From Paracoccus hibiscisoli (lineage in GTDB: Bacteria > Pseudomonadota > Alphaproteobacteria > Rhodobacterales > Rhodobacteraceae): a stretch of DNA of 64,000 nucleotides. The notes beneath the pieces were generated by a model. It was given only the letters and a program-made list of their open reading frames with translations, did not search any database and had not been told where the DNA came from. The position numbers were made by a program, and so were the translations under genes. This document shows, piece after piece, positions 1 through 64,000 of the stretch (position 1 is its first letter; each line of letters begins with the position of its first letter). The DNA lies in contig NZ_SUNH01000008.1 in the NCBI RefSeq assembly GCF_005048265.1, positions 124,001-188,000 on the forward strand. Direction: 5' to 3'.

Positions 1-43
1 GGGCCGAGCTGAATGCCCCTCGCCATCGGGCTTGAACCGTGTA

Positions 44-57
44 TGGATGGCTCCCGC
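44..57 (+). repeat. Left inverted repeat of the IS1111-type element
   Basis: The motif TGGATGGCTCCCGC matches the complement of 1367-1380 at all 14 positions. It lies beyond the 3' end of the transposase gene. Confidence 0.85.
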
Positions 58-300
58 GTGGCAAGAGGCTTGTGATATTCGGCATCTGGTCGGGTGCAGC
101 CATGTATTCGGCGTCTGATCTGCGGTAATCCGCGCGCCCTGATGAACGTCCGCCTGAGGTGTGGGTCCCTATCAATGGCACGCGCCCAAGGCGCTCCGGT
201 TCAAACGGGGTGTCCCTGCCTCTTTTCCGTCAGTTTGCCATCATCTCACGGTGCCCTCGCCATTTCGGTCAGGCCGCGAGCGGCCTGTAGTTCAAATCGC
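58..300 (-). ncRNA. Candidate seekRNA/bridge RNA region of the IS1111-type element
   Basis: This is the only sizeable non-coding stretch inside the element, about 240 bases between the transposase stop and the left inverted repeat. In IS1111-type elements the guide RNA that pairs with target and donor DNA is encoded in the non-coding segment downstream of the transposase, which is exactly this place. No structure was computed and the RNA limits are unknown. The call rests on position and family knowledge. Confidence 0.35.
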
Positions 301-1305
301 TCATGTTGGGCGCCAGACCTCGCCCGTTTTCAACATGGCCCAGATGGCCCGCGCCATGCGATTGGCCAAGGCTATGGCAGCAACCTTGAGCGGCTTGGTC
401 GCGATCAGTCGTCCTAGCCAGTCGGTGCCGGGGTCAGAGCGTTTGCGAGCGGAGATCACGCCCATGGCGCCAAGATAAAGCAGGCGTCGGATATACCGGT
501 TGCCCATCTTTGAGATCGACCCAAACCGTTCTTTGCCTCCGCTGGAATGGGGCTTTGGCGTGAGGCCCAGCCAAGCCGGTAAGTCACGGGCTGATCTGAA
601 GCTCGACACATCGGGCAGCGTTGCGGCCAGCACGCTGGCGGTAATGGGTCCAATGCCCGGCACAGTCTGGAGACGGCACGCGGTCTCGTCTTTCTCTGCG
701 TCGGCTTTGAGCTGACCGGTCATGACATCGATGCGCTGCTTCGTGTCGCGGAACTGGCCGGCAAGCAGATCGAGCGGCATCCGCGCCTCGGGCGGCAGAT
801 CGGCTGTTTCCGCCTCGGCAATGAGGCGGCCCATGTTGTGAACGCCCTTTGGGACCACGATGCCGAACTCTCCCAGATGCGCGCGGATTGCGTTGACAAG
901 CTGCGTCAGCTGGCGAACGAGAAAGTCACGCGTCCGGTGCTGCATCAGCACCGCCTGCTGCCTCTCGGTCTTGACCGGCACGAAGCGCATGTTCGGACGG
1001 GTTACCGCTTCGCAGATCGCCTCTGCATCAGCCGCATCCGTCTTGCCCCGCTTGACGAAGGGCTTGACGTAGGAGGGCGGGACCAGCCGCACATCATGGC
1101 CAAGCTTTGCCAGTTCCCGTGACCAGTAATGGGCTCCTGCGCAGGCTTCCATGCCAACGAGGCAAGGTGGAAAGCGTGAGAAGAACAGCAGGACCTGGGC
1201 TCTCCTGACCTGCCGCCGCACGAGGACGATGCCTTTGGCATCAACGCCATGAACCTGAAACACGTTCTTGGCCAGATTCAGGCCAATTGTGGCAACCTCC
1301 TTCAT
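301..1305 (-). CDS. IS110-family DEDD transposase with an altered first catalytic residue
   Basis: This 334-residue protein has the RuvC-like DEDD domain at the N terminus (about residues 5-150) and the transposase_20 (HhH-like) domain at the C terminus with VPGIGPITAS and GISKMGN-like motifs (about 210-300). The second acidic residue (GMEACAG) and the KTDAADA pair are visible. The first position reads IGLNLAKNVFQVHG. Family members normally have Asp where this protein has Asn10 (codon AAT), so the element may be inactive or act only with a partner in trans. Length is typical for the family (about 310-350 residues). The ATG follows a GGAGGTT-like segment within its own early codons and overlaps a copy of the terminal repeat motif. 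Confidence 0.88.
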   Translation of the reverse strand: MKEVATIGLNLAKNVFQVHGVDAKGIVLVRRQVRRAQVLLFFSRFPPCLVGMEACAGAHYWSRELAKLGHDVRLVPPSYVKPFVKRGKTDAADAEAICEAVTRPNMRFVPVKTERQQAVLMQHRTRDFLVRQLTQLVNAIRAHLGEFGIVVPKGVHNMGRLIAEAETADLPPEARMPLDLLAGQFRDTKQRIDVMTGQLKADAEKDETACRLQTVPGIGPITASVLAATLPDVSSFRSARDLPAWLGLTPKPHSSGGKERFGSISKMGNRYIRRLLYLGAMGVISARKRSDPGTDWLGRLIATKPLKVAAIALANRMARAIWAMLKTGEVWRPT

Positions 1306-1366
1306 GGATGGCTCCCTTCATTGGTAGGTGTGACAGCACCCAATGTGGCACATTGCGATGCCGGGA

Positions 1367-1380
1367 GCGGGAGCCATCCA
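1367..1380 (-). repeat. Right inverted repeat of the IS1111-type element
   Basis: This is the perfect complement of 44-57 and lies 62 bases upstream of the transposase start. The sequence immediately outside is the 3' part of an IS481 transposase relic. Confidence 0.85.
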
Positions 1381-1382
1381 CT

Positions 1383-1770
1383 CCATCAATGGCGCCGCAA
1401 TGGTTCACCGATGCAACGCCGAGCGCGTCAGATGAGGGATTGATGGCTGCAGGGCATAGAGGCAGTCATCCAACGGCAGCAGCCAGTGCCAACGAAAAGC
1501 GACGACGGGCGCCTCCCCGGCCTTGCGTCAGGATCGTCGATTGCGGTTCCTTTGGCCCGGTCTTGAGATCCTCGACCGTCTGACGCTTTCGCCACCGTCT
1601 TCTGACTGATGCCCATCTCCCGGCTTAGCATCGCGAGCGAAGCTTGCGATCATTCGGGCCGGGCCCTCGGACCGATGGCGGGGCGGGGCGGGCCTCATTC
1701 CTGCCGCTCTGACGGCGTGCGTGGTCGTGGCGCTTCCGTGGCGAACCCGGCCCACAATGCTTCCTTTCAT
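1383..1770 (-). pseudogene. IS481-family transposase relic (N-terminal part, frameshifted)
   Basis: Reading the minus strand in shifting frames gives the N-terminal segments of an IS481-type transposase in the correct order. They are VGRVRHGSATTTHAVRAA near 1755-1700, SREMGISQKTVAK and QTVEDLKTGPKEP near 1625-1545, then VVAFRW.WLLPLDDCLYALQPSIPHLTRSALHR near 1510-1410. At least two frameshifts separate them, and the rest of the protein (integrase core) is missing because the IS1111-type element begins at 1380. It cannot encode a functional transposase. Confidence 0.7.
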
Positions 1771-1959
1771 ACCAGCGAAAGGATTGCACCATCAAACCGT
1801 GAGATCAAACAATTAAGCTCTGCTGTAACGCCATCAGAGCCATTTGGACATCTCACCTGTCTCATTTCAGGAATTGGTAACACGGCTGCAGGTGCCGCAC
1901 GCGGACCAACAGGTCCGATAAGCGGATGGATCAGAGACGTTTGCAGTAGCGGTGTGATC

Positions 1960-2670
1960 CTGGCTTTGCGGCCGAGGTGAACATCGCGAGTGCACCGACG
2001 GGGATGCTGATCCCGCCGTTGATGGCTGTCATCATCTACTTGCCGATTGCCGGCGGCGCCTCGATCAGCGCGCTGTTTCTGGGCGGTGCCGTGGCGGGAA
2101 GCCTCTGGGGCATCAGAGTGATGATCCTAAAGGGCTCCGGCGCCCCTGCAGGGCTTCCGGAACGAGACGGACCACATGACCGGCGCGACCATGCTGATCC
2201 TGGCATCGCTCAGCTTTAGGATATCTTTCACGGGGATGCCGGCGACGGCGACCGCATTCATCGATGCCATCTCCGAGGGACCCGTAATGGTCATGCTGAT
2301 CCTCAACCTGCTGTTGCTGGTCGTCGGGTGCGTCATGGACATGGGGCCGGCCAACTTGTTCTTCATCCCCATCCTGCCGCCCATCGCCCAGAAGGCGGGA
2401 TATGTCCCCGTACATTTCGGCAGCATGATGATCTTCAATCTGGCGATGGGCACCATCATTCCGCCGGTCGGACCGGGCCTGTTTGTCGGCGCCAGTGTGA
2501 CCCGCGTCAAGGTTGGGACCGTAATGGTCCTCCCTGCCCCTTGCTACCTGATGGTTCTTGCGCTTCTGTTGGTCATCACCCACCTTCCCTGGCTTAACGT
2601 GTGGCCGCTTCGGGCTCTCGCAACTGTTTTCATCAACCGTCCTGCGCGGGGCAACGCGGATATCAATTGA
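1960..2670 (+). pseudogene. TRAP transporter large permease (DctM) relic
   Basis: Two pieces of a DctM-type 12-TM permease lie in different frames. The first (about 1960-2115) contains SAPTGMLIPPLMAVIIYLPI and GGASISALFLGG. The second (about 2176-2640) carries the C-terminal helices with VVGCVMDMGPANLFFIPILP and FNLAMGTIIPPVGPGLFVGAS. An intact DctM has about 430 residues. The first half is absent, and a deletion or frameshift of roughly 60 bases separates the two pieces. Intact TRAP transporters import carboxylates or sugars with a DctP binding protein and DctQ, neither of which is present. The remnant is non-functional. Confidence 0.75.
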
Positions 2671-2682
2671 CCGCTGGCGCCC

Positions 2683-3621
2683 TCATCGCGGCGGGTCGGG
2701 GCGGACCAGGGGTTCGACCTCGGCGGCGCCGGTGATCCTGCCGCGCCGTTCGGCCAGGACCGCCTGCAAGTTCGACAGGATGATGATGCCGCCGCCCAGA
2801 AACACCCACAGGTCGATCGCTTCGCCATAGGCGTAAAAGCCCACCACCGCGGCCATCGGCCCCCGCAGAAAGTCGATGGGAATGACGACCGATGCCTCCA
2901 GCCGCCGCAGGGCCTGTGCCTGGCAGAAGTGCGCCGCCAGCGCGCCGATGCCCGCGACCACCATCCAGGGCACCGCGGCCATCGGCACCGGGCGCCAGTC
3001 GGTCAGCGCCGCGATCAGCCCAAGCGGCAGCTGGATCAGGATCAGCCAGACCACGATCGCGCCCGGCGAACAGTGCCCCGTCAGCCGCTTGACCATGATC
3101 AGCGACAGCCCATAGCCCGCCGCGGCGATCAGCACCAACCCCGCCGCCGGGTCGATCATGCCGATGCCGGGGCGCACGATGACCAGGACGCCCACGAACC
3201 CGCCCGCCGTGGCCAGGATGCGCTGGCGGCTGACCTTTTCGCGCAGCAGCAGCCAAGCGAACAGCGTCACCCAGATGGGCATGGTGAATTCCAGCGCAAA
3301 GACCGAGGCCAGCGGCAGCAGCACGATGCCGATGGTCCAGAAATACTGCGCGGTGAAATGCACCACGTTGCGCGCCAGATGCAGCGGCACCGCCCGCATC
3401 CGCCGGATTTCGGGAAAGACCGCGCGCCCCACCGCCAGAATGACGAACAGCCCCACCAGCGCGCGAAAGAACAGCACCTGCCGGATCGACAGCGTCCCGG
3501 CCATCTCGCGAGAGCCGACGGACATGGCGATGAAGGCGACCATGCTGAGGCCCATCCAGATCAGGCCCTGGACGAAGGGCGATCCGGGCAACGCCCGGTC
3601 AGAGGGGATCGTGTCGGTCAT
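2683..3621 (-). CDS. DMT superfamily transporter, EamA/RhaT type
   Basis: This 312-residue integral membrane protein has ten hydrophobic segments arranged as two EamA repeats (about residues 12-145 and 155-290). That is the usual length and plan of inner-membrane drug/metabolite exporters. A typical first-repeat motif, FTAQYFWTIGIVLLPLA, is followed by ALEFTMPIWVTLFA. The start is the ATG at 3621, preceded by an AAGAGG Shine-Dalgarno sequence about eight bases upstream; the frame stays open further upstream without family similarity. Substrate cannot be deduced. It is a single gene between pseudogenes and its stop is only 12 bases from the dctM relic, so it may simply be a survivor of deletions. 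Confidence 0.85.
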   Translation of the reverse strand: MTDTIPSDRALPGSPFVQGLIWMGLSMVAFIAMSVGSREMAGTLSIRQVLFFRALVGLFVILAVGRAVFPEIRRMRAVPLHLARNVVHFTAQYFWTIGIVLLPLASVFALEFTMPIWVTLFAWLLLREKVSRQRILATAGGFVGVLVIVRPGIGMIDPAAGLVLIAAAGYGLSLIMVKRLTGHCSPGAIVVWLILIQLPLGLIAALTDWRPVPMAAVPWMVVAGIGALAAHFCQAQALRRLEASVVIPIDFLRGPMAAVVGFYAYGEAIDLWVFLGGGIIILSNLQAVLAERRGRITGAAEVEPLVRPDPPR

Positions 3622-3702
3622 GGGAAACCTCTTGGTGCTTCGGCGGCCCCGTTCTTGCCCGTCCCGACCCCGGATGGAAGGGCCGATGGCGCAACGCACG
3701 GC

Positions 3703-3711
3703 TTATCCACA
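3703..3711 (+). promoter_or_regulatory. Isolated perfect DnaA box
   Basis: TTATCCACA matches the consensus DnaA box exactly. It stands alone in the non-coding stretch upstream of the EamA gene and no second good box was seen nearby. It could be a regulatory DnaA site or chance. Confidence 0.25.
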
Positions 3712-3857
3712 AATTCTGGGGATGGTTTCGGGGATAGCGCCAATTTCCGCCCTGGCATCGCACAGTTGGCCAGATGCCATGCCATTGGATTCAAGCACCC
3801 AGACGGGCGAGTACCAGTTCATAGATCAACGCACTTGCGTGGCGGCGACCGTGACAT

Positions 3858-4136
3858 CTAATCGCCAGTCATCGGGTGCACGCTGCCCCCGGGCAATTTC
3901 AGCCGTGTCGTTGTCAAGACAGCGCCGTCCCCGGTACAGGTCAGCCTGACGCGCCAGTCTGGTGACTGAAACGTCAAGCGCAGCTTGCCTGCATCCACCC
4001 CGGTACCGCGCTCGACCCCGGTCCGGATGTGACCCGATTGCATCAGAACCTGAAAGCCGATCACGTCCAGCTCCATCAGCGGCGCAATCTGCGTAGCATC
4101 GACGATGGGTTTGTCACCTTCGAACTCGATTTTCAT
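3858..4136 (-). CDS. DUF6522 family protein
   Basis: This 92-residue protein begins MKIEFEGDKPIVDA and continues with a compact beta-rich pattern ending RLTFQSPDWRVRLTCTGDGAVL. The arrangement (predicted Asp-rich N-terminal strand, VERGTGVDAGKLRLTF centre) matches the small DUF6522 family common in Rhodobacteraceae, often near nitrosative-stress or denitrification genes. The start is the ATG at 4136 with a GGGGAG ribosome-binding site. The frame stays open into the tail of the upstream hmp relic, which suggests the two genes were once co-transcribed. Biochemical function is not known to me. Confidence 0.6.
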   Translation of the reverse strand: MKIEFEGDKPIVDATQIAPLMELDVIGFQVLMQSGHIRTGVERGTGVDAGKLRLTFQSPDWRVRLTCTGDGAVLTTTRLKLPGGSVHPMTGD

Positions 4137-4159
4137 GGTAGATTTCTCCCCCTGTCGTG

Positions 4160-5122
4160 CGTCACCATCAGGCCGCAAGCTGCTCATCCGCGGACCAAAG
4201 AATGGATAGCGGATTTGGTCGGCACGAACGCCCCCCTCCCTCAGGCCCGCCACGACGTATCGGGGGGCCGCACAGATCGATGACGGCCTCAGTCAGCGGG
4301 ACGCTGGTCGGCTACCAGTCCCTGCTGATCCGCCCGGGATAGCCCAAGATACCCGCGCCGCTTTCATAGACCGTGCTGACCGATATTTCCATGGCGATCC
4401 GCTGCGTCCCGCACCTGCCGGGTTAGCGCGTGATGTGCGGGACAGCCTGTTCCGTGGACGGAATGGGCTGGGACTTCCCGCATGCTGACCATCGGCGTCA
4501 GGCCAACCCCACCCGACAGCAGGACAACCGAATGCAGCGGGTTGTCCGCCCGGTGACAATCACCAGTGGGCATTGTGATGCCGGAAGGTGAAGGGCTCCC
4601 CGTCCGCCTCGCGCTTGACGGGATGCAATTGCACTGGTCGCCCGGCTAGCTGGAGATCGGATGGTTGCGCTTGACCCTTGGCAGTCCGGCCGCGCCAAAG
4701 CGCAACGTCAGATATTGGACGGGACGGTGGAGAACGGCACGGCTTCCGTCCTCAGGGCGCAGCACGAAGGAAACAAGCCCTCCGGCCTCGGCTTGCTGTT
4801 CGGCGACCGTAAAGCGGCGCCAGTTGGTCCAGCCGTTGCCCAGAACCTTCTTGATGGCGAAAGAATTGTGCCCAAGCGGGGTCGTAGAACCGATATGTTT
4901 CCCGGCGATCCGTTCGCCTGCCGCACCCAGAGCCGGCACGTTTTCGGTGTTTCGGCCATAGGCCGGAACGACCTGCGTCAAGGCCAGCCGCTTCGTGCCT
5001 TTTTCTGGTTCGACTGGTTGGACAAGGAAGCGATACGGCCATTGCGGAACAGCCGCCGGTACATCGTTTCAGTGATCAACGGTTTCCTGTTTCAGTGCGG
5101 GAACGCTGGCCGTTGCGACCAT
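4160..5122 (-). pseudogene. hmp: Flavohemoglobin / nitric oxide dioxygenase pseudogene
   Basis: Pieces of a flavohemoglobin appear in order in changing frames. A globin part (LTQVVPAYGRNTENVPALGAA) is followed by a deletion, then by the FAD-domain opening NGWTNWRRFTVAEQQAEAGG and the RPVQYLTLRFGAAGLPRVKRNHPIS motif. The NAD-domain motif VLLSGGVGLTPMVSMRE and the C-terminal AGLREGGVRADQIRYPFFGP follow. Stop codons occur soon after the putative ATG at 5122 and again after the FAD motif. An intact Hmp is about 400 residues and detoxifies NO to nitrate. Heme ligation and hydride transfer cannot be rebuilt from this copy. Its tail runs into the DUF6522 gene. Confidence 0.75.
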
Positions 5123-5445
5123 GAAGGTCTGCGGGGAGCACTCCTAAACGTGCCTTTGTATGGTCCTGGTAGAGATCGGCGACGATGCATCTATAACAAA
5201 GGCAAGAAACATAGGGCGTTTAGCCCCACGGCTTGTCGGTGCGACTCCGTGTCATGGCTGGAGAGAAACAGTAGGGCCTATGTCCGCCGTGGAAGCAGAC
5301 TAAAAAAACGACGACACGGGTGCGGCGGCAGTGTCCGACCGCCCGCCGCCCTCAGTTCTCTCCTATCTTGTGCAGTCGGATGGTCCGGGCCATGCAGGCT
5401 TGGTCCGGGTGCCTATCTCGGTTGAGATCGCCGTCCGCGATGCTG
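5123..5445. other. Intergenic region between malQ and the hmp relic
   Basis: No gene is supported here. The stretch holds the former hmp 5' region and the 3' flank of the glycogen/trehalose operon. ATGCATCT at 5185-5192 resembles half of an NsrR-type site but is too short to claim. No convincing intrinsic terminator for malQ was seen. Confidence 0.5.
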
Positions 5446-7230
5446 TCAGACGGGACGCTCGGCTGCCAGTGCCGCTGCCAGGTCGCGATACAGGGGTGTG
5501 TCGACCAACTTGTCCAGCGGCACGGTCAGCTTGCGACGCCAGTTCGGGTATTCATCGACGGTCGAGGGCACATTGACCGGAGAAAGCTCCGCCGCCATAT
5601 CCTCCAGCCGCACCGCGAACAGGCGTGAGGGTGCACGGGACAGGTGCTTGTGGACCGCAACCGTCAGCGCGGGTGGCGCATCGTCGGGGCCGATCGTCCC
5701 GGCGGCCTCGGCCGTGATCAATCCCGCGGCCACCAGATCGCCAAGCAGGTCCGCGCGCTCGGCCGCACGCGATCTGCGCTGTTCGTCCGCCGCCGTCTGC
5801 CCGATGAACCCAAAACCCTCGCGCAGCGCCACGTCATCGCCGCGCCACCACCCCCGGAAGGTTGGCAGATCATGCGTGGACAGGCAGGCCAGCGCCTCGC
5901 GCGGATAATTCTTCGGCGGGATGAAACCCTGCGCATCGCGCTCGAAGAAGAAGATGCGATAGGACAGGATGCGGCAGGCTTCCATCACGTCGCGGAATCC
6001 GGGCGGGACATTGCCAAGATCCTCTCCGATGATGGTGGTGGCGTTCTGCCGGGATGCCTCGGCCAGGGCGGTCAGCATGTCGGCCAGCGGATAGCGGGCA
6101 TAGGTGCCGTCCGCGGCCCCTGCCCCCTGCGGCATCAGGAACAGTTGCCACAGCCCCATGGCGTGATCGATGCGCAAGGCGCCCGCCTGACGCGTCGCCC
6201 GACCGATCAGCTCTCGGAACGGCGCCGCCCGCGTGGCCGCCATCGCCACCGGCGACAGCGGTGCCAGACCCCAATCCTGTCCCTGCTCGTTGAAGTAATC
6301 CGGCGGCGCGCCGATGCGCACATCGGGCAGCACGATATCGCTGCCCCAGCTGCCCGATCCGTCGGCGGCCTCGCCGACTGCGAAATCCAGATAGAGGCCG
6401 ATCGCCATGCCCAGGGACCGGCACCGGTCGCGCAGCGCCTGCAGCTGCGTCTGGCACAGATATTGCAGCCACATGTGAAAGGCGATGTCGTCGGACCGCC
6501 TGTCCGCCAGGGTGCGGACGGCCTCTCCGTCCACGGCGCGCCAAGCCTCGGGCCAGGACAGCCAGCCTGCGCCGTGCCCCTGTGCGACCATCTCAGTCGA
6601 GACGACCTCGAACAGGGCGTGGCGGTACAGGTCATCACCGCCCTCGGCGCGGAACGCCTCGGGCACTGTTGCGCCCTTGGCCCAGATCGCGCGCAGGGCC
6701 GCCAGTTTTGCCGCAGCCACCGCCGGATAGTCGACCAGCGGTGCAGCGCGCAGATCATGCAGTGCGGCGGCGTCGGCCATTGCAGGATCAAAGCCGGGCA
6801 CCGCGTCCACTGCCAGATAAAGCGGGTTCAGAAACCGCCGGTTCGACGGAGAGAACGGGCTGCACCGCGACGGGTCGGCCAGAAACATCGCATGCAGCGG
6901 GTTCAGCCCCAGGAACGCGGCCCCCGCCTGCGCCGCATGCCCGGCCAGGACCTGAAGGTCAGCGAAATCGCCGATGCCCCAGTTGCGCGCGCTGCGCAGC
7001 TGATACAGCTGCAGCGCGATGCCCCAGTGACGCCCCTGCCCCGGGACGTGGCACTGCGCCCCGGGCGGCGCGACAAGCTGCGGCTCGTCCGCCAGCGGGG
7101 GCAGGCGGTCGGCGCCGAAGGCCTGCAGCAATCCGCGCAGGGTATTGTCCGGGGCATCGCGCTGTGCGCCGCCGACCAGATCATATTGGGGTTGGATGCC
7201 ATAGGCGCGCGCCCGGTCCCGCAAGGTCAT
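5446..7230 (-). CDS. malQ: 4-alpha-glucanotransferase (amylomaltase)
   Basis: This 594-residue GH77 enzyme transfers alpha-1,4-glucan segments between maltodextrins in the cytoplasm. The catalytic residues are recognisable: nucleophile Asp in GALRIDHAMGLWQLF, acid/base Glu in IIGEDLGNVPPG, and the transition-state Asp in LSTHDLPTFRGWWRG. The N-terminal part shows WGIALQLYQLRSARNWGIGDF and the donor-site ADPSRCSPFSPSNRRFLNPLY motif. The start at 7230 overlaps the treZ stop by four bases (ATGA), so translation is probably coupled. It is the last gene of the glgE-treS-glgB-treZ-malQ operon. It probably trims or rebuilds linear oligosaccharides made during turnover of the GlgE polymer. Confidence 0.93.
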   Translation of the reverse strand: MTLRDRARAYGIQPQYDLVGGAQRDAPDNTLRGLLQAFGADRLPPLADEPQLVAPPGAQCHVPGQGRHWGIALQLYQLRSARNWGIGDFADLQVLAGHAAQAGAAFLGLNPLHAMFLADPSRCSPFSPSNRRFLNPLYLAVDAVPGFDPAMADAAALHDLRAAPLVDYPAVAAAKLAALRAIWAKGATVPEAFRAEGGDDLYRHALFEVVSTEMVAQGHGAGWLSWPEAWRAVDGEAVRTLADRRSDDIAFHMWLQYLCQTQLQALRDRCRSLGMAIGLYLDFAVGEAADGSGSWGSDIVLPDVRIGAPPDYFNEQGQDWGLAPLSPVAMAATRAAPFRELIGRATRQAGALRIDHAMGLWQLFLMPQGAGAADGTYARYPLADMLTALAEASRQNATTIIGEDLGNVPPGFRDVMEACRILSYRIFFFERDAQGFIPPKNYPREALACLSTHDLPTFRGWWRGDDVALREGFGFIGQTAADEQRRSRAAERADLLGDLVAAGLITAEAAGTIGPDDAPPALTVAVHKHLSRAPSRLFAVRLEDMAAELSPVNVPSTVDEYPNWRRKLTVPLDKLVDTPLYRDLAAALAAERPV

Positions 7231-8999
7231 GATGCGCGCTCCGACCAGAGGGCGACGGCGTCGGGTGCCAGCACACCGGGACGGCCCGCAAAACAGGTGC
7301 CCGCCGCCGGCGGCAGGTCGGCCGCCCGGTCCGACAGGTTCGCGCGCAGGGACAACCGCGCGCCGTCCAGCTGCCAATCCACCGCGATCAGACCGTCGCG
7401 CGCCAGCAGTACCTGGCCCGCATGCCCCCCCGCACCGGCCAGATGTGGCGTCACCCACGTCCGGCGCAGGGCCAGCAGGCCGCGCGTGAAGGCCAGCCAG
7501 TCGCGCCCCTCGGCGGATGCCGCGCGGTCCCAATCGATGCGCGAGGCCGCGAAGGTCGCCGGATCGTTGGGGTCGGGAATGGTCTGGCGGGCCGCACTGT
7601 CCTGGAACGCGCCAAAGCCCGCGAATTCGCGGCGGCGACCGTCGCGGACGGCCTGGGCCAGATCGCCGTGAAAATCGGTAAAGAACGCGAATGGCCGCGT
7701 TTCACCCCATTCCTCGCCCATGAACATCAGCGGCACATGGGGCGACAGCAGATGGATCGTCATCAGCGCCCGGACCTTGTCGCGCGATGACAGCGCCAGC
7801 AGCCGCTCGCCAAGGGCGCGGTTGCCCGTCTGGTCGTGGTTCTGGAGGAAATCGACAAAGGCCAGCGGCGGCAGATGCGTCGAGGGTTCGCCATGCGCGT
7901 TCCCGGACACCGGCATCGCTTCGCCCTGCCAGACGAAACCCTGAGCCAGGGCACGGGCGAACTTGCCCCACCGGTCCTCGGCGAAATCGGCGTAATAGCC
8001 CTCGGTCTCGCCGGTGGCGATGACATGGGCGACGTTGTGGAAATCGTCGTTCCACTCGGCGGAATAAAGGCGCGGACGGCCCTGATCGTCGCGCGTGTGC
8101 AGGCTGGTGATGTTGCGGTTGTCCTCGGTCGTCAGGTGGGCGTCGGGAAACCGCGCCCGGACCTGTTGCGCGATGCTGACCAGCAGTTCCGGGTCGGATG
8201 CGTCGCGCACATGGTCCACCGCATCCAGCCGCAGCCCGTCCACATGAAACTCCTCCATCCAGTACAGCGCGTTCTCGATGAAGAACCGCCGCACCGGGTC
8301 GCGGCCATAGGCGATCGCGTTCCCCCAGGGCGTCTGGCGGTCGGCGTCGAAAAAGTCCGGCGCATAGGCCGACAGATAGCTGCCTTCGGGGCCGAAATGG
8401 TTGTAGACCACGTCCAGCAGGACCATCAGCCCGTGACCGTGACAGGCATCGACCAGCGCCTTGAGGTCATCGGGCGTGCCATAGGCCGGATGGGGCGCAT
8501 AGGGCAGAACACCGTCATAGCCCCAGCCCCGGTTGCCCGCGAATTGCGCCACGGGCATGATCTCGATGGCGGTGATGCCGGTTTCCGCCAGATGCGGCAG
8601 GCGTTCAATGGCCGCGCGGAAGGTCCCCTCCGGGGTGAACGTCCCGATATGCAGCTCCAGGATCACGGCCTCGTGCCACGGTCGGCCCTGCCAGGGGGAC
8701 CAGGAGAACGCCTTCGGGTCCGTCACGACCGACGCGCCATGCACATCCCCCTCCTGCGCGCGCGCGGCGGGGTCCGGCACCACGCGCCCATCCTCCAGCA
8801 CAAAGGCGTATCTGGCCCCCGCCCCGATGCCCGGCAGGGTCACCTCGAACCAACCGTCCGCGTCACGATCCATGGCGTGATCACGACCATCGAATCGCAG
8901 CAACAGGCGCCGCTGACCCGGCGCCCACAGACGGAACCGGGTGCCGCCAGCACCCAGTTCGGCACCCCAGCTTTTGCGAAATGCGCGTCGGTCGGTCAT
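7227..8999 (-). CDS. treZ: Malto-oligosyltrehalose trehalohydrolase
   Basis: This 590-residue GH13 enzyme hydrolyses the alpha-1,4 bond next to the trehalose unit of maltooligosyl-trehalose, releasing trehalose. It has an N-terminal CBM48/E-set domain ([19 protein letters not shown]), the Asp nucleophile in [12 protein letters not shown], the Glu in [10 protein letters not shown] and the late Asp in [31 protein letters not shown]-like and [13 protein letters not shown] segments are characteristic of TreZ rather than of GlgX or GlgB. Both ends overlap neighbours by four bases. The partner synthase TreY, which makes its substrate, is not in this window, so TreZ must rely on a treY elsewhere or is an evolutionary leftover. 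Confidence 0.92.
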
Positions 9000-11176
9000 G
9001 ACGGCGCGGGCATCAGAACGATGGTCGCCAACGGCGGTAAGGTCAGGCGCAGCGACTGATCACGGCCGTGCCAGACCGTGGCCTCGCTCTCCAGCGCGGC
9101 GGGATTGGCCACGCCCGACCCGCCATAGGCGGCGCCGTCGCTGTTCAGCACCTCCTGCCACGCTCCGGGCAGAGGCACGCCGATGCGATAATCCTCGCGC
9201 ACCACCGGCGTCAGGTTGCACACCACCACGACCGGCGGCGCACCGTCATCGGATTTGCGCATCCAGACCAGGACGCTTTGCGCGGCGTCCCTGCTGTCGA
9301 TCCATTCGAACCCGTCGGGGTCGCAATCCAGACGGTGCAGCGCGGGCGTGTCGCGGTACAGCCGGTTCAGGTCCGCAACCAGCGCCTGCACGCCCGCATG
9401 CAGGGGGTCGTCCAGCAGATGCCAGTCCAGCGACTGGTCGTGGTTCCATTCGCGGTCCTGCGCAAATTCACAGCCCATGAACAACAGCTTTTTGCCGGGA
9501 TGGGTCCACATGAAGGCGTAATAGGCCCGCAGGTTCGCGAATTTCTGCCAGCGGTCGCCCGCCATCTGGCGGATCAGCGACCCCTTGCCATGCACCACCT
9601 CGTCATGGCTGAGAGGCAGGACGAAATCCTCGGAAAAGGCATAGACCAGACCGAATGTCAGGTCGTTCTGATGGTACTGCCGATGGATCGGATCAAGGCG
9701 GAAATAGGCCAGGGTGTCGTGCATCCAGCCCATGTTCCATTTGAACGCAAACCCCAGGCCGCCCTCGTCCACCGGACGGCTGACCATGGGAAAGGCCGTC
9801 GATTCCTCGGCGATGGTGATCGCGCCGGGATGATCGGTGGTGACGCGGGTGTTGACCTCACGCAGGAAATCGATGGCCTCAAGGTTCTGGTTGCCGCCAT
9901 GACGGTTGGGCACCCATTCGCCTGGCTGGCGGGAATAATCCAGATACAGCATCGACGCCACCGCATCGACGCGCAGCGCGTCGACGTGGAACCTGTCCAC
10001 CCAATACAGCGCGCTGGCCTGCAGGAAATTGGCGACCTCGCGACGGCCGAAATTATAGATCAGCGTGTTCCAGTCCTGATGAAAGCCCTGCCGCGGATCG
10101 GCATGTTCATACAGCGCCGTGCCGTCGAACTGCGCCAGCCCATGCGCGTCGGACGGGAAATGCGCGGGCACCCAATCCATGATGACACCGAAGCCCGCCA
10201 GATGCAGACGGTCGACCAGGCGCGCAAAGGCCTCGGGCGATCCAAAGCGGCTGGTCGGCGCGAACAGACCGACCGGTTGATAGCCCCAGGAGCCGGTAAA
10301 GGGGTGTTCGCTGACCGGCAGGAATTCGACATGGGTAAAGGCCATGCGTTCCAGATAGGGGACCAGCAGGTCGGCGATGGCGTCGTAGTCGAGGATCTCG
10401 GCGTCGCCGCCGCGCCGCCAGGACCCCAGATGCAGCTCATAGATCGAGATCGGCGCCTGCCGGTCCTGCCGCCGGGCACGCGCCGCCATCCAGTCGCCGT
10501 CGCGCCAGTCGTGATCCGGCAGGCCATGCACGACCGATGCTGTCTCTGGCGGCAGCTGATGGGCGAACCCCACCGGATCGGCCTTGAGCGGCAGGCGTTC
10601 GCCATGCGCGCTGAGGATCTCGTACTTGTAGATCTCGCCGGTGGTCAGGCCGGGGATGAACAGCTCCCAGATGCCGGGGCCAAGGCGCCGGCGCATGGGG
10701 TGGCGCCGCCCGTCCCATGCGTTGAAATGGCCTACCACACTGACCCGGCGGGCATTCGGCGCCCAGACCGCAAAAGCCACGCCTGGCACGCCCTGATGGG
10801 TCACCGGATGCGCGCCCAGCTTGTCATAGAGGCACCGGTGGCTGCCCTCGGCCAGCAGGTATTCGTCCATCTCTCCCAGCACGGGGCCAAAGCGATAGGG
10901 GTCGTCGACCTGCCATTCATGGCCACCGGCCTTCATGGCCAGCCGGTAGGGACCCTGCGGAGCGGGCCCGCAAAAGAACCCCTCGGGGTGGATGCGCTGC
11001 AACGGAATGGCCCCGTCATCGCTCACGGCGCGGATTTCGGCGGCCTGCGGCGCAAAGACCCTCAGCTGCCCGTCATGCGGACCCAGGATCGCGAAAGGGT
11101 CGTGATGCTGTCCGCGCAGGATCGCCTCGATCCCGGAGGAGGTGAGCCCATCGGGCAAAGATGCGACATCGGTCAT
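8996..11176 (-). CDS. glgB: 1,4-alpha-glucan branching enzyme
   Basis: This 726-residue GH13_9 enzyme introduces alpha-1,6 branches into alpha-glucan. Domain order is an N-terminal extension, CBM48 (about residues 115-205, [25 protein letters not shown]), the catalytic barrel and a C-terminal all-beta domain. Catalytic residues lie in [18 protein letters not shown] (nucleophile), [11 protein letters not shown] (acid) and [15 protein letters not shown] (Asp). Length matches bacterial GlgB. The start overlaps the treS stop and the stop overlaps the treZ start by four bases each. In the GlgE pathway it branches the linear chains that GlgE extends from maltose-1-phosphate. Confidence 0.95.
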
Positions 11177-14100
11177 GCGTTCTCCTGCGTCAGCAGTTCC
11201 AGGATGCCGGCCAGCGGAATGCCGACCCAGGCCGGGCGGTTGCCCAGCTCGTATCCGGTCTCGTAGATGGCCTTTTGCAGCAGGAACAAATCCAGCAGCG
11301 CATCGGCCGCGGCGCGATCCGAGGGCAGGTTCGCGGCCCCCTCGACGTGATCGCGATAGCTGTCCAGGAACGCGGCGCTGGCGGTGCGCCGCCAGTCCTC
11401 GATCCGCTCCAACGCCTGTTCGGCGGTCGCGCCAAAGCTGGCGAGGTGCCGGGCGACCACCGTCAGCGCGGCATAGTCGAACGACCGCAGCATCCCGGCC
11501 ACGTCGCGCAAGGGCGACGACAGCGCCCGACGTTCATCCAGCGACCGCGCGGGCTCCCCCTCAAAGTCGATGATGGCCACGTCGTTCTGCGCCAGCAGCA
11601 CCTGGCCCAGATGATAATCACCATGGATGCGCGACAGCCCCCCGGTCGGCGTCAGGTCCGCGACGCGGCGCAGCCGGTCCAGCAACCTGGCGCGCTGTGC
11701 CAGCACCTGTTCGGCCAGCGGTGCGGCGTCGTCGGGCAGATCGGCCTGCTGCAGCCGGGTCAGCATGGCCTCCGCATCGGCGACCGCATCATCGGCCCAT
11801 CCACGCAGCGTCTCTGCCGTCAGATCCCGCAGCGCGAAGGCCGGATCGTCGGTCGGCGTCGCCAGCGCGCGGTGCAGTTCCGCCGTCCGCTGTCCCAGCA
11901 GGGTGCCGATCGACAGCGGAAAGTCGTATCCATGCCGCACGGGCGCGGCGGCATCGCCCGCCGATGTCCAGCCGTCGCTTTCGTTCAGCTCCAGCATCAG
12001 CGCGTCGATGATGCCGGTCCAGGCGTCGCCCCGGTTCGGGACAAAGGCGAATGCCGCCGCCAGCGTCGTGCCTTGATCGCCCTTGTGGTCCAGATGGCCC
12101 AGATAGCGCGGCGTGTTGGCAAAGCCCGCAACCTCGGTCAGGAACTGCGCGACCTCGACATCGGGCTGATGCCCGGGGCGCAGGCGACGATACAGCTTCA
12201 GGATGATCTGGTCCGAGAACGCGATGGACAGGTTCGACTGCTCGACCCCCATCTGGCGCGGGGTGCCGGGTTCGGTGATCGCGCGCAGCGCGTCGGTGCC
12301 GTGAAACTGCAGGTCGCCCTTGGCCGTGCCTTCGACCATCCCGTCCAGCAGCAGCTGCGGCAGGCGTTCGTCAAAAGCGCCGTCGACCAGCGCGCCAACC
12401 CGTGCGGTGTGACGGATCTTGGCCAGCGTCCAGGACAGCTTGGGCGCACCGGGACGCAGGTTCTCATCGCCCCACCGGGCCGACAGGGGCAGGAAGTAGC
12501 TCTGATCGTCGCCCTCACCGCCGGGGGTCACGTCCAGCGCGACCATCGCATGTTCGCCCTGCCCCAGATCGCCTAGCTGACGCAGGCGGACACGGGCCGG
12601 AATGGACTGGTCCTTGGCCGCGAACCAGCGCTGCAGGGGCAGCCATTGCGGCAGAACCTCTGCCTGCAACTGGGCGCCTTCGCGACCGGCCAGCGCGGTG
12701 CTGACCGTGCCATCGCGGGTGGTCAGCGTCATGAACTCCGGCAGGATGTCGGGCAGCTGTTCGTGCCAGGACGGCATCTCCTCCTCACCCGACAGGGCAA
12801 ACCAGAAGAACCCATAGGCCGGCAGCGTCAGCATATAGGGCAGATCGCCGATCGGCGGAAAAGCCGACCGACCCGTCAGTTCCACCGGAACCATGCCGCG
12901 ACGGCTGGCCAGATCCAGCTCGACCGCCTGCGCGCTGTCGGACAGGTTGGCCACGCACAGATAGGCGCGCCCCTCGTGTTCGCGGATATAGGCCAGGATC
13001 TTGCGGTTGCGCGGATAAAGCAGCGTCATCTCTCCACGCCCGAAGGCTGGGTGCTGTTTGCGCACGGTGATCATCCGGCGCATCCAGTTCAGCAGCGATG
13101 ACGGATCGTCCGCCTGCGCCTCGACATTGATGACCTGATGGCCGTAGACGGCGTCGATGATCGTGGGCAGGTACAGCTGCTGCGGCTTGGCCGTGGAAAA
13201 GCCCGCATTGCGGTCGCCCGACCACTGCATCGGCGTACGCACCCCGTCGCGGTCGCCCAGATAATAGTTGTCGCCCATGCCGATCTCGTCGCCGTAATAG
13301 ATGATCGGTGTGCCGGGCATCGACAAAAGCAACGAATTCAGTAGCTCGATCTTGCGGCGGTCGTTCTGCATCAGGGGCGCCAGGCGGCGGCGGATGCCCA
13401 GATTGATGCGCGCCCGCGTGTCGGTGGCATAGGTCTGCCACAGATAGTCACGCTCCTCGGAGGTCACCATCTCCAGCGTCAGCTCGTCATGGTTGCGCAG
13501 GAAGATGCCCCACTGGCAGTTCTCGGGGATCTCCGGCGTTTGGCGGATGATGTCGGTGATCGGGTGCCGGTCGGCCTGCGCCAGCGCCATGTACATGCGC
13601 GGCATCAGCGGAAAGTGGAACCCCATGTGGCATTCGTCGCCGTCGCCGAAATAGGGGCGGGTGTCCTCGGGCCACTGGTTCGCCTCGGCCAGCAGCATCC
13701 GGTCGGGGAAATGCTTGTCCAGATCGGCGCGGATGGCCTTCAGCACGTCATGCGTCTCGGGCAGGTTCTCGTTGTTGGTGCCGTCGCGTTCGACCAGATA
13801 GGGGATCGCGTCCAGACGCAGGCCGTCGACGCCCATCTCCAGCCACATGCGCATGACCTTGAGCACCTCGGCCAGCACCTTGGGGTTGTCAAAGTTCAGG
13901 TCCGGCTGATGCGAATAGAACCGATGCCAGTAATAGGCGCCCGCGACGGGGTCCCAGGTCCAGTTCGACTTTTCGGTATCCAGAAAGATGATCCGCGTTT
14001 CGGGCCATTTCTCATCCGTGTCCGACCAGACATAGAAATCGCGCGCCGCCGATCCGGGCTTGGCGTGGCGGGCCTTCTGGAACCACGGATGCTGGTCGCT

Positions 14101-14475
14101 GGTATGGTTGATGACCAGTTCGGTGATGACGCGGATGCCGCGCCGATGCGCCTCGGTCACGAAGGCCTTGAAATCGCGCATCGTGCCATAGGACGGGTTG
14201 ATCGACCGGTAATCGGCGATGTCATAGCCGTCATCGCGCAGCGGCGACGGATAGAAGGGCAGCAGCCAGATCGCCGTGACGCCCAGTTCCTGAACATAGT
14301 CCAGCCGCTGCATCAGCCCGGCGAAATCGCCGATGCCGTCGCCGTTCGAATCCATGAACGCCTTGATGTGCAGCTGATAGATGACGGCATCCTTGTACCA
14401 GTCGGACTGGTCGCGGTCGATGCCGCCGGTCACGGCAAAGGTGGCGCCATCGCGCTTGGGGTTCGGGATGTTCAT
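11173..14475 (-). CDS. treS: Trehalose synthase fused to maltokinase
   Basis: This 1100-residue fusion begins with a GH13_16 trehalose synthase (about residues 20-570), which interconverts trehalose and maltose. Motifs are [44 protein letters not shown] and [12 protein letters not shown]. The C-terminal half (about 600-1095) is a maltokinase (Pep2/Mak) with the aminoglycoside-kinase-like motifs [15 protein letters not shown] and [17 protein letters not shown]. It phosphorylates maltose to maltose-1-phosphate, the GlgE donor. The ATG at 14475 overlaps the glgE stop; the longer open frame upstream overlaps glgE deeply and is unlikely. Fusing both steps commits maltose directly to the GlgE route. 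Confidence 0.94.
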
Positions 14476-16526
14476 GGGCGCGGCGCTCCGGGTGCGATGA
14501 GTTGCCAGATGGCATAGGGACGGGTGTGCGGGTCCAGTTCCAGCCACTGGTTCTTGCCGTGCCAGGTAAAGCTGTTGCCGTGGATCAGATCGCGCACCTC
14601 GATCGAGGCATCGTCGGGCAGCCCGAATTCCCACAGCGGGACCTCGAACTGGAAGGTCTGGGCGTTGTGGGGGTCCAGATTGACGTGGATCAGCACGTAA
14701 TCGTCGCCCGCGCGCTTGGCATAGGCCAGCACCTGGTCGTTCTGGGCCACGTGAAAGGTCAGGTCGGTAAACTGACGCAGCGCGGGATGATCACGCCGCA
14801 GGCGGTTCATCAGGCGGATATCGTCCTGGATGTTGCCCGGCTGGTCCATGTCCCAGACCCGCAGTTGGTATTTCTCGCTGTCCAGATATTCTTCCTTGCC
14901 CGGCACGGGCGCAGCCTCGCAGATCTCGAACCCGCTATAGACGCCGTAATTGCCGCCCAGGGTCGCGGCCAGCGCCAGCCGGATGCGGAACCCCGGCCTG
15001 CCGCTGGACTGCAGAAAGCGCGGATTGATGTCGGGCGTGTTCACAAAGAAATTCGGGTTCATCACCAGACGGCTGTCGGTCTGCGTCAGCTCGGTCAGGT
15101 AATCGGTAAGCTCGGCCTTTTCGTTGCGCCAGGTGAAGTACGAATAGGATTGCGAGAAACCCACCTTGGCCAGCCGCTTCATCACCTTGGGTCGGGTGAA
15201 GGCCTCGGCCAGGAATATCACGCCGGGATCGACGCGGCGGACCTCGGCGATCATCCATTCCCAGAACGGGAACGGCTTGGTGTGCGGGTTGTCCACGCGA
15301 AAGATGCGCACCCCGTGGCCGACCCAGAACAGCACCACGTCGCGCAGCGCATACCACAGGCCCGGCAGGGCATCGCGATAGAAATGGACGTTGACGATGT
15401 CCTCGTATTTCTTGGGCGGATTCTCGGCGAACTTGATGGTGCCGTCGGGGCGCCAGTCGAACCATTCGGGATGCTCCTTGATCCACGGATGATCGGGCGA
15501 ACACTGGATCGCGAAATCCAGCGCGATCTCCAGCCCGTGGTCGCGGGCCGCATCGATCAGGCGGCGGAAATCGTCGAAATCGCCCAGCTCCGGGTGGATC
15601 GCGTCATGCCCACCATCGGCAGATCCGATCGCATAGGGGCTGCCGGGATCGTCCGGGCCAGCGGTCAGGCTGTTGTTCGGACCCTTGCGGTTCTTGCGCC
15701 CGATCGGGTGGATAGGCGGAAAATACAGCACGTCAAACCCCAGATCGCGCACATAAGGCAGACGGGCGATCACGTCGTCGAACGTGCCGTGCCGGTCCAT
15801 GCTGCCCGATTGCGACCGGGGCATCAGCTCGTACCACGCGCTGAAGGCTGCGGCCTGCCGGTCGACATGCAGCGGCAGCGGGTCCGATTGCGTCAGGTCC
15901 GTGCGGGGCGCCGCGCGGATCATCAGCGTGGTGACCTGATCCTCCGTCAGCGCGGTCAGGCGGGCGGCATCGCCCTGCGCCGCCAAGCTCTCATCCTGCG
16001 TCAGGACCGCCTCCAGCGCAGCCTTGTCCTCCGCGGTCGCGCGGCCTTTCGGGCCAGCGGCGGCCTCGATCAGCCGCCTCCCTTCGGTCAGCTCCAGGGA
16101 TATGGCCTGGCCCGCCGCGTGCTTGGCCAGAATCTCCTTGCGCCAGGTCGCGAACAGGTCGCGCCATGCGGCAAAGGCAATCTGATAATCGCCCGGCTGG
16201 TCAAACGCCTGCACAGCCTGCCAGCGGTCATTGACCAGAAAGGTCATCGGCACCTCGGCAAAGGTGTCCTGTCCGACGGGACGCGACAGCAGGGCCGCCG
16301 CGATGATGTCATGTCCGTCCGAAAAGATATCCGCCTGAAAGACGTCCGGCTGCCCTGCGACGACCTTCGCGGCAAATCTCCCTCCGTCCACTTCGTGAGA
16401 GATCCCCTCAATCGCAAGTCTGGCGGCGGCCAAGGAGAAAAGATGGCGTTCGGCATCGTGTTCGTGGGACACCGACGTCTCATCGGCATCTGCATGTGAC
16501 GTCACGGCGAACTTATCGTTGGACAC
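14472..16526 (-). CDS. glgE: Alpha-1,4-glucan:maltose-1-phosphate maltosyltransferase
   Basis: This GH13_3 enzyme of about 684 residues extends alpha-1,4-glucan by maltose units from maltose-1-phosphate. Diagnostic motifs include VLYFPPIHPIGRKNRKGPNN, GVRIFRVDNPHTKPFPFW (nucleophile Asp), PGVIFLAEAFTRPKVM (Glu) and FFVNTPDINP. The N-terminal domains S and N precede the barrel. Start choice: an ATG at 16532 lies only one base after the AGGAGG sequence, too close for normal initiation. The GTG at 16526 lies seven bases after it and fits best, so I place the start there. It is first in the operon and drives GlgB, TreS-kinase, TreZ and MalQ downstream. Confidence 0.94.
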   Translation of the reverse strand: MSNDKFAVTSHADADETSVSHEHDAERHLFSLAAARLAIEGISHEVDGGRFAAKVVAGQPDVFQADIFSDGHDIIAAALLSRPVGQDTFAEVPMTFLVNDRWQAVQAFDQPGDYQIAFAAWRDLFATWRKEILAKHAAGQAISLELTEGRRLIEAAAGPKGRATAEDKAALEAVLTQDESLAAQGDAARLTALTEDQVTTLMIRAAPRTDLTQSDPLPLHVDRQAAAFSAWYELMPRSQSGSMDRHGTFDDVIARLPYVRDLGFDVLYFPPIHPIGRKNRKGPNNSLTAGPDDPGSPYAIGSADGGHDAIHPELGDFDDFRRLIDAARDHGLEIALDFAIQCSPDHPWIKEHPEWFDWRPDGTIKFAENPPKKYEDIVNVHFYRDALPGLWYALRDVVLFWVGHGVRIFRVDNPHTKPFPFWEWMIAEVRRVDPGVIFLAEAFTRPKVMKRLAKVGFSQSYSYFTWRNEKAELTDYLTELTQTDSRLVMNPNFFVNTPDINPRFLQSSGRPGFRIRLALAATLGGNYGVYSGFEICEAAPVPGKEEYLDSEKYQLRVWDMDQPGNIQDDIRLMNRLRRDHPALRQFTDLTFHVAQNDQVLAYAKRAGDDYVLIHVNLDPHNAQTFQFEVPLWEFGLPDDASIEVRDLIHGNSFTWHGKNQWLELDPHTRPYAIWQLIAPGAPRP

Positions 16527-16532
16527 GGACAT

Positions 16533-16862
16533 TCCTCCTTGGGTCGGACCCTACAAGAACCAGCATGGCCCTGAGTTGTTCCTTGCTGTTTTATAGCGAC
16601 CGCCGATTTGACTGCGCATTTGAAGTGGCCCGGTTCAAGAGGCTCCAGGCGGATCACGGGCGCCAAGGCCCGTACTGACAGAGCGCCCCCGTGTGAGGCA
16701 CGCCCCAATTTCACACGTCATCGACGCCGGCCTGATGCACGCGGCCATCCCTGCCTTCCTTTTGCCTGGCGGGGGCGGTATGGTTCACGGGCCGCGTTTC
16801 TTGAAACCTTCGCGTCGGGATGTCAGCCCGCGTCAAGGGGGGCGCGGACGTAGGAGATCGGG
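16533..16862. other. Divergent control region between glgE and the cheB-cheR relic
   Basis: This stretch of about 330 bases has no supported gene. It must carry the promoter of the glg/tre operon on the minus strand and formerly that of cheBR on the plus strand. A GTGTGA...TCACAC inverted repeat (16690-16695 and 16710-16715) could be an operator. I could not assign promoter hexamers with confidence. Confidence 0.45.
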
Positions 16863-18212
16863 ATGGCGGAAGATGAGCATCTGGGCATGCCGCGGGGCGT
16901 CCCGATCTGTGCCATCGGCGCATCCGCAGGCGGCGTGAAGGCCCTTCAGGAGTTTTTCCGGCACGTGGCGGACGATCTGGGCCTTGCCTATGTGGTGATC
17001 ATCCATCTTTCCCCCGATCAGCCAAGTTCACATGGCGAGATTCTGGCCTCGGTCACGCGGATGGCGGTTCACCAGGTCGCGGACAGTTCCGAACTGACCC
17101 CAGACTGTGTCTATGTGATCGCACCGGATCGCGAATTGGTGGTCCAGGGCAGCCGCGTCATGGCCCGACCCTTTACCGATCCGCGCGGCCAGCGCGCGCC
17201 CATCGACATGTTCTTCCGGTCGGTCGCCGCGGTGCATGGCAACGGGCTGGCGGTGATCCTGTCGGGGGCGGGTTCGGATGGCGCGCTTGGCATCCGCGAC
17301 ATGAAAGAGGCCGGGGCCGTCGTCTTTGTGCAGGACCCGGCGGATGCCGAATTCTCGATGATGCCGCACAGCGCCATCGCCTCGGGGGCCGCCGATTTCG
17401 TCGCGCCGATCCCGCGGCTGGTGGAACGGATCGTCGAGGTGGTGCACAGCAAGGACGCCGTCCGGTCGCTGTCCCAGGAAGTCGCGCATCACTATCTGCA
17501 ACGGATCGTCACCTTTCTGCGTGCGCGGACCGGGCACGATTTCTCCAGCTACAAGCGGGCCACGGTCATGCGGGGCGTGGCGCGGCGCATGCAGGTCACC
17601 CGCAGCGCCGGATTGCAGGAATATGCCGCCTATCTGTCGGATAACCCCGAAGAGGCGCAGGAGCTGTTCGGCGATCTGCTGATCTCGGTCACGTCGTTCT
17701 TTCGCGACCCCGGCGCCTATGACGTGCTGGCGCAGGAGGGGCTGGGCCGCCTGTTCGATCAGGCGGACGAGGGCGGCATCCGGGCCTGGGTCGCAGGATG
17801 CGCCACCGGCGAGGAGGCCTATAGCCTGGCGATCCTGCTGCTGGAGGAGGCGCAGCGCCGGCAGGTGACACTGCCGATCCAGATCTTTGCCACCGACCTG
17901 GACGAGGGCGCGCTGGCCACCGCGCGGGACGCGCGATACCCGTCCAGCATAGAGGCCGATGTCGATCCTGAACGTCTGACCCGGTTCTTTGTCCGCGAAG
18001 GCGCGCATTACCGCATCCGCAAGGAGGTGCGTGACATCGTGCTGTTCGCATCGCACAGCGTCGTCAAGGACCCGCCCTTTCTGCGGCTGGACCTGATTTC
18101 GTGCCGCAACCTGCTGATCTACATGGAACGCCAGCTGCAGCGCGAGGTATGCGCCCTGTTCGCCCATGGGCTGAAGCCCGACGGCCTGCTGTTTCTGGGA
18201 TCGGCCGACCCG
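16863..18212 (+). pseudogene. CheB-CheR fusion protein, 3' truncated
   Basis: The first about 450 codons encode a CheB methylesterase domain (catalytic Ser21 in GASAGGV, His48 in IIHLSPDQPS, Asp139 in SGAGSDGALG) followed by a CheR methyltransferase domain with its SAM-binding motif GCATGEEAYSLAI. Intact hybrids of this type usually continue for hundreds of residues into PAS and histidine-kinase modules. Here family similarity stops at GLLFLGSAD (near 18205-18212). The frame then continues for about 48 codons through antisense sequence of a ynjB-like gene to a stop at 18356. A good AGGAG site precedes the ATG. A shortened two-domain protein could still be made, but the gene is a deletion product. 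Confidence 0.8.
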
Positions 18213-18485
18213 CCCGTGTCGCGCCCGGCGGCGCGCTCTGCCAGCACGCGCGCCACGGCATCGGCGGTGTCGGCAAGGCGCACATGCCGCAGCGTCACGC
18301 CATGGCGGTCCAGAACCTCGTCTCCGACCGAGGCGATGAAGTCGTTGGTGCGCTGATCCCCGCCACAGGCATGGAAATAGACGGTCTGGCCCCGGGCCTC
18401 GTCAAGGACGTCCTGCCAGGTCTGGGACAGTGCGGGCGTGATGCCCAGCAGCAGGGCGGCGGCGGTCAAGGCAGTGCGGGGTTCA
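18205..18485 (-). pseudogene. ABC transporter substrate-binding protein (YnjB-like), N-terminal fragment
   Basis: The fragment encodes a signal peptide (TAAALLLGITPALSQ) and the first part of a binding protein of the YnjB type (WQDVLDEARGQTVYFHACGG, then LADTADAVARVLAERAAGRDTGG). It ends abruptly where cheB-cheR sequence begins. An ATG at 18485 has a well-placed GGAG. Its frame hits a stop after six codons unless one C is restored in the following C run (CCCC to CCCCC), which gives a continuous MNPRTALTAAALL signal peptide. The gene is therefore both truncated and frameshifted. The adjacent CDP-alcohol phosphatidyltransferase matches the E. coli ynj gene neighbourhood (ynjB...ynjF). Confidence 0.7.
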
Positions 18486-18509
18486 TCGGCGTCTCCGGTC
18501 GTTCGGGGA

Positions 18510-19115
18510 TCAGCGAAAGGCGGTCCAGCCCTGATGCCAGCGTAGGATCGTCGTCACGCCGCAGGCGGCGGCAAAGATCCAGGCCAACGTCGGAAAGGAC
18601 GCAGGAAACAGGCAAATGGCCAGAAACAGCACGATGGTCTCGAACCCTTCGGTCAATCCACCCAGGTAATAGATGCCCTTGGTGCGAAACCGCGTGGCAC
18701 GGTCACCCCGCTTGGCGGCGATCGCGGCAAAGGCCAGAAACGACGACCCGGTGCCGACAAAGGCGGCGATCAGGACGGCCGCCGGCAACGCGTTCGCGGC
18801 CGGGTCGTGCAGCGCAAAGCCCAGGGGGACCAGCGCGTAGAAGACGAAATCCAGCGCGATGTCCAGAAACGCGCCGCGGTCGGTCGGGCCGTTGATGCGC
18901 GCGACCGCCCCGTCCAGCCCGTCCATGATCCGGTTCGCGGCGATCAGCACGAACGCCGCCGTCCACCAGCCGAATGCCAGCGCCGGAATGGCCAGCAGGC
19001 CGATCACGAACCCTACGATGCTGATGGCATCGGCGCTGACGCCGCGCGCTGCCAGCAAGGCCGCCGGGGGTTGCAGGACGGCGCGCTGCAGGGGTTGTAG
19101 ACGGGCGTCGATCAT
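18510..19115 (-). CDS. CDP-alcohol phosphatidyltransferase family protein (YnjF-like)
   Basis: This 201-residue membrane enzyme carries the complete family signature: Asp65, Asp68-Gly69, Ala72-Arg73, Gly81, Asp85 and Asp89 (segment MDGLDGAVARINGPTDRGAF). These residues bind metal and the CDP-alcohol and transfer a phosphoalcohol to an acceptor in the inner membrane. About six hydrophobic helices are present. The acceptor cannot be deduced; the family includes phosphatidylglycerophosphate and phosphatidylcholine synthases as well as YnjF. The start overlaps the stop of the upstream TVP38/oxidoreductase gene by four bases (ATGA), so the two are co-translated. Downstream lies a broken ynjB-like gene. 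Confidence 0.88.
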   Translation of the reverse strand: MIDARLQPLQRAVLQPPAALLAARGVSADAISIVGFVIGLLAIPALAFGWWTAAFVLIAANRIMDGLDGAVARINGPTDRGAFLDIALDFVFYALVPLGFALHDPAANALPAAVLIAAFVGTGSSFLAFAAIAAKRGDRATRFRTKGIYYLGGLTEGFETIVLFLAICLFPASFPTLAWIFAAACGVTTILRWHQGWTAFR

Positions 19116-21262
19116 CCGCGCCTCCAGTCGTGGAACCGCTGGACGATGGCCAGCAGGCGGGGGTTCACATGCGCCCGGCGCCAGGTCCCGGCGACGGCCT
19201 TGTTCGCCTCGGCCCAGGTCGGATAGATGTGGATGGTGCCCAGGATCTTGTTCAGGCCCAGGCCGTGCTTCATGGCCAGGACAAACTCGGCGATCAAATC
19301 GCCGGCGTGATCGCCCACGATGGTCACCCCCAGGATGCGGTCCGTGCCCGGAGCGGTCAGGACCTTGACGAAACCATGCGCCGCGCCGTCGGTGATGGCA
19401 CGGTCCAGCCCCGCCAGGTCATGGCGCGTGACCTCGACCGCGATGCCCCGGTCGCGGGCCTCGGCCTCGGACAGGCCGACGCGGGCCAGTTCGGGCGCGG
19501 TAAAAGTTGCCCAGGGGATCACCCGGTAGTCGGCCTTGAACTTGCGGAACGTGCCGAACAGCGCGTTGACCGACGCGAACCAGGCCTGATGCGAGGCGGT
19601 ATGGGTGAACTGGAACGGCCCCGCGACGTCGCCCGCCGCCAGGATGTTCGGGAATCGCGTCTCCAGATAGTCGTTCACGGCGATGGTCCGGTCGCTGGCG
19701 ATGCCCAGCTCCTCCAGCCCGAAACCCTCAAGACGCGCGCTGCGACCGACGGCCACGATGATCTGGTCGAACGCGATGCGGCGGGAGCCTCCGTCATGAT
19801 CGACCTCGATCCACTTGCCGCCCTGATCCACACCGCAGGCCACGGCCCGGTGACCGGTCAGGACCGACACACCATCGGCCTGCATCGCGGCCGTCACCAG
19901 TGCCGCGGCGTCCGCGTCCTCGCGCATCATCAGCCGGGGCGCCATTTCGATCTGCGTCACGGTGGACCCAAGCCGCGCGAAGGCCTGCGCCAGCTCGCAG
20001 CCGATCGGCCCGCCGCCCAGCACCACCAGACGCGGCGGCACATGATCCTGCCCCTGCAGCCGTGTCCACAGCGTATCCGAGGTCAGCGGATCGACCAGAT
20101 CCAGCCCCGGCAGCGGCGGCAGGGATGGCCGCGCGCCGGTCGCGATGATCACCGCGCGGGTCGTCAGGCGCTGCCGTGCACCCGCCGCATCGGTGATCTC
20201 GACCGTCCAGGGGTCGATCAGGCGCGCATGCCCCTGCAGCACCTCGACCCCCAGCTTGGTATAGCGCTCGACGCTGTCATGCGGGGCGATGTCGGCGATG
20301 ATGCGGTGGATGCGGTCCATGACGGACCGGAACGGAATGGCCGGCGGCGTATCGGTCAGGCCGTACTGTCCGGCATGGCGCATCTGATGCGCCAGGGTCG
20401 CGCTTCGGATCAGGGCCTTGGACGGCACGCATCCATAGTTCAGGCAGTCGCCGCCCATGGCGCCCGCCTCGACCAGGGTCACGCGCGCCTTGGTGGCCGC
20501 CGCGAGATAGGCCGAGACCAGCCCCGCAGAGCCTGCCCCGATCACCACCAGATTGCGGTCGAACCGCTTGGGCCGGGTCCAGCCCGCATAGACGCGCCGC
20601 CGCCGCCACAGGCCCAGCCCCGCACGCGCGATCCAGGGGAACACCGCCAACAGCGCGAATGACGCCAGCAGCGGCGGAGAGACAATGCCCGACAGGCTGT
20701 CCAGGCCCGCCAGTTGCGTGCCGGCATTCACATAGACCGCGGTGCCCGCCAGCATCCCCAGCTGGCTGACCCAATAGAACCTCCAGGCCGGGACCCGCGT
20801 TAGCCCCATCAGCAGGTTCACCGCAAAGAACGGCACCACCGGCATCAGCCGCAGCGAGAACAGATAGAACGCCCCGTCCCGCGCAAGCCCCGCCTCGATC
20901 GCTTCGGCCCGCGCGCCCAACCGTGCGCGCACCCAGTCCCGCAGCAGATAGCGCGACGCCAGAAAGGCCAGCGTCGCGCCCATGGCCGAGGCAAAGGACA
21001 CGATCAGCAGCCCCGTCCAGAACCCGAACAGCGCCCCACCCGCCAGCGTCAGCCAGACCGCGATGGGCAAGGACAGCGCCGTCACCGCCACATAGGCCAC
21101 CAGGAACAGGCCCGCGACCAGCAGCGGGCGGTCCTGCTGGACCGTGCCGATCGCGGCCAACCGGTTGCGCAGGCTCTGCAGGTCGATGTCCTGACCGGCC
21201 AGCAGCCACAGCGCCGCCACGACAAGCCCCGCAAGAGCGATGAACAAGACGGGTTTCTTCAC
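19112..21262 (-). CDS. TVP38/TMEM64 (VTT) membrane domain fused to a pyridine nucleotide-disulfide oxidoreductase
   Basis: This 716-residue fusion starts with a VTT/SNARE-associated membrane domain (about residues 5-215; motifs LPIAVWLTLAGGALFG and YLFSLRLMPVVPFFAVN). It is followed by a flavoprotein disulfide reductase resembling mercuric and dihydrolipoamide reductases. The FAD Rossmann motif VVIGAGSAGLVSAY begins near 239, the redox pair is Cys273/Cys278 (GGDCLNYGCVPSK), and a C-terminal dimerisation domain includes IHIYPTWAEANK. The N-terminal heavy-metal and C-terminal vicinal cysteines of true MerA are absent. The start is GTG at 21262 with AAGGA seven bases upstream. Its overlap with the phosphatidyltransferase suggests membrane-bound redox chemistry linked to lipid metabolism, but the substrate is unknown. 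Confidence 0.88.
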   Translation of the reverse strand: MKKPVLFIALAGLVVAALWLLAGQDIDLQSLRNRLAAIGTVQQDRPLLVAGLFLVAYVAVTALSLPIAVWLTLAGGALFGFWTGLLIVSFASAMGATLAFLASRYLLRDWVRARLGARAEAIEAGLARDGAFYLFSLRLMPVVPFFAVNLLMGLTRVPAWRFYWVSQLGMLAGTAVYVNAGTQLAGLDSLSGIVSPPLLASFALLAVFPWIARAGLGLWRRRRVYAGWTRPKRFDRNLVVIGAGSAGLVSAYLAAATKARVTLVEAGAMGGDCLNYGCVPSKALIRSATLAHQMRHAGQYGLTDTPPAIPFRSVMDRIHRIIADIAPHDSVERYTKLGVEVLQGHARLIDPWTVEITDAAGARQRLTTRAVIIATGARPSLPPLPGLDLVDPLTSDTLWTRLQGQDHVPPRLVVLGGGPIGCELAQAFARLGSTVTQIEMAPRLMMREDADAAALVTAAMQADGVSVLTGHRAVACGVDQGGKWIEVDHDGGSRRIAFDQIIVAVGRSARLEGFGLEELGIASDRTIAVNDYLETRFPNILAAGDVAGPFQFTHTASHQAWFASVNALFGTFRKFKADYRVIPWATFTAPELARVGLSEAEARDRGIAVEVTRHDLAGLDRAITDGAAHGFVKVLTAPGTDRILGVTIVGDHAGDLIAEFVLAMKHGLGLNKILGTIHIYPTWAEANKAVAGTWRRAHVNPRLLAIVQRFHDWRRG

Positions 21263-21682
21263 ATTGCGTTCCTTATGGCCATCCGCATCAGTCCCTTGGC
21301 CGTGTCGCCCTGACAAGTCTACCGGCAGTCATGTTTGTTACAGAGGTTTGCCGGAAGCCGGATCACGACCGCGTGTGCGGTCCCTCCGGGGCCAGCAGCG
21401 CCGACCGGTGCCAGCCTGTCCGCCCCCCTGCGCCGAACGCGCCCTTTAGACGATGCCGCGGCCAGCGCCGCGAACCGCCGGTCACGCTTGTCCTGGAACC
21501 CCGCCGTCGGCACCGCCGACCAGATCCACGACCTGCCCGAAGACCGTCACCTGATCCTGTGCCAGCGGGCCGTTCGGCCCCAGGGCCGGAAGCGGCCCCT
21601 CCTTGTCACCGGACAGGTGAAAGAGGCGGTTTCGACACGCCGGTTGCGGACCCGCGAAAAGCCGCGGGGACAGAATTGCGTC
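21263..21682. other. Gene-poor stretch between oxidoreductase and dehalogenase genes
   Basis: There are about 420 bases without a recognisable gene. A minus-strand reading near 21660-21500 (LFHLSGDKEGPLPALGPNG, then QVVDLVGGADGG) has protein-like composition and may be the tail of a lost gene, but I cannot name the family. Confidence 0.4.
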
Positions 21683-22372
21683 CTATCGACCGCCCCACCG
21701 CTGGACGATGGCCTGCGCCAGGGTCCGAAGGTCAGGGGCCACCACATCGGGGTGCGGCACGCCCGGCAGGACCAGCGGGGCGTTGACCCCATGCGTGACC
21801 AGCGCGCCCAGCCCCCCCATCGCCTGCATCCCGATCGTGTCCCACGCATGACAGGCCACCAGACACAGATCGCGCGGCGACATCGCCAGCGCATCCGCAA
21901 CCTGCTGATAGGTTTCCGGCGCGGGCTTGAAGCGGTTGGTGGGCTGCACGCTGAAGCTGGCCTCGACATACGGCGCCAGTCCCGCCCGCTCCAGCGCCGA
22001 GGGCCCCCTGGCCGGCGGCGAATTGGTCAGCGTCACCAGGCGGAACCCCTGCTGCGCCAGGTGATCCAGCGCCCAGGCCGCGTCGGGATGCGCGGGCATC
22101 GACCCGATCGCGTGGCGCAACGCGCAGCCCTCCGCCTCCGAGATGGCAACCCCGCGGATATCCCCGGTCATGCGCAGGACCGCGACCGCAAGCGCGCCGA
22201 AATCGCTGCGAAGCCCGCTGATCGTCAGGGTCTGCGAATAAAGGATCAGCTGTGCGAACCACTCCCGCATGACAGAACCGTCGCCAAAGATGTCGTGAAA
22301 CAGCGGGCACAGGTGATCCAGATCCAGCAGCGTTTCATTGACATCGAACACCAGTATCGGGCGGTGGGGCAT
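21683..22372 (-). CDS. Haloacid dehalogenase type II (HAD superfamily)
   Basis: This 229-residue protein has the HAD motifs in order: nucleophile Asp in VFDVNETLLDLD, motif II Thr/Ser in LVTLTNSPP, motif III Lys in TNRFKPAPETY, and motif IV in CLVACHAWDTIGMQAMG. The NETLLD sequence and the conserved HAWD segment are typical of L-2-haloacid dehalogenases, which hydrolyse 2-haloalkanoates through an aspartyl ester. Two ATGs compete. The one at 22378 is only two bases from AAGGA, whereas that at 22372 is eight bases away and is preferred. It stands alone between non-coding stretches. Physiological substrate is unproven, as many annotated family members act on phosphates or are untested. Confidence 0.85.
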   Translation of the reverse strand: MPHRPILVFDVNETLLDLDHLCPLFHDIFGDGSVMREWFAQLILYSQTLTISGLRSDFGALAVAVLRMTGDIRGVAISEAEGCALRHAIGSMPAHPDAAWALDHLAQQGFRLVTLTNSPPARGPSALERAGLAPYVEASFSVQPTNRFKPAPETYQQVADALAMSPRDLCLVACHAWDTIGMQAMGGLGALVTHGVNAPLVLPGVPHPDVVAPDLRTLAQAIVQRWGGR

Positions 22373-23009
22373 GAGCATGGTCCTTGAGTGCGGTTGATCT
22401 GAAACCATCCGTTCCGAAAGTCGTTCCCTGCGCCGCCGATCCAAGCGTTCCAGCGAAAGGCCGCATTCCTGACCCACACCAGCCCCCGCAGCCCCGGATG
22501 TCCATGCCGTCATGATCGACCGCACCCCCTCTGCCCGCACCTGGACACCCCAATCCAGAGAGCGCGTTCGTGATGCAGCACGACGCTCCGGTCCGCGACA
22601 CGGCGTGTCCGGTTCAGGCCGCCGATGCTGTCACCGGCCCCAGCATCCCGGCGCCGTCGGGGCGAAAGGCGCTGCCCGGCCGCGCCCCCGAGGCGATCCG
22701 GCGGCTGTCCAGTTCCGACGCCTGCCCCGCCTGCCATGTCAGGACCACGCCCCCTTCGGCAATCCGGCCCGCGCTGGCCGGGCGGCTCAGAGGTCACGCC
22801 CGGTCACCCCACCGCACGACCCGCTCCAGCGGCGGGATGCCATGGGGCGGCTACTTGCGCGCACAGAGAAAGGCGCTGGCGACACAACCATGCGTTCCTG
22901 ATGCCCCGCACCGCAAATGGCCTCCGCGCGCGGTCACCTTGTCTGCCGCCTGCCAGCCTGCGATGCAGGGCCAGTCCGCCACACCGACAGATCACCGAAG
23001 GGAGGCACC
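22373..23009. other. Gene-poor stretch with a possible DUF3179 relic
   Basis: No intact gene is supported. On the minus strand near 22790-22640 a short reading (GGVVLTWQAGQASELDSRRIASG) resembles the QASALD-type segment of DUF3179 proteins and may be a remnant. The rest shows nothing I recognise. The end of the stretch carries the strong Shine-Dalgarno of the DUF421 gene. Confidence 0.35.
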
Positions 23010-23486
23010 ATGCCCGATCCGATCCTATTCGACAGCTGGCCCAGCCTGATCCGCATCCCGCTGGTCGGACTGCTGGCCTATGCCGCGCTGATCCTGATGC
23101 TGCGTGTCTCGGGCAAGCGGACGCTGAGCAAGATGAACGCCTTTGACCTGATCGTGACCGTGGCCTTGGGGTCGACCCTGTCGACGGTGCTGCTGGACGA
23201 CGGCATCCCGCTGGCCGAGGGGGTGGCGGCGGTGGCCCTGCTGATATGCCTGCAATACGCCATCACCTGGGCCTCGGTGCGGTCGCCGCGCTTTCAGGGG
23301 CTGATCAAGGCAGAGCCAACCCTGCTGGTCCATCGGGGCCGCTATCTGCCCGACGCCATGAGACGACAGCGCGTCACCCAAGACGAGGTCCAGGCCGCCT
23401 TGCGCCAAAGCGGACAGTCGGACATCGACGCGGTCCTGTGGGTCATGCTGGAGACCGACGGCTCGATGACGGTTGTGCCGCGATGA
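23010..23486 (+). CDS. DUF421 domain-containing membrane protein (YetF/YcaP-like)
   Basis: This 158-residue protein has three hydrophobic segments in the first 85 residues (IPLVGLLAYAALILMLRVSGKRTLSK, then TVALGSTLSTVLL). A soluble C-terminal domain follows with PTLLVHRGRYLPDAMRRQRVTQDEV and VLWVMLETDGSMTVVP. This is the full architecture of the DUF421 family. Family function is poorly known; members are inner-membrane proteins with a cytoplasmic beta-rich tail. The ATG at 23010 has a GGGAGG site four bases upstream; the open frame extends upstream without similarity. Confidence 0.85.
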   Translation: MPDPILFDSWPSLIRIPLVGLLAYAALILMLRVSGKRTLSKMNAFDLIVTVALGSTLSTVLLDDGIPLAEGVAAVALLICLQYAITWASVRSPRFQGLIKAEPTLLVHRGRYLPDAMRRQRVTQDEVQAALRQSGQSDIDAVLWVMLETDGSMTVVPR

Positions 23487-23553
23487 CCGCGACCAAGGCT
23501 CGACGGTCGCCGGTTTTGCTGAAACGATGGGCCGTCGCCGCAAAGGACCGCCC

Positions 23554-24762
23554 ATGACCGCACCGTCGCAGCACCATCGTCCCGGGGCGGTCGCGGTGAT
23601 CTCATTGGCCCAGCTGTTCGGGACCTCGCTGTGGTTCAGCGCGAACAGCGTGACCGAGGGGCTGATGCTGTCCTGGGGCGCGACGGTCGCGGATATCGGC
23701 ATGCTGACGAATGCCGTTCAGATCGGGTTCATCGCAGGCACCCTGATCATGGCGCTTGGCGGGCTGGCGGACCGATTTCCGGCCAGCGTGATCTTTGTGA
23801 TCTCGGCGCTGGCGGGGGCGGCGTTCAACCTGGGCTTTGCCCTCATCGCCCAGGATGTCGTGACCGGGGCGGCCTTCCGCTTTCTGGTGGGCCTGTCCCT
23901 GGCCGGGATCTATCCGATCGGGATGAAGCTGATCGTCAGCTGGGCACCGGACCGGGTCGGCCAGTCGCTAGCCCTGCTGGTGGCGATGCTGACGCTTGGC
24001 ACCGCCCTGCCCCATCTGCTGCGCTCCACGACCGGGGCGCTGCCCTGGCACTGGGTGGTCGCCGGATCGTCGGGCCTGGCCATCATCGGCGCCGCGCTGA
24101 TCGCCCGGTTGGGCGACGGCCCCCACCTGCCCCGCCCCACCCGCCGCGCGCGCAGGCCCGACGCGCGTCACCGACCGGCAGTCATGGATGCCTTTGCCGT
24201 GCCCGCCTTCCGCGCCGCCGCCCTGGGCTATTTCGGACATATGTGGGAGCTGTATGCCTTCTGGACCCTTGTTCCGCTGCTGGTCGGTGCGACGGGGCTG
24301 GCCGCGGTCTATCCCGCGCTTGGGGTGGCGGGGCTGTCCTTCCTGATCATCGGGACGGGCGCCCTGGGCTGCCTTGCGGGCGGCCGTCTGGCGACGGTGA
24401 TCGGCAGCGCACGGGTCGCCCTGGGGGCGCTGATCCTGTCGGGGGCCTGCGCGGTCGGTGTGGCCGTGTTCTGGCAGGGGCTGCCCCCGGCGCTGCTGCT
24501 GGGGTTGCTGCTGGTCTGGGGCGCCTTGGTCGTGGCGGATTCGCCCCAGTTCTCGGCGCTGTCGGCGCGGGCCTGCCCGCGCGATGCCGTGGCAGCCTCT
24601 CTGGCCATCCAGAACGCGGTCGGATTTGCGATCACCGTGGCCTCGATCACGCTGACCATGGCGCTGTTCCAGAGGATCGGACCGGCCGCCGTCTGGCTGC
24701 TGGTCCCCGGTCCGGTCATCGGCGTCCTGGGCTTTGCCATCGCGGGCCACCGGGGACGCTGA
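23554..24762 (+). CDS. Major facilitator superfamily transporter
   Basis: This 402-residue protein has about 12 hydrophobic helices. The loop 2-3 region reads GGLADRFPASVIF (MFS motif A-like), and helix 4-5 holds FRFLVGLSLAGIYPIGMKLIVSWAP, a form seen in YfkF/CynX-like and 'MFS_1' uptake carriers. A cytoplasmic basic loop (PRPTRRARRPDARHR) divides the two six-helix halves. The ATG follows AAAGGA by seven bases and lies 67 bases downstream of the DUF421 gene, so both may share a transcript. Substrate is not evident. Confidence 0.85.
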   Translation: MTAPSQHHRPGAVAVISLAQLFGTSLWFSANSVTEGLMLSWGATVADIGMLTNAVQIGFIAGTLIMALGGLADRFPASVIFVISALAGAAFNLGFALIAQDVVTGAAFRFLVGLSLAGIYPIGMKLIVSWAPDRVGQSLALLVAMLTLGTALPHLLRSTTGALPWHWVVAGSSGLAIIGAALIARLGDGPHLPRPTRRARRPDARHRPAVMDAFAVPAFRAAALGYFGHMWELYAFWTLVPLLVGATGLAAVYPALGVAGLSFLIIGTGALGCLAGGRLATVIGSARVALGALILSGACAVGVAVFWQGLPPALLLGLLLVWGALVVADSPQFSALSARACPRDAVAASLAIQNAVGFAITVASITLTMALFQRIGPAAVWLLVPGPVIGVLGFAIAGHRGR

Positions 24763-24780
24763 CCATCCGGCCAGCCTGCA

Positions 24781-26894
24781 TCAGAATCGGCTGCGCAGGG
24801 TCAGCGCGACCTCGCGGCCGGGGTTGTAGTAATCGGCGCTGCCGCGACCGACGACGTGCTTTTCATCCGTCAGGTTGTGCACGTTCACCGCCAGCTGCGT
24901 GCTGTCCGTGATCGCATAGCTGTAGGCGGCGTCCAGCAGCAGCGCGGCCTGGCTGCGACCGTTGTTGTTCTGCGTCGCAAAGAAATACGTGCCGGTATAG
25001 CGCGCGCCCAGGCCAAAGGTCATGTCGCCCCGTACGCCCGCACCGGCCAGCGTATAATCCACCCAGACCGAGGCGGCGTGATTGGGGACCGACCCCATCT
25101 CGTTGCCGACGATGTCCACGCCGCGGACCGGGTTCGACCGCAGCACCTGGCTGTCGGTGTAGGAATAGGCCGCAAGCAGGCTCAGATCCGGGGTGATCTC
25201 GGCCTTGGCCTCCATATCGACGCCGCGCACCCGGATCTCTCCGACCAGGGAGCGATCAAAAGTGTCGGGGTCGACGACCGTGATGTTGGTCTTGCGCAGA
25301 TCATAGACCGCCGCGCTGAACAGGGCGTTCATGCCTTGGGGCGCGTATTTCACGCCCAACTCGTATTGGTCGCCGCGCTCGGGCTCGACCCCGAGGGCGG
25401 GCGGCGCCACCGATTCGGCATAGCTGACATAGGTCGAGATATCGGGCGTCACCTTCCAGGTCAACGCCGCCCGGCCCGAGGTCTCGGCATAGTCGTCATC
25501 CAGATCGGTCGCGGCCAGCAGGTCCGCCTCGCGCAGGGTCAGGCGGTCGTGACGGGCCCCGACCGTCAGGATGAAGCGGTCGTCTAGCGACAGGTTCTGC
25601 TGGGCAAAGACGGCCTTGTTCGTGCTGTCCCGGCGCTGGTCCAGATAGGGCACCAGGCTGTCCGGCGCACCGGTATAGACCGGATCGCGCGGGTCGATCG
25701 GCGCGGCACCCGCGAAATACGAGGTCTGGTTCGACGACACGTCGCGATATTCGATCCCGGCCAGGGTGTTGCTGTCGATGCGTCCGAACTGGCGGGCATA
25801 TTGCAGAATGACGTGGCCCGCGCGTTCGTCGGCCGCGCCATCGGTCGCGATGAAACCGCGCCCGACGGGAAAGACCCCGTCATCGCCCGCGATGTAGACA
25901 TAGCCGTAATCATCCGCCGTGTCGCTATAGCGCAGGTTCGACCGCAGGGTCAGCCCGCCGCCGAAATCATGGTCGACGATGACGCTGGCGGTGGTGCGGT
26001 CGACGTTGAGATAGTTGAAATCCGGCTCGCCCAGGAACAGGCCGCGGTCATAGTCGCCAAAGCGCGGATAGCCGCCGCCATTCGGCGTCGCATCCTGCTT
26101 CAGATGGTCCACGATCAGACTGACCGAGGTCACGTCGCTTGGCTGCCAGGTCAGGCCGCCCATCAGAAAGCGCCGGTCATCGCGCGAGAAATCGTATTCG
26201 CGGGCGCTATCCTGAACCTTGCCGGTCAGCCGCCAGGACAGGGTCGCGTCGGGCGTCAGCACGTCGCCCACGTCAAAGCCCACCTCCTTGCGGTCATGCG
26301 ATCCGACGGTGGCAAAGACATCGGCGATCCGCTCGCCCCGCGGGCGCTTGGTCACGAAGTTGATCGAGCCGCCCGGATCGGCCACCCCGAACAGGGTGGA
26401 ATTGGCGCCGCGGATCACCTCGACCCGTCATAGGCCAGGGGTTCCTCGCGGATGCCGCGCATTGACCCCAGGGTGATCCCGTCGCGATAGGTCGAGGCCT
26501 GGAACCCCCGGATCAGGAAATAGTCATTGCGGTCGTCGGTCCCGTAATAGTCGCTGATCGCGCCCGCGGAATATTGCAGCACATCCTCCAGGGTGCGGGC
26601 ATCGCGGCGCTCGATCTCCTTGCGGGTGATGACCGAGACGGAGGCGGGCGTGTCCAGGATGCTGGTCGCGATCTTGCCGCCGACCGCCATCTCCTGCGCG
26701 ACGACAGTGCCTGCATCGTCATCGCCGCCCGACACGTCCAGCGTGATCCCGGGCAGCAGGATGACCGGCGAGAGCCGGGTCGCCTCGGCCTCCTGCGCCA
26801 GGGCCGCGGGCGGGGCCGATAGCAGGGCGATGGCGGCGCAGCAGGACAAAAGCGCGCGGCGACAAGGCCGGCTGGCATGACGGGAGGAGGGCAT
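24781..26894 (-). pseudogene. TonB-dependent siderophore receptor, frameshifted
   Basis: Two adjacent frames together encode one outer-membrane receptor of about 704 residues. The N-terminal part (26894 to about 26428) has a signal peptide ending AALAQ and a plug with LDTPASVSVITRKEIERRDARTLEDVLQYSAG. The second part continues VIRGANSTLFGVADPGGSIN and the full beta-barrel ending in VALTLRSRF with the usual terminal Phe. The break lies at about 26427-26429, where TATGACGGG is one base short of the expected codons for YERVEV. A GTGA overlap lets the second frame start at GTG 26418, but without a signal peptide it could not reach the outer membrane. The lesion is a real frameshift or a sequencing error. 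Confidence 0.85.
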
Positions 26895-27011
26895 GGCGAA
26901 TCCTTATGGAAATAGTCGGACTTCCTGCGCTCTATGCCCGCCGGACCCGTGCGACAAGCGAAGGGGATCAAAGTTCCACTGCCGTTGCCGAAAAGCGACA
27001 GATTCAGTCAA

Positions 27012-27818
27012 CTACTCGGCCGCCAGCCTGTGACGCCCGATCGGCAGCATCATCGGGCGGCCCGACACCGGGTCGCGCATCACCCGGGCGGACAGGCCAA
27101 AGACCTGGGCGATGGTCGCCTCGGTCAGGACCGCGTCCGGGCTGTCCTGGGCATGCACCCGCCCGGCCCTCAGCGCGATCAGCTGGTCGGCATAGCGCGC
27201 CGCCAGGTTCAGGTCATGCAGCACCATCACGATGGTCGTGCCGCGCCGGGCGTTCAGATCGCACAGCAGGTCCAACAGCTCGATCTGGTGGGCGACGTCC
27301 AGATAGGTCGTCGGCTCGTCCAGCAGCAGCAGGTCGGTGTCCTGCGCCAGCGCCATGGCGATCCAGGCGCGCTGGCGCTGTCCGCCCGACAGCTCGTCCA
27401 CGGTCCGGTCGGCCAGATCGGTGATCCGCGTGGCCTCCAGCGCGGTGGCGACCGCATGGTCGTCCGCCGGGCCCCATCGCGACATCAGGCCGTGATGCGG
27501 ATGCCGCCCGCGCCCGACCAGATCGGCCACGGTGATGCCTTCGGGCGCGATGGGCGATTGCGGCAGCAGGCCCAGAACGCGGGCCAGCGCCCGGGTCGGC
27601 ATGCCGTGGATCGCCGCGCCGTCCAGCGCGACCTGCCCGCCGCGCGGGCGCAGCAGGCGCGCCATGACCCGCAGCAGGGTCGATTTTCCGCAGGCATTCG
27701 CCCCCACGATGGCCGAGATGCGACCGGGCAGCAGGTCGATCCCCAGTCCCTTGATGATGGTGCGGTCGCCGTAACCGGCGGTCAGATCCTGCACCTGCAG
27801 GCGGTGGTTGATGGTCAC
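27012..27818 (-). CDS. Iron-siderophore ABC transporter ATPase (FecE/FepC-type)
   Basis: This 268-residue cytoplasmic ATPase has Walker A GANACGKST (residues 39-47), Q-loop LLPQSPIAPEG, signature LSGGQRQRAW, Walker B LLLLDEPTTYLD and the switch His in VMVLHDLNLAARYAD. The TYLD after Walker B is typical of the FecE/FhuC branch that energises ferric-siderophore uptake. The start is GTG at 27818, eight bases after GGAGGG and overlapping the preceding permease stop (GTGA). It is the last gene of the four-gene fecB-like > permease > permease > ATPase operon. Confidence 0.92.
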   Translation of the reverse strand: MTINHRLQVQDLTAGYGDRTIIKGLGIDLLPGRISAIVGANACGKSTLLRVMARLLRPRGGQVALDGAAIHGMPTRALARVLGLLPQSPIAPEGITVADLVGRGRHPHHGLMSRWGPADDHAVATALEATRITDLADRTVDELSGGQRQRAWIAMALAQDTDLLLLDEPTTYLDVAHQIELLDLLCDLNARRGTTIVMVLHDLNLAARYADQLIALRAGRVHAQDSPDAVLTEATIAQVFGLSARVMRDPVSGRPMMLPIGRHRLAAE

Positions 27819-28840
27819 AGCGACCCTCCGGTACGATTGGCGCGGATGATGAGCCAGATAAGGAACGGCGCGCCAAGCGCCCCGGTCACGACGCCCACGG
27901 GATAGCGGGCGGGCAGCAGGAACTGGCCCACGTAATCGCCCCCCAGCACCAGGATCGCCCCGGTCAGCGCCGCCGGGATCAGCACGGAACCATGCGGCCC
28001 GATGATCCGCAGCGCGATGGGGCCCGCCAGAAACGCGACAAAGGCGATCGGCCCGGTGACCGAGGTGGCGACGGCGATCATGCCGACCGCGCCCATCATC
28101 ACCGACAGCCGCACCGCGCCGACCCGCACGCCCAGGGCCGCGGCCATGTCGTCGCCCATGCGCAGCGTCTCCAGATCGCGGCTGCGCGACAGCACCAGGC
28201 CACCGAACAGCACCAGGGCTGCCAGCAGCGGTCCGGCCTGTTCGATCCGCACGGCATTCACGCTGCCGCCCAGCCAGCGCAGCGCCTCCTGCAGGCTCCA
28301 GCCGGGGGCGCGGACCAGCGCATAGGCGATGAAGCTGTTGATCATCGCCGAGATTCCGATCCCGACCAGGATCAGCCGCGCGCCGCTGACCCCATCCCGA
28401 AAGGACAGCAGATAGATCAGCGCCGCCACCCCCAGCCCCGCCGCGATGGCGATGATCGACAGGCTGGCACCGCTGACCGACAGAAAGACGATGGCAAAGA
28501 CCGCCGCCGCGCTGGCCCCGGCGCTGACGCCGATGATGTCGGGGCTGGCCAGCGGGTTGCGCAGCATCACCTGAAAGGCCGCGCCGCCCAGGCCCAGGCA
28601 CATCCCCGCCAGCGTCGCGATCACCGCCCGCGGCAGGCGCAGCTGCCCGACCGTAAAGCTGGCGCCGGGCACGTCCTGCCCCGCCAGCACGCGCAGCACA
28701 TCGCCCGGCGGCGTCAGGCTCTGCCCCAGCATCAGCGTCAGCGCGAACAGCCCCGCCAGCATCCCGGCCAAGGCCAGCATCACGATGCGGCGGTGGGCCA
28801 GCCGACGGTGGCGGCCCGGAGTGGCAAGGGTCGCGATCAT
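27815..28840 (-). CDS. Iron-siderophore ABC transporter permease (FecCD family)
   Basis: This 341-residue inner-membrane permease has about nine to ten helices and BtuC/FecCD motifs: LRLPRAVIATLAGMCLGLGGAAFQ, RNPLASPDIIGVSAGA and GPIAFVAFLAGPIALRIIGP. It ends with GVVTGALGAPFLIWLI, the usual family C terminus. The start overlaps the stop of the first permease by four bases and its stop overlaps the ATPase start, giving full translational coupling. It would pair with the upstream permease to form the heterodimeric channel. That partner carries an in-frame stop, so this subunit may lack its mate. Confidence 0.92.
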   Translation of the reverse strand: MIATLATPGRHRRLAHRRIVMLALAGMLAGLFALTLMLGQSLTPPGDVLRVLAGQDVPGASFTVGQLRLPRAVIATLAGMCLGLGGAAFQVMLRNPLASPDIIGVSAGASAAAVFAIVFLSVSGASLSIIAIAAGLGVAALIYLLSFRDGVSGARLILVGIGISAMINSFIAYALVRAPGWSLQEALRWLGGSVNAVRIEQAGPLLAALVLFGGLVLSRSRDLETLRMGDDMAAALGVRVGAVRLSVMMGAVGMIAVATSVTGPIAFVAFLAGPIALRIIGPHGSVLIPAALTGAILVLGGDYVGQFLLPARYPVGVVTGALGAPFLIWLIIRANRTGGSL

Positions 28841-29844
28841 AGCGCGCGCAGCCGCTGGCGGCGCACGATCCAGATGAACACGGGCGCGCCGATCAGCGCG
28901 GTGACGATGCCGACCTCCAGCTCGCTTGGGCGGGCCAGGATGCGGCCCGTGATGTCCGAGGCCAGCAGCAGCCCCGCCCCGCCCACCGCCGAGGCCGGCA
29001 GCAGCCAGCGATGATCCACCCCCAGCAGCAGCCGGCAGACATGCGGCACGACCAGCCCGACAAAGCCGATCGGCCCGCAAACCGCCGTCGCCGCCCCACA
29101 CAGCAGGATCGCACCCAGGGAGGCGCCCGCACGCGCCAGCGCGACCTTTTCCCCAAGGCCCGCGGCCAGGTCGTCGCCCAGGGCCAGAAGGTTCAGCTTG
29201 CGTGCCGACAGCAGCGCCAGCACCAGCCCCGCCCCCAGAAACGGCAGCACCAGCAGCGTCCAGTCCAGCGTCGCGCCGCCCACGCCGCCCACCTGCCACG
29301 ACTGCACGCCCCCGGCGATATCCGCGCGCGGCAGCACCACCGCCAGGGTCAGCGACGACAGCGCGACCGAGGTCGCAGCCCCCGCCAACGCCAGCTTCAG
29401 CGGCGTGGCCCCGCCCCGCCCGATCGAGCCGACCGCATAGACGAAGGCCGCCGTCAGCCCTGCCCCCAGGATCGCCAGCCAGATATAGCTCGACGCCGCG
29501 CCGATCCCGAACCACGCGATTCCGATGACGACCGCCAGCGCGGCGCCGTTGTTGATGCCCAGGATGCCGGGATCGGCCAGCGGGTTGCGCGTCACCCCCT
29601 GCAGGATCGCCCCCGACAGGCCAAGCGCCGCTCCGGCCAGCACCGCCAGCAGCGTGCGCGGGACGCGCAGCCCGGCGGCGGCCTAGCCAATCGTCTCGGT
29701 GCGCCCGGCCAGCCCGCCCAGCACCTCGGCCAAGCCAAGGGACCGCGTCCCGACCGCGATGGACAGGACCGCCAGCAGGCACACCACGGCCAGGGCGCCC
29801 AGCAGGATGGCGCCACGCGGAACGGGGGTAGGGCGGGCGGTCAT
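28837..29844 (-). pseudogene. Iron-siderophore ABC permease (FecCD family) with an in-frame stop codon
   Basis: The gene would encode about 335 residues from the ATG at 29844, which overlaps the binding-protein stop (ATGA). Codon 54 is TAG (29683-29685) in an otherwise uninterrupted frame: AGRTETIG, stop, AAAGLRVPRTLLAVLAGAAL. Gln (CAG) is the simplest original codon. All later FecCD motifs are intact, including LSGAILQGVTRNPLADPGILG and CGPIGFVGLVVPHVCRLLLG. Possible outcomes are loss of function, weak readthrough, or restart downstream with loss of the first helix. Together with the frameshifted receptor next door it implies a decaying uptake system. Confidence 0.85.
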
Positions 29845-30827
29845 CGGACGGCGCGGGCTGCCTCGGCCAGCGGGCCGACGTAATCATCCAGCACCCAGGG
29901 GATCGACAGCGGCGTCGGATTGGCCCCGGTCCCCGTGGCATCATTGCCCAGCATCACCAGCGCCCCGGCGGCGACCGCGGGCATATGCGCGACCAGCGGA
30001 TCGGCCATCAGCCCGGCCCGCAGCTCTGGCCCGCCATAGGAGACGAAGATGTCCACATCGTCGAAACTGTCGATCAGCTCGGCGCTGGTTTCGCCGGAAT
30101 ACTGGCCGGGCCGGGTGGCGTCGCGGACGCTTTGCGGCATCGACAGACCCAGATCGGCAAAGAACTTCACCCGCGTGTCATTGGCTGAATAGAACCGGAT
30201 CACGCTCAGGTTGGTGGTGTCCAGATGGGTGATGAACATGGCCGATGTCCCGGCCAGCTCGGGATGCGCGGCGGCGGTGTCGGCGATCTGCGCCTCCAGC
30301 GCCGCGATCAGGGCCGCGCCCTCGGATGCCATACCCAGGCCTGCGGCGTTCAGTGTGATCACCTGGCGCCAATCGGTGGCCCAAGGGGCGTCCGGATAGG
30401 CCACGACCGGCGCGATCTGGCTGAGCGTGTCGTAATCGGCCTGGCTCAGCCCGGAATAGGCCGCCAGGATCACGTCCGGCGCGCTGGCGGCGACCGCCTC
30501 GAAATCGATGCCGTCGCCCTCGTCGAACAGCGGCGGGGCATCGGCGCCCAGCTCGTCCAGGCGGGCCTTGACCCAAGGCAGCAGGCCGTCGCCATCCTCG
30601 TCCCCGAACCCCACGGCGGCAAAGCCCACCGGCACGATGCCCAGGGCCAGCGGCACCTCGTGATTGGCCCAAGCCACCGTCGCCACGCGCTCGGGTCGCG
30701 CCGGGATCACGGTCTGGCCAAAGGCATGGTCGATGGTCAGGGGAAACGCGGTCTCGGCCCCCGCAGGGACGGTCGCACCGGCGATCAGGCAGGCTTGCAG
30801 CAGAACGGAGCGGAAGATCGAGGCCAT
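29841..30827 (-). CDS. Periplasmic iron-siderophore binding protein (FecB/FepB-like)
   Basis: This 328-residue protein has a signal peptide (ACLIAGATVPAGAE) and a periplasmic_binding_2 fold with ARPERVATVAWANHEVPLALGIVPVGF, DFEAVAASAPDVILAAYSGL and a long linking helix. These features mark class III binding proteins that deliver ferric siderophores to FecCD permeases. Acidic stretches (GDEDGDG) could lie at the cleft. It opens the four-gene transport operon and is divergent from the PNPOx-like gene, so the roughly 118-base gap at 30828-30945 holds both promoters. I could not place an iron-regulator box there with confidence. Confidence 0.9.
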   Translation of the reverse strand: MASIFRSVLLQACLIAGATVPAGAETAFPLTIDHAFGQTVIPARPERVATVAWANHEVPLALGIVPVGFAAVGFGDEDGDGLLPWVKARLDELGADAPPLFDEGDGIDFEAVAASAPDVILAAYSGLSQADYDTLSQIAPVVAYPDAPWATDWRQVITLNAAGLGMASEGAALIAALEAQIADTAAAHPELAGTSAMFITHLDTTNLSVIRFYSANDTRVKFFADLGLSMPQSVRDATRPGQYSGETSAELIDSFDDVDIFVSYGGPELRAGLMADPLVAHMPAVAAGALVMLGNDATGTGANPTPLSIPWVLDDYVGPLAEAARAVR

Positions 30828-30945
30828 CGCGATTACCTTATAGATTCAGTCGGGCTTGTCACGGCGCCTTGGGCTTGTCAACATGTCCGCGCGGCGCAGA
30901 CCCGGCGTGACGCATCACCGGCCCGCGCCAGCAAAGGAGACACCC

Positions 30946-31596
30946 ATGACCGACACCCGACTGAAGCCGGAATTCCTGGTCCGGGACGAGGCCGCGTTGC
31001 GCGCCCTGTTCCCCAAGGTCCACGATCTGGCCCTGCGCAAATGCCTGGACCGGCTGGACCCCCATGCGCGCGATTTCATCGCCCGCGCGCCGTTCCTGTG
31101 CATCGGCACGCAGACACCGGACGGCATGGCCGATGTCAGCCCGCGCGGCGATCCGCCAGGCTTCGTCACGGTGCTGGACGACAAGACGCTGCTGATTCCC
31201 GACCGGCCCGGCAACAACCGGCTGGACAGCCTGTCGAATCTGATCGCCAACCCGGTCGTCGGCCTGCTGTTCCTGATCCCCGGTTTTGACGAGACCCTGC
31301 GGGTCAACGGGCGTGCCGCCCTGACGCGAGATCCCAATCTGCTGCGGATGATGGCGGTCAATGACCGGGCCCCCAGGCTGGCCATCGCCGTCACCGTCGA
31401 TGAGGTCTTTCTGCATTGTGCCAAGGCCCTGCGCCGATCCCGGCTGTGGGACCCCGCGCACCATCAGGACCGGGCGCAGATGCCGACCCTGACACGGATC
31501 ATCCTCGATCAGACCGCGGCCCCGCCGCAGGACCCGGCCGAGATGGCGCGTCTGGATGCCGGTCTGGAACAGGCCTATCGCGACTCCATGTATTGA
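30946..31596 (+). CDS. Pyridoxamine 5'-phosphate oxidase family protein (MSMEG_1061-like)
   Basis: This 216-residue flavin-binding split-barrel protein contains LCIGTQTPDGMADVSPRGDPPGFV and LLIPDRPGNNRLDSLSNLI, the core of the FMN-dependent PNPOx-like subgroup often found beside siderophore genes. C-terminal VFLHCAKALRRSRLWDP is also typical. The ATG has an AAAGGAGA site seven bases upstream. Its divergence from the siderophore importer and proximity to the siderophore-interacting reductase suggest a part in siderophore or iron redox handling, which is inference; the family has varied reductase activities. Confidence 0.85.
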   Translation: MTDTRLKPEFLVRDEAALRALFPKVHDLALRKCLDRLDPHARDFIARAPFLCIGTQTPDGMADVSPRGDPPGFVTVLDDKTLLIPDRPGNNRLDSLSNLIANPVVGLLFLIPGFDETLRVNGRAALTRDPNLLRMMAVNDRAPRLAIAVTVDEVFLHCAKALRRSRLWDPAHHQDRAQMPTLTRIILDQTAAPPQDPAEMARLDAGLEQAYRDSMY

Positions 31597-31712
31597 CCGC
31601 ACGGTGCGGCACCCGATCCCTGCGATATTGCCCATGCCGCCGCCATCGGCTAGAGGCGGGCGCAGCCAGGCCCGTGCCGCAGCCAAAGAAACCTCTGACC
31701 CGAGAGACCTTG

Positions 31713-32789
31713 ATGCTGCATGCGCAAACCCGGCTTTCCCATCCCGACGGCGTCCGCGCCATGGCCCAGTTCGCCGCGGACCATTCGGAATACATCTTCG
31801 GCGGCCCGGACGGCCCCTGGGACATGCCGCTGTCCCTGGGCCGCCTGCGGGTGCATCGCGACGGCGACGGGCTGGCCGTCCTGGCCGATGGGGTCAACCC
31901 GATCGGCCTCAGCTATATCAAGCTGATCTTCGTCGATCACATCCGCGAATATCTGGCGCAAGAGGTCGAGTTCCAGTGGCAGGGCGACGGTCAGACCGAA
32001 GGTCTGCCGCCCTTCTTCCGGCAGGCCACGGTGACCGCATCGCGCCGCGTGACCCCCGCGGTCCAGCGCGTCACCCTGGCCGTGCCCGACCTGCAGGCCC
32101 TGCCCATGGACGAGCTGCATGTCCGCCTGCTTTTGCCCCTGCGGAACCGCCGCGCGGACCTGCCGCCGGTCTGGCCGGTGCTGACGGCCAGTGGCGCGCT
32201 CAGCTTTCCCAAGGACGACGATGCGCTTATGGTGCGGGTCTATACGATCCGCACCGTCGATCTGGCGCGCGGCCAGCTCGAGATCGACTTTGTGCTGCAT
32301 CAGACCGACGCCGATTCGGCGGCCAACTGGGCCGCGTCCTGCCGTCCCGGCGATGTGGCGGGCCTGCTGGGTCCGGGGGGCGGCCCGCTGCCCGCGGCGC
32401 CGCATCTGCTGTTGCTGGGGGACGAGACCGCCCTGCCCGCCATCGCGCGCATCCTGGAATCAGTGCCCGACAGCACCCGGTGCGACACGATCATCGAGGT
32501 GGACGGCCCCGAGGACGAACAGACCCTGGCCCGCCCGGTCGAATGGCTGCACCGGCGCGGCGCGGAGCCCGGCACGACGGACCTGCTGGCCCAAGCCCTC
32601 GCCCGTCGTCAGCCGGTCGAGGGGATGTATGTCTGGGCGGGCTGCGAGTTCTCGGCCTTTCGCGCGCTGCGCCGCCATGTCCGCTCCGACTGGAAGCTGC
32701 CGCGCAACCGGCACATGATCACGGCCTATTGGCGGCGCGGCCTGGGCGGAGAGATCGCCGAGGAACCCCACCACACCCCGCCCTCCTGA
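31713..32789 (+). CDS. Siderophore-interacting protein with N-terminal DUF2218 domain
   Basis: This 358-residue cytoplasmic protein has an N-terminal DUF2218-like domain (about residues 1-95). An FAD-binding barrel (about 105-230, with VRVYTIRTVDLARGQLEIDFVLH) and a ViuB/SIP C-terminal domain (LLLLGDETALPAIARIL, then YVWAGCEFSAFRALRRHV and ending HMITAYWRRG) follow. These proteins reduce ferric siderophores with NAD(P)H or ferredoxin to release iron after import. The ATG at 31713 is preceded by GAGAGA. It follows the PNPOx-like gene on the same strand by 116 bases and is probably part of the same iron locus. Confidence 0.9.
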   Translation: MLHAQTRLSHPDGVRAMAQFAADHSEYIFGGPDGPWDMPLSLGRLRVHRDGDGLAVLADGVNPIGLSYIKLIFVDHIREYLAQEVEFQWQGDGQTEGLPPFFRQATVTASRRVTPAVQRVTLAVPDLQALPMDELHVRLLLPLRNRRADLPPVWPVLTASGALSFPKDDDALMVRVYTIRTVDLARGQLEIDFVLHQTDADSAANWAASCRPGDVAGLLGPGGGPLPAAPHLLLLGDETALPAIARILESVPDSTRCDTIIEVDGPEDEQTLARPVEWLHRRGAEPGTTDLLAQALARRQPVEGMYVWAGCEFSAFRALRRHVRSDWKLPRNRHMITAYWRRGLGGEIAEEPHHTPPS

Positions 32790-32837
32790 CGGGATCGCCG
32801 CTTCCCCGTTCGACGGGCCGGACAGCGGCAGGTGCGG

Positions 32838-33143
32838 TCAGCCCGTCGAACCGCCCCTGCCCGCGACCGGGAACATGTCCTCACCATATTGATGCAGCTT
32901 GACGTGATGCGTCCGGCACAGCCAGCGCACCTCCAACGGCCGTTCATAGCGGTCGTGATGCGCGTCCACGGTCGCCGCGCCGCAGACCTCGCACGGCGCC
33001 TTGGTCAGGCGCCCGGACGCCAGCGCCCGCCGCACCGCCAGATGGGCACTGTATTTCAACAGGTTGGCACGGCGCCAGTTGGTCTGGCGCGTGTCGCTGG
33101 TCAGCACGGGCGCGGCGGGGTCCGCGGGCGTCCTGTCTGTCAT
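32838..33143 (-). CDS. Small HNH-like zinc-finger protein
   Basis: This 101-residue protein centres on a four-ligand motif (PCEVCGAATVDAHHDRY, then WLCRTHHVKLHQYGE) that resembles the zinc-binding core of HNH proteins and of small plasmid/phage-encoded zinc fingers. Catalytic residues of an HNH nuclease are not clearly complete, so I do not call it an endonuclease. It lies at the edge of the replication/partition block, next to the DUF1612 protein. Confidence 0.6.
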   Translation of the reverse strand: MTDRTPADPAAPVLTSDTRQTNWRRANLLKYSAHLAVRRALASGRLTKAPCEVCGAATVDAHHDRYERPLEVRWLCRTHHVKLHQYGEDMFPVAGRGGSTG

Positions 33144-33210
33144 CGGGTCCTCCCTGCCGCATCCGTGTCGGGGCTCTGCGGGTGCCAGCCCGCGGCGTGG
33201 TGCTGGTCCA

Positions 33211-34191
33211 TCATACCGCCACCGTCCACAATCTGAACCGGCGATGACCGGTGACCTCGCGGATCAGACCCAGATCGGTCAGGCGCTTCAGCATGCGCTC
33301 TGCCGTCGGCCTGCTGACCCCGGCCCGCGCCTCCACCTCCATGGCCGAGACCAGCGGCCGCGCCGCCAGCACCGCGATGACCCGCGCGGCGTTGTCGCCC
33401 TTGATCGGGGCGGTGGCGCTGCGCGCCCGCGCGGACCAGTCGCGGATACGCTGGATCAGCGCGCGCCCCTCCTGCGCGCCGGCGCTCAGCGCCGCCAGAT
33501 GCGCGGCCAACCGGTCCGCAGGCGGGCCATAGCCCGTCCAGACCCGCCGCCCGTGCCGTCCCATGGGCACAAAGCGCACCCCCTCGGCCCCGATGGCCAT
33601 GTGCCGGGCGGACCAGATCGCAGGCTCGACCACATGCCCCGGGGACGACAACCCGGCCATGCGCCACAGCGCCAGGATCGCAGGCCCGCGCGCCAGGGGA
33701 TGCAGCGCCGCGAACCCGTCCGCCGTGTGAAGGAACTCGGCCGCAGCGGCGTCGAAATCGTCCCCCCGGGGCCGCAGATCCAGGCCGGGCACTGGCGCGT
33801 CATCGGCACTTGCGCGACGGTGCAGCCCCAGAAAGGCAGGAAGATCGGCCAGCGCCCCCTGCCCGTTCAGCCGTCGGATCGCCCATCGCGCCAGGCGCAC
33901 CGCCTCCGGGTCTGCGCGCGTGACCGCCTCCATCACCTCGCGGCCGATCTCGCCCTGCGCCAGCATCAGGCCCTGCGCGCGCAACATCGCCTCGACCTCG
34001 ATCAGCGCCAGGCGTTCGCGCGCGCCGGCAGCCTCGTCGGGCGACAAGGCGGCAATCGTCGCCTCCAGCCGCCCAAGATCACGGGCAGCCTCGGCAAGGC
34101 CGCGCCCTTGCTCCACCTGTGCCGCAAGCCACGGGGTGGGATCGGACAGAGACTGCGTGTGATCGATCGACCTACCCTCCTGCGAACCCAT
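33211..34191 (-). CDS. RHE_PE00001-type protein (DUF1612 with C-terminal HTH)
   Basis: This protein of about 326 residues combines a DUF1612-like region (about residues 120-230; FLHTADGFAALHPLARGPAILALWRMAGL) with a C-terminal winged-helix module (LVSAMEVEARAGVSRPTAERMLKRLTDLGLIREVTGHRRFRLW). This pairing is found in plasmid-borne proteins of rhizobia and Rhodobacteraceae, usually close to replication and partition genes; the function is unknown but DNA binding is likely. The start is uncertain: ATG 34191 has only a weak purine-rich site, and the frame stays open to a GTG at 34224. An inverted repeat just upstream may be its operator. Confidence 0.7.
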   Translation of the reverse strand: MGSQEGRSIDHTQSLSDPTPWLAAQVEQGRGLAEAARDLGRLEATIAALSPDEAAGARERLALIEVEAMLRAQGLMLAQGEIGREVMEAVTRADPEAVRLARWAIRRLNGQGALADLPAFLGLHRRASADDAPVPGLDLRPRGDDFDAAAAEFLHTADGFAALHPLARGPAILALWRMAGLSSPGHVVEPAIWSARHMAIGAEGVRFVPMGRHGRRVWTGYGPPADRLAAHLAALSAGAQEGRALIQRIRDWSARARSATAPIKGDNAARVIAVLAARPLVSAMEVEARAGVSRPTAERMLKRLTDLGLIREVTGHRRFRLWTVAV

Positions 34192-34216
34192 TTTCTTCTG
34201 ATGTGGTCCCTTGATT

Positions 34217-34244
34217 ATCGTCACAATACCTCAATTTTGACGAT
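34217..34244. promoter_or_regulatory. Inverted repeat upstream of the DUF1612/HTH gene
   Basis: ATCGTCA at 34217-34223 and TGACGAT at 34238-34244 are perfect complements with 14 AT-rich bases between them. It could be an operator for the HTH protein, perhaps autoregulatory. Confidence 0.35.
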
Positions 34245-34409
34245 CACAGAAGCCTTTCGAAGATGATCTTGAACCTGATCGATGGCGGCACAGCATTTCG
34301 CATCTGGCCCAACACGCAGCCTGCCGCTAAGAAGAATGGCCAGATATTAATCAAACTATTGCTTTTAAACGTTTTATTATCTCGCCCTAGCGACAACGCC
34401 AGCCCATAA

Positions 34410-34438
34410 GGCGACCGCCCTGCCCGCGGACGGTCGCC
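34410..34438 (-). terminator. Hairpin downstream of parB
   Basis: GGCGACCG at 34410-34417 pairs perfectly with CGGTCGCC at 34431-34438 across a 13-base loop, about 26 bases beyond the parB stop. A T-rich tail is weak (TTATGG on the minus strand), so termination efficiency is uncertain. Confidence 0.45.
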
Positions 34439-34446
34439 GTTACCCC

Positions 34447-34462
34447 CTTCCCCGCGGGGAAG
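34447..34462. repeat. 16-bp palindrome, parS-like copy 1
   Basis: CTTCCCCGCGGGGAAG is a perfect palindrome placed directly after the parB stop codon. Three further copies lie inside parB and parA. Confidence 0.65.
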
Positions 34463-34463
34463 A

Positions 34464-35561
34464 TCACTCGATCTGGTCCAACATCGCCGCGACGGCGGCC
34501 TCCAGCTTGCGGCGATCAACGGAGGAAAAATCGCGTGGCAGCCGGATCTCCAGGCGCCCGTTCGCCGCCGTGCATTTGGCGTTGCCCTGAGGCCTGCGCA
34601 GCTGGAATGTCGTCTTGGCCCTGGCAGTCGATGGTGTCGGCGCAGCCGGTGTCGAGGGCTTGCCCGCCGGCGTGACCTCGCCCTCCCCGGCATAGCGCCG
34701 CAGAACCCCCAGCTCATCCACGATCGACCGTGTGTCCCAACCCTTCAGCTCAGTCTTGATGGCCGCGGCCAGTCCCGGAACCTCGGTCAGACGCTGCGCC
34801 AAAGCCAGCCCCAGGGCGCGCGGAATCTCTTGCGGATAAAGCAGCGTCTCGCCCAAGCGTTCGACCAGCGGAATGAAGTTCCGGATATAGCTCCGCTTCT
34901 GATAGCCCGCGGACTTGAACAACAGCGCCACCGCCTTGTCGGCATCCGTCTCGGCCGTCAGCGGGTCCATCGCGTAATGCACCGCCAGCTGCGCCATCTC
35001 GGCGAACGAGATGTCCTTGCGCACCAGATTCTCGTCGACCATGCGCCGATACAGATTATCCAGCGCATCGCCCCGCGCGGCGATGCCCGCCGGAATCCGG
35101 CCCCATGCCTCGGTGTCGCCCGTCTCCTCCAGCAGCTGTCGATAGGCGGACAGACGGCGATACCCCTGGATCAGCTCATAGCGCCCATCGGCGCCGGGCT
35201 CGACCCGGATCGGGTTCGACAGGCCGACCTCGCGGATCGACGACACCAGCTCGGCCAGTTCGAAATCCGCGACCGGGCGGCGGTCGCGGATCAGCTTTTG
35301 CGTGTCGATCAGGTCCAGGGCGATCAGGTCGGTGATCAGCCCTGCCCGCTTCAGCCGGACATGCTCCTGCGCCAGGGCGTCGTTCTCCTGCCGGATCTGC
35401 GCCTCGATCTGCGCACGGTCGCGTGACGAGGCGACGGTCTCGTTGATGGCGGCGGCCATGGGACCGCGGCGCTGGTCGACCTTCCCCGCGGGGAAGTCGG
35501 CCCCTTCGGCGGCATCCTCGGCCGGGATATCGATGTCGAACATGCGGCGCTTGCGGCTCAT
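34464..35561 (-). CDS. parB: Plasmid partition protein ParB
   Basis: This 365-residue DNA-binding partition protein has a ParB N-terminal nuclease-like domain (about residues 85-180: PVADFELAELVSSIREVGLSNPIRV, then the ParB box ELIQGYRRLSAYRQL) and a KorB-like helix-turn-helix region (VRKDISFAEMAQLAVHY). A basic linker and a C-terminal dimerisation segment complete it. It would bind parS sites and spread or slide as a CTP-dependent clamp, with ParA moving the complex. The ATG overlaps the parA stop by four bases (ATGA). One copy of the 16-bp palindrome is embedded at 35481-35496, where it encodes FPAGK. Confidence 0.9.
   Translation of the reverse strand: MSRKRRMFDIDIPAEDAAEGADFPAGKVDQRRGPMAAAINETVASSRDRAQIEAQIRQENDALAQEHVRLKRAGLITDLIALDLIDTQKLIRDRRPVADFELAELVSSIREVGLSNPIRVEPGADGRYELIQGYRRLSAYRQLLEETGDTEAWGRIPAGIAARGDALDNLYRRMVDENLVRKDISFAEMAQLAVHYAMDPLTAETDADKAVALLFKSAGYQKRSYIRNFIPLVERLGETLLYPQEIPRALGLALAQRLTEVPGLAAAIKTELKGWDTRSIVDELGVLRRYAGEGEVTPAGKPSTPAAPTPSTARAKTTFQLRRPQGNAKCTAANGRLEIRLPRDFSSVDRRKLEAAVAAMLDQIE
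35481..35496. repeat. 16-bp palindrome, parS-like copy 2 (inside parB)
   Basis: A perfect CTTCCCCGCGGGGAAG copy lies within the 5' part of the parB coding region. Confidence 0.65.
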
Positions 35562-36862
35562 GCGGCGTCCTCCAGCTGGGTCCAGGCCGTCAGCACATGA
35601 CCGCGAAATTCCTCATAGGCCTGATCAAAGGTCGCCCTGGCCCGCCGCCAGGTGCCGCGGGTCATCTCACGATAGTCGATCTCATAGATCGAGCTGAGGA
35701 ACCGACCCGACTGCTCGACCGCGCGCGTCAGCTCGATCGGGTGCTGGGCAAGGCGGTCGCCAAAGACCTGGCGGAAGGCGCCGAACATCGCCTGATGCAG
35801 CTCGTTCGATGGCTCGAACCGGGTCATCAGGAATCGGACATCGGCAAAGGTCTTGGGCAGGGCGATCTTCCCCGTGGGGAAGTTTTCAAAGCCGTGCGAC
35901 AGATCCTCCAGCGCCTCGGCCAGCTGGCCGATGAAGCTGGTGGTCGAATCGTATTCCCAGTAGCCGGGCCCCGAGGGGATATAGAGCATGTCTGCGGCAA
36001 AGACCGCGTTCATCGACTGATAGCCGATCGCAGGCGGGCAATCGAACAGGATCAGGTCGTAGGCATCGTCAGCCAGACTGTCCAGGAACCGAGACACGGC
36101 CCCGAAGAAGGTCCATTCCGGGTTGAGGTGGCGATACTGGGCGCTGGCGAACTCCACGAAGGCCGCGTTGGCGCAGCTGGGCACGATGTCGATGGTCGAC
36201 CAGGCCGTGGGCTTGATGAAGTCGGCAGCCCGCAGAGAGCCCAGGCCCATGTCGCGGATCGTGGCGGGCAGCTTGCGGTGGGGCAGGGTGGTTCCCGACT
36301 CGGCGCCCGCCGATGCCGCGTTCATGCGGTCGGTCTCGCGCTCAAGGTCGCGGGCCATGATCCCCCAGACCGTGTGATCCTCGCCGACATCCGACAGACC
36401 CATGGAGTGGGACAGAGTCGCCTGCGGGTCGAAATCCACAACCAGAACACGATAGCCGTCCAGCGCCGCCGCCTGCGCAAAGTGTAGCGCCACCGTCGAC
36501 TTGCCTGCGCCACCCTTGAAGTTAGCAATGGCCGCCCGAAACGCGCGCTTGCCCTCGGGGCGCGGCGGCATGAGCGATTTCTTGTTGATACGGATGCGGC
36601 GGCGCAGCTCGTTGACCTCGTCCAGGCTGAACCAGCGCTGACGCCCATCCTCCTCGACTTCCCCGAGGGGAAGGTTCGGATCGGCCGCCAGCTTACCCCG
36701 AAAGGTCGACTGATTGATGCGGAAGATCAGCTCGGACACCTCCCAGGAGGAGAAGCGGCGGAGCGTCTTCTCATTGGCCGGGCTAAAGGTCTGGCGGCGG
36801 ATCCAGCCCTGCATCTTCAGGGACTGACTTTGCAGCCGCGCGAGGTCCTGATGGGTGTACAT
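35558..36862 (-). CDS. parA: Plasmid partition ATPase ParA
   Basis: This 434-residue type Ia ParA has an N-terminal DNA-binding extension with a MerR-like HTH (about residues 30-95: RRFSSWEVSELIFRINQSTFRG, then RQRWFSLDEVNELR). The deviant Walker A KGGAGKST is at 116-123, Walker A' VLVVDFDPQATLS and the B motif DLILFDCPPAIGYQ follow. The N-terminal HTH form usually represses its own promoter and drives plasmid segregation with ParB. I chose the ATG at 36862; an upstream ATG within the open frame has a weaker site. An inverted repeat in the upstream region is a plausible operator. Two of the four 16-bp palindromes lie in this gene. Confidence 0.92.
   Translation of the reverse strand: MYTHQDLARLQSQSLKMQGWIRRQTFSPANEKTLRRFSSWEVSELIFRINQSTFRGKLAADPNLPLGEVEEDGRQRWFSLDEVNELRRRIRINKKSLMPPRPEGKRAFRAAIANFKGGAGKSTVALHFAQAAALDGYRVLVVDFDPQATLSHSMGLSDVGEDHTVWGIMARDLERETDRMNAASAGAESGTTLPHRKLPATIRDMGLGSLRAADFIKPTAWSTIDIVPSCANAAFVEFASAQYRHLNPEWTFFGAVSRFLDSLADDAYDLILFDCPPAIGYQSMNAVFAADMLYIPSGPGYWEYDSTTSFIGQLAEALEDLSHGFENFPTGKIALPKTFADVRFLMTRFEPSNELHQAMFGAFRQVFGDRLAQHPIELTRAVEQSGRFLSSIYEIDYREMTRGTWRRARATFDQAYEEFRGHVLTAWTQLEDAA
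35867..35882. repeat. 16-bp palindrome, parS-like copy 3 (inside parA)
   Basis: CTTCCCCGTGGGGAAG differs from the perfect palindrome at one central base; it encodes FPTGK in ParA. Confidence 0.6.
36658..36673. repeat. 16-bp palindrome, parS-like copy 4 (inside parA)
   Basis: CTTCCCCGAGGGGAAG has the same arms with a changed central base. It is read in a different frame from copy 3, so conservation is at DNA level. Confidence 0.6.
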
Positions 36863-37301
36863 AGTATGCCTGTTCTCCGGAACGCTAATCATCGTCAGTT
36901 TCCCGTTTACGCCGGATTTGCGTCTTTGGCAAAACAGTTGTTCACTCAAGGACGCAAATTGGACGCAGAATACCCGATCTGCGAATCGCCCGCGCCACCA
37001 GGCGGCACCGCCTGACCAATGACCGCGCCCGATTGCGAATAAATCAGGGACGCCCGCAGCCCCTCCGCCCTAAAATAGGGGACATTCGTGGAGAACAGAG
37101 GGACATCCTAGACGTCCCCGTATACCAATGATACCTGATTTCAAACATGCAAGACAAAGACGATGCCCGTGGCAACCGGTTCTGTCTTGACAGGATCGCC
37201 CATCAGGACGCTAATGGAACAAAGATGGCCAAAGGCGTTGGGCGAATCGCAAAACCCGACGCTGCAGCGGAGACAACCGCGCCGCCAATGCAGGAGCAGA
37301 G
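36863..37301. other. Putative replication origin / control region between parA and the DnaA-like replicase gene
   Basis: This 439-base divergent region has no gene but much symmetry. ATTTGCGTC (36916-36924) and GACGCAAAT (36951-36959) are perfect inverted copies, with a further GACGCA at 36962-36967. A 19-bp imperfect palindrome GGGACATCCTAGACGTCCC spans 37100-37118. The related AGGGGACATTC at about 37076-37086 gives an iteron-like series. A GTATAC/ATAC-containing AT-richer segment follows. The layout (parA operator on the left, initiator gene on the right) matches origins of DnaA-like plasmids in Rhodobacteraceae. Confidence 0.55.
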
Positions 37302-37982
37302 ATGCGTGTGATTAAACCGGTGGGCCGAGATGCGGCCGTCAGAAAATACGACATTCTGTCGGCGTTGACCGCGCACGCCCTGGCCTCTGATGCCCAGAGC
37401 CAGCGGCTGGTCCTGCGACTGACCGTCCTGATCACCGCCCGCTACAACTGGCAGAGAGACGAGTTGATCACCGGCCAGAAAGAAATCGCCCGGATGTGGT
37501 GCGTGGACGAACGAACCGTCAAGCGCGACATGGCGCGTCTGCGTGCCATGGGCTGGGTCATCGTCAAGCGACAGGGCGCAAGGGGCCGCGTGTCGGTTCT
37601 GGGTCTCGACCTGGATCGGATCATGATCGATACGCGGCCGTCCTGGACCAATATCGGCGAGGATTTCGTTCAGCGCATGACCGGGCCGGAGATTCCCTCG
37701 GCCGCGGATAATGTCGTGCCGTTTCGTCGTCTGGACATGCCCAATCAAGGCGACGGCCTTTGGCGGCGGGTGTGCGAGCAGCTGCAGACGGAGGATGCCG
37801 CCATTTTCGACGCCTGGTTCCGCCCGATGATCGAGACGGGGCAGGCCGAGGGGGTGCTATCCCTGACCGCACCCTCACGGTTCCACGCCACCTATCTGCG
37901 CACGCATCTGCTGAGCCGGTTGCAATCGGCGCTTCGTCGCGCCGAACCGGGCATGGTGGCGGTCCGCATTGAAGCGCCGTGA
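37302..37982 (+). CDS. DnaA-like plasmid replication initiator
   Basis: This 226-residue protein has an N-terminal helix-turn-helix region (about residues 20-100; LVLRLTVLITARYNWQRDELITGQKEIARMWCVDERTVKRDMARL). The C-terminal part (about 150-222) resembles DnaA domain I/II (LWRRVCEQLQTEDAAIFDAWFRPMIE and SRFHATYLRTHLLSRL). It lacks the AAA+ and DnaA-box binding domains of chromosomal DnaA. This composition defines the 'DnaA-like' replicase of Rhodobacteraceae plasmids, commonly divergent from parAB as here. An AGGAG site lies six bases before the ATG. It should be the sole initiator of this replicon. Confidence 0.85.
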   Translation: MRVIKPVGRDAAVRKYDILSALTAHALASDAQSQRLVLRLTVLITARYNWQRDELITGQKEIARMWCVDERTVKRDMARLRAMGWVIVKRQGARGRVSVLGLDLDRIMIDTRPSWTNIGEDFVQRMTGPEIPSAADNVVPFRRLDMPNQGDGLWRRVCEQLQTEDAAIFDAWFRPMIETGQAEGVLSLTAPSRFHATYLRTHLLSRLQSALRRAEPGMVAVRIEAP

Positions 37983-38047
37983 CCCGCATGGTTGAAGATG
38001 CGTCCCAGATGGGCTAAGTTGAGTGAACTAAGCTTATGGGGGCGGCA

Positions 38048-38284
38048 ATGAAGACGGTCAACATCCACGAGGCCAAGACGAACCTGTCGAAACTGGTCGA
38101 CGCCGCGGTCCAGGGCGAGCCTTTTGTCATCGCCAAGGCCGGGCGTCCCCTGGTCAAGGTCACGCTGCTGGAAAGCAGGATGCCCACGCGGATCGGATTT
38201 CTGGACGGCGCCTATGCTATCCCCGAGGATTTCGACCGGATGGACGGGGCAGAGATCCAGTCCCTGTTCGAGGGCGATGCGTGA
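38048..38284 (+). CDS. Type II antitoxin, Phd/YefM family
   Basis: This 78-residue protein begins MKTVNIHEAKTNLSKLVDAA, the classic Phd/YefM N terminus that dimerises and binds the operator. A GEPFVIAKAGRPLVKVTLLE strand region and an acidic C-terminal tail that would wrap the toxin follow. The ATG at 38048 is preferred (GGGGGCGG upstream) over one four codons earlier. It overlaps the PIN toxin start by four bases, the normal antitoxin-first order. It probably stabilises the plasmid by post-segregational killing. Confidence 0.88.
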   Translation: MKTVNIHEAKTNLSKLVDAAVQGEPFVIAKAGRPLVKVTLLESRMPTRIGFLDGAYAIPEDFDRMDGAEIQSLFEGDA

Positions 38285-38667
38285 ACTATCTGATCGACAC
38301 GCATGTGCTGCTCTGGGCGGCGTTCCAGTCGTCGCGTATGCCCGCCGCCGCGCATCGGTTGATGTCGGACCCGCGGCATGCGCTGTGGTTCTCGGCCGCG
38401 TCCATCTGGGAGGTGTCGATCAAGCGGGCGCTGAACCGGCCCGATTTCACCGTCGATCCCGGCGTGCTGCGGGCAGGGCTGCTGTCCAACGGCTATGATG
38501 AATTGGCCATCGAAAGCCGGCATTGCCTGGCGCTGTCGGCCCTGCCTCCGCTGCATTCGGACCCGTTCGACCGGCTGCTGTTGGCGCAGGCGATCACCGA
38601 GGGGATGGTGCTGCTGACGGCGGACAGCGCCATCGCGGGCTATGGCGGACCCGTCGAAAAGGTCTGA
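38281..38667 (+). CDS. Type II toxin, PIN-domain ribonuclease (VapC-like)
   Basis: This 128-residue PIN protein has the acidic metal-binding set Asp6 (MNYLIDTHVLLW), Glu44 (SIWEVSIK), Asp97 (SDPFDRLLLAQA) and Asp115 (LLTADSAI). It begins with GTG overlapping the antitoxin stop (GTGA), which keeps toxin translation dependent on antitoxin translation. The family cleaves tRNA or rRNA when free of antitoxin. The pair lies beside the replication initiator, consistent with a plasmid addiction module. Confidence 0.88.
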   Translation: MNYLIDTHVLLWAAFQSSRMPAAAHRLMSDPRHALWFSAASIWEVSIKRALNRPDFTVDPGVLRAGLLSNGYDELAIESRHCLALSALPPLHSDPFDRLLLAQAITEGMVLLTADSAIAGYGGPVEKV

Positions 38668-38671
38668 AGCC

Positions 38672-39554
38672 TCAGAGCAGGCCCAACCGGGTGGCGCGCT
38701 GCAGCAGCATCCTGACCGATGACGGCTGCCATTTCGTGCGGCCGCGCGGGGTGCGTTCGCGCATTGCCTCCAGCCTGTCGCACAGACCCTGAAGCGTGAT
38801 GTTCGGGTCCGCCCCCCGGGATCGCCGCCACGATGGCGGGCAGGCGGTCATCGACCGGCCGCCGCGGCGCGCGCGCCAACACTTCCGGCGGCAGGAACCC
38901 GTCCCGGACATAGGCCCGCACCGCCCTGAGCAGGCGGGCCTGGCTCCAGCGGGCGCGGTCGGGCAGGGGGGCGTTGATGATGCGCAGGACGTCCTCCCAC
39001 GCCATATCCGGGCGCAACCGGCGCACATGGGGCACCCATTCCGGCGCGGTGCGGCCGATCCTGTCAAGATAGCCCTCGCTCCGTGCTAGCCTGAGCTTTC
39101 GCACAGCCACGGGGTCTTAGGCACGCAAGCCGGGATTGCCGCCTATCCGTCCCGCCAGACGCGCGCTGGCCAGACCGGCCCTGGTCCGTTCGCGGATCAG
39201 GGCGCGTTCGAATTCGGCAGCCGCCCCCAGGACCTGCAGGGTGAACTTGCCCTGCGGGCTGGCCGTGTCGATCGGGTCCTCAATCGAGCGGAAAAACGCG
39301 CCCTTGGCCTCCAGTTGCTCGATGACCTCGAGAAGATGCGAGAGCGAGCGTGCGAGGCGGTCGATGCGGACAACCACCAATGTGTCACCCCGGCGAATTC
39401 CGTCCAGTAGCATGGCCAGCACAGGCCGTGCCCGATCCCCGCCGGAGGCCTGCTCCCTGTGGATTACGGGGTAACCGGCTGCCGTCAGGGCCTGAACCTG
39501 GGGCAGGAGGGTCTGATCATCCGTCGAGACACGGGCATAGCCGACAAGAGGCAT
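38672..39554 (-). pseudogene. Serine resolvase/invertase with premature stop and frameshift in its C-terminal half
   Basis: The N-terminal catalytic domain is intact (39554-39117): Ser10 in VGYARVSTDDQTL, then VVVRIDRLARSLSHLLEVIEQL and FERALIRERTRAGLASARLAG. After GNPGLRA a TAA stop (39117-39119) interrupts a frame that otherwise continues DPVAVRKLRLARSEGYLDR and MAWEDVLRIINAP. Near 38815-38822 one extra base in a G/C run breaks the frame again before ITLQGLCDRLEAMRERTP and LLQRATRLGLL. The full protein would be about 290 residues. The 145-residue N-terminal product could be made and might recombine DNA poorly without its C-terminal DNA-binding part. Confidence 0.75.
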
Positions 39555-39665
39555 TGTGGACCGAACTGCAATATTATGAGCTGTCACTAAACGACCGTTT
39601 GTAAATGGGTGCAAGGGTGCTGGTATTGTCTGAAATTTGGTTTTCTCATCATAGCCAAGGTCCAT

Positions 39666-40000
39666 CGCGCGGTTTGGCGAGCCCGAAGCAAGGGAGTCTA
39701 GGCTCTTATGAGGCAGTCGGAGGAAGACAGCGGAGTACTCATCAAAACTGTTAATTAGTGATGATAAAATAATTAAATTGTTGATATGTATTCTTAATAA
39801 ATAGGTACTGTGGCGCCTGCGATGTCCTCAGACAAACGCCTTGGCTTGGAGATGCAACCGGTGCTGGCTGGTTTGGAGGTTGATGCTAGTTGAAAGTAAT
39901 CGCCTGGAGATACCTTTCCTGATGTTGCCCGCGGCGGGGGAACTGCGGTCGTGATCGCGTAGTCCATACAGACCTTGAAGCCTGCTCACCGGCGAACTGT
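39666..40000. other. Gene-free stretch with an AT-rich island
   Basis: No gene is supported. About 39745-39810 is strikingly AT-rich for this window (runs such as GATAAAATAATTAAATTG), unlike flanking high-GC DNA. It may be foreign DNA, a promoter or a strand-opening segment; nothing specific is recognised. Confidence 0.45.
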
Positions 40001-40168
40001 CTATCGCGGCATGCGCGCCGCATCGTCAGCCGCAGGCACATCAGGAGGGTTCGTGTCCGACCAGATTGGCACTCTTTTCATCGGCTGGTCCATATAGGGT
40101 TCGCCTGGTTTTCCCGCAGCCCTGCGGTCCGCAATCCGGATTTTCAGGATTGTTTTCTTGGTACCCAT
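40001..40168 (-). CDS. Hypothetical 55-residue protein with strong ribosome-binding site
   Basis: The frame encodes MGTKKTILKIRIADRRAAGK and ends DVPAADDAARMPR; a basic N-terminal half is followed by a proline-rich acidic tail. A perfect GGAGGA lies seven bases before the ATG at 40168, which is the main support. No family is recognised, no signal peptide or membrane helix is seen, and it stands alone in a gene-poor segment. Confidence 0.45.
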   Translation of the reverse strand: MGTKKTILKIRIADRRAAGKPGEPYMDQPMKRVPIWSDTNPPDVPAADDAARMPR

Positions 40169-40588
40169 GAACGGGTCCTCCGATAATTCGTCCGGTGAAA
40201 CCCGTCCGACCCTGATCATATGGGTGTCCACCGCTTTAATGCACCGGCCCAAGAAGGGGAAAAAGCTATAGCCGTTCGATTGTGAAAGCCTCGCACGACG
40301 GCCACGAAGAAACGTCCTCGATCCTGCATTTATTCATGGCAAAGCTGCTCTGGATCAGTCCAGGCCGCAACGAAACCTGACAGCGTTCGCAGGAGACGTC
40401 AGCCCGGCCCGGCCATCCTGATCTGGGGGACCAAAGCCCCCGGGGTCGGCATCGCGTACCGAGGGCGGGTGTCGGGCAGGCGATGCGGGGCAGTAGTTGA
40501 TAGGGCGCCACGGTCGCGACCTGTGCACGAGATGGCGCTCCACCCCCGCTAGAGACCTAGCCGAAACCACAGACATAAGAGCGCACAG

Positions 40589-41755
40589 ATGGTCGATCAG
40601 AGACGCCCCCCGGTCCAACACACCGGGACAAAGCCTTTTACACGGCTTCTGCCCGGCTCCTTTCGGCGTGGATCGCAACAGCCATGGTGCGACAGCGCTC
40701 CGGTCCGGTCCGAGCTGTTCAGCATCGAGCGACTGGAGGGCCACGCTCTGACGCTGGCGGCGGATCAGGACGTAACCGACCGGCCTCCCCGGGTCATGGC
40801 CCTGCATGCGCGGCTGGACGACAATGCCCACGTGCTGCGCGCGACCGGTCGGGACCAGGCCCGCGACGTCGCAGCTGGTAGGTCGATGGTGCCCGCCGCA
40901 GACTGGCTGCTGGACAATTTCCATTTGGTTGAGGCGCAGATCCGCGAAATTCGGGTCGATTTACCCGCTGGCTATTACCGCCTTTTGCCCAAGCTAGCCT
41001 CGGGGCCGTTTGCGGGCTACCCGCGCGTCTTCGGTCTCGCTTGGGCTTTTGTTGCCCACACTGACAGCCATTTCGACGCGCAGGCCCTGCGGCGGTTCCT
41101 GGCCTCCTATCAGACAGTGCAGCCGCTGACGATCGGAGAGTTGTGGGCAGTCTCAATCACCCTCCGCATTGTGCTGATCGAGAACTTGCGGAGGCTGGCC
41201 GATCAGATGACCGCAGGCCGGGCCGAGCGCCGCGATGCGGACCAGCTGGCGCCGATCATTCGCAACGGCGACGACGGGCCGGAGCTGGTCAAGGCGCGAT
41301 GGGGCATGCCCTCGCCACCGTCGGTCCTGAAGACCGCGCGCGATCCCGGTGTCACCAATGTGCGCAACCTCGGCTCGCCGCATTGGCGGCGCTGGCTGGG
41401 GCAGGGGCACCGCTGCCTGGTGCCGGTCACCAGCTTCTCGGAGCCGCGCGGCAAGGGGCAGGGGGTGCAGTGGTTCGCACCGACTGACACGGACGCGACG
41501 ATGTTCTTCGCCGGGATCGAGACCCGCGGCTGGACCTCGCTCCGCAAGGTGAAGGATGGCGAGACGACCGATGATCTCTACGCTTTCCTGACTTGTCCGC
41601 CGAACGCCGAGGTCGCGCTGATCCATCCCAAGGCGATGCCCGTGATCCTGACCTGCCCGGAGGAGTGGGAGGCCTGGCTTGGCGGGATCAGCGCCGAGGA
41701 GTTGCAGCGACCGCTGCCGGATGGCGCGCTGAGACTGGTCGACGAGGCGATCTGA
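40589..41755 (+). pseudogene. In-frame chimera of cyclic beta-1,2-glucan synthase (NdvB) N terminus and SRAP protein C terminus
   Basis: About residues 40-220 match the N-terminal region of NdvB/ChvB-type cyclic glucan synthases (LFSIERLEGHALTLAADQ, DNFHLVEAQIREIRVDLP, LPKLASGPFAGYPRVFGLAW, LTIGELWAVSITLRIVLIENL). From about residue 223 the sequence is the C-terminal two thirds of an SOS-response-associated peptidase (PIIRNGDDGPELVKARWGMP, NVRNLGSPHWRRWLG, AFLTCPPNAEVALIHPKAMPVIL). The SRAP catalytic Cys2 and its N terminus are missing, and NdvB lacks over 2000 residues. The junction near 41258 keeps one open frame, so a 388-residue hybrid could be translated, but neither parent activity is expected. 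Confidence 0.8.
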
Positions 41756-41790
41756 GCAGCACGGATGGCGGGGCGGAGACCGTGGATGCT

Positions 41791-42492
41791 CTAGCCCCGT
41801 GGCGCCCGCCACCCGGCCGTCCGCGCCTCCTCCTCGCTGCAGAACCAGCGCTCTCCCTTGGCTTCGCTGATCCGGGTCGCGGCATAGCTGCGGCTGTCGG
41901 GCAGGTGATAGATGCGATCACCCGATTGCGAGATATTGCCTTTGATCCGGCATTCAGGCGCGTCTGAAGTATCTGCCCGCCTGATGGCTCGATACTCCCA
42001 CGCGGGCTGATTGACTCCGGACCAGATCCCGAACCCCTGCTGCCGGGCCACGGTTTCCACGGGTGCGTAGGTGTCGGAATAGCGGAGATACGCCCATGCA
42101 AGGCCTTCCGCCACCATGGCCTCAGCAAGGTCGACCCCCGCCGCCTCACAGCGAGCAACGCTTCGGTCATAGCGGTCGCGATCCAGCTCCCGGCAGGTTA
42201 CCATGGTGTCGGCAATCATCTGTGCGAGGCGATCGGTAGCGGTTTCCCCGCAGCGCCAGATCGCTCCTTCGGCATTTTGGCAGGTTTGATCATGCTCGGG
42301 AGCGTCAATGCCGTGGAGACGAATGACGACACCCTGAAGGCGCAGGCCGTCGGCATCGACGACCTCAGCAGCTCCCGCTTGGAGGGGGCTGGGAAGATCA
42401 GCGGCTTGGCCGGGCGGCGCATGACCCAAGATGAGGGCGGCGACAGAGAGGCTGAGCGTTACGAAGGAGCGTGTGAGACGGATATAGGGCAT
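41791..42492 (-). CDS. Secreted thermonuclease (SNase) family protein
   Basis: This 233-residue protein has a signal peptide ending GHAPPGQAA and an SNase-like OB-fold (AEVVDADGLRLQGVVIRLHGIDAPEHDQTC, then VTCRELDRDRYDRSVARCE and AMVAEGLAWAYLRY). The Arg of RLHGIDAPE and Glu/Asp residues match the catalytic set of staphylococcal nuclease relatives. A C-terminal module (ECRIKGNIS, IYHLPDSRSYAATRISEAKG, CSEEEARTAGW) is the Ada-type metal-binding-like segment often attached to such nucleases. It probably acts in the periplasm on DNA or RNA. It is a stand-alone gene between pseudogenes. Confidence 0.85.
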   Translation of the reverse strand: MPYIRLTRSFVTLSLSVAALILGHAPPGQAADLPSPLQAGAAEVVDADGLRLQGVVIRLHGIDAPEHDQTCQNAEGAIWRCGETATDRLAQMIADTMVTCRELDRDRYDRSVARCEAAGVDLAEAMVAEGLAWAYLRYSDTYAPVETVARQQGFGIWSGVNQPAWEYRAIRRADTSDAPECRIKGNISQSGDRIYHLPDSRSYAATRISEAKGERWFCSEEEARTAGWRAPRG

Positions 42493-43222
42493 ACCCGAAT
42501 TTATAGGGCAGCGACTCGGCCCGGTGTTGGGCCATCTCAGTCAAATGCTCGCTATAGGGGGGCACTGCCAAGGCGCCTATGATCGCGGGGTCGCTTTCCC
42601 ATACCGGGCTGCTGCTCATCGGATGGCCTCTTAGATTGGCTTCAGCGATTTGTGCGGTAGGGGCGGATCAACAATTTCGATCAGATCCCCCTTTCTGACA
42701 ACACCGCCTGTCTTGACCACGGCCATGATGCCGGACTTTCTTACGAGGCGCCCATCTGCGCTCTTATAGAGCACCGCGCCAAGAAGACCCTTCTGGAACT
42801 TTTCGATTTGCACGCACGGATTGCGCAAGCCCGTCACCATCAGTTCCACTTCGAAACCAATGCGCAGAACAGTGTCTTCCGCCAAGGCCAGCAGATCAAC
42901 TTCAGCAGTCGTGATGTTCTCCCCCAGATCGGTCGGGTGGACCTCAAAACCTTTGCCTGCCAGCTCCTGAAAGAGTTCCGAGGAGATCAAGTGGACCTGG
43001 CGCAGGTTGGGTTGCGTCGGATCGGCGGCCACCCGAGAGCGATGCCTTACTGTGGACCCATAATGCGCGTCACCCGCGACACCGAGCCCTTCCACAACTA
43101 AAATTTCAAGCGCCGGGTCTTTTGAGAAGCGATGACCCTTGGCTTTTGCCACTGCAACCACGGTGCTGAACTGGCCCCCGTTTCGACCGGACACTTGGGC
43201 ATAACCATGGAGGCTTAGGCAT

Positions 43223-43618
43223 ATGCCTAAGCACGTGCTTATGTCTGATATAGAAATCATCACCGATGGCGGCCGTCGGCGCCGCTGGAGTGCGGCCGAG
43301 AAGCTGCGGATCGTTGAGGAGACGCTGGACGACCGGGCCAGCATCTCGGTGGTCGCCCGCCGCAATGGCGTCGCGCCGAACCTGCTGTATCGTTGGCGCC
43401 GGCTCATGCTCGAAGGGGGGAGTGTCGCCGTGGCCGAGAACGATGACGTCACCAGCAACAAGGTTGTCCGCCAGATGGAGGACCGCATCCGGGAACTCGA
43501 ACGCCAGCTCGGGCGCAAGACGTTGGAGGCCGAGATCCTGCGCGAGGCTCTAGACAAGTCACGCTCAAAAAAACTGACCTTGCTCGCGCGGTCGCCGTTG
43601 AAGGACGATTTCCGATGA
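43223..43618 (+). CDS. IS3-family transposase OrfA (HTH protein)
   Basis: This 131-residue protein has the HTH_8/transposase_8 domain (RRRRWSAAEKLRIVEETLDDRASISVVARRNGVAP, then LLYRWRRL) followed by a leucine-zipper-like coiled coil (VRQMEDRIRELERQLGRKTLEAEILREAL). It binds the IS ends and limits transposition. GGAGG lies nine bases before the ATG at 43223. The run A7 at 43567-43573 lies in frame as A AAA AAA and permits a -1 shift into the orfB frame to make OrfAB. Confidence 0.9.
   Translation: MPKHVLMSDIEIITDGGRRRRWSAAEKLRIVEETLDDRASISVVARRNGVAPNLLYRWRRLMLEGGSVAVAENDDVTSNKVVRQMEDRIRELERQLGRKTLEAEILREALDKSRSKKLTLLARSPLKDDFR
43567..43573 (+). other. A7 slippery sequence for programmed -1 frameshifting
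   Basis: The heptamer is positioned A AAA AAA relative to the OrfA frame. After a -1 shift the reading (TDLARAVAVEGRFP) runs without stops to the OrfB ATG at 43615, giving the OrfAB fusion expected for IS3 elements. Confidence 0.7.
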
Positions 43619-44448
43619 AGGCCGTGGCAGAAACCCTGGGCGTGGCCCGGTCCAACCTGATCGACCGGCTGCACGGTAGGACAAAGCCGCGTCGGTGCTA
43701 TCACAAAGCGCAAGACGCGGCGGTGGTGCCAAGGATCACCGCGCTGGTGACGGCGCGGCCGACCTATGGCTACCGGCGGATCACGGCGATCCTGAACCGC
43801 CAGCTGCGCTCGGAAGGTCTGGCGCAGGTCAATCACAAGCGGGTTTATCGGATCATGAAGGCCCATAGCCTGCTGCTCGCCCGGAAATACACGGAGCGGC
43901 CCGAGCATGTCCACGACGGGAAAGTCATCGTCCTGCGCTCGAATCTGCGCTGGTGCAGCGACGGGTTCGAGTTCACCTGCTGGAACGGGGACATCGTCCG
44001 CGGCGCCTTCATCATCGACGCCCATGACCGCGAAATCATCGCCTGGCGCGCGGTGGTCAATGCCGGGATCAGCGGGTCCGACATCCGTGACATCATGCTC
44101 GAAGCCGTAGAGCGCCGCTTTGGCACCTACCGCGCACCTTCGGTCATCGAAATGCTGACGGATAACGGCTCGCCCTACATCGCGAAGGACACGCAGATCT
44201 TTGCCCGCCAGTTGGGCCTGAAGCCCTGCTTCACGCCGGTCCAGAGCCCGCAGAGCAACGGCATCTCGGAGGCTTTCGTGAAGACCCTGAAGCGCGACTA
44301 CGTCCAGGTGACGCCGCTGCCGGACGCCCAGACAGTTCTCAGATTGATCGGAGGCTGGATCGAGGACTACAACGACAACCACCCGCACTCAGGGCTGAAA
44401 ATGCGCTCGCCCCGCGAGTTCATCGCAGCTCAAACCGCAACCGCCTGA
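43615..44448 (+). CDS. IS3-family transposase OrfB (DDE integrase domain)
   Basis: This 277-residue catalytic part has an HTH_21 segment (ARPTYGYRRITAILNR, then VNHKRVYRIMKAHSLLL) and an rve integrase core with the DDE triad. The triad is Asp in LRWCSDGFEFTCWNGD, Asp in VIEMLTDNGSPYIAKD, and Glu in SNGISEAFVKTLKRDY. It ends with a typical DYNDNHPHSGLKMRSPREF motif. Its ATG overlaps orfA by four bases, but the active transposase is probably the frameshifted OrfAB product. Confidence 0.92.
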   Translation: MKAVAETLGVARSNLIDRLHGRTKPRRCYHKAQDAAVVPRITALVTARPTYGYRRITAILNRQLRSEGLAQVNHKRVYRIMKAHSLLLARKYTERPEHVHDGKVIVLRSNLRWCSDGFEFTCWNGDIVRGAFIIDAHDREIIAWRAVVNAGISGSDIRDIMLEAVERRFGTYRAPSVIEMLTDNGSPYIAKDTQIFARQLGLKPCFTPVQSPQSNGISEAFVKTLKRDYVQVTPLPDAQTVLRLIGGWIEDYNDNHPHSGLKMRSPREFIAAQTATA

Positions 44449-44487
44449 GTGTCCAGTGAAACGGGGGCAAGACCAGGTGCCTACCAT

Positions 44488-45038
44488 AGACGCCTCACTT
44501 CCGTAATACCTGAGACGGGATTAGGCCGTACCAGGAAGAGCGGTCAAGCAGGGTTGATGCACGAATTCAGCCAACAGCCAGACCTCCAGCGGCTGCGACG
44601 CGGCGAGAGACAATGGCAACGGCAGGACCCAAGGGCCAGAAAGTCTGTTACACAGCCAACGCCGATGTGTTCTTCAGCGCCGCGTGGAGGGCGGACTTGC
44701 TAACCCTGGGCGATATCAGCGACCCCGACCATCTTGACACGCTCAGGCGCCCATTCCGTCTAAGTAGGAGGGATGTTCACACCCAAGACGTGTATCAAAA
44801 GCCGTGCCGTTTTGAGACATGTCGCAAAAGTGCGTTCTACGACGGCTTATGCAGCACGCTGGACGATGTTGCACCAACGATCGTTTTTGAACACGTTGAT
44901 AAAGGGGCAGGGGAGGCGGGCATTCGTTGATCCGCGTTGCAGCTTTGGACTTCTGCATGTCACTGCGTTTGCCTGCCTAGGAAAGCAGTATGACCTTTTG
45001 GTCCGACAAAAGGTCAAAATGACGTTTTTTCTTGACAC
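44488..45038. other. Degenerate stretch with a possible cytochrome c peroxidase relic
   Basis: No intact gene is present. On the plus strand at about 44810-44930, segments read in two frames (VLRHVAK, then SAFYDGLCSTLDDVA and HVDKGAGE) recall the 'TLRHVAKSAPYMHDG...TLDDVV' region of di-heme cytochrome c peroxidases. No CxxCH heme motif survives. I regard this as a weak relic. The end contains a perfect hairpin. Confidence 0.3.
44991..45016. repeat. Perfect 10-bp inverted repeat with 6-base loop
   Basis: TGACCTTTTG and CAAAAGGTCA flank GTCCGA. A T6 run follows at 45022-45027 on the plus strand. It could be a terminator or the operator of a dimeric regulator; its neighbours are degenerate, so the role is open. 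Confidence 0.5.
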
Positions 45039-45254
45039 TCACGGGCTGCCATCGGGATCGGTGATTTCGGTTACCGCGATCACCACACCTCTTTGGAAAG
45101 CAGCCCAACGGCCGAAAGCCAGCATCGACGCGAAGAGCCCACAGCCGACGGTCGCCATAGCTGCAGCGAATGCAGTGGCAGCAAGAGGATTTGTTGAAAA
45201 GCTTCCGGTCAAGAAACCAGCTTTACCGTCGCGCATTTTCCCAAAAGCCGCCAT
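45039..45254 (-). CDS. Hypothetical small membrane protein
   Basis: The frame encodes 71 residues with one clear hydrophobic helix (NPLAATAFAAAMATVGCGLFASMLAFG) and a polar tail ending EITDPDGSP. A weak GGGAAG precedes the ATG. It lies on the same strand just downstream of the L,D-transpeptidase gene (41-base gap), so it could be the last gene of that operon. No family is recognised. Confidence 0.35.
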   Translation of the reverse strand: MAAFGKMRDGKAGFLTGSFSTNPLAATAFAAAMATVGCGLFASMLAFGRWAAFQRGVVIAVTEITDPDGSP

Positions 45255-45295
45255 TCGAACTTCCCATGGCAGCCCTATGAGGCAGATGGCCGCGT

Positions 45296-45835
45296 TCAGC
45301 CGTAGATCATCACCGGCGTGCCGAGCTGCAGCATCGCATAGACATCCTCTATTTCCTGGTCTGTCATAGCGATGCAGCCGGCAGTCCAGTCCCGGTTCTT
45401 TGGTGCAAGGACACGACCCTCGGGACCGCGACCGTGAAACATGATGTCGCCGCCGGCATTAAGGCCGAATTGCGCCGCATAGGCTTTGTCACGCTCGTTC
45501 GGGTATGAGATGCCCACGGACAGATGATACCGGCTACGGGGGTTGAAACGGTCTACGAAATACTGCCCCTCGGGCGTCTTTCCGTCCCCCTCGAACTGCT
45601 TGTGGCCGACCGGCTGATTGCCGAGCCCGAAATCATAGGATTTGAGGACCGTCTGACCGCTCAGCAGATGCATCCTGCGCTGTCCCTTCTGAACCACCAC
45701 CTGAGTCACTGGAGGGCCGGAGTAGCGCTTGAACTGAGGGATATCGGCTGTCCGGGTGCCCGATTTGGGACCCCCGCAAGCGGCAAGAGCCGCGATCAGT
45801 CCCAATGCGGCGTGGCGGCGGTTCAGGATGGTCAT
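45296..45835 (-). CDS. L,D-transpeptidase lipoprotein (YkuD domain)
   Basis: This 179-residue protein has a lipobox (LIAALAAC, lipidated Cys20) and a YkuD domain with His134 in DIMFHGRGPEG and catalytic Cys154 in DWTAGCIAMTDQEIEDVY. The family makes 3-3 cross-links in peptidoglycan or attaches proteins to it, or is a murein hydrolase of the DpaA type. It is the fifth gene of the minus-strand run SCO-PCu(A)C-SCO-DUF411-LDT, 31 bases after DUF411, which links wall cross-linking to the copper cluster. Confidence 0.88.
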   Translation of the reverse strand: MTILNRRHAALGLIAALAACGGPKSGTRTADIPQFKRYSGPPVTQVVVQKGQRRMHLLSGQTVLKSYDFGLGNQPVGHKQFEGDGKTPEGQYFVDRFNPRSRYHLSVGISYPNERDKAYAAQFGLNAGGDIMFHGRGPEGRVLAPKNRDWTAGCIAMTDQEIEDVYAMLQLGTPVMIYG

Positions 45836-45866
45836 TTGGGCGAGCTTTCAAAGCGTGTTGGCAAAA

Positions 45867-46334
45867 TCAGGCTGCAGGATAGCGCGTGAAGACCTCGGCA
45901 TTGCCATCCTTCCGGATCAACAGAACATCATAGGCCTCGCGTTTGCTTTCAGGTCCCATCCCGGGGCTGCCATACGGCATTCCGGGGACAGCAAGCCCCC
46001 TTGCGTCAGGGCGCTCGGCGAGCAGCTTGCGGATGTCGGCGGCTGGCACATGCCCTTCCAGGAAATAGCCATCGATCAGGCCGGTATGGCAGGACGAGAC
46101 CTCGACAGGAACGCCAAGATCCAGCTTGTGCTGCATGAGCAGCACGCCGAAACGCTCTTCGTGGGTCACCTCGAAGCCGTTGTCCTGCAGGTAGCGGGTC
46201 CACTGCTTGCAGCACTCGCATCCGGTGCCTTCGACCACATGGATCAGGTCTGTGCTCCTTGCGACAGCGAGCCGTGGCAACGCGCCTGCTACGGCAGCAG
46301 CGCATATCAAGGCGCGTCGGGTCATGGATGTCAT
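45867..46334 (-). CDS. DUF411 metal-binding protein
   Basis: This 155-residue exported protein begins with a signal peptide (ALICAAAVAGALPRLAVA). It contains the DUF411 signature GTGCECCKQWTRYLQ, the SSCHTGLIDGYFLEGHVPAADI centre and GLAVPGMPYGSPGM. The CxCC motif plus Met and His residues suit periplasmic copper binding, and the family is usually found in copper-resistance clusters. It lies three bases after the second SCO gene, so it is surely in the same operon. Confidence 0.88.
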   Translation of the reverse strand: MTSMTRRALICAAAVAGALPRLAVARSTDLIHVVEGTGCECCKQWTRYLQDNGFEVTHEERFGVLLMQHKLDLGVPVEVSSCHTGLIDGYFLEGHVPAADIRKLLAERPDARGLAVPGMPYGSPGMGPESKREAYDVLLIRKDGNAEVFTRYPAA

Positions 46335-46337
46335 ACT

Positions 46338-46964
46338 CTATCCCTCGTCGTTCAGCGCCTGCCGGATTTTCGGCACGGCGAATTGCGGGTCTTCATGGAG
46401 GTCGATGATGCTCGACAGGCGCCCGTCCGTGCCAAACACGAAGACGCCGGCTGTATGGTCCACCGTATAGTCGCCATCATCGCGCGGAACGCGGCGGTAG
46501 GTCACATCGAACGCCTGCGCGGCATGGGCAACCTCATCCGGCGTGCCGGTCAAGCCGGTGATGCGCGGATCGAAATTCGCCAGATAGTCGGCCAGCACTG
46601 CAGGGCTGTCGCGTTCGGGATCGACCGAGAACAGATGAACGGCAAGCCGGTCGGCATCGGGGCCAAGATCCTCCAGCCAGTCGCTGATGTTCAGGAGCGT
46701 CATCGGGCAGACGTCGGGGCACCAGGTGAAGCCGAAAAAGACGAGGCTCGGTGTGCCAATCCAGTCCTGGGGACGGACGGTTTCGCCTTCATGGCTGGTG
46801 AGTTGCCATGACATCGCGCCGAGATCGGCAGCGCGTATGCCGGATATAGCCGCCTGTTCTTGCTGCCACGGCAGATCACCGCTTCGCCATGCCCCGACGC
46901 CGAGCATCGTGCCCAGGACGAGTATCAGTCCGCCGCCTCCAAGGATCAGGGCGCGGGGGCGCAT
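46338..46964 (-). CDS. SCO1/SenC family copper chaperone (second copy)
   Basis: This 208-residue membrane-anchored thioredoxin-fold protein has an N-terminal helix (LILGGGGLILVLGTMLGVGAW), the copper-binding CxxxC motif FFGFTWCPDVCPMTLL and the distal His in GDYTVDHTAGVFVFG. SCO proteins deliver copper to the CuA site of cytochrome c oxidase and reduce its cysteines. Its start lies 18 bases inside the PCu(A)C gene, in another frame. A second SCO gene lies upstream in the operon; the two may serve different oxidases or copper and thiol roles. Confidence 0.9.
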   Translation of the reverse strand: MRPRALILGGGGLILVLGTMLGVGAWRSGDLPWQQEQAAISGIRAADLGAMSWQLTSHEGETVRPQDWIGTPSLVFFGFTWCPDVCPMTLLNISDWLEDLGPDADRLAVHLFSVDPERDSPAVLADYLANFDPRITGLTGTPDEVAHAAQAFDVTYRRVPRDDGDYTVDHTAGVFVFGTDGRLSSIIDLHEDPQFAVPKIRQALNDEG

Positions 46965-47425
46965 GGGGCTTCCCGTTCGCGGATGGAGACCACGTCGGTA
47001 TCGATCGTGAGGGTACCGGCATTCTGAAACTGAAGGGTCATGGGAAAGCTCTCTCCTTCCGTCAGCGCCTCGTTCAGGTCCATCAGCATGCCGTGATAGC
47101 TGCCCGGTGCCAGGCTGACGGTTTCCCCTGCGGCGATGGAAATCTGATCTGCGTGCGGCATGCTGGCCACCCCGTCCGACAGCACGGTCTCATGCAGCAT
47201 GGGCATGCCCGCCACGGGCGTCTCGATCCCGATCAGGCGGTCCTCGGTGCTGCCGTTGTTCTGAATGGTGACATAGAAGACCGCAGGACGCGCAGTGCCG
47301 ATGGTGGCACGGGACCAGGCGGCGCTGATGGAGAGGTCGCCCTGAGAAACCTCGGCGCATTCAGCATGTGCCATGGCCGGCAGGACGGCCGCCATTCCCA
47401 GGGTCGCGGCAATCAGTTTCAACAT
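46946..47425 (-). CDS. Periplasmic copper chaperone PCu(A)C
   Basis: This 159-residue exported protein (signal ending MAHAE) has the DUF461/PCu(A)C motif set of Met and His: MPMLHETVLSDGVASMPHAD followed by the distal GSYHGMLMDL. These residues bind Cu(I) and pass it with SCO to the CuA centre. It lies between the two SCO genes, overlapping the second by 19 bases and separated from the first by one base. Confidence 0.9.
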   Translation of the reverse strand: MLKLIAATLGMAAVLPAMAHAECAEVSQGDLSISAAWSRATIGTARPAVFYVTIQNNGSTEDRLIGIETPVAGMPMLHETVLSDGVASMPHADQISIAAGETVSLAPGSYHGMLMDLNEALTEGESFPMTLQFQNAGTLTIDTDVVSIREREAPCAPAP

Positions 47426-47426
47426 G

Positions 47427-48008
47427 TTACAGGCGTTCTTTCAGATCGGCGGTGATGTCGTCGGCAGGTGTTCCATAGGTATATTGGCGCAGCCAGTCAC
47501 CGCGGGGCCCGAGCAAAAACAGGCTGGAGCTGTGCGACATGGTGTAGCCCCCCGGCTGCGAGGCGTCGTTTTCCTGATCGTAGAAGACCTTGAAGCTTTC
47601 GACCGCCGCCTGTGTGGCTGCCTCGTCGCCGGCGAGTCCAAGGATGCTAGGATGAAACGCGGCCAGGTATTCGCTCAGACCGCTTTCGCGGTCACGGACC
47701 GGATCGACAGAAATGAACAGCGGCTGCACCTCATCCGCATCCGGGCCTAGATCCTCCATGACCTGAGCGACCTCCGACATGGTGGTTGGGCAGATATCCG
47801 GGCAATTGGTGAAGCCGAAGAACACCAGAAGATGCTTGCCCTCGAACTCCCCGGCCGTCCGGATCGCCCCGCTATCATCCGGCAGGCTGAACGCTGGCTG
47901 AAACGCGGCAACCTGCTCATGCTGGTCGGCCCGCCACAGCATCACGCTGCTACCGATGAGGGCTACCGGCACAGTCATCCAAAGGGCAACTCTGATCGTC
48001 TTCAGCAT
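47427..48008 (-). CDS. SCO1/SenC family copper chaperone (first copy)
   Basis: This 193-residue protein has an N-terminal membrane anchor (LWMTVPVALIGSSVMLW), the CxxxC motif FFGFTNCPDICPTTMSE and the distal His in YTMSHSSSLFLLG. It is the first gene of the copper operon and lies directly downstream of a MerR-type promoter (48032-48062). Function is copper delivery to cytochrome oxidase or thiol-disulfide exchange. It shares only the family core with the second SCO protein here, so they are not a recent duplication. Confidence 0.9.
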   Translation of the reverse strand: MLKTIRVALWMTVPVALIGSSVMLWRADQHEQVAAFQPAFSLPDDSGAIRTAGEFEGKHLLVFFGFTNCPDICPTTMSEVAQVMEDLGPDADEVQPLFISVDPVRDRESGLSEYLAAFHPSILGLAGDEAATQAAVESFKVFYDQENDASQPGGYTMSHSSSLFLLGPRGDWLRQYTYGTPADDITADLKERL

Positions 48009-48031
48009 CTACACGTTCCATCATTTGGGCT

Positions 48032-48062
48032 GCCCTAGCACCTCTAGCCACATGAGGTTCAA
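48032..48062 (-). promoter_or_regulatory. MerR-type promoter of the SCO/PCu(A)C operon
   Basis: On the minus strand TTGAAC (48062-48057) and TAGGGC (48037-48032) are separated by 19 bases. The spacer contains an interrupted dyad (CTCATGTGGCTAGAGG). A 19-base spacer with a dyad is the hallmark of promoters untwisted by metal-bound MerR-family activators. Confidence 0.6.
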
Positions 48063-48094
48063 GCACCTTCCGCATGTCTCACGGTTTTGTCAGT

Positions 48095-48757
48095 TCAGCT
48101 AATCCCAGCCACCGCGCTGCTGACAGCATCCCTCAAGGCTTCCGCGCTGAGATTGGTCAGTGGTTTGCCATCCAGGAAGAAGGTCGGTGTGGCCCGCACG
48201 CCCATCGTCTGCATATCCGCCATATCCTGATTCAGGATGGCCGTCGTATCGGGGTGAAGCCGGTCCGATTGTGCCTTTTCCAGATCCAGACCTACGGCAC
48301 CGGCGATACGCCACGCACGGTCGAGATCGGGCGCTCCATGGATTGCCCATTCCGGTTGCTTTTCGAACAGCGCATCCAGCACCGGCTCGAACTTTTCCTG
48401 TCGGCGCGCTGCTTCGAGAATGCGCACCGCCTCGTCCGAGCCTTCGTGGAAGGGGGTATAGCGCAGCACGACCCGCAACTGCGTGGGGTATTGCTGGAGC
48501 AGATCCTCGATCACCGGGTGAAAAGCTCGGCAGGCCTCACAAGAGGGATCGAAAAACTCGACCAATGTGACCGGTGCTTGCGCTGGCCCAAGAATGGGTG
48601 AGTAAGGCCGGATCAAGGCTTCGGGGTTCTGGGTCATTGCAGCGGCTGCGGCTGCCTGAGCCTCGGCCTCTTGCTGCTGGCGCAGATACCAGGCGCCACC
48701 GCCAAATACGGCAAGGGCGGCAGCAGAGGTTCCAAGCAGGACGGCACGACGATTCAT
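48095..48757 (-). CDS. DsbA-family thiol:disulfide oxidoreductase (copy 1)
   Basis: This 220-residue exported protein has a Tat/Sec-like N terminus (MNRRAVLLGTSAAALAVFGG) and a DsbA_4-type domain with active-site Cys73/Cys76 in FFDPSCEACRAFHP. The cis-Pro loop is RATPTFFLDGK. It introduces disulfides in periplasmic proteins. Its ATG overlap with dsbB (stop/start ATGA) pairs it with its re-oxidant. A close paralogue with the same residue numbering is encoded at 57270-57929. It belongs to the first dsbA-dsbB-ICMT-ATPase module, which is truncated. Confidence 0.9.
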   Translation of the reverse strand: MNRRAVLLGTSAAALAVFGGGAWYLRQQQEAEAQAAAAAAMTQNPEALIRPYSPILGPAQAPVTLVEFFDPSCEACRAFHPVIEDLLQQYPTQLRVVLRYTPFHEGSDEAVRILEAARRQEKFEPVLDALFEKQPEWAIHGAPDLDRAWRIAGAVGLDLEKAQSDRLHPDTTAILNQDMADMQTMGVRATPTFFLDGKPLTNLSAEALRDAVSSAVAGIS

Positions 48758-49182
48758 GAGCGAGATCCTTTCAAGTTCAGAAGGCAAAGGCCGATGGCGA
48801 AAAAGGCCGCAGCCGAGAGGTAGGGGATAGGCAGGCCCATGATCGACATCTGCGCCTTGTCGGAGCAGGACGGCCCGGTTTCAGTGCAGGGGGTGATGGC
48901 CTCCGGGATCAGCCCCAGATAGAGGCCGGAATGCCAGATCGCGATGACAAGCCCGATGATGACAAGCGGCATGGCATAAGCACGGCCCCGATCATCGCCC
49001 CGCCATAGGGCGACGCCCAGGATGACCGTCAGGGGGAACATGGCGATGCGCTGATACCAGCACAGGGTGCAAGGCATCTGACCCATGACTTCGCCGATGA
49101 ACAGGGCACCAAGGGTCGCCGTCAGGGCCAGCAGGAATGCCAGCATCATGGCAGCCTCAGCGCGGGAAGATATATCACGCAT
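48754..49182 (-). CDS. dsbB: Disulfide bond formation protein B (copy 1)
   Basis: This 142-residue membrane protein has four hydrophobic helices, the periplasmic pair in GQMPCTLCWYQRIAMFP and a second pair in AITPCTETGPSCSDKAQ. It re-oxidises DsbA and passes electrons to quinone. Spacing and overlap with dsbA show a dedicated pair. Similar to the copy at 57926-58363 along its whole length. Confidence 0.92.
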   Translation of the reverse strand: MRDISSRAEAAMMLAFLLALTATLGALFIGEVMGQMPCTLCWYQRIAMFPLTVILGVALWRGDDRGRAYAMPLVIIGLVIAIWHSGLYLGLIPEAITPCTETGPSCSDKAQMSIMGLPIPYLSAAAFFAIGLCLLNLKGSRS

Positions 49183-49257
49183 GTTTCGTCTCGTTCTCGC
49201 AGATCAAAGAAAAATGCCGGCAAACTCGGTGGAGGGAGAAGGCAGGTCGTGAGGTGC

Positions 49258-49872
49258 TCATGGACGGCCCAGCCTGATCCAGCGAGGAACCTCGGCGCTC
49301 CATCTGCGGTACTCTGCGCCATGAGCAGACAGGAGAATGCGTTCCTCTGTCCGAACCTGCACGCTGGCTGAGGTGATGAAGAGAAAAAACGCCACGAGCG
49401 TCGGCACTGAAGGAATTGCGAACACCATGCCGGCCAGCAGTAGTCCCTGGCCCATGAATGTGGGGTTGCGGCTGAGGCGGAAGAGGCCATGCCTGATCAG
49501 GGCGCTGCTATCGCCCTGAGTGACACCAACCCGCCACGATGCCCCCATGGACATCTGCGCGGCGAAAGCCAGCATCGCACCTGCTGCCACAAGAATTGCC
49601 CCCACAGATCCTACTACATGATACCGGCCTTCCGACCAAAACGGGTCGAGCTGGTGCAACGGTGAGAATACCAACCACAATAGCGGTCCGAGAAGCGCCA
49701 AGGCGAAGGCCAGGCGAAACCCGAAGGCAGCAAGGCGCCCGGCACCGCGAGCCTTCCCGAACAGCCAGACCGACCGCCCGGCAGCGCGGGCGGCTTCTGT
49801 GGTGCCCCAGGCAAAGAAGACCAGGTAAGTCACTGTGATGCCGAGGCTGATCCAGCCTGCCTGTCCAAGCAT
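49258..49872 (-). CDS. Isoprenylcysteine carboxyl methyltransferase-like membrane protein (copy 1)
   Basis: This 204-residue protein has about five hydrophobic segments and an ICMT/PEMT-like C-terminal SAM-binding region (ALIRHGLFRLSRNPTFMGQGLLLAGMVF, then VRTEERILLSAHGAEYRRW). Bacterial members of this family are often found beside heavy-metal ATPases but their substrate is not established. The start lies one base after the stop of the truncated ATPase. A paralogue is at 58832-59455. Confidence 0.85.
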   Translation of the reverse strand: MLGQAGWISLGITVTYLVFFAWGTTEAARAAGRSVWLFGKARGAGRLAAFGFRLAFALALLGPLLWLVFSPLHQLDPFWSEGRYHVVGSVGAILVAAGAMLAFAAQMSMGASWRVGVTQGDSSALIRHGLFRLSRNPTFMGQGLLLAGMVFAIPSVPTLVAFFLFITSASVQVRTEERILLSAHGAEYRRWSAEVPRWIRLGRP

Positions 49873-49873
49873 G

Positions 49874-50431
49874 TCAGCTTTCCCTCGTGGGATCGAAGGC
49901 CAGCAGCCGCAATGCGTTCAGCGTCACCAGAACCGTCGCGCCGGTATCGGCCAGAATAGCGATCCAAAGCCCGGTGATGCCGAAGACCGTCGTCACCAGA
50001 AAGACCACCTTCAGTCCAAGGGCCAAGGTGACGTTCTGCCGGATATTGCCCATCGTCGCCCGTGACAGCCGAATGAGGGCGGGTGCATCGGTGACGCGGT
50101 CGCGCAGGATCGCACCGTCGGCCGTTTCCAGCGCCACATCCGTCCCAGACCCCATCGCGATACCGACATGCGCCTCCTTCAAGGCCGGCGCATCATTGAT
50201 GCCGTCGCCGATCATCATCACGCGGCCTTCGCGGTTCATCGCCCGGATCGCAGTGAGTTTGTCCTCGGGCATCATGCTTGCCCGGAAATCGAGCCCAAGA
50301 CCTTTGGCGATGGCGGCTGCGGTGCGGGGATTATCGCCCGTCAGCATGGTTGCGCCGAGGCCGATTGCAGCCAGTTGCTTGATGGCCGCTGCAGCATCGC
50401 TGCGCGGCTCATCCCGCATCGCGATCACTCC
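49874..50431 (-). pseudogene. P1B-type metal ATPase, C-terminal fragment
   Basis: Only the last about 185 residues remain: IAMRDEPRSDAAAAIKQLA, the TGDNPRTAAAIA and GDGINDAPAL hinge motifs and the final two helices with ILADTGATVLVTLNALRLL. These match the complete ATPase at 59460-61724 closely. The fragment starts exactly where a 38-base Tn3-family end begins (50432), so the transposon cut the gene and the 5' part was lost. The phosphorylation site and membrane channel are absent, so it is inactive. Confidence 0.88.
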
Positions 50432-50469
50432 GGGGTCTGATGCCGGAGGGGGCAGAATCCTACGCTAAG
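50432..50469 (+). repeat. Tn3-family terminal inverted repeat (single end)
   Basis: The 38-base segment starts GGGGTCTGATGCCGG and ends CCTACGCTAAG, the standard length and termini of Tn3-family ends. It abuts the truncated ATPase and overlaps the last bases of the resolvase gene. No matching second end was found in the window. Confidence 0.75.
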
Positions 50470-51052
50470 GCTTAATTTTTGGGGAATTTCGCTGCAGCGT
50501 TCTGTAGACGGTCGGTCTTGAGACAGAGAAGAGCTCAGCTAGATCGCTGATGGAATATTCGCCGGAGGCGTGCATCCGGCTCAGTTCTTTTTGTTGTTTT
50601 TCCGAGAGTTTCGGCTGCTTTCCCCGGAGTTTGCCCTTGGCGCGGGCGATGGCCATACCTTCGCGGGTGCGCATGCGGATGAGGTCGGCCTCGAACTCGG
50701 CGAAGGTGGCGAGGATGTTGAAGAACATCTTTCCCATCGGGTCGGTCGGATCGTAGACCGATGCGCCGAGGGCAAGCTTGACGCCCTTCTTTTCCAACTG
50801 TTCCGCGATGGCCCGTGCGTCGGGGACCGAGCGCGCGAGGCGGTCAAGCTTCGGCACGACAAACACGTCGCCTGCGCGCACGGCGGCGAGGGCCTGGGCG
50901 AGACCGGGCCGGTCGCGGTTCGTGCCGGTCAGACCGTGATCTGTGTAGATGCGGTCTTCGGTGACCCCAAGCTCTGCAAGGGCAGCACGCTGCGCCGTCA
51001 GATCCTGACGATCGGTGGAGCAGCGGGCATAGCCAATTTTGATCGCGGTCAT
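50465..51052 (-). CDS. tnpR: Tn3-family serine resolvase
   Basis: This 195-residue recombinase has Ser12 in IGYARCSTDRQDLTAQR, the RLARSVPDARAIAEQLEKKG helix, the EFEADLIRMRTREG segment and a C-terminal HTH (SISDLAELFSVSRPTVYRTL). It resolves cointegrates at a res site, which probably lies just upstream. The stop falls inside the terminal repeat, as in many Tn3-type elements. No tnpA is present, so the element is a remnant. Confidence 0.9.
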   Translation of the reverse strand: MTAIKIGYARCSTDRQDLTAQRAALAELGVTEDRIYTDHGLTGTNRDRPGLAQALAAVRAGDVFVVPKLDRLARSVPDARAIAEQLEKKGVKLALGASVYDPTDPMGKMFFNILATFAEFEADLIRMRTREGMAIARAKGKLRGKQPKLSEKQQKELSRMHASGEYSISDLAELFSVSRPTVYRTLQRNSPKIKP

Positions 51053-51130
51053 GCCGAGAGTGTACGGATAAGGGGTGGCATATGCGAATCAAATCGTACC
51101 ATCTATACGAGATATGATGGAGTGTGGTTT
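51053..51130. promoter_or_regulatory. Candidate res site of the Tn3 remnant
   Basis: The stretch upstream of tnpR contains short dyads, notably ACCATCTATACGAGATATGATGG, and AT-rich repeats similar to resolvase sub-sites. Sub-site limits were not resolved. Confidence 0.4.
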
Positions 51131-51507
51131 CCATACCGTTCTCAACTCTCTCGCCCCATGTCCGCTCACCGATCCCCTTACGGACGCGTCAAGGGGTGCG
51201 GGCCGAGTTTGTCGTTTTTCACAAATAAGTTCAGCAGCCTGTCACAGACGGTTCAGTGAACGGCCGCAGCGTCGAAGCAGCCGTTCGCGCAGATCGCAGC
51301 GAACGGCTTGAGGGAGCCCTTTTTGACGAATGCTGCCGAGCGACTGAACGGCCGCTTCGGCGGACCCGCAGCTTAGCGAGGTGTTCTCCGTTCGGGTCTA
51401 GACATACTCCGTAATGCGTTTCAACAAGGCGACACCGGCACCTGATAGAACGCCGCAAGAAGACGTAAGCTCTTGACGACGCCCGGTGTCGAGCGGGTGG
51501 GGTCCTG
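51131..51507. other. Gene-free stretch downstream of the multicopper oxidase
   Basis: No coding region is supported. It contains the near-repeat GAACGGC motif several times (51255-51355), typical of intergenic or mobile junk DNA. A CTTAGCG at 51372 recalls the inner end of the Tn3 repeat but the rest does not match. Confidence 0.4.
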
Positions 51508-53019
51508 TTATGTGACCGTAAACTGCCCCATCATGCCCGCATCCTCGTGTTCGAGGATGTGGCAGTGATACATGAATGGTGTCTCTTCCGAAGCCAGCTT
51601 GTCGAACCTCAGCAAGATTTCGGTCGGACCCTGCACACGGACAACATCTTTCCAACCGATCTGCGCCGAGTCGACCGGCCGCCCGTTCTGACTCACGACC
51701 CGAAAGGAAGTCCCGTGAACGTGGAAGGTGTGCCGCATCATCATGTCGGCATTAATGCGCCAAAGCTCGGTTTCGCCTGCGCGGACGGTCTCATCAATGC
51801 GATCCATGACGTAAGGTGCACCGTTGATCCCCATCGTCTGGCCGCCGCCGCGCATCATGCCCCCGGTGTGCATGTTGAGGGTGAAATTGCGCCTGCGGAC
51901 CGGATCGCCGAGTGCGGGCGCATCCGAAGGCAGCGAGGTGGGCAGGCGGGTGGGGCCGGCGGGCGCAGCTTCGCCTACATCAAACGACATGATCTCGAGC
52001 GGCGCACCACTGTTTCCATCCATCCCCATCATGCCGCGGTCGCCCATCATGCCTCTATCGCCCATCATCATGGAGCCGCCCCTGTCACCCATCATGCCCC
52101 CGTTCATCACGCCATTCATCCCGATGTCGCGCGAGACAAGAGAAACAGGTGACCGGTCCGAGAATTCGACCACGATCTCGGCCCGTTCGGCACCGTCGAG
52201 TTGCAGGCTGGCCATGGCAAGAGGGCGGGCCAGAAGGCCGCCGTCACTCGCGACCTGGTGGAATTGCCTGCCGTCGGTGAAACGGAAATCATACACGCGC
52301 GCATTCGACGCGTTCAGGATACGCAGGCGTACCAGACCCGCCGGAACTGTAAGCTTGGGACGGATCACACCGTTGACGAGGATCTGGTCCCCCTGGAACC
52401 CATGCATCCGATCCATCATGCCAAGACTATAGATCATGCGGCCTGACCGATCGAAGCGTCGATCCTGCACGATGAGTGGAAAATCGTTCACGCCATAGTC
52501 GTGCGGCAGTGGATCGTCGATCTCGGGGTCGTCGATGACAATCATGCCCGCCAACCCGCGATATACCTGCGGGCCTGTTCGCCCGTGAACATGGCTGTGA
52601 TAAAACAGCGTTGCCGCCGGGTGATCGACCGGTAATTCCGGCGCCCAGGTCTCGCCCGGGCCGAAAGCAAGTTGCGGCCCACCGTCGAGATAGCCCGGCA
52701 CGTGCATGCCGTGCCAGTGAGCAGTGATCGGTTCATCGAGACGGTTCATGACACTTATGTTTGCGGTGCGCCCGCGCCGGAACCGCAGCAGCGGTCCGAG
52801 GTAATCCTGGGAGTAGCCCCAGGTCTCCGACGTCGCGCCTCCGGTGAACTCGCGTGTTCCGCGTATCGCATCGAGTGTGTTGCCTGCGCCGGGGCCGATC
52901 TCCATAACCTCCGGTATCGGCAAAGGCGCGCCGGGTTCGGCGGCCCATGCCCGGCTGATATTAAGTGCTGGGGTTGCGAGCGAGGCTGCGGCTAGGCTAA
53001 GGAACTTTCGGCGTCTCAC
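51508..53019 (-). CDS. Periplasmic multicopper oxidase (CueO/CopA-like) with a methionine-rich insert
   Basis: This 503-residue protein has a twin-arginine-like leader (MRRRKFLSLAAASLATPAL) and three cupredoxin domains. The four copper-ligand motifs are HWHGMH (101-106), HSHVHG (141-146), HTFHVHG and HCHILEHEDAGMM, covering type 1, 2 and 3 sites. Residues 301-333 are a Met-rich loop with repeated MMGDRG units, suited to catching Cu(I) as in CueO. It oxidises Cu(I) to Cu(II) in the periplasm and so protects from copper. It stands apart from the SCO operon. Confidence 0.92.
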   Translation of the reverse strand: MRRRKFLSLAAASLATPALNISRAWAAEPGAPLPIPEVMEIGPGAGNTLDAIRGTREFTGGATSETWGYSQDYLGPLLRFRRGRTANISVMNRLDEPITAHWHGMHVPGYLDGGPQLAFGPGETWAPELPVDHPAATLFYHSHVHGRTGPQVYRGLAGMIVIDDPEIDDPLPHDYGVNDFPLIVQDRRFDRSGRMIYSLGMMDRMHGFQGDQILVNGVIRPKLTVPAGLVRLRILNASNARVYDFRFTDGRQFHQVASDGGLLARPLAMASLQLDGAERAEIVVEFSDRSPVSLVSRDIGMNGVMNGGMMGDRGGSMMMGDRGMMGDRGMMGMDGNSGAPLEIMSFDVGEAAPAGPTRLPTSLPSDAPALGDPVRRRNFTLNMHTGGMMRGGGQTMGINGAPYVMDRIDETVRAGETELWRINADMMMRHTFHVHGTSFRVVSQNGRPVDSAQIGWKDVVRVQGPTEILLRFDKLASEETPFMYHCHILEHEDAGMMGQFTVT

Positions 53020-53097
53020 AGTGATACTCCGTCATTGGAAGGGTTGCATCGTCCCAACCGAGGCCGAGCAAATATCGCGATAGCGCTCGCACCGGTG

Positions 53098-53484
53098 TTA
53101 GGCCCGAAGCGGGAGACCCGCGTCTTTCCAGCCCGCCAGACCCCCTTCGATTACAGCGGTGTCATAGCCCATCTGGCGCAGGCTGTCGGCGGCAAGGGCC
53201 GCGCGTGCGCCGGACGCACAGAGAACGTGAACACGGCCCGTGCCATCGCGTTTCGCGGCCAAAGCCTCGTTCGCCTTGCCGGTCTCGGGATCGGCCTGTG
53301 CTTCGACCAACCCGCGCGGGATGTGGATCGCGCCTTCGATTGCGCCGTCGCTCTTCAGCTCTGCCGTTTCACGCACGTCGAGGATGACATCTCCCTGCGC
53401 CATCGCTCTGTGCGCGTCAGCGGGAGCGATTCCATCGACGCGCGATCTTGCGTCCGCGACGAGGTCTTTCATGGACTTGTTCAC
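53098..53484 (-). CDS. Rhodanese-like sulfurtransferase
   Basis: This 128-residue single-domain rhodanese has DVILDVRETAELKSDGAIEGA and the active-site loop VHVLCASGARAALAA with the catalytic Cys. The GTG at 53484 has GGAG eight bases upstream and is a better start than ATG 53472. It transfers sulfane sulfur to thiophilic acceptors. It lies 14 bases after the persulfide dioxygenase-like gene and belongs to the same sulfur operon. Confidence 0.88.
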   Translation of the reverse strand: MNKSMKDLVADARSRVDGIAPADAHRAMAQGDVILDVRETAELKSDGAIEGAIHIPRGLVEAQADPETGKANEALAAKRDGTGRVHVLCASGARAALAADSLRQMGYDTAVIEGGLAGWKDAGLPLRA

Positions 53485-53498
53485 GATCCTTTCTCCTT

Positions 53499-54410
53499 TC
53501 AGAACTTGTTGACGGGCATTTTCAGGTAGTGCGCACCGTTGCTTTCGGCTTCGGGCAATTGCCCCGCACGCAGGTTGACCTGAAGTGCTGCGAGCATCCG
53601 GTCCGGCAGGTCCAGTGTGGCATCCCGATCCTCGCGGGTCTGGATGTAGTCGGCCTTGTCGGTGCCGTCCTTGACATGGACATTCTTGGCTTTGTGGGTG
53701 GCAACTGAGGCTTCCCATTCCGGCCTGTCGCGATCCTCGGACCCATAGTCATGACCGACGAAAAGCCGCGTATCCTTGGGCAGAGACAGGATCACCTGGA
53801 TCGAGTTCCACAAATCCTCGGTGGTGCCACCGGGAAAATCGGCACGGGACGTGCCGCTGTCGGGCTGCATCAGCGTGTCGTGCACGAAGGCCGCATCGCC
53901 GCAGACATAGGTGATCGACCCAAGCGTATGCCCCGGGGACAGCATCACCCGAACGTCCAGATCGCCGATGCGGAAGGTATCCCCGTCCGCGAACAGGCGG
54001 TCGAAGTCGCGGTGGGGGTCGAAGGCGTCCGGCGTGTTGTAGTAGTCGCGCCAGAGTTCGGCGATGTCGCGGACCTTTTCACCGATGGCGTTTGCAGCAC
54101 CGGTCCGTTTCTTGAGGTGCGACGACGCCATCATATGATCGGCGTGGGGATGCGTATCGAGTACCCATTCCACCGTCAGGCCGTGCTTCTCCACAAGGCC
54201 CAGCACCTGCTCCATGCTGCGCGTATCGGTCGCGAAACGCGCCGGATCGAAGTTCAGCACCACGTCGATCAGTGCGGCCTTCTTCGTCGCGGGATCGGCG
54301 CAGATATATTGGATCGACCCGGTGTCGGGCTCGTAGATGCCCCAGACATCGGGGCTGTTCGGCCCAGTCGATGCGGATTGGCGGACGATGGGCTCGTTCA
54401 GTTCGGCCAC
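53499..54410 (-). CDS. Persulfide dioxygenase-like MBL-fold protein (Blh/ETHE1-type)
   Basis: This 303-residue metallo-beta-lactamase-fold protein has the metal motif THPHADH (His87, His89, Asp91, His92), GHTLGSITYV and FVGHDYG. IQYICADPATKKAALIDVVL and ALQVNLRAGQLP are characteristic of Blh/ETHE1 persulfide dioxygenases that oxidise sulfane sulfur to sulfite. The start is GTG at 54410 with AGGAG seven bases upstream. In related bacteria it is co-operonic with rhodanese, YeeE-type transporters and an ArsR-family repressor (BigR). All are present here though the transporter is broken. Confidence 0.9.
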   Translation of the reverse strand: MAELNEPIVRQSASTGPNSPDVWGIYEPDTGSIQYICADPATKKAALIDVVLNFDPARFATDTRSMEQVLGLVEKHGLTVEWVLDTHPHADHMMASSHLKKRTGAANAIGEKVRDIAELWRDYYNTPDAFDPHRDFDRLFADGDTFRIGDLDVRVMLSPGHTLGSITYVCGDAAFVHDTLMQPDSGTSRADFPGGTTEDLWNSIQVILSLPKDTRLFVGHDYGSEDRDRPEWEASVATHKAKNVHVKDGTDKADYIQTREDRDATLDLPDRMLAALQVNLRAGQLPEAESNGAHYLKMPVNKF

Positions 54411-54412
54411 AT

Positions 54413-54646
54413 TTACGCTCCTTTGCTTGCGAATGAGGAAGATGATTTGGCGAAACCGGCGAGGACGATCCCGACCAGCATGGCGGGCAGGAAAATGAGG
54501 ATGCCTGACGATCCAATCAACAGCGATGTCCAAGCGGGTCCCGGACAGAAGCCGCCTAGGCCCCAGCCCATGCCGAAGATGGCCGCGCCGGTCAGAAGCG
54601 GCGCGTCTATGGCGGTGCTGTCCGGCAGATCAAACTGCGACCTTTT
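54413..54646 (-). pseudogene. YeeE/YedE-type (DUF6691) sulfur transporter, C-terminal fragment
   Basis: About 78 residues remain: FDLPDSTAIDAPLLTGAAIFGMGWGLGGFCPGPA and a final helix. Intact proteins of this type have about 135-150 residues with four helices; the first half is missing. The fragment starts exactly at the 3' end of the arsR gene, so a deletion joined the two. Its stop overlaps the persulfide dioxygenase start region. It probably transported thiosulfate or sulfide-derived compounds before truncation. Confidence 0.8.
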
Positions 54647-54989
54647 ACGCCTCACGATAATTGTCACACGCCTCAACACCCACTGCGACCACGTCGAGAA
54701 GTGCGTCCACATCGTTCAGAAGGACCGTGATGCGCGGGTTGCTGATACGGTAGCGGATGAAGCGCCCTTCGCGGTCGCTGGCGACAAGCCCGCAGTCCAG
54801 CAGGCACCTCAGATGGTTGGAGACGTTGGGTTGCGATAGTTCGGTCCGCTCGACGATCTCGTGAACGGCCAATGGCTCGTTGCAAAGTGCACCGAGGATG
54901 GCCAGGCGGCTCGGGTCCGCGAAGCCGCGGAACAGCTTCGCCCGTCGCTCGATGGTCGCGCTCTTGCGGTCATCGACGATTTGGGCCAT
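54645..54989 (-). CDS. ArsR/SmtB-family repressor
   Basis: This 114-residue winged-helix repressor has ALCNEPLAVHEIVERTELSQPNVSNHLRCLLDCGLVASDREGRFIRY. The paired cysteines of the recognition helix (CLLDC) resemble the CmtR/CadC metal-sensing group, and further Cys appear in LCNE and at the C terminus (EACDNY). The ATG has AGGAG upstream. It is divergent from the CDF-lspA pair, which it probably controls, and also precedes the sulfur genes, so a BigR-like role remains possible. Confidence 0.85.
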   Translation of the reverse strand: MAQIVDDRKSATIERRAKLFRGFADPSRLAILGALCNEPLAVHEIVERTELSQPNVSNHLRCLLDCGLVASDREGRFIRYRISNPRITVLLNDVDALLDVVAVGVEACDNYREA

Positions 54990-55045
54990 ATCACTCCTCG
55001 CTGATACGTCGTTCTTCAATTCATTCTAGCAGGAATAGCGCGACC

Positions 55046-55900
55046 ATGGCCAACACCGAAAGTGCCGGATCGACGGCAGATGTTCCGCCCGTCCGTTACC
55101 GGGTTTCCGGTATGGACTGCGCGAAGGATGCCGCGCAGATCGAGCGGGCGGCGCAGTCGGCCGGAGTCGCGGCTGACGATGTGAAAGTGTCGGCGGCGAC
55201 GCACATCATGACACTGAGCGCCCCCGAAGCGCGCCTGCCGGACATCGAAAAGGCCGTTGCGGTGACCGGCTACGGCTTCGACCGGATCGAGGGCGATGGA
55301 GACATTCCGCCGAATCCCGCCCATCAGGACCCGGCCTACCGACGCGCGCTCTGGATCGTCGTGATCCTGAACGTGGGCTACGGTGTCGTTGAAATGATCG
55401 GCGGGTTCATCGCCGGGTCACAGGCCGTGAAGGCCGATGCGCTCGATTTCATCGGCGACGGCGCGATCACCTTCCTTGGCCTGCTGGCCATCGGCTGGAG
55501 CCTCGCCTGGCGGGCACGGTCGGCCTTGATCCAGGGCATCTTCCTCGGGCTCCTCGGTCTCGGCGTCCTCGGCACGACCATCGTCCGGGTCTTCGAACGG
55601 ACGACGCCGGATGCGGGTCTCATGGGCCTGCTTGGCATGATTGCCCTTGTCGTCAACGTCATCTCCGTTCTGCCGCTGCTGCCGTTCCGCAAGGGCGACG
55701 CGAACATGCGGGCCGTCTGGCTTTTCTCTCGCAACGACGCCATCGGCAATGCGGCGGTTGTCGTTGCCGCCGGTCTTGTGGCCTGGCTGGGCAGCGCGTG
55801 GCCCGACCTTATCGTTGCCTTCGGTATCGCCGGGCTATTCCTGCACTCGTCCTGGGCGATCATTCGCGATGCGCGGGCCGATCTGAAGACGACTGCATGA
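55046..55900 (+). CDS. Cation diffusion facilitator-like metal exporter with N-terminal HMA-like domain
   Basis: This 284-residue protein has an N-terminal ferredoxin-like region (VRYRVSGMDCAKDAAQIERA, one Cys instead of CxxC). Six hydrophobic helices follow, with CDF residues in VVEMIGGFIAGSQAVKADALDFIGDGA and FSRNDAIGNAAVV. It is short compared with CDFs bearing a C-terminal domain. It would export Zn, Cd or Co by proton antiport. Its stop overlaps the lspA start by four bases, a metal exporter/LspA pairing known from heavy-metal resistance loci. Confidence 0.85.
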   Translation: MANTESAGSTADVPPVRYRVSGMDCAKDAAQIERAAQSAGVAADDVKVSAATHIMTLSAPEARLPDIEKAVAVTGYGFDRIEGDGDIPPNPAHQDPAYRRALWIVVILNVGYGVVEMIGGFIAGSQAVKADALDFIGDGAITFLGLLAIGWSLAWRARSALIQGIFLGLLGLGVLGTTIVRVFERTTPDAGLMGLLGMIALVVNVISVLPLLPFRKGDANMRAVWLFSRNDAIGNAAVVVAAGLVAWLGSAWPDLIVAFGIAGLFLHSSWAIIRDARADLKTTA

Positions 55901-56397
55901 ACAGCCGCGTTCTAGGCGGAGTTTGCGCCATCTCGGCGTTCGCCCTCGATCAGGGCACCAAGGCGCTTGCCCTGAACACACCGGCGCTTGAGCGCGGCGT
56001 CGAGGTTCTACCCTTTCTCAATCTCGTGCGGGTTCTGAACGATGGAGTCAGCTTCGGTATGCTGGGCGGGATCGTGCCTTGGTGGGGTCTCATCGCGCTT
56101 GCTGGCGTGATCGTGGCATGGCTGCTGATCTGGTTGTGGCGCGCGCCGGACAGGCTGACGGCTGCCGCTCTCGGTCTGATCATCGGCGGCGCGCTCGGCA
56201 ATGTCCTCGACCGGCTGCGTTATCAGGCCGTCCCGGATTTTCTGGATTTCCATTACGGAACATACCACTGGCCGTCCTTCAATCTTGCGGATGTGGCGAT
56301 TTTCTGCGGTGCGGCCCTGCTGTTCTGGGACAGCTTCCGCTCTGCGACGGACAAGCCTGGTCAGGGTCAACGCAAGGAAAACACAACGGGGGTGTAA
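55897..56397 (+). CDS. lspA: Signal peptidase II (accessory copy 1)
   Basis: This 166-residue membrane aspartic protease has four helices and LspA motifs: [23 protein letters not shown] and [22 protein letters not shown]. The catalytic Asp pair lies in the last (VLDRL...) and in FNLADVAIF. It cleaves prolipoprotein signal peptides. Being coupled to a CDF exporter, it is an accessory copy linked to metal stress and not the housekeeping enzyme. The mntH fragment begins about 15 bases after its stop on the opposite strand. Confidence 0.92.
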
Positions 56398-56409
56398 CCC
56401 ATGTTCTCA

Positions 56410-56714
56410 TGGCATGCCTGGGCCAGGTCGCGCCCCGACGCGACGGCAAGGCGCGCACACAGCGATTGCAGGAGGATCGCCATGACATTGGACAACAGCG
56501 CCACGAACAACAGCGTATATCCGAAGGCCGCGCCACCCGCCAATGAGGTCGCCCAGTTGCCGGGGTCCATATAGCCGACAGCGACCAGATAACCGGGGCC
56601 GACGAAGGATAGAAAGCGCCGGAAACGCGTCGTGCCGCCGCCCACGGCGATCGTGCGGAACACTTCCGACAGGGACGGGGTGTCGCGCTCTTGGCGCCAG
56701 GCGGAACGGGACAT
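56410..56714 (-). pseudogene. mntH: Nramp-family Mn2+ transporter MntH, N-terminal fragment
   Basis: About the first 101 codons encode the Nramp start: [28 protein letters not shown] and [23 protein letters not shown]. The DPGN metal-binding motif of helix 1 is present. The remaining about 330 residues and ten helices are absent because lspA sequence begins on the other strand. An AAGG site and an MntR-type operator precede it. The fragment cannot transport. Confidence 0.85.
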
Positions 56715-56741
56715 TCGGCGCAACCTTCTTTGAAAGGAAAA

Positions 56742-56757
56742 GTTAGCTGCGGCTAAC
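56742..56757. promoter_or_regulatory. MntR operator between mntH and mntR
   Basis: GTTAGC-TGCG-GCTAAC is a perfect palindrome with a 4-base centre, the same layout as E. coli MntR boxes (ATAGC-4-GCTAT). It lies between the divergent mntH fragment and mntR. Confidence 0.65.
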
Positions 56758-56807
56758 AATCTACCCGTTGGCTTTACCCGTCAATCGATAAGTGCGACAC
56801 TTGCGAG

Positions 56808-57260
56808 ATGACCGCAGACAATCATGCCACCGCAACCGCCAGCGATACTGTGCACCCGGACAATCGGGCAGAGGCCTTTCATGGCGTCCGTGCTGCCCGG
56901 CGCAACGAGTTGGCCGAAGACTACGTCGAACTGATCGCAGAGCTGATCCATGAACAGGGTGAAGCCCGGCCGGTGGATATCGCGGCACGATTGGGGGTGC
57001 GCGCGCCGACGGTCACCAAGGCCCTGGATCGCTTGGCCCGTGAGGGGCTGATCACCCGCGAGCGATACAGGTCCGTCTTTCTGACAGAAGAGGGACGACG
57101 ACTGGCACTGGAATGCCGCCGCCGCCATGCCATTGTGCTGCGGTTCCTGATCCGCCTCGGCCTGGATGCCGAAACGGCGGAACGAGATGCCGAAGGGATC
57201 GAGCATCACGTCAGTGAGCGCACACTGGCCTTGTTCGCGGCCTACGCCGATCGGGCCTAG
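56808..57260 (+). CDS. mntR: Manganese-responsive repressor MntR
   Basis: This 150-residue DtxR-family regulator has a winged helix (EDYVELIAELIHEQGEARPVDIAARLGVRAPTVTKALDRLAREGLITRERY) and a dimerisation/metal domain (ECRRRHAIVLRFLIRLG, then DAEGIEHHVSE with the metal-ligating Glu/His). It represses Mn uptake genes when Mn2+ is high. Its target mntH is truncated here, so it may regulate only itself or targets elsewhere. It ends ten bases from the convergent dsbA copy 2. Confidence 0.9.
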   Translation: MTADNHATATASDTVHPDNRAEAFHGVRAARRNELAEDYVELIAELIHEQGEARPVDIAARLGVRAPTVTKALDRLAREGLITRERYRSVFLTEEGRRLALECRRRHAIVLRFLIRLGLDAETAERDAEGIEHHVSERTLALFAAYADRA

Positions 57261-57269
57261 GCCGCCCGG

Positions 57270-57929
57270 TCAGGATGCCTCCACGGCACTGCGCACATCC
57301 GCAAGCAGGCTGTCCATGCTGATATCCGTCATCTGGCGACCATTGAGAAAGAAGGTCGGTGTCTGGCGTATGCCGATCGCCGCGATATCGGCCGCATCCT
57401 GATTGAGGATGCCGACGATATCGGGGGACAGACGGGCTGTCTGCGCCTTTTCCATATCCAGACCGGCCGCAGCCGCAATTTGCCATGCAAGGTCCATTCG
57501 CGGTGCGCCATGGACAGCCCATTCCGGCTGCCGTTCCAACAGCGCATCGAGGACAGGCTCGAACTTGTCCTGCATGCGCGCAGTCTCCAGGATGCGGACC
57601 GCCTCGTCGGACCCCTCGTGAAACACCGCATAGCGCATCACGACGCGGACCTGATCGGGAAACTGCTCGCGGATGTCCTGAACGACCGGATGAAAGGCGC
57701 GGCAAGCCTCACAAGATGGATCGAAGAACTCGACCAGCGTGACCGGGGCGTCTTCTGGTCCAAAGCTGGGCGCGTGACCGCGGACCAGCATGTCTGTTTC
57801 CACAGCCGGGGCAGCAGCGGCCAGAGTGTCCGCTTCGGCCTGACGATTGCGCGTCAGCACGAGCGCGCCGCCGGCAAAGGCGGCAATCCCGATGGCAGAT
57901 GTTCCGATGAGCACGGTGCGTCGGTTCAT
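57270..57929 (-). CDS. DsbA-family thiol:disulfide oxidoreductase (copy 2)
   Basis: This 219-residue paralogue of the 48095-48757 protein keeps identical positions for Cys73 and Cys76 (FFDPSCEACRAFHP). It shares the leader pattern MNRRTVLIGTSA and the cis-Pro loop RQTPTFFLNGR. It ends the second, complete module (ATPase > ICMT-like > lspA > dsbB > dsbA). Co-regulation with the metal ATPase suggests it protects or repairs periplasmic thiols attacked by soft metals. Confidence 0.9.
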   Translation of the reverse strand: MNRRTVLIGTSAIGIAAFAGGALVLTRNRQAEADTLAAAAPAVETDMLVRGHAPSFGPEDAPVTLVEFFDPSCEACRAFHPVVQDIREQFPDQVRVVMRYAVFHEGSDEAVRILETARMQDKFEPVLDALLERQPEWAVHGAPRMDLAWQIAAAAGLDMEKAQTARLSPDIVGILNQDAADIAAIGIRQTPTFFLNGRQMTDISMDSLLADVRSAVEAS

Positions 57930-58363
57930 GGGCGTTTTCCTTTCGACAAGATGAGGCAGGCCAGAACGGCTGCAAAGGCGGCGAATGCAAGATAGGGGAT
58001 GGGCAGGCTCAGGATCGTCTGTGCCTGGTCGGTGCAGGACGGGCCGTCCTTGGTGCAAGGCGCGATGCTCTGCGGGATCAGGCCGGCATAGAGGCCGGAA
58101 TGCCAGCCAGAAAGGACCAGCCCGGCCAGCGCCAGCGGCAATCCGTAGAGACGTGCCAGACCGTCACCGCGCCACAGTGAGATGGCCAGGACAGGAACCA
58201 GCGGAAACATGGCAATGCGCTGGTACCAGCACAGGGTGCAGGGCATCTGCCCCAATACCTCGCCGATGAACAGCGCGCTGAGCGTAGCCGCGAGTGCGAC
58301 CAGAAAGGCGGACGATATTGCGAGATCATTCCGGGACAGGCCCCGGGGGTCAGGTGCGGTCAA
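57926..58363 (-). CDS. dsbB: Disulfide bond formation protein B (copy 2)
   Basis: This four-helix protein of about 145 residues has the cysteine pairs GQMPCTLCWYQ and SIAPCTKDGPSCTDQAQ and is similar to copy 1 throughout. The start is uncertain. TTG at 58363 lies inside lspA (14-base overlap) without a clear Shine-Dalgarno, and there is no ATG near the expected place. Its stop overlaps the dsbA start by four bases. Function as in copy 1, re-oxidation of the paired DsbA. Confidence 0.88.
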   Translation of the reverse strand: MTAPDPRGLSRNDLAISSAFLVALAATLSALFIGEVLGQMPCTLCWYQRIAMFPLVPVLAISLWRGDGLARLYGLPLALAGLVLSGWHSGLYAGLIPQSIAPCTKDGPSCTDQAQTILSLPIPYLAFAAFAAVLACLILSKGKRP

Positions 58364-58835
58364 AAGAGGGTTCCTTCGAACGGGAGGGACGGAGCATGGC
58401 TGTCAGCACAAGCAAGGCGCCGAGGCTGATCGCGATGTCGGCCCCATTAAAGGTCGGCCAGTGCCAATCACGCCAGTAGACATCCAGAAAATCGGTCACG
58501 GCACCTTGCCGCAAGCGGTCGATGATATTGCCCACAGCGCCACCCACGATCAGCGCGAGGCCTATGCGTTCGCGCTTCGCGTCTGCCCGGAAGGCCATTC
58601 CCGCAAAGATGATCGCCAGTGCACCTGTCAGGGCAACCATCAGCAAGGGACGACCTGCCATAAGGTCCGACATCATGCCGAAACTCGCCCCTTCGTTGAA
58701 ACCAAGCGTCAGATTGAAGCCGGGAGAGACGGCATAAATTTCCCCGGGAGACAAGCTGCGCAGGACTGCGAGCTTGGTGATCTGATCAGCAACCGCAGTC
58801 GCGGCGATAATCGCCAGGATCAGGGGTGTCTTCAT
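58350..58835 (-). CDS. lspA: Signal peptidase II (accessory copy 2)
   Basis: This 161-residue protein has motifs VADQITKLAVLRSL, LGFNEGASFGMM and GGAVGNIIDRLRQGAVTDFLDV with the catalytic Asp, and FNGADIAISLG with the second. The ATG at 58835 overlaps the ICMT-like stop (ATGA) and an AAAGG lies upstream. It is a second accessory LspA, placed in the ATPase operon, and differs considerably from the copy at 55897-56397. Accessory LspA in metal operons may support lipoprotein renewal during metal damage (inference). Confidence 0.92.
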   Translation of the reverse strand: MKTPLILAIIAATAVADQITKLAVLRSLSPGEIYAVSPGFNLTLGFNEGASFGMMSDLMAGRPLLMVALTGALAIIFAGMAFRADAKRERIGLALIVGGAVGNIIDRLRQGAVTDFLDVYWRDWHWPTFNGADIAISLGALLVLTAMLRPSRSKEPSFDRT

Positions 58836-59455
58836 TGCAGCGACCTTTCTCGGATGCCGATCCAGCGCGGAACGGACTGGCAATAGGTGTCGTATGCAGG
58901 GCCAAGCGTCCGCCGCAATTCACGTTCTTCTGAGCGGACCTGAACAAGCGCCGAACCTGCGAATAGCAGGACTCCCAAACTTGTCGGGATGGAGGGCACG
59001 ACCAGAGCGGTTCCGAGCAGCAACATGAGCTGACCGACAAAAACCGGGTTGCGGCTAAAACCGAACAATCCACCCGTGACAAGTGCGCCGGTCGCGCCCT
59101 CGGCCACACCGATCCGCCATGACGCAGCCATCGACATCTGGGCGGCAAATGCCAGCATCGCGCCCAGGCTGGCCATGAACAGTCCCGCCAGACCGATCCA
59201 CACAGGATTTTGGAAACCCCGCAGGGGATCAAGATCGCCCATGCTCGGCATGAGACGCCATGCCAACGACCCAAGGAGGGCCAGAGCGAACGCAGCTCGG
59301 AAGCCTAGCGCTACAAGACGGTCGCCGCCCGTGGCGTGATGGAACAACCAGACCGGACGATGCGCCTCCCGGGCATTGATCGCAGAGCCCCAGAAGAACA
59401 GGGCCAGATAGGCGCCAAGAAGAACCAGCGCTGCACTGCCCATTCCAGTCATCAT
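58832..59455 (-). CDS. Isoprenylcysteine carboxyl methyltransferase-like membrane protein (copy 2)
   Basis: This 207-residue paralogue of the 49258-49872 protein has membrane helices (LVLLGAYLALFFWGSAI) and a shared core GAMLAFAAQMSMAASWRIGV. The SAM-binding tail is GFSRNPVFVGQLMLLLG with VRSEERELRRTLGPAYDTY. The Arg-Asn-Pro and Glu-Glu residues match ICMT/PEMT-type active sites. It starts four bases after the ATPase stop and overlaps lspA. The true substrate, perhaps a lipoprotein Cys, lipid or thiol, is unknown. Confidence 0.86.
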   Translation of the reverse strand: MMTGMGSAALVLLGAYLALFFWGSAINAREAHRPVWLFHHATGGDRLVALGFRAAFALALLGSLAWRLMPSMGDLDPLRGFQNPVWIGLAGLFMASLGAMLAFAAQMSMAASWRIGVAEGATGALVTGGLFGFSRNPVFVGQLMLLLGTALVVPSIPTSLGVLLFAGSALVQVRSEERELRRTLGPAYDTYCQSVPRWIGIRERSLQ

Positions 59456-59459
59456 CGCC

Positions 59460-61724
59460 TCAGCGCTTCTGTTCGGGATTGTAGCGCAAGAGGCGCAGGG
59501 CGTTCAGGGTCACAAGAACCGTCGCGCCCGTATCAGCCAGGATCGCGATCCATAGACCGGTCATGCCAAGGACGGTGGTGACCAAGAAAATAGCCTTTAA
59601 TCCTAGCGCGATACTGACGTTCTGCCGGATATTGGCCATTGTGGCCTGCGCCAGCCGGATCTGGGCCGGAATGTCGGTCACCCTGTCGCGCAGGATGGCC
59701 GCATCGGCCGTCTCCAGCGCGACGTCCGTGCCGGAGCCCATCGCGACACCGATGCTGGCCTGTTTCAGGGCCGGAGCGTCATTGATGCCATCCCCGATCA
59801 TCATGACGCCACCTTGAGCGTTCATGTCGCGAATGGCGGCCAGCTTGTCTTCAGGCATCATCTCGGCCTCGAAGCGGATGTTTAGCCCTTCGGCGATGGC
59901 GGCAGCAGTGCGTGGGTTGTCGCCGGTCAGCATGATCGAGGAGATGCCCATTTCGGCCAGCTGGCGCACAGCCTCCGCCGCATCGGGCCGCAGCTCGTCA
60001 CGCATGGCGATGAGACCGAGCGGGACGCCTTTGCGATAGACGGCGACGGCGGTCTTGCCCTCATCCTCGAAGATGGTCGCCTGACGCAGGCCACGACCGT
60101 CCAGGCCATCGTTCTCCGACGCATGCCGGGGTGAACTCACCCATGCCAAGGCATCTCCCACGGTCGCTTCGACCCCTCGTCCGGTCAAGGCGCGTGCATC
60201 GCGGGCGGGCAGGGGTGTGACGCCCGCCGTTTTGGCCCTGTCCAGGATCGCCACGGCGAGGGGATGGCTCGATCCGCTCTCGACACCAGCGGCGACCTCC
60301 AGCAGCTGCGCCTCAGTCGTGGTTCCGAACGTCACCAGGTCAGTGACCTGCGGGCGTCCGTGGGTCAGGGTCCCGGTCTTGTCGAAGGCGACATGGGAAA
60401 CCTTGGCCGCGGCCTCGATCACTGCGCCGCCCTTCATCAGCATTCCCCGGCGCGCGCCGGTGGACAGGCTCGATGCGATCGAGGCCGGAACCGAAATCAC
60501 CAGCGCACAAGGGCAGCCGATCAGCAGGAGCGCCAGTCCACGATAGATCCAGGTATCCCATGACTGACCGAACATCAGCGGCGGGAGCACGATGACAAGG
60601 GCCGAAACCGCAACGATGGCAGGCATGTACCACCGGCTGAACCGGTCGATGAAGCGTTCCGTGGGGGCGCGGGCTTCTTCCGCTTCCTCGACTAGCCGGA
60701 TGATCCGGGAAATGGTGTTGTCCTCGGCCGCTTTCGTCACGGTGACCCGCAAGACCGCTTCCGTGTTGATCGAACCGGCAAAAACATTTTCGCCCGGGCC
60801 GCGGGTCCGGGGAATGCTCTCTCCGGTCACCGGGCTTTCATCGATCCCGGACGTGCCGTCTGAAATCTCTCCGTCTGCGGGGATCCGGTCGCCGGGACGG
60901 ACCAGCACCGTCTGACCGATCGTCAGGCTGGACGCGGCAACTTCCCGGGTCACGCCGTCCACCTCCAAGAGCGCCGTTTTCGGAACCAGGTTTGCCAAGG
61001 CGCGGATGCCGTCTCTTGCCTTTCCGGCCGCGACACCCTCCAGGACCTCGCCCACGGCAAAGAGAAAGACCACCAAGGCAGCCTCTTCGGCGGCATTGAT
61101 GAACAACGCGCCGAGGGCTGCGATGGTCATCAATCCCTCGATCGTGAAGATCTGACCCAACCGCGCAGCGGCGAAAGCGCGACGCGCGACGGGGGCGACA
61201 CCGATAAGGCAGGCCGCGACGAAGGCCCAGCTCCCGATCTGCGGGGCGATCAGCTCCATTGCCCAGGCTGCCGCCAACAAGAGCCCGGTCAGGATGACCA
61301 GCCTGCCCTTGCCAGTCTGGTACCATGCCTTGCCGCGGTCGGCAGGGTCGGCAGGGTCGTCATGGACGTGACCGGGGCTGCCATGGCCGGAGTGGTCGGC
61401 CTTGGCCACAGCGGGATGAGCGTCGTGGCTGTGGCCTTGATGACTCTCCGGCGCACTCCCCGGGATCACGAAATCCTTCTTTCCTGGCGCACGGGTCTGA
61501 ATGCCGTATCCAAGCGCACGCACGGTTTTCTCGATCTTGTCCGTGTCGGTCAGGCGTTCATCAACGGTCAGGCGCAGGCGTTCGGACATGATGCCGATCT
61601 CCACATCCCTGACGCCAGGCAAGCGGGACACCGCGCCGCGCACCTTGGTCGCGCAGGAGGCGCAATCCATTCCGGACACCGTCCAGTCGCACAGGGTCAT
61701 GCCGGGTTCATTCGTGATCGTCAT
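59460..61724 (-). CDS. cadA: P1B-2-type Zn2+/Cd2+/Pb2+-exporting ATPase
   Basis: This 754-residue ATPase has an HMA domain with Cys21/Cys24 (GMDCASCATKV), a His-rich linker (about 95-121, many His between Ser, Gly and Asp), eight membrane helices and the TGES actuator. The channel motif is CPC (404-406), the phosphorylated residue Asp448 (DKTGTLTHG), with GDGINDAP and the helix-8 Asp in ILADTGATVLVTLNALRLL. These are typical of Zn/Cd/Pb exporters (ZntA/CadA). The second of two ATGs (61724) is six bases after AGGAG. A MerR-type promoter lies upstream, with merR divergent. It heads the operon with ICMT, lspA, dsbB and dsbA. Confidence 0.94.
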   Translation of the reverse strand: MTITNEPGMTLCDWTVSGMDCASCATKVRGAVSRLPGVRDVEIGIMSERLRLTVDERLTDTDKIEKTVRALGYGIQTRAPGKKDFVIPGSAPESHQGHSHDAHPAVAKADHSGHGSPGHVHDDPADPADRGKAWYQTGKGRLVILTGLLLAAAWAMELIAPQIGSWAFVAACLIGVAPVARRAFAAARLGQIFTIEGLMTIAALGALFINAAEEAALVVFLFAVGEVLEGVAAGKARDGIRALANLVPKTALLEVDGVTREVAASSLTIGQTVLVRPGDRIPADGEISDGTSGIDESPVTGESIPRTRGPGENVFAGSINTEAVLRVTVTKAAEDNTISRIIRLVEEAEEARAPTERFIDRFSRWYMPAIVAVSALVIVLPPLMFGQSWDTWIYRGLALLLIGCPCALVISVPASIASSLSTGARRGMLMKGGAVIEAAAKVSHVAFDKTGTLTHGRPQVTDLVTFGTTTEAQLLEVAAGVESGSSHPLAVAILDRAKTAGVTPLPARDARALTGRGVEATVGDALAWVSSPRHASENDGLDGRGLRQATIFEDEGKTAVAVYRKGVPLGLIAMRDELRPDAAEAVRQLAEMGISSIMLTGDNPRTAAAIAEGLNIRFEAEMMPEDKLAAIRDMNAQGGVMMIGDGINDAPALKQASIGVAMGSGTDVALETADAAILRDRVTDIPAQIRLAQATMANIRQNVSIALGLKAIFLVTTVLGMTGLWIAILADTGATVLVTLNALRLLRYNPEQKR

Positions 61725-61772
61725 CATTCTCTCCTCTGCAGAAAGCAGGGCCGTTGCCATCATCGATTCGGA

Positions 61773-61803
61773 GGTTTACTCCCTCTAGCAGCTATAGGTT
61801 CAA
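61773..61803 (-). promoter_or_regulatory. MerR-type promoter/operator of the cadA operon
   Basis: On the minus strand TTGAAC (61803-61798) and TAAACC (61778-61773) are 19 bases apart, with the dyad CTATAGCTGCTAGAGG in the spacer. This resembles CadR/PbrR operators. The -35 element overlaps the merR Shine-Dalgarno, so bound regulator should also limit merR expression. Confidence 0.75.
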
Positions 61804-61814
61804 GGAGAATATTC

Positions 61815-62252
61815 ATGCTGACGATCGGAAAGCTGGGAACGTCGACAGGGGTCAAAGTTCCGACGATCCGCTACTACGAGCAAATCGGCCTGCTGCCCGA
61901 AGCCGAGCGCAGCGCCGGTAATCAGCGCCTTTATACGCACAAGGCCCATGAACGACTGGCGTTCATCCGACACGCCCGCGAGCTAGGCTTTTCCCTTGAG
62001 GCGATCCGCGACCTTCTCAGCCTGTCCGACGATCCCGATCAGCCCTGTGCCGCAGCCGACGCCATCGCCAAAGCGCAGCTTGCCGAGGTCGAAAGCCGTC
62101 TTGCCCGCCTGACGGCCCTGAAGACCGAACTTGAGCGCATGGTGGTCCAGTGCGCGGGTGACCGGATTTCCGACTGTCGGGTTATCGAGGTGCTGAGTGA
62201 TCACTCGCTTTGCGTCAGCGATCACGCAACGAATGATGATGCTAATTCGTGA
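61815..62252 (+). CDS. MerR-family Cd/Pb/Zn-responsive activator (CadR/PbrR-like)
   Basis: This 145-residue regulator has the MerR HTH (MLTIGKLGTSTGVKVPTIRYYEQIGLLPEAER) and a long dimerisation helix. The metal-site cysteines Cys78, Cys113 and Cys121 correspond to Cys77, Cys112 and Cys119 of CadR. An additional Cys133 and His residues lie in the tail. It should distort and activate the 19-base-spacer promoter of cadA when Cd2+, Pb2+ or Zn2+ binds. Similar promoters upstream of the SCO operon and the M23 unit may also respond to it. Confidence 0.9.
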   Translation: MLTIGKLGTSTGVKVPTIRYYEQIGLLPEAERSAGNQRLYTHKAHERLAFIRHARELGFSLEAIRDLLSLSDDPDQPCAAADAIAKAQLAEVESRLARLTALKTELERMVVQCAGDRISDCRVIEVLSDHSLCVSDHATNDDANS

Positions 62253-62349
62253 CTTCGCGCCCTCTTCCCGGCATGATCATTGCCGCTTGCAGAGAACGCC
62301 ATGGTCAGGACGTCCTTACTGACAAGACCGTGATAGCCGGCAATTTGCC

Positions 62350-62380
62350 TTGAACCTCTAGCTGCTTTAGGTCGCAAAAG
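62350..62380 (+). promoter_or_regulatory. MerR-type promoter upstream of the small membrane protein and M23 gene
   Basis: TTGAAC at 62350-62355 is followed after 19 bases by CAAAAG (62375-62380), a poor -10. The spacer holds the dyad CTCTAGCTGCTTTAGG, very similar to the cadA operator. Confidence 0.5.
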
Positions 62381-62441
62381 GTGTTCGCCAGAAACGACGA
62401 GCAGGAGCGGGCATGAAGCCGAAGAGACAGTTGCCAGGCCA

Positions 62442-62612
62442 ATGCTGATGCTGCTTGCCGCCCTGCTGGGTGGAATACGGGGTTGGTTTCGCGCACGTGC
62501 ACTTGGTGGCAAACGGTTGGATATGATCCAGTACGCAACCGGGTATGCGATAGCCTTCGGATTGTTGGCGGCGATCGTAGGCATTTCCCTTGCCCGCCTT
62601 CTTGAACCCTGA
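62442..62612 (+). CDS. Small membrane protein upstream of the M23 endopeptidase
   Basis: This 56-residue protein begins MLMLLAALLGGIRGWF and has a second helix in YAIAFGLLAAIVGISLARLL. It is followed 77 bases later by the M23 gene. A short frame (ATG at 62413 with a good AGGAG, 11 codons) ends at 62448, overlapping the ATG at 62448 (TGATG). It could act as a leader that couples translation. No family is recognised. Confidence 0.5.
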   Translation: MLMLLAALLGGIRGWFRARALGGKRLDMIQYATGYAIAFGLLAAIVGISLARLLEP

Positions 62613-62689
62613 GCCGACCCATGACCGCCGTGAGCAGCAAACTTGCCCCCGGCGCCGTATGCCAATTACCTGACAGGATACCGGACGTT

Positions 62690-63871
62690 ATGATCTTGCG
62701 AACCTTGCTCACTGTCGGCGCCGTTGCCGTCACGATACCTTTGCATGCTCAAACTTTGGCAGAGCCGATGATCAGCAATGACGTGATTGCCACCATGGTG
62801 CAGCACGAGGTGGCGCCAGGGGACACGCTGGACGCGATCCTGTCGCATGCAGGAATCGGCGCCAGCATCAGAAATGAAGCGGCATTGGCCATTTCCGATG
62901 TTTTTGACTTGTCCACCCTGAGCCCAGGCCAGATTCTCAGATGGAGTGTCGCCGCCGATGACCCCTCCAGACTGGACCGCTTGTCGCTGCTCAGTCTCGA
63001 TGGCACAGACATTGTCCTTGATTTTAGCAAGCCTCTCGCAGCGTCCCTGAGGAAAACGGAGATCCTGCTTCGAGACCGCCGCGAAACTTTGGTGCTCGAC
63101 GGTTCGCTCTATGACGCATTGGCCGTTCGTGATGCGCCTGAAAGTTTTGCAGTGGAACTTGCCGCGCTGCTGGCCGGCCAGATTGATTTCCGCCGCGACC
63201 TTCAAGGTGGGGAACGCCTTGCCCTGATCTGGCAGGAAAAAGCCTTGTCTGACGGAACGGTCATGGGCGAACCGCAGCTGGCTTATGCCCGTTTGGAATT
63301 GGGCGAAAACATCTATGAAATTGTGGCAGGATCGCTGGAGCAACCCTACAGCCTGTTTCGAAATGGAGCGCCGGTTCAGCATACAGTCCGGCCGGTCGCG
63401 GGGGCCCGCCTGTCTTCGGTCTTCGGCAAACGCCGACATCCTGTCCTGGGTGCGCAGCGTATGCATACCGGGGTCGATTACGCGGCGAAGACCGGCACGC
63501 CCGTCAAGGTAACCGGAGATGGAAACGTTGTGTTCGCAGGCTCTATGCGGGGCTACGGACGAACGATCGACGTCGATCATGGCGGTGGCGTCGTGACCCG
63601 TTATGCGCACCTGTCCCAATTTGCGGATGGAATTTCCCCGGGCGCCGCGTTGAAAGCCGGGGACCGGATCGGTGACGTGGGTGCCACCGGCCTGGTTAGC
63701 GGCCCCAATCTTCACTACGAGGTCCGCGTCGACGGCGAGCCGACAGACCCGATCAAGAAAACCCTGACGTCGGAGACTGTCACTGCCCGGCCGGCGGACC
63801 GTGTCATTCTGGCGGCTGCGCGTCTCACGACCGGCTACTATCTTCGCACGAACCCTGACGCTCGGAGCTGA
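62690..63871 (+). CDS. M23-family peptidoglycan endopeptidase
   Basis: This exported protein of about 393 residues has a signal peptide (MILRTLLTVGAVAVTIPLHAQ) and an N-terminal LysM/OapA-like region (HEVAPGDTLDAILSHAGIGA). A YebA/MepM-type middle domain follows, then a C-terminal LytM domain with RMHTGVDYAAKTGTPVKVTG, YGRTIDVDHGGGVVTRYAHLS and GLVSGPNLHYEV, holding the zinc ligands HxxxD and HxH. It cuts peptide cross-links. An ATG at 62621 would add 23 residues without a better ribosome site. Its promoter resembles those of MerR-regulated metal genes. Confidence 0.88.
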   Translation: MILRTLLTVGAVAVTIPLHAQTLAEPMISNDVIATMVQHEVAPGDTLDAILSHAGIGASIRNEAALAISDVFDLSTLSPGQILRWSVAADDPSRLDRLSLLSLDGTDIVLDFSKPLAASLRKTEILLRDRRETLVLDGSLYDALAVRDAPESFAVELAALLAGQIDFRRDLQGGERLALIWQEKALSDGTVMGEPQLAYARLELGENIYEIVAGSLEQPYSLFRNGAPVQHTVRPVAGARLSSVFGKRRHPVLGAQRMHTGVDYAAKTGTPVKVTGDGNVVFAGSMRGYGRTIDVDHGGGVVTRYAHLSQFADGISPGAALKAGDRIGDVGATGLVSGPNLHYEVRVDGEPTDPIKKTLTSETVTARPADRVILAAARLTTGYYLRTNPDARS

Positions 63872-63982
63872 AGAGTAAAAACCTTACCCCCCGATAACTG
63901 TGGCCATAAACGGCCCGCAGGGTTGGTTACAATGACACTGCACGACTGAATGTCCGCAAGAAAATAGATTGAGAGAGTGATC

Positions 63983-64000
63983 ATGACAGGACTGACACGA
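63983..64000 (+). CDS. Start of a gene cut by the window edge
   Basis: ATG ACA GGA CTG ACA CGA follows a GAGAGAG ribosome-binding site by five bases. Only six codons are visible, so no identity can be given. Confidence 0.35.

What the first reader, a model, noticed from the sequence alone, without database searches (positions are those of the whole stretch)
58..300. Likely guide-RNA (seekRNA/bridge RNA) locus of an IS1111-type element
The only long non-coding segment lies between the transposase stop and the repeat at 44-57, where IS1111-type elements encode their targeting RNA. The insertion site inside an IS481 transposase relic gives a natural target sequence to compare with the RNA loops.
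Basis: partly seen in the sequence, partly recalled or inferred. Interest (0 to 1): 0.6.

Follow-up and report, generated by a model that had tools for sequence, protein, structure and literature searches.

The report
Guide RNA of a jumping gene
The stretch encodes the guide RNA of an RNA-guided jumping gene in a Paracoccus-type bacterium, whose RNA loops match the small DNA hairpin that the element sits in; the kind is known, and this copy has probably lost the ability to move.

Summary
The finding holds. Window 40-1388 (minus strand) is an IS1111-type element and 58-300 is its 3' non-coding region. An RNA at 229-71 has a two-loop seekRNA/bridge-RNA fold with strong covariation (14 of 21 pairs change on both sides; no shuffle of 500 as high). 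The right target guide (204-197) pairs 8 of 8 with the right flank; the left guide fits the left flank in 5 of 6 plus a wobble. Over 47 distinct guide pairs, guides fit their own flanks far better than permuted ones (z 15.7 and 13.0); the two donor guides track the element's own ends, one strongly, one weakly. A model of the RNA also finds IS4321 and IS5075. Corrections: the ends are 40/1388, not 44/1380; the immediate target is a hairpin repeat (net insertion about 36-39 bp) inside an IS481 relic, whose motif occurs 32 times in this genome (reversed control 0). The transposase has Asn at position 10 where 58 of 61 aligned proteins have Asp, so this copy is probably dead. A new member of a known kind; I did not find the hairpin repeat in the papers searched.

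The parts
40..1388 (-). whole insertion sequence, 1349 bp
   Evidence: ends common to relatives; uninterrupted CGCCATCGGTTCAAG with the same right-flank context on contigs C43 and C25
301..1305 (-). transposase gene, 334 aa, IS110-family RNA-guided (DEDD plus Transposase_20 domains)
   Evidence: model resembles IS621 and ISCro4
1276..1278 (-). codon 10: Asn at the first position of the DEDD motif
   Evidence: Asp in 58 of 61 aligned proteins, gap in 2
1367..1380 (-). left subterminal inverted repeat
44..57 (-). right subterminal inverted repeat
1381..1388 (-). left terminal extension TGATGGAG
40..43 (-). right terminal extension TACA
71..229 (-). guide RNA as modelled (true 5' and 3' ends unknown)
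   Evidence: only match of model R1 in the 64-kb window, 120.2 bits (the window's RNA is among the 40 that built the model); fold and covariation
197..204 (-). right target guide TTGAACCG
   Evidence: pairs 8 of 8 with the right flank CGGTTCAA; column test
182..194 (-). inner hairpin of the target loop
   Evidence: helix 3; place
173..180 (-). left target guide TGCCATTG
   Evidence: TGCCAT against left flank CGCCAT, 5 of 6 plus a wobble; column test
140..147 (-). right donor guide GTTCATCA
   Evidence: follows the left element end, z 4.5, n 40; not found in the blind scan
122..137 (-). inner hairpin of the donor loop
   Evidence: helices 5 and 6; place
101..108 (-). left donor guide AATACATG
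   Evidence: follows the right element end
25..39 (-). right flank: right half of the target hairpin
1389..1405 (-). left flank: left half of the target hairpin
   Evidence: arms CCATTG/CGATGG read by eye

Best explanation
58-300 encodes the guide RNA of an IS1111-type, RNA-guided transposable element. The RNA has two internal loops. In the first, the right target guide (5') and the left target guide (3') pair with opposite strands of a short target, CGCCAY|YGGTYCRAG. In the second, the right and left donor guides pair with the joined ends of the circular element (..TACA|TGATGG..). The DEDD/Ser transposase, bound to this RNA, joins the circle into the target between CCAY and YGG. Shown here by sequence: the element and its ends, the covarying RNA fold, and the match of guides to flanks and to element ends across relatives. 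Inferred from published IS1111/IS110 work: transcription from a promoter made at the circle junction, binding of the RNA by the transposase, and the cut-and-join chemistry. The usual target of the nearest relatives is a dispersed hairpin repeat of Rhodobacterales; here it sits in an IS481 transposase relic. This copy is probably no longer able to move by itself.
For: Gene family and domains. Repeats and end extensions in relatives. Consensus fold: 97.9% of cells paired, 14 of 21 pairs with changes on both sides, covariation 0.352 against 0.144 shuffled (0 of 500 as high) and at most 0.089 slid. Blind column scan over 59 elements: one column each for right and left target guide, z 11.8-13.5, permuted data at most 4.4. 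47 distinct guide pairs: right guide 6.66 of 8 against 4.26 permuted, left 4.72 of 6 against 3.04, neither reached in 2000 permutations. Left donor guide z 12.0 in the blind scan, where one permutation reached 8.1, and 3.94 of 4 against 3.12 in 33 distinct end pairs. Guide order as published for IS1111. Model R1 finds the RNA in IS4321 and IS5075.
Against: No RNA was measured. The single-sequence fold is unremarkable and Rfam has no match. The right donor guide is weak (z 4.5) and was not found blind. Several elements fit poorly: right guide score 5 of 8 or less in L063, L076, L087, L096, L116, L122, L132 and L133, some of them by a register shift. The structure was derived from the alignment it was counted on, and elements are related, so z is not a probability. 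Asn10 speaks against activity of this copy.
Confidence: 0.93

Rival explanations
1. The region is ordinary 3' or decayed sequence, and the matches to the flanks are chance or reflect shared ancestry of element and site.
For: Single-sequence fold z only -1.98; no Rfam match.
Against: Covariation, own-flank matches against permuted flanks of the same elements, and the recurrence of the RNA in IS4321 and IS5075.
Confidence: 0.02
2. It is a bridge RNA, but the DNA target is a protein-coding motif of transposase genes, and the hairpin at the site is incidental.
For: The 98% identical copy L032 sits in a plain IS481 gene without hairpin arms (sequence, gene by eye; stem-finder). L062 and L064, with other guides, sit in what reads by eye as an IS630-type gene.
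Against: Of 11 distinct elements with the GCCAY-type guide, the joined site has hairpin arms in four by script (L038, L033, L059, L061) and three more by eye (L034, L035, window, where the script preferred another pairing); L072 and L042 are doubtful, L032 and L058 lack them. The motif is unoccupied 32 times in this genome.
Confidence: 0.15
3. The RNA locus is intact but only a relic: kept by recent loss of the transposase, with no present function.
For: Asn10 in the only complete copy seen in the genome; a left-end remnant is the only other piece.
Against: None decisive; the RNA could still serve a transposase supplied by another element. This does not conflict with what the locus is.
Confidence: 0.75

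Closest known systems
IS1111-family seekRNA elements (ISEc11, ISKpn4, ISPst6, ISPa11; PMC11187229)
   Same: Downstream non-coding region, subterminal repeats with asymmetric extensions, top-strand complement before bottom-strand match, no added target bases, palindromic targets (REP, attC) in some members.
   Different: Other target; their RNA was purified and sequenced, this one only predicted. Their sequences were not compared here.
IS4321 and IS5075
   Same: Model R1 finds the same RNA about 70 nt after the stop codon (45.3 and 40.7 bits); first guide AACGGAA pairs with the right flank TTCCGTT, 7 of 7, best of a small scan without control.
   Different: About 38% identical transposase and another target (terminal repeats of Tn21-type transposons, known from a title in a reference list).
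IS621 bridge RNA (IS110 group; PMC11208160, PMC11208158)
   Same: Two-loop RNA with target and donor guides; similar protein fold.
   Different: There the RNA lies in the long left end; here in the right end, with long subterminal repeats.
ISPmar4 of Paracoccus marcusii pMARC3 (PMC3832669, passages)
   Same: Host genus, IS1111 group, similar length (1343 bp).
   Different: Repeat given as ATGGc/tCCGCCCC; sequence not compared here.

Membership tests
IS1111 family | Transposase with DEDD RuvC domain, PF02371 domain and GL-P----S(T)G motif | tested here: met
   GLTPKPHSSG and conserved E53, D90, D93; fold like IS621/ISCro4
IS1111 family | All four DEDD residues present in this copy | tested here: not met
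   Asn at position 10; the lineage has Asp (58 of 61, gap in 2). Read as decay of this copy, not as another family
IS1111 family | Subterminal inverted repeats with longer left than right extension (published 7 and 3 bp) | tested here: met
   14-bp repeats; extensions 8 and 4 nt as counted here, equal to 7 and 3 if the repeat is lengthened by one base, which is mismatched in this element but paired in many relatives
IS1111 family | Long non-coding region downstream of the transposase gene | tested here: met
   243 nt against 61 nt upstream
IS1111 family | Guide matching the top strand of the target lies 5' of the guide matching the bottom strand | tested here: met
   published order
IS1111 family | No target duplication | tested here: met
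   flanks compared with uninterrupted sites; for the window the left side is blurred by a loss of about 290 bp
IS1111 family | Promoter formed at the circle junction | tested here: inconclusive
   TTGCCA-17-CATGAT, 9 of 12 consensus bases, in the window element; 6 to 9 in the 14 elements tried; no control
IS1111 family | RNA co-purifies with the transposase and is needed for movement | not testable with these tools
   needs an experiment
IS110 group (IS621 type) | Guide RNA in the long left end, no long subterminal repeats | tested here: not met
   RNA is downstream of the gene and repeats are 14 bp
REP sequences mobilised by RAYT (for the target hairpin) | GTAG- or CGTC-type tag beside the palindrome and a RAYT gene | not tested
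   definition recalled and from search listings only

The most novel reading that the evidence does not exclude
A lineage of RNA-guided elements in Rhodobacterales has specialised on a so far undescribed mobile hairpin mini-element (net about 36-39 bp, variable but self-complementary stem, fixed loop) that itself spreads into transposase and perhaps other genes; the guide RNA reads the fixed loop, so one guide opens many ready-made sites in each genome.
Probability: 0.5. Interest if true: 0.6.

Novelty: new member of a known kind. Interest (0 to 1): 0.45.

Why it matters
It gives an IS1111-type guide RNA with all four guide segments assigned in one alignment and tested against permuted controls, and 47 distinct natural guide pairs with their flanks from one subfamily. 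Such a set could serve to predict targets or to choose compact RNA-guided recombinases. It also shows a dispersed hairpin as a recurrent landing pad, as known for REP and attC sites, and exposes that hairpin as an object worth study.

Tried and rejected
Folding the single sequence did not give the consensus structure and is weak evidence. Rfam found nothing above threshold in the region (one weak match elsewhere) and, in five hairpin-bearing loci, a tRNA and one weak hit. The imperfect 24-nt inverted match 95-118 / 1428-1451 was considered as an extra target contact and set aside: it lies about 40 nt outside the site; no separate test was made. The IS481 gene as target proper was given up for the hairpin inside it. 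That the hairpin stem is copied from host DNA was looked at by eye and not supported: copies with GCCATGG arms have the same arm in unrelated sites. Insertion in multiples of three only was also dropped: net lengths of 35, 37 and 38 occur. The Pfam scan of 70 open stretches across hairpins was too thin to say which genes are preferred: most stretches matched no family, and the open frame may be the wrong one.

Rows dropped. Of 120 loci with a computed repeat pair, 59 were used: 38 had no repeat pair at the expected place, 10 were too near a contig end, 6 had no recognisable repeat core, 7 were set aside as duplicates. In 9 of the 59 the left end was first set wrong and was corrected only; L014 was moved by 3 nt there to a setting that may be wrong, L107 lacks the GATG, and L058 has a duplicated right end. 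The structure alignment holds 40 of the 59. Covariance search: 30 sources given, 27 matches in 26 of them, of which L047, L040 and L013 are weak (22.8, 22.3 and 15.9 bits); none in L223 (IS5708), L043, L012 and L030; E-values are rough because calibration was shortened. In one search, L225 gave no guide match (4 of 7), its ends being set on a longer repeat. One search keeps one partner per site for 38 of 95 sites and by its filter could only show net lengths of 29 to 48; the unfiltered list (partly cut) also has other lengths, such as 76, 20 and 10.

Papers: PMC11187229 (outline, first two of nine parts, sections 8, 9 and 13, passages), PMC11208160 (section 12 and passages), PMC11208158, PMC3832669 and PMC1525189 (passages); all others as search listings only. 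That the hairpin repeat is not in print rests on searches of an open-access library.

Full report
What is there. The window starts inside an insertion sequence read on the minus strand. A 334-aa IS110-family RNA-guided transposase is encoded at 1305-301, with perfect 14-bp subterminal inverted repeats at 1367-1380 and 44-57. In the plasmid collection the closest relatives are a 98.2% identical element on a Paracoccus marcusii plasmid and about 86% identical ones on four P. yeei plasmids. The window's genus group includes G121, whose contig length equals that of P. mutanolyticus NZ_CP030239.1, so the host is a Paracoccus-type bacterium.

Exact ends. In relatives the sequence common to copies extends past the repeats to TGATG on the left and, as a rule, ACA on the right. 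Comparison of flanks with uninterrupted sites gives TGATGGAG-repeat ... repeat-TACA, window 40-1388. For the window, the same right-flank context with the uninterrupted motif CGCCATCGGTTCAAG exists in the own genome on contigs C43 (L150) and C25 (L143). Beside its left flank the window lacks about 290 bp that C43 has, so that side of the comparison is blurred. A second uninterrupted counterpart, of the P. yeei site in L034, is L140 in the own genome (compared by eye).

The RNA. An alignment of 40 of the 59 usable relatives (A2) folds into two hairpins, each with an internal loop: 97.9% of cells paired, 14 of 21 pairs with changes on both sides, covariation score 0.352 against 0.144 in shuffles (0 of 500 as high) and at most 0.089 when partners are slid. 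The structure was derived from the same alignment, so the slide control flatters it; the shuffle control keeps the columns but not relatedness.

Target guides. For every alignment column I scored the RNA against the element's own right flank (reverse complement) and own left flank, with flanks permuted among elements as control. One column each stands out: right guide z 11.8 and 12.9, left guide z 12.2 to 13.5, where permuted data reach at most 4.4. Reduced to 47 distinct guide pairs, the right guide scores 6.66 of 8 (permuted 4.26, largest of 2000 permutations 4.90) and the left guide 4.72 of 6 (permuted 3.04, largest 3.49). Elements are related to one another, so z is not a probability; but the control uses the same RNAs and the same flanks. 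In the window the right guide TTGAACCG pairs 8 of 8 with CGGTTCAA, and the left guide TGCCAT fits CGCCAT in 5 of 6 plus a wobble. The P. yeei copies have TCGGACCG and flanks such as TGGTCCGA. Misfits exist: right guide 5 of 8 or less in L063, L076, L087, L096, L116, L122, L132 and L133.

Donor guides. Further downstream, RNA bases follow the right end of each element (TACA, CACA, CAGA, CATA, GACA, TAAA, CAAA): z 12.0 in the blind scan, where one permutation reached 8.1, and 3.94 of 4 against 3.12 permuted in 33 distinct end pairs. The segment GTTCATCA follows the left end more weakly (6.04 of 8 against 5.61, z 4.5, n 40, none of 2000 permutations as high) and was not found in the blind scan. 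In both loops the right guide precedes the left one, the order given for IS1111 targets in PMC11187229.

Tie to named elements. A covariance model built from A2 finds the RNA in IS4321 (45.3 bits, E 2.5e-9) and IS5075 (40.7 bits, E 3.3e-8), and in all in 26 of 30 sources, the window included; L223 (IS5708), L043, L012 and L030 gave nothing and three matches are weak. In IS4321 and IS5075 the first guide AACGGAA pairs 7 of 7 with the right flank TTCCGTT, the best of a small scan without a control. The predicted protein structure (mean pLDDT 88.7) matches IS621 and ISCro4 best and the TIGR-Tas proteins next.

State of this copy. The first Asp of the DEDD motif (position 10) is Asn here; it is Asp in 58 of 61 aligned sequences with gaps in 2. 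In IS621, mutation of D11 abolished recombination (PMC11208158, passages); that position 10 equals D11 rests on the order of the motif, not on a superposition. Besides this copy, the genome search shows only a left-end remnant on contig C59.

The target. The motif CGCCAYYGGTYCRAG occurs 32 times in the own genome and its reversed control never. The form AACGCCAYTGGTYCGAG occurs in 43 of 125 genomes of the genus, control none. GAACGCCAYYGGTYCRAG occurs in 64 of 390 genomes of the order, with one control hit, and in 6 of 289 of the class, counting the own genome and one of its family, with two control hits. The motif is the loop of a hairpin whose stem varies but stays complementary: mean stem score 6.98 over 57 sites against 5.56 (sd 0.15, largest of 200 5.98) with right arms permuted. 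Alignment of IS481 copies with and without the hairpin shows clean 36-nt gaps. Over 38 sites with an empty counterpart among the loci held, the net insertion is 35-39 nt in 37 and 43 in one, within a filter that allowed 29-48. Several of these sites are paralogues, and the loci held are mostly insertion sequences, so a preference for transposase genes is not shown. Of 11 distinct elements with the GCCAY-type guide, four sit in such a hairpin by script and three more, the window included, by eye. I found no description of this repeat in searches. REP sequences as targets of IS110-family elements are known (PMC1525189, passages), as are attC and REP targets of IS1111 elements (PMC11187229).

Verdict. 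Its novelty is that of a new member; the added value is the assignment of the guides with controls, the finding that this copy is probably inactive, and the landing-pad repeat.

Noticed in passing
1276-1278: Codon 10 of the transposase gives Asn where 58 of 61 aligned proteins have the first Asp of DEDD: the copy is probably inactive.
   Followed up: yes
1666-1680 (minus) and 31 more places in the own genome: Unoccupied copies of the target motif, the loop of a dispersed hairpin repeat of Rhodobacterales with variable but self-complementary stems. How it spreads is unknown.
   Followed up: partly
G000 contig C59, 121-179 (L055): A left-end remnant of a second insertion of this element in the same genome, again next to a GTGGCG half-site.
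   Followed up: partly
L150 and L143 (IS481 copies on contigs C43 and C25): A different palindrome, with arms GAAAACAGTCC and GGACTGTTTTC, is inserted in the same IS481 copies.
   Followed up: no
L014, L017, L018, L020, L027, L031, L068, L086, L090, L130, L131: Relatives whose guides and right flanks share TGTTGCRMAA-like sequence; this recalls terminal repeats of IS6/IS5-type elements (recalled, not tested).
   Followed up: no
L062, L064 flanks: Two relatives with other guides sit in what reads by eye as an IS630-type transposase gene, with target guides matching that site for L062.
   Followed up: no
window left flank, beside 1405: About 290 bp present in the C43 paralogue are missing next to the insertion.
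   Followed up: partly
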